Shown piece by piece: positions 1-24,817 of a stretch of 24,817 bases of DNA. The stretch's first letter is position 1. Each line of letters begins with the position of its first letter. Under the pieces are notes generated by a model. That model was given only the letters and a program-made list of their open reading frames with translations, was not told the DNA's origin and searched no databases. A program made the position numbers and the translations under genes. The stretch comes from a virus: positions 1-24,817 of the IMG/VR virus record IMGVR_UViG_3300050021_000097; one strand, given 5' to 3'.

Positions 1-1193
1 CCGGCTGACGCCGCCCCGTTGTCAATTAACCAGACATCAAGCCACGCACTTATTCCAGGGGCCTCACCGTCCATGCCGTTGGCGGTGCTTGTCGATATGC
101 CGGTAGTTATATTGATGTTGGCCAGAGAGATATTAGAACGGTGAATGACAATACCGCTGCTGCTCACCGTCACGGCCGCATTTGCCGTTGCAGCAATGAT
201 GGAATTTGGTGATGTTCCGTTGGTTATACTTAGGCCAGACGCTCCACATAATGGGGCGCTGTTTCCCCCCGCTGTCTGAATTGGCGGATTGAGTAGATGG
301 AACGAATTGTCCTGGGCTCGGTAGACAACCGATATAACATTGCCTTGGATAATCTGACCAGGCACCAAAGCAACTGGCCCGGCAGTTGTGTCCTGCAAAA
401 CCGGAATAGCACCGTAGCCGGATGGGTTGATCGTCGTCGCGCCGGTATTGGTTGCGAGCGCCGTGAAATTAAGAACCGAACCATCTGTACCGTTAAATCC
501 AACGTCAGTTAGGGTAATGACATTTGGCGTCCCGGCAGCAATGCCAGCCCAAAATGTTGAATTGTAAGCGGAGGTGTCAGTGGTTAACACATCCCAGACG
601 GTGTTCGAAAGCGAGTCTTGCAAAACTTGCCGGTACATCCCGACGCCGAAAATTATGGCGCAGCCGTTGGCATCTAAAGGTACGGGATTTTGGTTTAAAG
701 TGACTTGGCCGCTGTCTTTCCATGTCTGCTTGAATGTGTTTGTATTTGGCACATAAAAATAAATCTTGCCGCCAGCAAGCGATGAGTTAATTGATATTGA
801 AGAAACAGGAACGGAAAATCCGCTTACGTTGCCTATAGAGCCGGACGCCGCTGAAAGCACATCACCCACAACGTATTGCACGCCGGGGTTTAAAATAGCC
901 ACACCAGTAACAACGCCGCCCGCAACCGTGATATTAGCCGTTGCCCCGGTACCCGAGCCCCCCGTAAGGGCCACGCCGCCATAGGTGCCCGTTGTGCCGC
1001 CTGTGCCGGCCGTTATAGCCCCGAGCAGCCCCACAAAGCCGGTTCCAGTACCGCCGGGGCCGCCGGAGGTGGGCTGCAAAGCCGAAAAGCAGTTCTCGCC
1101 GGGGGGCAAAAGTGTGGTGGCCCCTTGAGCTGTCTGCCAAGAAAGGGCTAGAACGGCTATGGCTAATGCGGTAAGGTGACGGAGTATCTTCAA
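1..1193 (-). CDS. Modular phage tail fibre/spike protein, N-terminal part (cut by the left edge)
   Basis: The frame is open for 397 codons and runs off the left edge, so the C-terminus is missing. I chose the TTG at 1193 as start: it follows AAGGA at a suitable distance, and no ATG in this frame gives the same N-terminus. Residues 1-24 look like a signal peptide (K/R/H, then LTALAIAVLALSW, then AQG-A), which is odd for a virion protein. Residues 28-36 (LLPPGENCF) and 139-205 (GGKIYFYVPNTNTFKQTW, NPVPLDANG, YRQVLQD, VWDVLT) form a widespread phage tail-fibre N-terminal module. A Gly-rich beta segment (about 71-132, YGGVALTGGSGTGA to GNVSGFSV) interrupts that module. A further beta module follows (about 213-303, VGFNGTDGSVLNF, NTGATTINPSGYGAI, FHLLNP), then a third (315-395, LCGASGLSI, NGMDGEAPG, VWLIDNG). 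The receptor-binding end is outside the window. Family assignment is by recalled motif patterns; receptor specificity is unknown. Confidence 0.85.
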   Translation of the reverse strand, partial: MKILRHLTALAIAVLALSWQTAQGATTLLPPGENCFSALQPTSGGPGGTGTGFVGLLGAITAGTGGTTGTYGGVALTGGSGTGATANITVAGGVVTGVAILNPGVQYVVGDVLSAASGSIGNVSGFSVPVSSISINSSLAGGKIYFYVPNTNTFKQTWKDSGQVTLNQNPVPLDANGCAIIFGVGMYRQVLQDSLSNTVWDVLTTDTSAYNSTFWAGIAAGTPNVITLTDVGFNGTDGSVLNFTALATNTGATTINPSGYGAIPVLQDTTAGPVALVPGQIIQGNVISVVYRAQDNSFHLLNPPIQTAGGNSAPLCGASGLSITNGTSPNSIIAATANAAVTVSSSGIVIHRSNISLANINITTGISTSTANGMDGEAPGISAWLDVWLIDNGAASA

Positions 1194-1292
1194 AAGAAAA
1201 TCCTTATAACAATGAGATTGATCCCGCTAATCTTTTTCCCGGTAATGTATGCTTGGTATCAAATTGAACCGGCAATAAATTGGATTATCTAT

Positions 1293-3695
1293 TTACGGTA
1301 CAGACAGCGCGTTTTTAGATTTATTCAGTTGGCGGACGACCGCCGGATGCGCCATAAGCCTGTTAACCACATCATCACGTTCCGGTCCAAGCGCAGATAA
1401 CGCTCGCGCAAACGCATTATTTTTTGCAACGTCGCGCATTTGCCCTATTTTTTGCGCACCTAAATGAATGCCCTTGGCGGCTAACATAGTGGCAGTCACT
1501 CCACTAGCAGCTAATCCAGGCGTCAATCCGGTATGAGCCCCAAAATTAAATCCTTCAGCGGCCATCGGGACCATGTATTTTAAATAACCCAAAGGGTCGC
1601 TTTTGCCGACATCTCTGATTTCCAAAGCCTTCTGCCCAGCCAAGGTTTCGGCGGTTTTTGAACCGGCAGTAAGCTTGGCGTTTGTTTCTGCCTCCCGGTG
1701 GGCATCATCCATAGTGCGAATAAGTCTAGAACCCTCTTGTTCACCAAAAAGGTCTTTAAGTTTTTCCTGGTTATATTCAATTCTTGTAATACCAGTACCG
1801 GCAAGCGATTGGTTTTTGACGCCGCGTATTTTTTGATCGATATCGGATCGTGTACCTAGCCGCTTGGCTACAATTTGTTCGGGGGTAGCGGTTTTCATCC
1901 ACTCCCTTAAGGCTTCTGGTCGGTCTTCAAGACCATTTACGCCAGAACGATTTTTAAGAGTATCAAACCCGGATTCCCAAGCGTCATCAATTTGTTTGGC
2001 TTCACGGTATTTAGCTAATGCAGGACGGTAAGTTCCGCTCGATGCTTCATCAACCTTCCCGACCAATTTTTCTCTGGCGTTAAAAAGGTCACGGCCCATG
2101 ATTTTATCAGAACCAGTTGAACTTTTGCTGAGACTTTCCGCCTCTTCCCTCAATCGCGATTGGAGGCTATGAATAAAATCAGCACCACGGTATTCAGTTG
2201 GACCTTTTTGGATCATTTTCAAAGCGGCATCAATAGGCCCAACGATTTTTTGATTGTCAGCTAGTTTCTTAAGCGCCGGGATCAAGTCTTCTTCAGATGT
2301 ATAACCACGACGCGCGCTATTGAGTAACCGCTTTGCTTCAGTAAATGCGTCTACTTTTTCCGGCGACATGCCGCCAGCTTTCAAAGCGTCATTAATCGGT
2401 GTAACACCCAACCCAGCACGCTCACCAAGGGGAGCCATTTCCCCGGAAGTAATCTGTTTACGTAAGTTCAAAAGCCTCACTTGCGTGGGGTTAAGCGGAA
2501 TCTTTGGAGTTTCTCCAGCTATAGCTTCCGGCGATCCAATCATCCTATCAATTGAACCAGTCAAAGACTTGACTGGAATTGGCGCGGCATTTTCTAACGC
2601 CGGTTCAATCATTTGTTTGCCTACCGCTGCGGCCTTGTCTTTTAATCCTTGTACCATCTTAACAACGTCCGGCGCAGCGCCCATAGCTCGCGTATAAGCA
2701 GAGTTTATTGCGGCGGGAGCCGTTGCCGTTCGATTTTTTACCAAATCAAGCAATGGCTGTTGAGCAGATGGCAATGCAGGATTACTAATTAACCCTTGGC
2801 CCAATTGTCTCAAGCTATCGCTAGCATCCATTGGAGTTAAACGTGGATTATTACGCAATACGTTTACAAGGCTTGGAACGTTTTCGGCTCCAACGGTTTT
2901 AACAATCGTATTGATGGCTTGTGCGGGGGCAAGAGAATTTTTAGCGACGGCAGCGCCTTTTGAACCTGGGATAAGAGCGTTGGCTAAAAACGCAGCGCGT
3001 TCGCCAGATTCAGGACTGCCGGTAAGTTGAGTAATAGGATTCGCGATAAGAGCGTTAACCGCCCCGGTAACAGGCGCAAATAATTGCCCAGTAGCGCCGG
3101 CCCCCGTTTTTAATAGGCCGCCTCCCGACCAAGTAGCCGGATCGGAACTTGGGAATGATGGAAACACATTCGAATTACGAAGATCGGCAAGACCGCTTTG
3201 TTTTAAATCGTTTGCGGTGCTGTTAGCTTGCAAGGCTGCCGCATTAATTGAACTGCCGATTGAACTAGCGACTGAAGTTGGGCTAATGGCCTCCTGTGTA
3301 TTATGAAGAGTATCTGCCCAAGTAGTCAGACGTTCTGGGGGTACCGAAGGAAAATCGGTAACATTTGGATAAATATGAATATTAGGAATGCCGGGAGTTG
3401 GCACATAGTCAGAGTTGCTTTTAGGAGTCGCAGCAGTTTTACCTGTGGGCCTTGTGCCTTTAAGATAATAACTTAACAAAGCATCGTCGCTTATCGACGC
3501 TGACGACCTACTATCTGCATTCACCCCTTCATTAAAAAAGGCAGGTGCGCCAGCGCCCGCCTCTTGCGAACGCGGTACACCCAAACCGAGGCCACCAGCA
3601 CCAGCATTTAATGTTATGTCGGTTGCATCGATTGCCGCGTTAGGCGATTGCGGATTAAAATAAGCATCCATCAAGGCGTCATTGCTGCCCGGCAT
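1293..3695 (-). CDS. Large internal virion / DNA-ejection protein (P22 gp16-position)
   Basis: This 800-residue protein is the last and largest of four genes lying between the stabilisation protein and the tail fibre. In P22 that place holds the ejection proteins (gp7, gp20, gp16), which leave the capsid with the DNA and help it cross the cell envelope. The start is firm: a perfect AGGAGG at 3701-3706 lies five bases before the ATG. The N-terminus carries two similar short motifs, ALMDAYFN (about residue 7) and ALLSYYLKG (about residue 48), followed by a long Ser/Ala/Asn-rich stretch and a Gly/Ala-rich segment (about 190-260). The second half is charged and predicted helical. A hydrophobic Gly-rich patch (YLKYMVPMAAEGFNFG and ATMLAAKGIHLG) near the C-terminus could touch membrane. 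It overlaps the preceding gene by 17 bases. The role is inferred from position, size and composition; no enzymatic motif, such as a transglycosylase, was seen. Confidence 0.65.
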   Translation of the reverse strand: MPGSNDALMDAYFNPQSPNAAIDATDITLNAGAGGLGLGVPRSQEAGAGAPAFFNEGVNADSRSSASISDDALLSYYLKGTRPTGKTAATPKSNSDYVPTPGIPNIHIYPNVTDFPSVPPERLTTWADTLHNTQEAISPTSVASSIGSSINAAALQANSTANDLKQSGLADLRNSNVFPSFPSSDPATWSGGGLLKTGAGATGQLFAPVTGAVNALIANPITQLTGSPESGERAAFLANALIPGSKGAAVAKNSLAPAQAINTIVKTVGAENVPSLVNVLRNNPRLTPMDASDSLRQLGQGLISNPALPSAQQPLLDLVKNRTATAPAAINSAYTRAMGAAPDVVKMVQGLKDKAAAVGKQMIEPALENAAPIPVKSLTGSIDRMIGSPEAIAGETPKIPLNPTQVRLLNLRKQITSGEMAPLGERAGLGVTPINDALKAGGMSPEKVDAFTEAKRLLNSARRGYTSEEDLIPALKKLADNQKIVGPIDAALKMIQKGPTEYRGADFIHSLQSRLREEAESLSKSSTGSDKIMGRDLFNAREKLVGKVDEASSGTYRPALAKYREAKQIDDAWESGFDTLKNRSGVNGLEDRPEALREWMKTATPEQIVAKRLGTRSDIDQKIRGVKNQSLAGTGITRIEYNQEKLKDLFGEQEGSRLIRTMDDAHREAETNAKLTAGSKTAETLAGQKALEIRDVGKSDPLGYLKYMVPMAAEGFNFGAHTGLTPGLAASGVTATMLAAKGIHLGAQKIGQMRDVAKNNAFARALSALGPERDDVVNRLMAHPAVVRQLNKSKNALSVP

Positions 3696-5022
3696 TCCAA
3701 CCTCCTTTAGGGGAAGTTAATCTGTTGGAATCGGCAATACGAAGCGAGGCAAGGAAACGAGCCTTATCGGCTTGGTTTCCCGGTTGATTGAGATTTGTCA
3801 ACAGCCGCTGCTTTTGTTGAGGCCCCATCATATCAACACCATAAGCGCGGGGGTCTTGGGCAATGTTCCACGTTGAAGCCCATTTTGTATAGTCGCTGTC
3901 CGGCAAGCCGGTATTGGCAAATTCTACGGTCTGCGCTTGTTTCATGCGGCGCAAAGATAACGCCGATTTTGCCACGTCCGACGCAGCGGCGTTTGAAATG
4001 CCAACATTGGCGTTAGATGAAAATGCGGCTGCCAATTTATCGTTGGTTCCTGTCGATCCGGTAGCCATGACCCAATCGGTAAGATATTTTTTAGCCTCAT
4101 CAAAGTCTTTAATTTTTGTAGGATCAATACCAAGCAATGCGCCTGCTCCAGACGACTGCAAAAACGATTTAACTTGATTAATTTGCTCTGTGCCGGGGCC
4201 TGTTCCTGTCTTTCCGAGGTTTTCAAGGGCCGGGATTGCTTGTTCAAGCGGAAATACCTCACGGCGGTAATTGGCCGCTGTGGATCGGTCGGCCGCCAAT
4301 TGCTGACCTCCTTGCAAGCCTGTAGCCGTTTGCGCCTCGCCTCTACCTGGCGGCAACGCTATCGGCATTGTGCCGGGAGTTGCCCCTGGGGCTCCATATC
4401 CAGCAGCGCCGGCAGGCATAGTCTGCTGTGCGCCACCAACGCCCGGCGGGGCTGCAACACGCCCAGCTGCTGCCCCGGCCCCGGCGACACGGTTCTGCAA
4501 GTTAATTAGACCGCCTTTAATGCCGCCTGGATCACTCTGTATGTTTTGAATGACTGAATTTATGACTGGTGACGGGATGCCTGTATTTCGGCTTAACGAA
4601 ACAGCGTCGTTATTTAAATCCTCTCCGGAAACTTTTTGGCCAGACTGCACTTGAGCGGCTCGACTTGCAATCCACTGCTGAACAAATCCACTTTGTTTGC
4701 CGTAGAGATCGAATTGAGAAGTATCATTTTGAATTTGCTGTCCACGCTGGGCAAGCAATGTACTTTGTGCCTCTGGCAAGCCGAAGGCTGCGGCAGAGTT
4801 GCCTTTTAATTCGGCCGCAATGCCTGGAATATTAGGTGTACCGTCTGGATTTAAATTATTGGAATAAGCGTTACCAACAGCTTGTTTTGCGTTTATGGTT
4901 TTAGTCAATAGGTTAAGCTGCTGCATACTTTGCAGCGTGCCGACCATTTGCAACGGATTGCCCGAAAGCAAGCTCTGCTGTTGCGCAGGTGCTTGCGGAT
5001 AAAGCGAAGACACGTCAGGCAT
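3679..5022 (-). CDS. Probable DNA-ejection / internal virion protein (gp20-position)
   Basis: A 447-residue soluble protein of low complexity, starting with an ATG preceded by AGGA. The first 60 residues are Gln/Leu-rich (SLYPQAPAQQQSLLSG, LQSMQQLNLLTK). A Gly/Ala/Pro-rich linker spans about 180-235 (AGAGAAAGRVAAPPGVGG). After that comes a helical C-terminal half with a conserved-looking segment (AIPALENLGKTGTGPGTEQINQVKSF, quoted in parts: EQINQVKSFLQSSGAGALLG, FDEAKKYLTDWV, TGTNDKLAAAF). It overlaps the 180-residue gene by 8 bases and the 800-residue gene by 17, so the three are probably translated together. Position between the Ala/Gly-rich protein and the largest internal protein supports an ejection role; sequence alone does not prove it. 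Confidence 0.6.
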   Translation of the reverse strand: MPDVSSLYPQAPAQQQSLLSGNPLQMVGTLQSMQQLNLLTKTINAKQAVGNAYSNNLNPDGTPNIPGIAAELKGNSAAAFGLPEAQSTLLAQRGQQIQNDTSQFDLYGKQSGFVQQWIASRAAQVQSGQKVSGEDLNNDAVSLSRNTGIPSPVINSVIQNIQSDPGGIKGGLINLQNRVAGAGAAAGRVAAPPGVGGAQQTMPAGAAGYGAPGATPGTMPIALPPGRGEAQTATGLQGGQQLAADRSTAANYRREVFPLEQAIPALENLGKTGTGPGTEQINQVKSFLQSSGAGALLGIDPTKIKDFDEAKKYLTDWVMATGSTGTNDKLAAAFSSNANVGISNAAASDVAKSALSLRRMKQAQTVEFANTGLPDSDYTKWASTWNIAQDPRAYGVDMMGPQQKQRLLTNLNQPGNQADKARFLASLRIADSNRLTSPKGGWNAGQQ

Positions 5023-5557
5023 TTTGTTGTCCTGAGTAATGCGAGGCCATCATGCCCTGGATATCCTGTAAATGGTTATCTGGGTTTGACTGGTGCAATT
5101 CATTTTCCAGTTGAAAATTACCTGTGCCAATTGCTTGAGCGCGATGGTGATCTAAAACGGAGTTTTCCGCTTGCGTCACCTGAGCATAATCCTGCTCAAC
5201 CCATTTCTTTTGTTGAAAAGGGGTATCCGGCACCATCGCAAGCTTCTGGACAGCAGCGGCCGGGGGCACAATGCGGTCGGCCACCAGCTTGGTAACGCCG
5301 TCAATAATTGCCGATTTCATATCCGCTTTGCCAAGATCGGGGTTTTTAAGCAGCACGGTTAGTTCCTGCTTTAAGGCAGTAAAGTGCCTTAAGGCCGCTA
5401 CAGTCTGCGCGTGCGTAGGTGCAGGCGGGGCTTGCTGCGCTCCTTGGGGAGCGCCCTGTTGTGGCCCCATAGGCTGAGCCCCACCGCCTTGCTGAATAGC
5501 GTTAGGCTGCGCTGGTACAGGGGCTGGCGTCATGTCTGATTGAAGAGGGTTGGGCAT
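5015..5557 (-). CDS. Conserved phage structural-module protein of unknown role (ejection cluster)
   Basis: This 180-residue protein has a disordered Pro/Gln/Gly-rich N-terminus (residues 1-48, repeated GAQ, PQQGAPQGAQQAPP) and a compact helical rest. The segment THAQTVAALRHFTALKQEL, followed by LLKNPDLGKADMKSAIIDG and VTKLVADRIVPPAAAVQKL, is a pattern I recall from proteins in the ejection cluster of many podophages of Proteobacteria. It could be an ejection protein or an assembly helper. The start ATG at 5557 follows AAGG by a slightly long spacer. The C-terminus overlaps the next gene by 8 bases. Function is not established by the sequence. Confidence 0.6.
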   Translation of the reverse strand: MPNPLQSDMTPAPVPAQPNAIQQGGGAQPMGPQQGAPQGAQQAPPAPTHAQTVAALRHFTALKQELTVLLKNPDLGKADMKSAIIDGVTKLVADRIVPPAAAVQKLAMVPDTPFQQKKWVEQDYAQVTQAENSVLDHHRAQAIGTGNFQLENELHQSNPDNHLQDIQGMMASHYSGQQNA

Positions 5558-5575
5558 TTAATTTGCCTTGTTCAA

Positions 5576-6241
5576 TTAAAAGGCATATTGCGCATCATTA
5601 ACAGATATCCCACCGGCATTTGAATTATAGATACCAAGTTGCTGGGAAGCATTAGAATTTGCCCCCCCGCTAAACAATTTGTTCAACAACAAACCGTTCA
5701 CCGCTGTATTTCCAGCCCCCGTAAGGCCGCCGGCAAGTGCGTTAGCCGACCCCATAATTCCACTTGCCGCGCTAGCCCCTGTACCGGCCCCGGTTTGAGT
5801 TGCAGCTTGAGTAAGACCGCCTGCGGCACCGACTCCACTATTAACTTGGTTCTGCAACAATCCTGCCAGCGAACCAAACTGCTGTTGAGCTAACCCAGTC
5901 GCAAAATTTGCGCCAGCAGTAAGTGTGTTTCCCCCCAATCCTTGTGTTGATCCAATATTTTGAACTGCCTTTTGTCCCCAATCCTGTGCAAACTGATACC
6001 CAGGCAATTGGTTCAATGTTGCCGTTTGATTAGGGCCGGGCGTTAAAAGGTTAGTCAATGTTCCACTGGCAGTTTGCCCGGCATTAATGAAAGGCTGATT
6101 TAAGCCAACAGAAGTATTAAACATGCCTTGCTGTGCGGCAATAGACGCTGCCGACGCTTTGGACGCGGCGCTTGATTGAATCACCGATCCAACAAGTCCC
6201 GCGACTCCAGAGCCAGCAATTGCCGTTGCTATGAAAGACAT
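5576..6241 (-). CDS. Small Ala/Gly-rich DNA-ejection protein (gp7-like)
   Basis: A 221-residue protein, very rich in Ala, Gly, Ser, Asn and Gln. It starts with a hydrophobic Gly-rich stretch (IATAIAGSGVAGLVGSVI) that could insert in membrane. Next come the motifs AAQQGMFNTSVGLNQPFINA and PGYQFAQDWGQKAVQN, then GNTLTAGANFATGLA. The order 'MFN, PFI/PYM AG, LPGYQF, G-A-V-N, G-N-L' is the one I know from short phage DNA-transfer or injection proteins that sit before the larger ejection proteins. The C-terminal half is a low-complexity Gly/Ala/Asn tract. The start overlaps the end of the cupin gene by 13 bases. Assignment is by motif and position, not by catalytic residues. Confidence 0.7.
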   Translation of the reverse strand: MSFIATAIAGSGVAGLVGSVIQSSAASKASAASIAAQQGMFNTSVGLNQPFINAGQTASGTLTNLLTPGPNQTATLNQLPGYQFAQDWGQKAVQNIGSTQGLGGNTLTAGANFATGLAQQQFGSLAGLLQNQVNSGVGAAGGLTQAATQTGAGTGASAASGIMGSANALAGGLTGAGNTAVNGLLLNKLFSGGANSNASQQLGIYNSNAGGISVNDAQYAF

Positions 6242-6675
6242 TTCTTGGTTTCCATTACGGCTAAAATAAATTCTGAATATTCAGCATCGCTATTGGCAAT
6301 TAAAAGATTTTCGATTTTATCGAGATCGGTTTCTTCGGTAGCGTGTATTGTTGTCCACACAGAATCTGCATGGGCAAATGCAATTCGTTTCGTTCCAGCA
6401 GGGGAAACAATAGTAAAAGGCGCTTGTACCCGCTTAATGCCGTTTTCGGTCAGGACGGACATATCGCCCTGCGACATAATATTTAAATGTTCAAATTTGT
6501 GGACTTTCCCAGTAAGCAACGTGCCGGCCGGAATAAAAAGCTCGCGTGCGTAAATCCCCGGTGAAAAATAATGCTTAACCGACAAGTCAAGTTGAGGCAT
6601 CTTGAGCATTTCAAGTTCAAGGGCGTTGACTACCTCGCGGTTAGTCATTTCCTCAACTGTCTTTATTTCGTTCAT
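6229..6675 (-). CDS. Cupin-fold phage protein
   Basis: The protein has 148 residues. Residues 35-110 carry a cupin-like beta-barrel pattern: HYFSPGIYARELFIPAGTLL, then TGKVHKFEHLNIMSQGDMSV, then VQAPFTIVSPAGTKRIAFAH and SVWTTIHATEETDL. Two His (in GKVHKFEH) and a later His (FAHADSVWTTIH) sit where metal ligands sit in classical cupins, but metal binding is not shown. Related proteins are common in phage virion modules, usually next to gp10-like or ejection genes, with no agreed function. The start ATG overlaps the stop of the preceding gene (ATGA). It may be a minor virion or assembly protein, or an enzyme acting on surface glycans; the sequence does not decide. Confidence 0.75.
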   Translation of the reverse strand: MNEIKTVEEMTNREVVNALELEMLKMPQLDLSVKHYFSPGIYARELFIPAGTLLTGKVHKFEHLNIMSQGDMSVLTENGIKRVQAPFTIVSPAGTKRIAFAHADSVWTTIHATEETDLDKIENLLIANSDAEYSEFILAVMETKKCLS

Positions 6676-7097
6676 CCTAGTTGTGTCGATCTAATTTGTG
6701 TCGGTGCCCAGCATTTGAAAATCTGCATCTTCAATGATGTCAAGACATACCCCACACCCAACCCCAAAGCATCAATTTTCATATTGCTTTGAGGTTGAAT
6801 GCTTAAAGAAGGCGCGTCGCCATTAAAAACAACAATTTCAGCACCTACGTTCAAAACAGGTATTATAGCAATTCCGCCGACTGGCACCGTATCAAACTCG
6901 TTCCAGTCGTTTACTATATTAAACGCTGCTGCCCCCACAACAAGTCCAACACCAACACTAGGCGCGCCTGACGAACCACCAGTGCGATTTAGCAAAGCGA
7001 GTAGAAGCTGCCGGCCTATTAAGGAAGCCGCGCCAGAATCGGGCGTAACCAAAGGCGTCTGTGCCGGCGGCAACGGGTAGGGGTAAAGCGTAAGCAC
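6672..7097 (-). CDS. Small beta-rich virion-associated protein, relative of the 9642-10103 product
   Basis: A 141-residue protein with a GTG start in a TAGTG junction with the gp10-like gene. The N-terminal half holds a hydrophobic helix (LIGRQLLLALLNRTGG). The C-terminal half has the beta pattern NDWNEFDTVPVGGIAIIPVL, VGAEIVVFNGDAPSLSIQP, KIDALGLG, KMQIFKCW. This pattern (D-TV-x-G-x-G-[IV]-x-[IL]-P, then G-x-x-x-x-[VI]-[YF]-N, then a final F-x-C) also occurs in the 153-residue protein two genes upstream, so the two are probably paralogous modules. I know the pattern from small phage structural-module proteins, possibly head or tail decoration. No function is established. Confidence 0.65.
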   Translation of the reverse strand: MLTLYPYPLPPAQTPLVTPDSGAASLIGRQLLLALLNRTGGSSGAPSVGVGLVVGAAAFNIVNDWNEFDTVPVGGIAIIPVLNVGAEIVVFNGDAPSLSIQPQSNMKIDALGLGVGYVLTSLKMQIFKCWAPTQIRSTQLG

Positions 7098-8599
7098 TAC
7101 GAGCCAGCCGGAACAGGATCAATAAAAGCACCGTTCAATGCGGTTGCCATAGGGGCCGACCAAGACAGCTCATAAACCATGTCCCTGGCCAAGCCCATAT
7201 TCCGCCAGCGTAACATAGAGCGATAATGCCCCGCGCTGATCATTTCCTTAACCCGGTTATTGCTCCAAGTATTTCCGCCGTCCTTAGAATACCTCATGAC
7301 AATTACCGGGGACGGTTGCTGCGTTAGAGGGCCAAAGCCTGAACTAAACCCTTCGCTCCAAGGGCTTAAAAATTGCTCATCCTCGCCGCTATTAGGCATT
7401 GTCCCGGTTTCAAAATCGGCAATAAAAGAAGAATGCCCAACCCGTTTTAATTCGTTGGCAACATGGGGAAACGACCTCGCGCAAATGATTGGCATATTTG
7501 CGTCGGTGTAAGTCAGCGGATCAATTTGATATAGACTGCCGTTGTTCCAATCGAGCGCAACGTTCTTGCCGTAAGCAAACGCCGTAAAAGTATTCCTCGC
7601 CCTGTGCAAAACACCGTTCTTATCTATAGAGTTGTCTTCGTGCCATTGTTTGGTGGCTTCATCATAGCCCCAGGTCTTATCTGCGGTGGGAAAGTGCAGC
7701 TTATAGAACGAATGGCCGGTTATCTGATAGGTAGAGCCTATTGCATCATCGATACGAGCATATTTCCTAAATTCATACTCAATGGCGTGGTTTGAAATAC
7801 GTTCCGCCACATTTTGGTTATTGCCCCGCATAACCATGCGGTCGCCCTCGGGGCTTTGCGATAGCCAATAAACGTTAGTGTCCATCTTTGCAGGCGAATA
7901 TTGAGCAGCGCAACCTTGCTCGATAATATTGCCAGGCAAAAGCTGGAATGGAAACGGCACTGTACCAGCGTTGTACCAAACTTCACTTTTTTTAGTACCG
8001 AACAGCCAAACCTCGCGCTCGATTGCCACCGCGCAAAGTATGTTATCCGGCCAAGCCGTCTTTTGCCCTACATAAAGTCCGTTGAACGCAACTTGATCTG
8101 AGAGTGTGCAATACCATTGATTAGTGCCTGGGATATTCAAAATCAAAAAACTATCAATAAAATCCGCTCGCGCCGAACCTAGAAAATTAGGGTCGCCAAT
8201 TTGGGTGAAGACTTTTGTAGCCAGATTTATATTGTAGCCGTTTGCCGATCCGTCTACGACAAGAACATCTTGGCCGTTATCCGCCATTGAAACCGGATTT
8301 TGTCCAGGCGTTAACGTTGTGCCTAGTAAATTGAATTTAAAATCAGGGTCGATATAGAAAATGTTCTGATTGATAACAGCAAACAAGTCGCCGGTGGTAG
8401 CCCCGTAAAGACATCGTCCGGTCCCGATAGCGGGTGGCAAACTTAAAACGAGCAGCCCAGGGCGCGGATAATGAGTAACAGGCGATTCAGGATGGGTTTC
8501 CTCAGGGTTTTTTTCAGGGTACAAATTAATACACTTTTGCGCATTTGCTATGTACCCTTGAGACGAGTACGCGCCCGATGTTAATGGAAGTGCGACCAT
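7097..8599 (-). CDS. Packaged-DNA stabilisation protein, P22 gp10-like (tail hub)
   Basis: In P22, gp10 forms a ring below gp4, closes the filled head and links the neck to the tail. I start the protein at the ATG at 8599, giving 500 residues, because the family begins with the string that follows: MVALPLTSGAYSSQGY, AQKCINLYPEKNPE, THYPRPGLLVL. An upstream in-frame start at 8668 would add 23 non-family residues lying inside the previous gene. The body is beta-rich with repeated aromatic blades (WYCTLSDQVAFNGLYVGQ, REVWLFGTKKSEVWYN, YRSMLRWRNMGLARDMVYEL). P22 gp10 has 472 residues, so length fits. The upstream gene stops two bases before this start, and the downstream gene overlaps it by one base. 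Confidence 0.85.
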   Translation of the reverse strand: MVALPLTSGAYSSQGYIANAQKCINLYPEKNPEETHPESPVTHYPRPGLLVLSLPPAIGTGRCLYGATTGDLFAVINQNIFYIDPDFKFNLLGTTLTPGQNPVSMADNGQDVLVVDGSANGYNINLATKVFTQIGDPNFLGSARADFIDSFLILNIPGTNQWYCTLSDQVAFNGLYVGQKTAWPDNILCAVAIEREVWLFGTKKSEVWYNAGTVPFPFQLLPGNIIEQGCAAQYSPAKMDTNVYWLSQSPEGDRMVMRGNNQNVAERISNHAIEYEFRKYARIDDAIGSTYQITGHSFYKLHFPTADKTWGYDEATKQWHEDNSIDKNGVLHRARNTFTAFAYGKNVALDWNNGSLYQIDPLTYTDANMPIICARSFPHVANELKRVGHSSFIADFETGTMPNSGEDEQFLSPWSEGFSSGFGPLTQQPSPVIVMRYSKDGGNTWSNNRVKEMISAGHYRSMLRWRNMGLARDMVYELSWSAPMATALNGAFIDPVPAGS

Positions 8600-8600
8600 T

Positions 8601-9641
8601 TTATTTCCGTACCAATATAACTTTGAAAGTATCGCCGGTAATTTGCAAAAGAGATTCGGCAATATCAATTAAAGGCGGATCGTGGGAAACCAAGGAAATC
8701 TGCGCGTAGCCGGCAAAGCGTGCCCAACGATTATAAAGAATAACGGCCTTGTCTAATTGGCCACCTAGTATGGTTTCAAAGCAAACGCCGCTATAAAGTT
8801 CGTGGCAGTCTTCGTCTGTACGCGCAAGTTCAGCGTGCCCTAACCGTGCGTATTCCTCGACTAATTTCTGATGAAGCTTTTGACCTGATTTCTTTAAAGT
8901 GAAAGTGTTCCTGACCCAGCCATAATATTGCAAAGACCAGAAAGCCATATCAACGGCTCCCTCTTCCGCTTGCCAAATTTCCTTACGCTCAAATTCCTTA
9001 GTTGCTCCAATCAATTTGCAAAACTCATCTGCCGCTTGATTGATAGCCGGTACTCTAATCAAAATCTCCATGCAGTCCGTATGAGTAAACATCCATCTGC
9101 AAGTTGCCAAGGCAACCCTTGCTTTGGCCAAAGCGTTGTGGGCTTCATAAGTACCCGCCTCTTGCCAAATAAATAAAACCCCGCCACCTTCGGCCACTAG
9201 CAATATATTGCGTTGGTCTTGAAGAAGCGGAGTGACATCAATTGGCGCGCTACCCGGCGCGGCAATTAGCGGAAATACAGCCGGATCGTTAAAGACTTTA
9301 TTGATTGCCTCTGCGTCAAAAGACCTTACGACGCTTGGCGCATCATCTGCTCCATCGTCAGGGGCGGTATCCACATTATGTCCGCCCTCTTCCGTTCCGC
9401 CGAAGTCATTGCCTCGCTTTGGCTCTCGAACGGGACCGATAACCTCACCGGGGCGTCTGGTGGCAACCGGCTCAATCGGAATGTGTTCGTCCGCTGGTCG
9501 AACCAGCCGTAAAGTTGCAGGCGTGGCCTCATGTTTTGGCGCTTTCTCTAAAGCACGATCATCCATAAAAACAGCCGAGAACGGCGCTTGGTCCCGCTGC
9601 TGCTTTTGCCTGCGCCTTTCGCGGTTTAGACCTTTGCCCAT
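8601..9641 (-). CDS. Virion-module protein with a GNAT-like acetyltransferase-fold domain
   Basis: The 346-residue protein has three parts. Residues 1-105 are charged and disordered-looking, with a basic start (MGKGLNRERRRQKQQRDQ). Residues about 106-230 match the GNAT-like fold I know from many phage structural modules: FNDPAVFPLIAA, then DQRNILLVAEGGGVLFIWQE, GTYEAHNALAKA, WMFTHTDCMEILIRVP, AADEFCKLIGATKEFER. In true N-acetyltransferases the central part binds acetyl-CoA through a Q/R-x-x-G-x-G/A loop. I see no clear copy, so activity is doubtful. The C-terminal 115 residues form a helical region (HQKLVEEYARLGHAELA, DEDCHELYSG) of unknown role. Its ATG follows the previous stop directly (TAAATG). 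A role in modifying or docking to virion parts is possible but unproven. Confidence 0.7.
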   Translation of the reverse strand: MGKGLNRERRRQKQQRDQAPFSAVFMDDRALEKAPKHEATPATLRLVRPADEHIPIEPVATRRPGEVIGPVREPKRGNDFGGTEEGGHNVDTAPDDGADDAPSVVRSFDAEAINKVFNDPAVFPLIAAPGSAPIDVTPLLQDQRNILLVAEGGGVLFIWQEAGTYEAHNALAKARVALATCRWMFTHTDCMEILIRVPAINQAADEFCKLIGATKEFERKEIWQAEEGAVDMAFWSLQYYGWVRNTFTLKKSGQKLHQKLVEEYARLGHAELARTDEDCHELYSGVCFETILGGQLDKAVILYNRWARFAGYAQISLVSHDPPLIDIAESLLQITGDTFKVILVRK

Positions 9642-10103
9642 TTATTTAAACCAATTTCCATCTTTGGCACAATTAAAAGCACTGCCTACGTGTGTTACCA
9701 GTGTAGTAGAGGTGCCGGCGTTAATTGTATCTTGCGCAGCGGTATTCGGGTTATTCGCAATAGCAGGATAAATTGTAACGGTCGTTCCGCTCGCGTTATA
9801 AATTCTAGTTGTAGTGCCGGCAAGACACGGCGGCAAAGCGACCCCGGTACTTCCAGCAACGGTATCTACCTCCATCAAAGCAATCCCCGCTGGAAGTTGA
9901 AGGGCTGTAGCTTGGGAGCTTCCTATTGCCGTAATTCCAGATTGATAGGAACGGTTATTACCGTTGGCTAGACCGTTTGACCAAGTACCGTCTATGAGCT
10001 GTGGTCCATTTGTAGGAGGCGTTCCTACCGTGTAGCCAAAGGCAAAGATGGGAACGGCGATAAATAAGATCGAATAAGCAATTACTTTAAGAAAATCTTT
10101 CAT
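9642..10103 (-). CDS. Small beta-rich phage protein with signal peptide-like N-terminus
   Basis: A 153-residue protein with an excellent ribosome site (AAGGAG, seven bases before the ATG). Residues 1-23 (MKDFLKVIAYSILFIAVPIF, then AFG) look like a cleavable signal peptide or a single membrane anchor. The rest is beta-rich: GSSQATALQLPAGIALMEVD, TGVALPPCLAGTTTRIYN, GTTVTIYPA, QDTINAGTSTTLV, FNCAKDGNWF. The same pattern recurs in the 6672-7097 product. Two Cys (in LPPCLAG and FNCAKDG) could form a disulfide if exported. It sits between the gp4-like and GNAT-like genes, so a neck, decoration or cell-surface function is possible. Export of a structural-module protein would be unusual. Confidence 0.65.
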   Translation of the reverse strand: MKDFLKVIAYSILFIAVPIFAFGYTVGTPPTNGPQLIDGTWSNGLANGNNRSYQSGITAIGSSQATALQLPAGIALMEVDTVAGSTGVALPPCLAGTTTRIYNASGTTVTIYPAIANNPNTAAQDTINAGTSTTLVTHVGSAFNCAKDGNWFK

Positions 10104-10127
10104 TATAGTTCTCCTTGAAAATAAAAT

Positions 10128-10892
10128 TTAAATTCCAGCGTCATCCGATTGATACGAATACGATCTGCCCCTGTTTCGTAAAAACATCGGCATTCTCAAA
10201 ACACCCATAGCTTGGTTAGCCAATCGGATTGTATTCAAAGCGTCCCGCGCAAGAGCGTCTACCGTGGGATCAGCAGGCATTTGATAACTGGCCCTTAGCC
10301 TGCGTGCCCCACACCAATTTAAAGCAGCTTCGTATTCAGCCGGGAAATTTATCGGCTGCTGTACCGAATTAAAACGGGGCAAGACCACCTTAAACCCGCA
10401 ATGTATTTCATAGATTGAAGACTGCGGCACGGGCCAAGGGAATAGCACGCCTACCGGCCAGATCGGGTCATAAAAAATACGCCAAGCGAGCGTGCCGATG
10501 TTTTTTACCGGAATCCTGGAATAATCCTCGTGGCTTGGAATTATATCCAGCGGAATATCAACCGCTAGATTGCCAGCCGGGTTATTGAGGAACCGAAGGA
10601 AAGCATATTCAAGCCGATCCGGTCGCGGATTTATGTTAATGTCGGCCCTTAAGCCAACCGAATAGCTTTTAGCTCCGGTACAAACTACCGAATAGTCCTG
10701 AATGCGGTAAACCAGCCACCTCTTTCTCGCCCACTGTGCCAGCAGCCAATTGACCTGCTTAAAAGCTCTGTTCAATATTTCAGGCTCGATAGATTCGTCT
10801 ATGCCTACAACCCCAGCGTCAACCAGCATATTGGTTAAAAGCTGCCCGCAAGTATCAACGGGCAGCGCCGGTTCTACCGGGGGCATAGACAT
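10128..10892 (-). CDS. Head-completion / tail accessory factor, P22 gp4-like
   Basis: In P22, gp4 binds under the portal after packaging and forms the first ring of the neck. This 254-residue product has the layout of that family: an N-terminal helix (FKQVNWLLAQWARKRWLVYR), a beta strand with the K-SYSVG motif, and the block IPLDIIPSHEDYSRIPVKN. Then come FYDPIWPVGVLFPWPVP, YEIHCGFKVVLPRF, INFPAEYEAALNWCGARRL and a terminal helix (DALARDALNTIRLANQAMG). It is longer than P22 gp4 (166 residues) but of the size I expect for its relatives in other podophages. The start lies in a TAATG junction with the preceding gene, and a GAAGG site is in front. The position, upstream of the gp10-like gene, is canonical. 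Confidence 0.85.
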   Translation of the reverse strand: MSMPPVEPALPVDTCGQLLTNMLVDAGVVGIDESIEPEILNRAFKQVNWLLAQWARKRWLVYRIQDYSVVCTGAKSYSVGLRADININPRPDRLEYAFLRFLNNPAGNLAVDIPLDIIPSHEDYSRIPVKNIGTLAWRIFYDPIWPVGVLFPWPVPQSSIYEIHCGFKVVLPRFNSVQQPINFPAEYEAALNWCGARRLRASYQMPADPTVDALARDALNTIRLANQAMGVLRMPMFLRNRGRSYSYQSDDAGI

Positions 10893-11683
10893 TAGGCTGC
10901 CTTCTCAACTTCCGTGCGCAAGCGTTCTAAAGACCAACGCCCGTCAACCTTTACGCCCTTACGATTAGCTTCCTCAAGCCAAAGCTCGCGCTCCTGCTCG
11001 GGAGGCAAGTTTGTATCAACCACCTCGGCCTCTTTCTCGACTATCTCTTCAACAGCCGCCGTGGCCGGTATAATGGCGTCGATTGCTTCTTGGGTTTTTT
11101 TCCAAGCTTGGAATGCAAGAAATTCATCCCACTGTTCAGGATTTACTTTGCCGGGTGCAACTGATCCACCCTGTTTCAAAGCGGCAACTACGGCTGCTGT
11201 TACTTCCGGCAAGACCGTATTGAGCAACTCACGATTTGAAGAATGCTGTGATTGCGGCGTAGCAATATAGACCTTGCCTTGTTCGGCTTTGTTGGGATCA
11301 AATTTTGTCGTCCCCGCATAAGGCTGCGGACGCCACGGGCTATCGTCTTTCCAATCCCAAACATGCTCAAGACCATAGCGGCCTTTCTCTTCTATCGATG
11401 CGTCACGGTAGCAAACGCCAAGCTCGGCTGCCTCATGTTCATCCTTAACAACACGCGGCTGCTCAGTCGGATGATAAAGCCAAGCTGGATAAACCCTGTA
11501 GCCGGTACGGTTGAAATAATGCCGGATTGATTTGATACCACTCCAATCCGGCATTACAGGCTTAGGCGGCGGCATATTAAAACTAATCACGTCGCCATCG
11601 GACATAAGAACTTTTGCTCCCTCCCCGGCAATATCAGGTGAGAGAACGCCAACTTCGCGTCGGGAAGGGAGAACAAAAGCCAT
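10892..11683 (-). CDS. Unidentified virion-module protein with a C-terminal HeH/LEM-like motif
   Basis: I do not recognise the body of this 263-residue protein. Residues 43-110 are rich in aromatic residues (MPDWSGIKSIRHYFNRTGYR, YPAWLYHPTEQPR, YGLEHVWDWKDDSPWRPQPY). The middle is helical, followed by a Glu-rich tract (VEEIVEKEAEVVDTN). The last 30 residues (LWLEEANRKGVKVDGRWSLE, then RLRTEVEKAA) have the helix-GVKVDGRWS-helix pattern of a small HeH/LEM-like nucleic-acid- or protein-binding motif often found at the ends of phage virion proteins. It lies between the coat gene and the gp4-like gene, where some podophages keep decoration or connector-linked proteins. The start has no strong ribosome site but follows the previous stop by only 7 bases. 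Confidence 0.6.
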   Translation of the reverse strand: MAFVLPSRREVGVLSPDIAGEGAKVLMSDGDVISFNMPPPKPVMPDWSGIKSIRHYFNRTGYRVYPAWLYHPTEQPRVVKDEHEAAELGVCYRDASIEEKGRYGLEHVWDWKDDSPWRPQPYAGTTKFDPNKAEQGKVYIATPQSQHSSNRELLNTVLPEVTAAVVAALKQGGSVAPGKVNPEQWDEFLAFQAWKKTQEAIDAIIPATAAVEEIVEKEAEVVDTNLPPEQERELWLEEANRKGVKVDGRWSLERLRTEVEKAA

Positions 11684-11690
11684 AGCTTAT

Positions 11691-12518
11691 TTATCCTTTG
11701 TTAGTGGGGTAAACAGGGGTAGCGCGGTTTAGCTGACCGGGGACACGTTGTTCAGTTGGGACAGCAGGCTCGGTCTGGGCGTTAGGGGTATAAGACCGCT
11801 CGACAGGGCGGTTATAAGGTTGCCCAGGGGTATAGGGAGGACGATCAGCCGTCCTGACATTTGATGGCGCAGAGCGCGGATCAACGTCAGAATTGACAAC
11901 AGGCCCAGTATCGCCTGTCTTACCACGCCAATCTCCCGGCCTGACAGTTGACGGCACGTAACGCGGGTCAACATCAACACCCAAGCTACCGGCCGTCCGC
12001 TCACGCTGTGCCTTGGCGGCGGCATCGGCTGCTTCAAGATTGCGTACCTCTAGTTCCTGTCTTTCAGTAACTCGGCGCGCAACTTCTTTGTTTTCAATAT
12101 CGTCCTGTTTTTGGGCTTCTTCTCTAGCCAGAGCATTGGCCAGCGCCAACTTAGCCCGCGCTACATCGGCACGAACAGCGCGCCGCGTAGTGTCGTCATC
12201 AACAAGCGGTTCAACTTCCGCCTCTTTGTATTCGCCTGTAGCTACCTTTTCCTCATCTTCGTCGGCAACCAGAACCATAACCTCGCCATTAACGCGGTTG
12301 ACATGGTAATTGGCAAACCCAGGCGTGCTTACATGATCGGGCGCGCCTTCGGTTTTCTTGCGTTGGATTTGGCTATCATGTGGAACAACCCATTTTGGCC
12401 ATTCCACGCCACGAACAACAGGTGCAGGCACTTGTTCAATGCCGATAAGATGGCCGTCATCTTTATGAATAACAAAGCCGGTAACAGGATCGATAGTATG
12501 GTTTTCTTGGTCAAACAT
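11691..12518 (-). CDS. Unidentified charged virion-module protein with an internal repeat
   Basis: This 275-residue protein is not recognised. Residues 1-45 contain the segment IDPVTGFVIHKDDGHLIGIE. Residues 95-170 form a highly charged helix, probably a coiled coil (RRAVRADVARAKLALANALA, REEAQKQDDIENKEVARRV). The C-terminal third is Pro/Arg-rich and disordered, with a clear repeat: DVDPRYVPSTVRPGDWRG and DVDPRSAPSNVRTADRPP. The start is well supported (AGGAG nine bases before the ATG). As the first gene after the second HNH gene, it follows the 160-base gap. A scaffold-, decoration- or connector-related role would fit its place downstream of coat, but nothing in the sequence proves one. Confidence 0.6.
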   Translation of the reverse strand: MFDQENHTIDPVTGFVIHKDDGHLIGIEQVPAPVVRGVEWPKWVVPHDSQIQRKKTEGAPDHVSTPGFANYHVNRVNGEVMVLVADEDEEKVATGEYKEAEVEPLVDDDTTRRAVRADVARAKLALANALAREEAQKQDDIENKEVARRVTERQELEVRNLEAADAAAKAQRERTAGSLGVDVDPRYVPSTVRPGDWRGKTGDTGPVVNSDVDPRSAPSNVRTADRPPYTPGQPYNRPVERSYTPNAQTEPAVPTEQRVPGQLNRATPVYPTNKG

Positions 12519-12627
12519 AATAATAATCTCCTATAAAAATAAATGGCCGAGACAACGCGCAATTATTGGCTCATTCCAACAATGGCGCGCTGTACTTTCT
12601 TCTTCTGGTTTCCGCAATGCACATGAA

Positions 12628-12705
12628 ACCAAAAATCGGAACGGACCAAAAGCGTCTTTGCTCTGAGTGCGGCCGGACCTAGCAGAGGGAAGGCCGATTT
12701 TTGGT
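12628..12705. repeat. Perfect 12-bp inverted repeat overlapping the 3' end of the second HNH gene
   Basis: ACCAAAAATCGG at 12628-12639 is the exact reverse complement of CCGATTTTTGGT at 12694-12705, with 54 bases between. A second, nested 5-bp pair (CTCTG at 12661, CAGAG at 12683) would close an inner hairpin. One arm lies inside the last codons of the HNH gene, the other in the gap after it. The structure could be a transcript 3' end, a cruciform, or an end of a mobile unit. No run of T follows in the gene direction, so a simple intrinsic terminator is not supported. Confidence 0.6.
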
Positions 12706-13455
12706 AACTAAAATGGAAGCCGCAAATTCTACGGGGTCTCTATCTCTTTTCTCTCGATTGCAAGGCGAACAAAGCCATTGCAAGTTTGCAATATCATTAG
12801 AACCACCTCTAGCAAGAGGCATTATATGATCTAATTCTCTTTTTTCCCTCAAAGAGGATGAACAATAAATACATGTCCAGTCCTGCTGTTTCAGCAATTC
12901 GCGAATTTGATCATTGGTGTAAGAACCACCAGATTTATATTTGCGAGCACGGCGTACATGAGAACCTTTTCGGCCATTCTCCAGAACCTTTTCTGGATTG
13001 TTGGTGCGCCATTGCAATGTTCTCTCAATTGCAATTGGAGCAAGACGCTCTGCATGTTTAGTTTTGTAATTTCTATTTTTTTCTCTTATTTTCTGAGGAT
13101 TATCATCGCGCCATTTTTTATCAATTTCGCGACGGCGTTCAGGATTATCCTTTTCCCATTTTCTGGATCTAGCAGATGCCTCTTTCTTATGAGAATTACC
13201 ATATTTCTTATTAGCTAAACGCTTTTGCTCTTTCCGTTCGAGCGAAGCGTTTCTTTCATAATTACGCCATTTCGTTCTGAATTTTTCAGGATGAGCCTCA
13301 CGATGGCGTTTTTCAATATCTTTGCGGCATTTCAGACAAATACCATTTGAAACTTGCCGTTCAGCAATATGCCCATAAGTGCAAGCTTGCCCGGTAAAAT
13401 ACCGGAGCAATCCTTTAGCTTTTGCATCTTGGCGTGATATGAGATCGGTAGCCAT
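12679..13455 (-). CDS. Free-standing HNH homing-type endonuclease (second copy, downstream of coat)
   Basis: The protein has 258 residues from the ATG at 13455. That start is set by a perfect AGGAGG (13464-13469) and by alignment with the paralogue at 15071. The ATG at 13458, just before it, or a GTG at 13473 are alternatives. Residues 10-43 hold a Cys/His module (YFTGQACTYGH then C40-x2-C43), likely a zinc-binding DNA-recognition motif. Residues 50-165 are basic helices with repeated W/NPE-K-x-R units. Residues 193-237 are the HNH nuclease: C195-x2-C198, the D209-H210 pair, N224 in NLQ, then C229-x2-C232-N233. Such enzymes cut DNA at sites lacking their gene and spread by repair. The gene is visibly richer in A+T than coat and than the gene after it, which suggests transfer. 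It separates coat from the 275-residue gene. Confidence 0.9.
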   Translation of the reverse strand: MATDLISRQDAKAKGLLRYFTGQACTYGHIAERQVSNGICLKCRKDIEKRHREAHPEKFRTKWRNYERNASLERKEQKRLANKKYGNSHKKEASARSRKWEKDNPERRREIDKKWRDDNPQKIREKNRNYKTKHAERLAPIAIERTLQWRTNNPEKVLENGRKGSHVRRARKYKSGGSYTNDQIRELLKQQDWTCIYCSSSLREKRELDHIMPLARGGSNDIANLQWLCSPCNREKRDRDPVEFAASILVTKNRPSLC

Positions 13456-13520
13456 CATGGGTGCCTCCTGCACTCGTTGTGGTTAGGGCCTCACTCGATG
13501 TTGATAGCATCGGTGAGGCC
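13456..13520 (-). promoter_or_regulatory. Leader of the second HNH gene: 34-base hairpin plus conserved linker and SD
   Basis: The hairpin is 13487-13520: an 8-bp stem GGCCTCAC/GTGAGGCC, one bulged base, a 5-bp stem CGATG/CATCG, and a 7-base loop. In the gene direction it is followed by TAACCA, CGAGTG, and GGCACCC next to the start codons. The same order occurs before the first HNH gene. On the opposite strand the hairpin is followed by TGTCTTTTATT, so it would also resemble an intrinsic terminator for plus-strand transcripts. Confidence 0.65.
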
Positions 13521-13528
13521 TGTCTTTT

Positions 13529-13555
13529 ATTATAGGTACCGTACTCCCATGTCAA
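13529..13555 (-). promoter_or_regulatory. Candidate sigma70-like promoter before the second HNH gene
   Basis: On the minus strand, TTGACA (13555-13550) and TATAAT (13534-13529) both match the bacterial consensus exactly. The spacer is only 15 bases; an alternative -35, TTGATT at 13559, gives 19. Transcription would begin near 13522, just before the leader hairpin, which would put the hairpin at the 5' end of the RNA. It could drive the HNH gene and the neck and tail genes beyond it. The non-ideal spacer limits confidence. Confidence 0.45.
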
Positions 13556-13591
13556 TCAATTTTTAATCTAAGTATAGTTCAAGTACTCAGA

Positions 13592-14848
13592 TCACGGTGT
13601 ACTATCAGCCGCCTGTACAATCCACTCAGGGCGAGGCACTCCACTGCCAAATAAGATATCTAACCTGTCGATCGGTTGGTCGGTGGTGGCTTCATAGCAA
13701 ACTAAACTACGCATTGATAGTCTATCAAACTCATGCCGAGCCGCCGCGATTACTCCCTTTTCGTTGGGCGGTATCCAGAGTGGCGCGACAACCAGCGTGA
13801 TCGCGTCCGGCGCGTAAGCCAGGTTTTCGCGGTAGGTGACGCTCGCATTGGCGAATGGCGTAATAACCGCGTTGGCTGCCGGGCTTGCCGTAACGGTCTG
13901 GTACTGCTGCGGCGTGTAAGGCAGCCCAGCGTAAGGCACAGCGCTGGCAGGAGGGATAATGGGCGGGTAGAACGAAACCGAAGTGGCATTCGCCGCCGCA
14001 TTAGCCGTAGCAACAAACTGTGCTAAGGTGCCGAGCGAAGAGTAGTTCACCCGGTTTACCGCGTAAACACCGGCAATGGTAAACACATCGCCGGCATTGA
14101 CCGTTCCGCCTAACGCGTTCACCACCAAAGCCTGTCCGGTCTGCGTAGCCCCGTTAACAGTTGCCGTGGCCAAGCTGCCAGTTGTGTGGGACACCACCGA
14201 CTGATCCTCGAACATACGGAACTGCAAAGCTTCGTACATCATGCCTGTATTGTACTGACGGCTGATGGACTCGACCGGGTTTAGCAAGCCACGCAACGCT
14301 TGCTGGATACGAGTATCGGAACGCGGAGCCAAGACAACCTTGCGCATACCCATTTCGCCAAAGTTAGGCGCGGAGTTTTCCTCCAGCAAAGCGCGGGCAA
14401 GCGCAATAGGTCCATCCGTAATAGGAAGGATGTTGTTATTGGCATCAACGTTGGCCGTAATATTGCGCACCGAAGTCGCGGTGTTGACCATAACCTGAAG
14501 CGCGACGTTGGCAGCCAGCGCATTGACGCGCGGAAGCACAATGCGTTCCATGTAGTCATCAACGTCCAACGTGGTTTCCGCAGATGTAAACGCCACGTCC
14601 ACATGCCGCTGCGTGGCCACCGCCAGCAAGAATTGCTGTTCGGTTGTGTCCTGGATCGAAATGCCGGGGCCGTCAGTTACGGTATATTGGTTGGCGTAGC
14701 GAATGCGCAGTTGCGCGCCGATACGTGCGCCCTCAATACCGAACTGAGATTCGAATTGTCTACTTACGTTTTGTATGAAATAGTTAGTATTAAGGAACAT
14801 TCTGATAGAATATCTAGTAATCATGCTCGGCGTCAAAATATTGTTCAT
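13592..14848 (-). CDS. Major capsid (coat) protein, P22 gp5-like
   Basis: This is the shell subunit, 418 residues against 430 for P22 gp5. The start ATG has AGGAG nine bases in front. The first 220 residues fit the HK97-fold core. An N-terminal arm is followed by IGAQLRIRYANQYTVTDG, a likely E-loop region, then VDVAFTSAETTLDVDDY, IVLPRVNALAANVALQV (a backbone-helix-like segment), and KVVLAPRSDTRIQQALRGLL. Residues about 222-345 are Gly/Ala/Thr-rich with GTVNAGDVFTIAGVYAVN. In P22 this position holds the inserted I-domain, with a very similar GDKISFAGV-type strand. The C-terminal core follows (NLAYAPDAITLVVAPLWIPP, SMRSLVCYEA, DILFG). Scaffold lies upstream as in P22, but an HNH gene and a 222-base gap separate them. 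Coat has its own strong ribosome site and probably needs higher expression than its neighbours. Confidence 0.88.
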   Translation of the reverse strand: MNNILTPSMITRYSIRMFLNTNYFIQNVSRQFESQFGIEGARIGAQLRIRYANQYTVTDGPGISIQDTTEQQFLLAVATQRHVDVAFTSAETTLDVDDYMERIVLPRVNALAANVALQVMVNTATSVRNITANVDANNNILPITDGPIALARALLEENSAPNFGEMGMRKVVLAPRSDTRIQQALRGLLNPVESISRQYNTGMMYEALQFRMFEDQSVVSHTTGSLATATVNGATQTGQALVVNALGGTVNAGDVFTIAGVYAVNRVNYSSLGTLAQFVATANAAANATSVSFYPPIIPPASAVPYAGLPYTPQQYQTVTASPAANAVITPFANASVTYRENLAYAPDAITLVVAPLWIPPNEKGVIAAARHEFDRLSMRSLVCYEATTDQPIDRLDILFGSGVPRPEWIVQAADSTP

Positions 14849-15070
14849 AGTATTTATCTCCTAATATGCTCCGCTATACTAGACCAATACTTTGGCTATT
14901 CTAGCGTGAAATTCAATGCCACTTCTTAAGTGGCTGGTTTTAAAAATTAATGGAGCTTCGGAGATATCCGAGCCCTCGCTAGGTTCCCGAGCCTAGGCTT
15001 GGTAACGGGGATAAAAGCCTCGCTAACGTCACGAGTCCGGCGGAGGTGAAATTCCGCTACACCTTAAAAT
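14849..15070 (-). other. Structured coat-gene leader with duplicated hairpin
   Basis: This 222-base non-coding gap lies between the first HNH gene and coat. On the minus strand several hairpins follow each other. They are GCGGA/TCCGC (15040-15057); CTCG/CGAG with loop TGACGTTAG (15019-15035); CTCG/CGAG with loop GGAACCTAG (14975-14991); TCGGA/TCCGA (14958-14971); and a perfect 7-bp GCCACTT/AAGTGGC (14918-14934). The two CTCG hairpins belong to an imperfect repeat (15006-15035 and 14959-14991). Alternative pairings AGGCTT/AAGCCT and CTAGG/CCTAG would exclude them. No ORF or tRNA is present. The ribosome site of coat (AGGAG) ends the region. It may be a translational operator, RNA-processing site or remnant of the HNH insertion; function is not known. 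Confidence 0.5.
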
Positions 15071-15703
15071 TTAGCCGATTAAATCGCAGCGTAATTCTTT
15101 ATTCCAAACATCAGGATGTTTGCCACCTTTCCTACAATTACATGCGCCGCAAAGACCCTGTAAATTAGAAATATCGTTAGATCCGCCAAGAATAAGCGGC
15201 ATCATATGATCTATATGTCTATTGCGCTTTATGGAAACATCACATCCAAAAGCAGCACATTTCCAATTCTGCTTTCGCAACATTTTAACAATTTGCTCGG
15301 CAGTATGAGAACCGCTCGCTGCATTTTTTCTAGCAATTCTATTTCTGACGTTGGCTCGGCTTTTTTCTGGATTGTTTTTCTGCCACTCAGATGCCCTTTT
15401 TACTTGGGCTTTTGCGTTTCTTATATACCAAGATCTCTTAAAATTCCTTACAGCATCAGGATTTTTCCTAGCCCATTCTGAATTGTACTTAGGATGTTTC
15501 TCAATCCAATCTTTATAAAACTGTTTCTTCAATTCTGGATTATTTTCAACCCATATAGCTGTTCTTGAAATAACACATGTCACACAGCAACAATTAGATA
15601 CAAATTTTTCTGACAAATGCCCATGTTTACATGGCTTGCCGGTAAAATATCGCTTTAGACCTCTAGCTTTCGCGTCCTTATAAGATATTATCTCATTAGC
15701 CAT
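15071..15703 (-). CDS. Free-standing HNH homing-type endonuclease (first copy, between scaffold and coat)
   Basis: The protein has 210 residues from the ATG at 15703, chosen because it aligns with the paralogue start; an ATG at 15715 would add four residues. From that start, 24 of the first 43 positions are identical to the second copy, including C25, H29, C40 and C43 (likely zinc site). The middle is basic and helical with NP-D/E-K-x-R repeats (KNPDAVRNFKRSW, NNPEKSRANVRNR), but shorter than in the other copy. The HNH domain spans about 147-192: C149 and C154, D165-H166, N180, C185-x2-C188-N189. All key residues are present, so it is probably active. It splits the usual scaffold-coat pair and is richer in A+T than coat. 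The target may be the sequence around the coat gene in phages lacking it. Confidence 0.9.
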   Translation of the reverse strand: MANEIISYKDAKARGLKRYFTGKPCKHGHLSEKFVSNCCCVTCVISRTAIWVENNPELKKQFYKDWIEKHPKYNSEWARKNPDAVRNFKRSWYIRNAKAQVKRASEWQKNNPEKSRANVRNRIARKNAASGSHTAEQIVKMLRKQNWKCAAFGCDVSIKRNRHIDHMMPLILGGSNDISNLQGLCGACNCRKGGKHPDVWNKELRCDLIG

Positions 15704-15764
15704 TTGGGTGCCCATACACTCGATTGGTTAGAGCCTTGCGGGATGTGACTGTCCCGTGAGGCTC
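15704..15764 (-). promoter_or_regulatory. Leader of the first HNH gene: 34-base hairpin plus conserved linker
   Basis: The hairpin is 15731-15764: GAGCCT/AGGCTC, a 2-base step, CGGGA/TCCCG, and an 8-base loop. In minus-strand RNA the 2-base step gives C/A mismatches; in plus-strand RNA it gives U-G and G-U pairs, so the plus-strand RNA would pair fully. The linker TAACCA, CGAGTG, GGGCACCC before the start matches the leader of the other HNH gene. The stem bases differ between the two, while the total length (34) is the same. No promoter is visible upstream. Confidence 0.6.
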
Positions 15765-15778
15765 GATTATTTCATGGA

Positions 15779-16588
15779 TTAACGTCGCGCAGCTCGCTCT
15801 TTCATTCTTGAATTGAACTGCTTTGTAAATTGTTCGTCGCTCGCTTCGTCCGCATAGCCGTCTACAGTTTTGCTGGCGCTTGGTTCGACTATCGGAGCGG
15901 GTGCCGGGGCCTTGGAAACCACTTTAGGCACTACCTTTACAACAGGCTCAACTACAGGGGCGGCTTTAGCCATTGTCATCCTCGTTAGTTCTGCAATACG
16001 GGAACGCGAGTCCAGGTTGGCAAGACGCGCCGCTGTTTCAGGCTCGGCCGCCAACGCGGCTAATGTTTTGTGTGCGTTGGTACGGTCAACCGCCAAAACG
16101 TCAGCAATAAATTCATCATTTACGCAGCCAACCGCGCCAAGGATATTTGCCGCCTCGTCAAACTTTGCACCACCAAATGCGGCGTAGCCATCGCGGATAA
16201 TCTGTTGACGTGCTTCCGCCATGCGCTGTTGATTGGCCACTTGATTAACCAAGGCCATATCGACTTGCGGTTCGGTGCGGGGAGCAGGTTGGTTGTTGGT
16301 GCCCTGCTGCAAGCGAGCAGCTAGGGCTTCCGCGTCGGTTCGGCCCTTGCGTTCTGTTTCAGTAGCTTGCTCGGCCTGCTGTCGTTTGCGTGTTTCCTCG
16401 GAAATGCGATCAAGCATCCATTTGGGCGGCGGGGCTTTGACCGGCTCCACCGGCTCAACAACTGGCCCAACTACAGGCTCGACTACAGGCTCGACTACAG
16501 GCTCTACCACCGGCTCAACAGCCGCCATCGGCTCAATAGGCAGCTCGGGCTCAGCTACAGGTTCTACAACCGTATCCGTATTAGACAT
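15779..16588 (-). CDS. Capsid scaffolding protein (P22 gp8-position)
   Basis: Scaffolding proteins guide coat assembly and leave before or during packaging. I chose the ATG at 16588 (269 residues) because GAGG lies six bases before it. A TTG at 16600 that overlaps the previous stop would add four residues. Residues 1-60 are acidic and Pro/Val-rich, with a tandem PVVE repeat. The middle is helical and charged (MLDRISEETRKRQQAEQATE, ADAEALAARLQ), and the next part (VNQVANQQRMAEARQQIIRD) is also helical. The last residues are basic (FTKQFNSRMKERAARR), as in P22 gp8, whose basic C-terminal helix-turn-helix binds coat. Position directly before the coat block supports the call. A head-maturation protease was not seen. 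Confidence 0.75.
   Translation of the reverse strand: MSNTDTVVEPVAEPELPIEPMAAVEPVVEPVVEPVVEPVVGPVVEPVEPVKAPPPKWMLDRISEETRKRQQAEQATETERKGRTDAEALAARLQQGTNNQPAPRTEPQVDMALVNQVANQQRMAEARQQIIRDGYAAFGGAKFDEAANILGAVGCVNDEFIADVLAVDRTNAHKTLAALAAEPETAARLANLDSRSRIAELTRMTMAKAAPVVEPVVKVVPKVVSKAPAPAPIVEPSASKTVDGYADEASDEQFTKQFNSRMKERAARR
16452..16523. repeat. Six tandem 12-bp repeats in the scaffold gene
   Basis: Six consecutive 12-base units begin with GGC on the plus strand; two are identical (GGCTCGACTACA at 16476 and 16488), and the others vary. They encode a four-residue repeat (P-V-V-E type) in the N-terminal part of the scaffold. Copy number could change by slippage without breaking the frame. Confidence 0.85.
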
Positions 16589-16596
16589 GATTTCCC

Positions 16597-17034
16597 TCAA
16601 TGTCTCGTTGCGATATTATTCATCAAAGTAGCGCGCATGTTTGGCTTTACGCCGAATTTTTCCACAATCTTCTTGTTCTCAAAAGCATCGCCCTCAAATT
16701 GCTGCGTGCCGGGGGCAAGCTGTAACCGTGTATCGGCCTCTTGGCCCTGGCCCATTTGTGCCTGCAACACCAAAGCAATGTGCATAGCGCGAGCGTCTTC
16801 AGGCTTTGTCTTTGGATCACCCAGCTTCTGAGCGTACATAGCGCGTGCCGAGACTATAAACGTGCGCCAATTTGCACTGGCAAACTTGTACTCATCCGAC
16901 CAGTTTACCCGAAACTTTGCCGACCGCTTCATACCGTGGTATTCGCCTGCAATCTTCTTGGCGTCCTCGCAAAGCATACGGATAAGCCTTGTGGCTTCCT
17001 CGTTGGTGATCTGCTCGCCGTTGATTTCGATCAT
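16597..17034 (-). CDS. Unidentified small phage protein before the scaffold
   Basis: A 145-residue product that I cannot assign. The N-terminus has an acidic helix (NEEATRLIRMLCEDAKKIA) and the middle a Trp-containing stretch (FRVNWSDEYKFASANWRTF). A Pro/Gly/Gln-rich turn (QMGQGQEADTRLQLAPGTQQ) precedes a basic C-terminus (FGVKPNMRATLMNNIATRH). No signal peptide, membrane segment or catalytic motif is visible. It overlaps its upstream neighbour (ATGA), and its stop overlaps a possible TTG start of the scaffold frame, so it belongs to the portal-scaffold block. An assembly chaperone or minor capsid component is possible; the small terminase is not supported, because no helix-turn-helix DNA-binding region is evident. 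Confidence 0.6.
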   Translation of the reverse strand: MIEINGEQITNEEATRLIRMLCEDAKKIAGEYHGMKRSAKFRVNWSDEYKFASANWRTFIVSARAMYAQKLGDPKTKPEDARAMHIALVLQAQMGQGQEADTRLQLAPGTQQFEGDAFENKKIVEKFGVKPNMRATLMNNIATRH

Positions 17035-17399
17035 GAGCCAGCCAATCCTAGTCGTCTGACAGCAGCCCCTAGCGGCTCGCTATCAGCTTCTAAATCTTCG
17101 ATAATCTCAGTCAGCGCGCGAATTAAATCTTCTTTAGCTGTAGTAACATTAATGCAATTTATGACGCCGTTCTTTGGTGTGATCAAACCATCAGTAACCC
17201 GTATCTTATCGCCTGGTTTGTATTCGAATGGGGCACTCGATAAAAATGCGGAACAGTATTGATTGTCACCGTTTTTCACATCAATACGAGTAATTATGGA
17301 GTCGGTCAGCACATCATAGGATGAAATAACGCGAAAGCATGTATCCTGTGGTAAACCAGAATAAACTTTCGATAAATCTAAGCCTGGACCACGTGCCAT
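17031..17399 (-). CDS. Unidentified small phage protein
   Basis: A 122-residue product of unknown function. The N-terminal two thirds are beta-rich (DTCFRVISSYDVLTDSIITR, KPGDKIRVTDGLITPKNG). The sequence then turns into an acidic helix (KEDLIRALTEIIEDLEADSE) and a short basic tail (AAVRRLGLAG). The PGDKIRVTDG turn resembles small beta-barrels, but no family is certain. Its ATG shares one base with the stop of the 53-residue gene upstream (TAATG), and its own stop overlaps the next start (ATGA). It is therefore likely co-translated with both. Confidence 0.55.
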   Translation of the reverse strand: MARGPGLDLSKVYSGLPQDTCFRVISSYDVLTDSIITRIDVKNGDNQYCSAFLSSAPFEYKPGDKIRVTDGLITPKNGVINCINVTTAKEDLIRALTEIIEDLEADSEPLGAAVRRLGLAGS

Positions 17400-17560
17400 T
17401 ACTTCTTTCCCTCCAATTTCTTACCAGGGTTAATCTTCATTTCGTTTGAAGACTTAATACCGGCTTTCAATTCCTGCCCTGCGTCTCTTTGATCGGGCGG
17501 GTAAACCCTATCCGGCATACTCGTAAGCGGCATTGGCTTAGGTGACGGTACTTTGCTCAT
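17399..17560 (-). CDS. Very short unidentified phage protein (53 residues)
   Basis: The frame reads MSKVPSPKPMPLTSMPDRVY to a final NPGKKLEGKK. It is basic, Pro-rich in its first half and probably unstructured. Support for a real gene comes from context. Its ATG overlaps the upstream stop (ATGA, 17560-17557), and GGAG lies about eight bases in front. Its stop shares a base with the next start (TAATG). Without it, this tightly packed block would have a gap of 157 bases. The Lys-rich end might contact DNA or a partner in the assembling head, but no family is recognised. Confidence 0.6.
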   Translation of the reverse strand: MSKVPSPKPMPLTSMPDRVYPPDQRDAGQELKAGIKSSNEMKINPGKKLEGKK

Positions 17561-17835
17561 ATTAAAACTCCAGTTGTCATCGGTATTCCTTGGTATGCTT
17601 TGGCCCGTAAAGCCAAAAGTTGGTCATTTACAGCTACAAGCTTTTGCTGCGTTTCTACAAGTTGTGCATACGTTTGCACCAAAGTACGCTGACTGGTTTC
17701 AAGTTCATCGGCAGCCGCTTCTATCAACGCCCGATCCTTGCCGCCCCGATCCTTGGCTATAATGCGCAAGTCATCGTAGCCACTCGATGTCTCATTTAAA
17801 ACCTGATTGACAATCGAAAAAGGACTTTCCATCAT
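17557..17835 (-). CDS. Small coiled-coil phage protein
   Basis: The 92-residue product is mostly one long helix. From residue 20 on it has heptad-like spacing (LIEAAADELETSQRTLVQTY, AQLVETQQKLVAVNDQLLAL), which suggests a coiled coil and an oligomer. There is no signal peptide and no nuclease or DNA-binding motif. The start overlaps the previous stop (ATGATGA context), and the stop overlaps the start of the 53-residue gene. In this place, between portal and scaffold, it may assist head assembly or be a minor virion part; this is inference from position only. Confidence 0.6.
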   Translation of the reverse strand: MMESPFSIVNQVLNETSSGYDDLRIIAKDRGGKDRALIEAAADELETSQRTLVQTYAQLVETQQKLVAVNDQLLALRAKAYQGIPMTTGVLI

Positions 17836-18317
17836 TGGCCATTATTCTTAAAATAATCTTGCGTATCTCTGTTCATAAATTCGTGCATCTGATCGTAACG
17901 CTGATCGGCGGCTTCCGGCGTCTGGTAAGACGGGAAGGTGTTCCATCCCGCCTTCTCTACATTCTGGATCGCCGTATCATTCGGCACGTCCATAGTCTCT
18001 CCGGTGGTGGGATTGGTGTACGGCTGTGTTTCGCGTTTGCCATTCCAGACTGTTGGAACATTGTAGTATTTTCCGTCATGCTCTTGCACGGACTGGTAAA
18101 GTGAAGATCGACTACCGTCCGGATTATTTACGCCACCTGAGCCATAAAGGTTACTTAAATGGCGCTGGTATAACGCTTGCTCTTGTGGATTAAGATTTAA
18201 GGCCGTATTTGTTGCGACATAATTTCCGCTGTTCTGAAAAGGGTCATGATCGACTGGGACTAGCCCTCCAGAACCACTAAATGGGTCGTTGTCTACCGGA
18301 ACAAGTTGAGCCATCAT
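17832..18317 (-). CDS. Small phage structural-module protein with a duplicated N-terminal motif
   Basis: A 161-residue product. Residues 4-27 hold a duplicated octapeptide-like motif (LVPVDNDPF and LVPVDHDPF). The remainder has a pattern I recall as a domain within several phage structural proteins: LNPQEQALYQRHLSNL, NNPDGSRSSLYQSVQEHDGK, YYNVPTVWNGK, and then a helical end (TPEAADQRYDQMHEFMNRDT). Here it stands alone and directly follows portal, overlapping it by four bases. Its role is unknown. The N-terminal VPVD/HDPF repeats may act as binding peptides for another virion protein. Confidence 0.65.
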   Translation of the reverse strand: MMAQLVPVDNDPFSGSGGLVPVDHDPFQNSGNYVATNTALNLNPQEQALYQRHLSNLYGSGGVNNPDGSRSSLYQSVQEHDGKYYNVPTVWNGKRETQPYTNPTTGETMDVPNDTAIQNVEKAGWNTFPSYQTPEAADQRYDQMHEFMNRDTQDYFKNNGQ

Positions 18318-20605
18318 TGCACCATCAGATATTTGCCTGGGCGACTTGGATCAGGCAAATAATGATTACCGTCCGGAGCCTGCCTTGCACCAATACTTGA
18401 AGGATCGAACCCCTTCATATTAGAAGAGCCGTTCCCGCTACCATTTGCAGGGCCAGCGTTCAAATCAGCATCGTTGATCTGCTGGATTGAATCATAAATA
18501 TGCTGCCTGCCTTGAACCTCCAACTCATGCTCCATTTGCACTTTTTGTTGCTGCGTCAAAGTCAAATTAATCAGCATTCTTATCTGCGCTTCCATCCGCT
18601 TGGTATCGGAATCGAAGGCTTCAATATTGTGCCGCTCATCACGGCCCCTGATTTTCAAATCCTTGTCCGCCAACTTGACCAAAAGCTCAGAATTGATCGA
18701 CATCAACTTGGCATTTTGTTGCTGTAACTGCATCATTTGCGGTTCGGCTGCTGCATCAAACAGGTAAGGCTTAGTCGCCTTGATTTCCTTTTGCAGCCGC
18801 TCTGCAATCTTGTCTGAGCCTGGGAAATCGCCATACCTGAACAAAAGATCGGCACATGACCCGGCAATTTCATTATTGCTTCGCATAATTATCGACATTG
18901 CCTCCCAAGCCTCCTGCCGCTGTGTGGCATAGGTGGGGCCGGGGTCGGAAACGCACTCGTATTGACCATGCTGCGGATTAAAAGCAATTTTTGCCGCCTC
19001 TTCGACTTCTTTTTCTTGTTGCAACTCCTTAACCGCTTCGTCCTGGTTTGGGTCTATCATTACCCAGCTTTTTTCGCCGTCTTCGCCTTCAATATGAAGC
19101 GTCCGTTTGGTGTCGTAAATCTTCGGTATAAGATCAAGAAGCTGCATACCAACAGCGCGGTCCATATCCGACAAATGTTCAGTAAAATGCCACGTTGCGG
19201 TGTCACCCTGCTCTTTCCTCTGTCCTATCGCCTTACCGGATTCCGGTAATTGGTTGTCTCGTTGCCCGGTTTGCTGCTGCCATTGCCCGCTGATCATCAT
19301 CATCTGGCGTTCAGCGGTCTGCATAGCCGACTGGTAGGCGGCATTTGGCTGTGCGGGCGGTAATCTTTGCGGCGCTTCAATCTTTTGCAGTTCAACCGGC
19401 GCTTCATCGTCAATATCGTTATATAAAAGCACCGCATACTGATTTATATTTGCATTTTTCCATTGCTCTTGTCCCTCAGTAGCCCGTGACGAGGCAATAA
19501 AAGGCGACTTGGGCTGCAAAGCGTTCATCTGCACATCGGTAGAGGCCGAATAGTTCAACATTCGCTGGGCGTCGATCAAAGGCCGCGTATGTCCTTTCCG
19601 ATCCAGCGTTTTATCAATTACAAGCTCGCGGCCGACACATCGGCAAATTGGTATATATTTACCGGCCCAATCCCCACGATCAATAATTTGGTCGCCGGCA
19701 ATCAAAAACCATTCTACTTGGTCATCAAATACGGGCCGCGTGCCGCCTTCAACTATTCCGTCTTTAATATCTTGCATCAAAGCGTCGTAAATTTCCTTGC
19801 CGCTTTCCTCTTTAATTTCGGAGGCAAGCTTTTCAACCGCATCCCGCCCATCCTGATTATACCAGACAAACGTATCCTTCTTTTGGCTCTTGCGATAATA
19901 TTTGCATAGCATTATTTCCTTGTCGGAAATCCAATCGGCAAACGCGCTGTCTATAGGTGAGGTGCCAACCTTGTTTTTCCATTTAGGATACTTGCGGTTA
20001 AATTCCTTGCGCGGCATCGGATCAAATACAAAGCCGAAATTGGCATCCAGGCCGTCCGGCTCGCGTATCCAAGGGTCAAGGTAAACGCCTGTAGGATCTC
20101 TTGACGCCTTGAGATAAATATCTTGGTCTTTTGTTCGGTTAGAAACATATGCCGTTTCAATAAGCATGTAGCCAATGCCGCCATCTACTTGCTGCTCGCA
20201 AACTTTCCTACGCTGTGCGCTTCCTTTGGAAATGTATTGAATGCGGTCAATCAAGGTTTGCATAATTTCAGCAGACTTATAGCTGGCTTTGCCGCCAACC
20301 GGCCTAACCTTGGCTCCAAAGCCGTTCTTGGAAATTGTATTGATAATAATATCGTTATGAGGCCGCGTATTGTTAATCGTTAGACACGGCAGATCATTAC
20401 CGCCATCGGATCGGTCAGCGTAAGTTTTGGTAGGCCACTGCCAAGCGTTTCTGGAATCGCCGTTGGCAAACTTAATATCCTCCCTTGCACGCTCGTCTTC
20501 TACGCCTTGCCACTCCTTGCAAGCTTTCCAGCGATCACTGGCTTCCATCACGATACCGGGATCGCCCGGCGGAAAGCTGTCATCCAATGCGGCAAAGTCA
20601 GCCAT
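18314..20605 (-). CDS. Portal protein, P22 gp1-like
   Basis: The portal forms the 12-subunit ring at one capsid vertex through which DNA enters and leaves. This 763-residue product is close to P22 gp1 (725). It has the N-terminal stem and wing pattern (ERAREDIKFANGDSRNAW, LPCLTINNTRPHNDIIINTI, ICRCVGRELVIDKTLDRKGH). It also has the region LIDAQRMLNYSASTDVQMNA and a crown-type helix (SGQWQQQTGQRDNQLPESGK, AIGQRKEQGDTATWHFTEHL, DLIPKIYDTKRTLHI). The C-terminal 150 residues are Gln-rich and helical (QLQQQNAKLMSINSELLVKL, TLTQQQKVQMEHELEVQGRQ), as in the long barrel of P22. The last 50 residues are Gly/Ser/Asn-rich. It starts in a TAATG junction with the large terminase, which is a classic packaging pair. 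Confidence 0.88.
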   Translation of the reverse strand: MADFAALDDSFPPGDPGIVMEASDRWKACKEWQGVEDERAREDIKFANGDSRNAWQWPTKTYADRSDGGNDLPCLTINNTRPHNDIIINTISKNGFGAKVRPVGGKASYKSAEIMQTLIDRIQYISKGSAQRRKVCEQQVDGGIGYMLIETAYVSNRTKDQDIYLKASRDPTGVYLDPWIREPDGLDANFGFVFDPMPRKEFNRKYPKWKNKVGTSPIDSAFADWISDKEIMLCKYYRKSQKKDTFVWYNQDGRDAVEKLASEIKEESGKEIYDALMQDIKDGIVEGGTRPVFDDQVEWFLIAGDQIIDRGDWAGKYIPICRCVGRELVIDKTLDRKGHTRPLIDAQRMLNYSASTDVQMNALQPKSPFIASSRATEGQEQWKNANINQYAVLLYNDIDDEAPVELQKIEAPQRLPPAQPNAAYQSAMQTAERQMMMISGQWQQQTGQRDNQLPESGKAIGQRKEQGDTATWHFTEHLSDMDRAVGMQLLDLIPKIYDTKRTLHIEGEDGEKSWVMIDPNQDEAVKELQQEKEVEEAAKIAFNPQHGQYECVSDPGPTYATQRQEAWEAMSIIMRSNNEIAGSCADLLFRYGDFPGSDKIAERLQKEIKATKPYLFDAAAEPQMMQLQQQNAKLMSINSELLVKLADKDLKIRGRDERHNIEAFDSDTKRMEAQIRMLINLTLTQQQKVQMEHELEVQGRQHIYDSIQQINDADLNAGPANGSGNGSSNMKGFDPSSIGARQAPDGNHYLPDPSRPGKYLMVQ

Positions 20606-23157
20606 TACTTGCTCATCCAGCCAGTACCGCGTTCAAAGGGCATTGTGGCATTAAAAGAAGGTATCGGCGCAATGCGTGGGACTTTCTCTTTAGGATCGCG
20701 ATAGCCAGACGCAAATGTTCTCAGCGCATCCGAACCGTGTGAAGCCCAATCGTGAAGCGGGTTATCTCTGAACATTTTTAAGCGATCATCCCATTCCCTG
20801 CGGTAATTTCTTAGCGCGTTCAACCCGCGTTCGCACCTAACTTCATCAATCCAAGCCTGATCCAAGAATTTCCTAACTGCATTTATGCCGTCCATAACCG
20901 AGGATTGAGGAACAATAATCGGCTTATACCCCAGCCCTTGCATAGTATCAGCGCGACTTAAGCCTTTGTTTCCTAGTTCCCTTACCGCCATATCGTGCGG
21001 GAAATAATGCAACCCATAAACCCAGCGGTGTTCTTTTTTCTTTTCGTCAAGTACCCTTGCGTATTCGTCTAACCCAACGCCGGCCGCTTCGTAGTAATCG
21101 ACTAAACGGTACTCACGTCCGGCCCTTTGAATAAACCAAATTGCAGTCGAGTCTGAAACACCCAAGTCCCAACCCGTGTGAACCAATACAGAGCGGTCAA
21201 TCGGCACCTTACCAATGCGCCCCTCTTTTATAGCGCGATTAAGATAAGCGCCGTAATAAGAACCGACCAAAGCCGCATCAAACGAACAATTATATTCTTG
21301 TTCAAAAAATGCGTTGCCTTCGTCTTTGCCATAATCCGACTGGTATTCCTTAAGCTCGGAGACAAGCTGCGCAGTCGTAAACACCCCGGTATCTTTTGCG
21401 CTCAAGACCTCGGCAAACCAAGAAGGGTCTGACCGCGCCAACTGCAAAGTTTTGGCGGCGTGATTAGCCCCGCGTGGCGTCGTAATAAACAAAGCCCAGC
21501 CATTGTTCTCCACCAAGATAGGCCGCAAAAAAGCCCAAGCATTTGGATCGGCCAAGGCCCATTCCGAAAACACAATACCGGCAGGCGTAGAACCAAGAAG
21601 GCTGTTGTAGTTATCCGAACCGACGACGCGCCACAAAGAGCCGTTCTTGAACTCGATTACCATATCGTTCTTGCGTGTGTTGGCCCTCATTTCCAACGGA
21701 AACGCCTGGTCAATACGTCTTATGCCAGTATGTGGCGATACCGCATCCCAAATAGCCTTACGCGCTTGGCTAGCTTCCGGCAGCATGTGCCAATATTCGC
21801 CAACGCGAAGATGCGCCGCCTTGGCCGCCCAGTTAAGGGCGATGTCGTCTTTACCTGAATTGTGAACTAAATATCCGTTAGCGAAAAAACAGCCGTGTTT
21901 TTCAGTCTCAATATCCCACGTCTCAGCGAGACGAGATGAGAATTTTTTGACGAGGGCCTTTTCACATCCAAACCTTGCTTGCCGCGAGCGGCGATCTTCA
22001 CACAACCGCAATGCAGCGCAGCGTTTTTCTTCCTTGCCGATAACCACAATATTTTGCAAAAAGCGCGCAATGTGGTCTTGGCGAGTTATCCTGACTTTCC
22101 AATTCTCGCCGTGACTTTCTTTCGAGATTGCCGACGTAATACCAATCTTTCGTAAAAGCGCGGAATAATCATCAGCCAAAATCCTGCTCATGCCAGCATG
22201 AATAGTGACCTGCGCGGCAGGCTTTATCTCTCTCGGACCTCTTTTTGCATCTCGAACCGTTCGGCCATTTTTCTGTGCGTAGATAGAGCCATCCCCGGCC
22301 ATTACGCCGCCGAATAGTCTCCAAACACTTGAATCCGTCCATTGCCACACTTGGCGCGGAAGCCGTCGCTCACGTTTAGTGGCCAATGCTCCTTCGACTC
22401 TAAACCACTCTTTCAGAGGATTAGGAACCTCGCCGCCGCCGCGCCGTCCATTGGACAAGCCAAGATCGTATCCGCGTCCCTTGGGGCGAAGAATAGGGGT
22501 GACGGAGAACAATCCAGAGGCTAAATGCGCCACACGATCAATAAGCCGACGATTTACGTTCGTGAATTTCGGCTGTTGTCCGTGACAAACATAGCCATCT
22601 GTTATCAAACAACCAACCAGTTCCGCTAAGTCGCCAGCATCAATCGTTCCAGCGAATGCCCGCTCGAATTGGGCAACCGACAAATTGCGGCGTTTTATTT
22701 CAGAGATAGGCACCCAACCGGCTCGATTCCACAACGGATGGAACCCGAAAAAACGATGATCTTCCGTTGTCTCAATCTCTGGATAACCGGACGCCTGGAA
22801 CTTGGTGACGTTCTTGCGGCCGGAATGCCATGTCGATTTTACAACATCAGGAACCAGGCAATGTCCGTCCCATGATAGAATTTTATCTCCGGTTTTAAGT
22901 TCCTCGATTTGCTTCCATTGACCGTCTGCGAGAACTACTCGCGTTCCCACCGCAACGCATCTTCTGTGCCAAATTATGCAAGCTCGCTTACCGCCGTTGT
23001 CTAAATAATCCCAAGCGTTTTGCTGGTAATAACGCGGCTTCCAATTATGGGGGAACTTTGCCGCGTCTATTTGTAAAGCTAGTTCAGGAGCTAGAATTTT
23101 GTCTAGCTCTATTTTTTGAGCGGGCGTAAGTGAAGCAATAATAGCTTGTGCGTTCAT
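20605..23157 (-). CDS. Terminase large subunit (packaging ATPase/nuclease) with an in-frame intein
   Basis: This motor cuts concatemeric DNA and pumps it into the prohead through the portal. I use the ATG at 23157 (850 residues); a TTG at 23175 would add six. Removing the intein (C67 to N433) leaves 483 residues, a normal size. The exteins join as WHRR/SGKD, the Walker A motif, with K436 the expected ATP-binding lysine. Further motifs are Walker B-like GIVFSEWA (527-534, S-E in place of D-E), the coupling motif TTPRGAN (559-565), and the RNase H-like nuclease: D664 and D669 in WDLGVSD, D722 in HDMA, and D803/D810 near HDWASHGSD. Activity depends on protein splicing, since the intein splits the P-loop. 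It starts 70 bases after the stop of the glycosidase-like gene and overlaps portal by one base. No small subunit gene was identified in the window. Confidence 0.92.
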   Translation of the reverse strand: MNAQAIIASLTPAQKIELDKILAPELALQIDAAKFPHNWKPRYYQQNAWDYLDNGGKRACIIWHRRCVAVGTRVVLADGQWKQIEELKTGDKILSWDGHCLVPDVVKSTWHSGRKNVTKFQASGYPEIETTEDHRFFGFHPLWNRAGWVPISEIKRRNLSVAQFERAFAGTIDAGDLAELVGCLITDGYVCHGQQPKFTNVNRRLIDRVAHLASGLFSVTPILRPKGRGYDLGLSNGRRGGGEVPNPLKEWFRVEGALATKRERRLPRQVWQWTDSSVWRLFGGVMAGDGSIYAQKNGRTVRDAKRGPREIKPAAQVTIHAGMSRILADDYSALLRKIGITSAISKESHGENWKVRITRQDHIARFLQNIVVIGKEEKRCAALRLCEDRRSRQARFGCEKALVKKFSSRLAETWDIETEKHGCFFANGYLVHNSGKDDIALNWAAKAAHLRVGEYWHMLPEASQARKAIWDAVSPHTGIRRIDQAFPLEMRANTRKNDMVIEFKNGSLWRVVGSDNYNSLLGSTPAGIVFSEWALADPNAWAFLRPILVENNGWALFITTPRGANHAAKTLQLARSDPSWFAEVLSAKDTGVFTTAQLVSELKEYQSDYGKDEGNAFFEQEYNCSFDAALVGSYYGAYLNRAIKEGRIGKVPIDRSVLVHTGWDLGVSDSTAIWFIQRAGREYRLVDYYEAAGVGLDEYARVLDEKKKEHRWVYGLHYFPHDMAVRELGNKGLSRADTMQGLGYKPIIVPQSSVMDGINAVRKFLDQAWIDEVRCERGLNALRNYRREWDDRLKMFRDNPLHDWASHGSDALRTFASGYRDPKEKVPRIAPIPSFNATMPFERGTGWMSK
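21859..22959 (-). mobile_element. Intein with LAGLIDADG-type homing endonuclease inside terminase
   Basis: The intein has 367 residues. It begins with C67 (block A, CVAVGTRVVLADG) and has a block B-like TTEDH (130-134). Block F is TWDIETEKHGCFFANG (413-428), and the end is YLVHN (429-433), followed by extein S434. The penultimate His and terminal Asn needed for splicing are present, so it is probably active. The endonuclease carries two dodecapeptide motifs, LVGCLITDGY (180-189, D187) and LFGGVMAGDG (281-290, D289), both with the catalytic Asp. The insertion point inside a P-loop is a preferred site for inteins. Base composition appears somewhat richer in G+C than the extein parts, by eye only. 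Confidence 0.93.
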
Positions 23158-23227
23158 ATTCTTCGTAAGGCCCAAGCCAAAATTAGTAAGCTAGGTGTGC
23201 AGTACAACATTATCCCGTGCCAGATTG

Positions 23228-24817
23228 TCACGCCACCTTCTCCAGCCCTGCCGGGGTGTTGTCGTTGGAGGCGGGGTCGAGGTCGCGGTTGAGAAGGTAA
23301 GGATATACAAAAGTCGAGAACGCAGAAAAACTTCCGTATGACCCGGTTCCGACTGCGTAATTATAAACGCTGCCGTAAGTTACCAGCCAATTTGTGTTCG
23401 GCGGTCCAAGCTCGTCGTACTGTGCCGGGTATTTGGCGCATGACATCGCAGCAAACGATTGATTGAAATAATTTGTGGCGGTCGCAAAATAGCTACTGTT
23501 CAGGAACGCCAGAAGATAGGCGTTGATATTCGTAACCTGTGTCGGCGTCAATCCAAGCGTGGCGCCATTGGCGATTGACAGTGCATTCCATGAAAGGCCG
23601 CCTTCGTACAAAATGAATTGGAGCGAAGGATATGTCGCCGTGCCGCAGATGGCATTGTTAATCGTAAGCCACCCAGTTGAAGGGGCTATGAAGTTTGCAA
23701 TGTTGAAATCGGTCGTTTCTGAAGCCGGTCGAGTCCCGGTTTCCATATCGTTCAGCGCCCAATTAAGCTGGGTACTATCACCCCCTGCGTAGGCCGTCGC
23801 CGCATTGATTAGTCCGTCATTGAGGGTTGGCACAACCCGCGAAGCTGTACCAGCGCTGGTGTAGGTGGGACACCCACCGCTGCTCACGCAGGTTGTCAGT
23901 GTATTTCCAGCGTTGTCGGTCGTATTGGCAGAGAGGTCGAAGGTGTAGTTTCCGCCCCCGACGTTTTGCAAATTAGTCACAGTCGTCCAAGCATTAACTA
24001 ATCCAGCAATCCCAAAGCTCCCTAATATCTGCACTCTGTTGCCATTCGCCCAACTTGCCACACTGCCACCATGAACTGTTACGTTCGCAGGCGCTGCATT
24101 GGTGATAGCGGTGATGGTTGACGCCGCAGCAAGGCCGGAATAACCGGCTACAGCCCCTAGAACACTGCTGCATCCGGCAACGCCGTTCTGGCATTCAAGC
24201 GTAGTGTAAGAACACGTCGCAGCGGTAGTACATGCGCCGGACGAGAACGAACGGAATAAATAGCTCGCACCGAAATTCGGTCCTCCATAGTAGGTTCCGA
24301 TGCTGATCGTCCCGACGCCAGCCGTCCCCGTCATTGCATCGACTGGCCTGCTGCCGACGACAGAGTAATCGAACCCACAGCCTGACGTGCAATAATGATA
24401 GGTGTTGTTGCTGCTAGTAGAGTTGAACTGAGCCTGCTGCCCAGCCATTTTATAGGCGCTCGTTGCAGCGGCAGCCGCAATCTGGCTTGTCTCGACACCA
24501 CTGAACCTCGTATCGCCGCCCGGCCATACAGCCTTGATGGCGTCGAACATCTGCTTCATCTTCATCCCGTACCAAGTATATTGAGGCTGGCCGTTTGACG
24601 GGAAGCCGATGGCGACCCCCATCTTGTATCCGTACACGCCTTGGTCGGTAAAGCTCAGAAATATCTCATTAGAGAACTCGAAGAATGCCTTGTTTCCAGC
24701 ATCAAGGTTTGTTGCAACGGTCGTGGCCAAAGACTGTGCTGACGCCAAATCAAACTGAGTAGGAATTTGAATCCAACAATCGACCTTGAGCTTATTGCAA
24801 AGTTCGACTTCAACAAC
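23228..24817 (-). CDS. Glycosidase-like (clan GH-A type) phage protein, 5' end cut by the right edge
   Basis: The frame is open from the right edge to a TGA at 23228 (529 residues visible). A TTG at 24748 lies inside the frame and is not needed as a start, because the residues upstream (KLKVDCWIQIPTQFDLASAQ) already fit the family. The motif FFEFSNEIF (Glu codon at 24665-24667) resembles the acid/base 'N-E' of GH-A enzymes. FILYEGGLSW (Glu codon 23603-23605) resembles the nucleophile strand. ISIGTYYGGPNF lies between them. A beta-rich insert (VTVHGGSVASWANGNRVQIL to YTSAGTASRV) separates the two halves and looks like an FCCH-type module. Several Cys (CTSGCGF, CTTAATC, CVSSGGC) suggest disulfides. 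It may be a tail-associated enzyme acting on host surface polysaccharide, or a cargo gene; substrate is unknown. It lies 52 bases upstream of the first possible terminase start. Confidence 0.7.
   Translation of the reverse strand, partial: VVEVELCNKLKVDCWIQIPTQFDLASAQSLATTVATNLDAGNKAFFEFSNEIFLSFTDQGVYGYKMGVAIGFPSNGQPQYTWYGMKMKQMFDAIKAVWPGGDTRFSGVETSQIAAAAATSAYKMAGQQAQFNSTSSNNTYHYCTSGCGFDYSVVGSRPVDAMTGTAGVGTISIGTYYGGPNFGASYLFRSFSSGACTTAATCSYTTLECQNGVAGCSSVLGAVAGYSGLAAASTITAITNAAPANVTVHGGSVASWANGNRVQILGSFGIAGLVNAWTTVTNLQNVGGGNYTFDLSANTTDNAGNTLTTCVSSGGCPTYTSAGTASRVVPTLNDGLINAATAYAGGDSTQLNWALNDMETGTRPASETTDFNIANFIAPSTGWLTINNAICGTATYPSLQFILYEGGLSWNALSIANGATLGLTPTQVTNINAYLLAFLNSSYFATATNYFNQSFAAMSCAKYPAQYDELGPPNTNWLVTYGSVYNYAVGTGSYGSFSAFSTFVYPYLLNRDLDPASNDNTPAGLEKVA

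Follow-up and report, generated by a model that had tools for sequence, protein, structure and literature searches.

Genes and leaders at the coat locus

The window, the whole 24,817-nucleotide stretch of viral DNA analysed here, carries on its minus strand a P22-like major coat protein gene (13592–14848; PF11651, phrog_283) between two paralogous HNH endonuclease genes, HNH1 (12679–13455, minus strand) and HNH2 (15071–15703, minus strand). Both HNH proteins were assigned to Pfam HNH_5/HNH and phrog_1035, and an alignment of their full lengths gives 32% identity. These assignments bear out the sequence-only reading of two paralogous HNH genes bracketing the coat gene, and its count of 24 identical residues among the 43 at the N-termini was exact. 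The homologous starts are ATGGCT at 13455 and 15703, the former lying downstream of the GTG given in the ORF list; because both genes share this start, the proteins are 258 aa (HNH1) and 210 aa (HNH2) long. Each has an HNH catalytic domain and lies in neither an intron nor an intein, as expected of free-standing homing endonucleases, and each is presumably active in homing. The intergenic stretch between the coat gene and HNH2 was structurally unremarkable, and the relatives of the window that were compared were all near-identical to it.

Both HNH genes are preceded by a leader of the same design, with the components first described from the sequence (34-base hairpin, TAACC(A), CGAGTG, GGCACCC, and ATGGCT). 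For HNH1, the 34-base hairpin H1 (13487–13520, minus strand) is followed by CTAACC, a second hairpin H2 (CGAGTG/CACCC), whose loop holds the Shine-Dalgarno sequence, and ATGGCT (13450–13486, minus strand). For HNH2, H1 lies at 15731–15764 (minus strand), and TAACC, H2 (CGAGTG/CACCC, again with the Shine-Dalgarno sequence in the loop), and ATGGCT at 15698–15730 (minus strand). Upstream of H1 is a −10-like box: TATAAT at 13529–13534 (minus strand), a predicted sense promoter, for HNH1 and AATAAT at 15766–15771 (minus strand) for HNH2. The conserved block runs on into the coding sequence, where it includes the GCT codon and an antisense promoter. Comparison of the window leaders with Rfam gave no family at the gathering threshold and none up to E = 5.

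Copies in other phages and in bacteria

Pattern and covariance-model searches identified about 40 distinct copies of the leader in unrelated phages, among them the named isolates Pam1 (Pseudanabaena phage), Ssp-JY40, RHph_X2_25 (Rhizobium phage), and PS-1 (Pseudomonas phage). A BLAST search of cultured phages with the consensus leader found nothing real. Most phage copies lie directly 5′ of free-standing homing endonuclease genes of several families (HNH types, EndoVII, and GIY-YIG), and they often adjoin capsid or terminase genes. With only one to four copies per record, a generic phage-wide promoter was rejected. Bacterial copies, which precede non-endonuclease genes, were found with a structural model; none of seven bacterial ORFs tested against NCBIfam could be named. 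A sequence-pattern scan of bacterial genome contigs with the phage H2 gave chance matches only, because the H2 sequence varies.

The sequence-only reading had proposed a mobile unit made of leader plus gene, with the leader tied to the N-terminal module that HNH1 and HNH2 share. Since the leader is found immediately 5′ of many homing endonuclease genes, its association with them recurs across phages, and that part of the proposal stands. The leader is not part of the N-terminal module. Leaders were found before HNH_3/AP2, NUMOD4-HNH, Endonuclease VII-like, and GIY-YIG genes without it, so a tie to this RYFTG module was rejected; conversely, relatives having the module frequently had no leader, as did most of the HNH genes nearest by protein similarity.

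Recurrence with so many different endonucleases might mean that the leader serves the mobile unit as DNA, being a recognition or recombination site whose fold is incidental. The close pair of other phages L347/L354, in which the gene body is swapped behind a retained leader and about 30 initial codons, fits such a site; in an empty-site comparison (L233/L328), the flanks were too diverged. We consider a DNA site very improbable, because the element also stands before bacterial non-endonuclease genes, symE, and IncQ repA, and because the covariation described below implies a folded RNA.

Covariation and strand asymmetry

Among 40 related copies, the hairpin showed 146 two-sided compensatory cells compared with 49 ± 8 after shuffling, and on the sense strand the two window leaders folded with z = −4.0 (HNH1) and −2.4 (HNH2). 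The hairpin architecture is thus under selection beyond chance, as had been supposed from the two window copies. The H2 arms also vary in sequence while their pairing is maintained, and a two-stem architecture covering the start codon, the Shine-Dalgarno sequence, and the 5′ hairpin is present in all copies.

In principle, the leader could act only as mRNA and repress translation through a 5′-terminal hairpin and another one masking the Shine-Dalgarno sequence and start codon, without an antisense RNA. The −10-like box would place H1 at the 5′ end of the mRNA, the Shine-Dalgarno sequence is in the H2 loop, and CCA, as in the HNH1 leader, can pair with the UGG of the start codon; isolated copies have compensatory changes in this pairing (ACAU/AUGU and CCGC/GUGG). 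Hairpins of this kind control phage T4 endonucleases (PMC2988022). Against this explanation, the complementary strand was the better folder in 42 of 43 copies (mean −39.4 vs −29.5 kcal/mol), and stem mismatches on the mRNA strand were A·C rather than G·U (23:3 and 32:0). An A·C mismatch in the mRNA corresponds to a G·U pair in the antisense RNA, and covariation combined with a preference for G·U on one strand indicates a folded RNA. We had at first read the element as a leader on the sense strand that included a start-codon helix; this was dropped because the conserved A·C mismatch is a G·U pair on the other strand.

A positioned antisense promoter enriched within the genes likewise argues against action as mRNA only. 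The antisense −10 peaked at coding positions 13/14 (codons 5–6; p = 2.6e-11, Mann-Whitney, 401 control ORFs, a value that ignores relatedness among copies), and the −35 peaked at coding positions 36/37, i.e., 17–18 bp from the −10. The control set of related homing endonuclease genes without a leader was small (n = 6). Folding, the A·C/G·U bias, the antisense promoter, and the matches to symE and IncQ repA (below) place the working RNA on the opposite strand. The sense-strand leader of the sequence-only reading therefore gives way to an antisense RNA gene, which better explains the folds, mismatches, and promoter; action as mRNA only is unlikely.

Predicted antisense RNAs in the window

Predicted antisense RNA 1 (13450–13533, plus strand; about 80 nt) would start at A13450, opposite codon 2 of HNH1, and end past the 13487–13520 hairpin and a T-rich tail, which is the complement of the TATAAT box at 13529–13534. 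Its predicted promoter lies within HNH1 (13415–13443, plus strand), with −35 TTAGCT (13415–13420) and −10 TATGAG (13438–13443) separated by a 17-bp spacer. Predicted antisense RNA 2 (15698–15772, plus strand; about 75 nt) would start at A15698, opposite codon 2 of HNH2, and has the intrinsic-terminator-like hairpin 15731–15764 with the tail GATTATTTCA. Its predicted promoter within HNH2 (15664–15691, plus strand) has −35 TAGCTT (15664–15669), a 16-bp spacer, and −10 TATTAT (15686–15691). Both antisense promoters are modest, and a simple consensus promoter scan called neither. The two predicted RNAs gave folding energies of −44.4 and −41.1 kcal/mol, with z = −7.6 each. Predicted pairing was −158 to −173 kcal/mol for cognate and −80 kcal/mol for non-cognate partners; the latter is still predicted because the two copies share much sequence.

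A terminator-like site was called on the plus strand for copy 2 only (15731–15764), which might suggest that the hairpin is a mere transcription terminator of a neighboring gene beside an ordinary HNH insertion. This is very improbable: a terminator would leave unexplained the conserved CURACC, H2, the GCU codon, the in-gene promoter, and the occurrence beside unrelated genes, and it is already disfavored by the hairpin covariation, the antisense −10 position, and the strand asymmetry.

Relationship to known antisense RNAs

Models R1 and R2, built solely from leader copies of the phage search, both matched the leader of E. coli symE at the exact position opposite symR (E = 1e-6 and 1e-7 in 3.5 kb), and R1 matched the repA leader of an IncQ1 (R1162-like) plasmid (E = 5e-6 in 2.5 kb). 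Bacterial relatives found with R2 gave matches to Rfam symR (on the antisense strand) and to R1162, with E values of 1e-5 to 1e-4 and scores below the gathering thresholds (39–44 bits vs 61 for symR and 42 vs 55 for R1162). A bacterial relative, L433, matched PtaRNA1 (RF01811) weakly, on the antisense strand (E = 0.05; 27.5 bits vs a gathering threshold of 47); PtaRNA1, an antisense RNA whose model has 72 positions, resembles the phage elements in the order of its stems.

SymR of SymE/SymR (RF01809) is a 77-nt antisense RNA over the start codon, Shine-Dalgarno sequence, and 5′ hairpin of its target (PMC1891008). Like the predicted phage RNAs it has its promoter within the target ORF, with the −10 at position 14, where a silent mutation abolishes SymR (PMC1891008). 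SymR, however, targets a LexA-controlled SOS toxin with an AbrB fold and not a homing endonuclease. As the phage targets are putative homing endonucleases, we do not class the phage pairs as a type I toxin-antitoxin system. The R1162/RSF1010 (IncQ) antisense RNA (RF00043) has the same length and the string CUAACCA ... GGAG ... AUGGCU, and its Rfam consensus has three helices in common with the phage elements; it differs in governing plasmid replication functions and in its stem sequences, and the window copies score below the family threshold. The phage elements share features with the SymR/R1162-type class, whose RNAs are 72–77 nt long: a two-stem architecture, a predicted opposite-strand promoter within the first codons of the target, and cross-recognition by the models. 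We conclude, with a probability of roughly 84%, that the 5′ end of each HNH gene is overlapped on the opposite strand by a cis-encoded antisense RNA gene of the SymR/R1162/PtaRNA1 type.

Discussion

We propose the following mechanism. A promoter within the first 14 codons would drive an antisense RNA of about 75–85 nt that starts opposite codon 2, crosses the start codon and Shine-Dalgarno sequence, and forms two stable stem-loops. The RNA would end beyond the 34-base hairpin, the far arm of which would serve with the T-rich flank as terminator. The endonuclease mRNA, predicted to start at the base of the same hairpin, would present complementary loops, one holding the Shine-Dalgarno sequence. 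Contact between the loops, and then complete pairing of the two RNAs, would prevent ribosomes from binding and hold the endonuclease at a low level. On this mechanism the antisense RNAs are presumably made and repress translation.

Selfish homing endonucleases need to limit harm to their own phage. The T4 enzymes I-TevI, SegB, and MobE are kept low at the level of translation by RNA structure at the ribosome-binding site, hairpins that sequester the Shine-Dalgarno sequence, but each endonuclease there has its gene-specific mRNA hairpin and a late promoter (PMC2988022); that review describes neither an antisense RNA nor an element common to many families. The CfrI antisense RNA of the lytic cyanophage S-PM2 also touches a homing endonuclease gene, but it is about 225 nt long and joins psbA to that gene (PMC2984593). 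We found no earlier report of an antisense RNA of the present kind on homing endonucleases. Most likely, a known antisense design, that of an SOS toxin and a plasmid replication gene, is found here on many unrelated phage homing endonucleases.

The finding connects antisense RNAs of phages, plasmids, and chromosomes that are separate families in Rfam, and the element gives an annotation rule (34-base hairpin, CTRACC, Shine-Dalgarno loop, ATGGCT). Antisense control is open to test in the culturable phages PS-1, RHph_X2_25, and Pam1. Because many unrelated endonucleases share one antisense RNA design, the regulation looks like a reusable, mobile module. More tentatively, at somewhat under even odds, it may be a portable antisense RNA cassette of common descent, taken up by plasmid replication genes, SOS toxins, small genes of prophages or plasmids, and five or more phage homing endonuclease families, and acting in phages as a built-in dimmer and possibly as a zygotic-induction switch. 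If so, phage entry into a cell lacking the antisense RNA would set off a burst of endonuclease, and homing would be favored.

The leaders and genes flanking the coat gene

HNH1 (12679-13455, minus strand) and HNH2 (15071-15703, minus strand) lie on the two flanks of a P22-type coat gene (13592-14848, minus strand). The sequence-only reading had reported 24 identities within the first 43 residues of their products and a common leader, and both statements held: a 34-base hairpin followed by TAACC(A), CGAGTG, GGCACCC and ATGGCT precedes each gene. Over the full alignment the proteins are 32% identical. The window comes from a virus contig of IMG/VR. Other contigs of the window phage that were compared were near-identical; one of them, L001, is uninformative on the presence of HNH2 because its start falls inside the coat gene. 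An intein lies within the terminase large subunit gene (20605-23175, minus strand) and bears a LAGLIDADG endonuclease domain (Pfam hits LAGLIDADG_3 and Intein_splicing), which brings the homing-type endonucleases of the window phage to at least three.

Distribution of the leader among phages

A strict pattern search identified the leader ahead of an Endonuclease VII-like gene in one unrelated phage, and relaxed searches gave 26 distinct copies. R1, a covariance model built only from phage copies, detected extra copies with differing H2 (second hairpin) sequences within the same records, as well as copies in named isolates: with HNH genes in Pseudanabaena phage Pam1 and Synechococcus phage Ssp-JY40, and with a GIY-YIG endonuclease immediately downstream of the major capsid gene in Rhizobium phage RHph_X2_25. 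A copy in Pseudomonas phage PS-1 was found later and then checked. R1 gave 52 matches below 3e-5 in the leader set, versus a best E-value of 6e-4 in 100 control loci (1 Mb). Each record contained one to four copies, which rules out a phage-wide promoter as the identity of the leader.

Matches lie ahead of HNH genes and also of Endonuclease_7 and GIY-YIG genes. Pfam assignments of these genes were HNH_5, HNH_3 plus AP2, NUMOD4 plus HNH_3, Endonuclease_7 and LEM-3-like GIY-YIG; one further gene (locus L035) appeared GIY-YIG-like by eye and was unnamed by Pfam. Leader and endonuclease recur together, frequently beside head genes. The neighbour of the unit is a major head protein gene in the window, in RHph_X2_25, in L164 and in the phrog_334 group (L285, L337, L358), and a terminase or portal gene in L233, L020 and L035. 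L285 (4018-6654), an unrelated phage whose capsid family is unrelated to that of the window, shows exactly the window's bracketing: its phrog_334 major capsid gene lies between two endonuclease genes that each have the leader. In L285 these two genes represent the two HNH types.

Near-identical phage populations (L347-L352, L355, L356 and L354) share the insertion site and leader, and in L354 the endonuclease body is replaced after about 30 codons. Between L347 and L354, flanks, leader and approximately the first 30 codons are common at about 96%, and the gene bodies differ beyond. In L257 (3072-3149, minus strand) the ORF behind a complete leader is broken by a stop after 7 codons, which looks like decay of the endonuclease gene with survival of the antisense unit.

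The leader also precedes short non-endonuclease phage ORFs (63, 44 and 91 aa) and possibly one Ssp-JY40 hypothetical gene (L402 1335-1414, Pam1; L403 1721-1796, Ssp-JY40; L391 2919-2994; L399 1501-1586, weak). Rfam int-alpA RNA scored above gathering in L401 (2608-2673) and L432 (2124-2193), and in RHph_X2_25 another homing endonuclease gene, a Seg-like one, begins just downstream of this RNA.

Structure of the leader and the better-folding strand

The first hairpin, H1, had 146 two-sided covariation cells (49 +/- 8 when shuffled) and a score of 0.688 (0.220 shuffled), and the signal was lost on a one-column slide. The H2 arms vary (CGAGUG/CACCCG, CGAUG/CAUCG, UGACG/CGUCA, GAACC/GGUUC, CGAUC/GAUCG and others), and the Shine-Dalgarno sequence stays in the loop. 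Pairing is possible between the leader CCA and UGG in the start region. From a -10-like box that ends some 5 bases upstream of H1 (mean best score 4.6, versus -2.1 to 0.6 elsewhere), the mRNA would begin at the base of H1.

Both stem-loops are conserved and form better in the antisense RNA sequence. There the A.C mismatch that is nearly invariant in canonical H2 becomes a G.U pair; in a count over every copy, A.C outnumbered G.U on the mRNA strand by 23 to 3 for the outer stem and by 32 to 0 for H2. In a paired test, 42 of the 43 copies folded better as the antisense strand (mean -39.4 versus -29.5 kcal/mol). This test is the fair strand comparison, because the window energies (antisense -44.4 and -41.1 kcal/mol, z = -7.6 for each copy; mRNA strand -27.7 and -24.6) come from slightly different stretches.

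Bacterial copies and relation to symR and R1162

With R2, a model of H1 plus CURACCA only, copies turned up in 9 of 369 genomes from a Thauera genome's class and in 12 of 385 Alphaproteobacteria genomes. The majority of those inspected had the full architecture ahead of small non-endonuclease ORFs; a few are probably chance matches. These ORFs (L432-L455) are uncharacterised, and NCBIfam gave no name for any of seven tested; plasmid DNA relatives of the L435 protein are annotated as zincin-like metallopeptidase domain protein.

In Rfam the bacterial copies matched symR, in antisense orientation, at E = 9e-6 to 1.5e-4. They also matched Plasmid_R1162, whose consensus and structure line shares with the leader CUAACCA, the loop with the Shine-Dalgarno sequence, AUGGCU and the three helices. 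Both models matched the E. coli symE leader exactly at the place of symR, and the IncQ1 repA-region leader. In a plasmid BLAST, one bacterial copy aligned at 80% across 51 bases with the start of a gene of the SymE family. None of these symR and Plasmid_R1162 matches reached the Rfam gathering score, and the window copies are therefore not filed in those families. They share the architecture of both RNAs and very likely their mechanism. Common descent is likely, about 75 bases being no proof.

The predicted antisense RNAs

The predicted antisense promoter lies inside the endonuclease genes. The opposite-strand -10 hexamer peaked at coding position 13 (and 14; mean -0.45 versus -5.3 +/- 0.75 elsewhere), and the best score there exceeded that of 401 control ORFs, all of the same loci and all starting with ATGGC (p = 2.6e-11, optimistic since copies are related). 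The -35 hexamer peaked at 36/37, 17-18 bp from the -10. For the bacterial copies the -10 signal is highest at position 14, which is exactly where E. coli symR has its own; the symR -10 sits in the symE ORF, and a silent change there abolishes SymR (PMC1891008). The predicted +1 is an A that faces the last base of codon 2, and this would account for GCT there rather than just any alanine codon.

T4 endonucleases are controlled by individual mRNA hairpins (PMC2988022). In the open-access literature, the sole antisense RNA found near a homing endonuclease was CfrI of S-PM2 (about 225 nt; PMC2984593), and no report of a SymR-like RNA acting on homing endonucleases was found.

In the window, the predicted RNAs would span about 13450-13533 (plus strand, opposite the HNH1 start) and 15698-15772 (plus strand, HNH2); a scan called a terminator-like end for the second only. 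Once transcribed, each RNA would contact its mRNA through the loops and form a duplex that would keep ribosomes from binding, as for SymR, which affects translation more than mRNA decay (PMC1891008). Predicted energies are -173 and -158 kcal/mol for the cognate duplexes, against -80 for the crossed ones, so some cross-talk between the two copies may occur.
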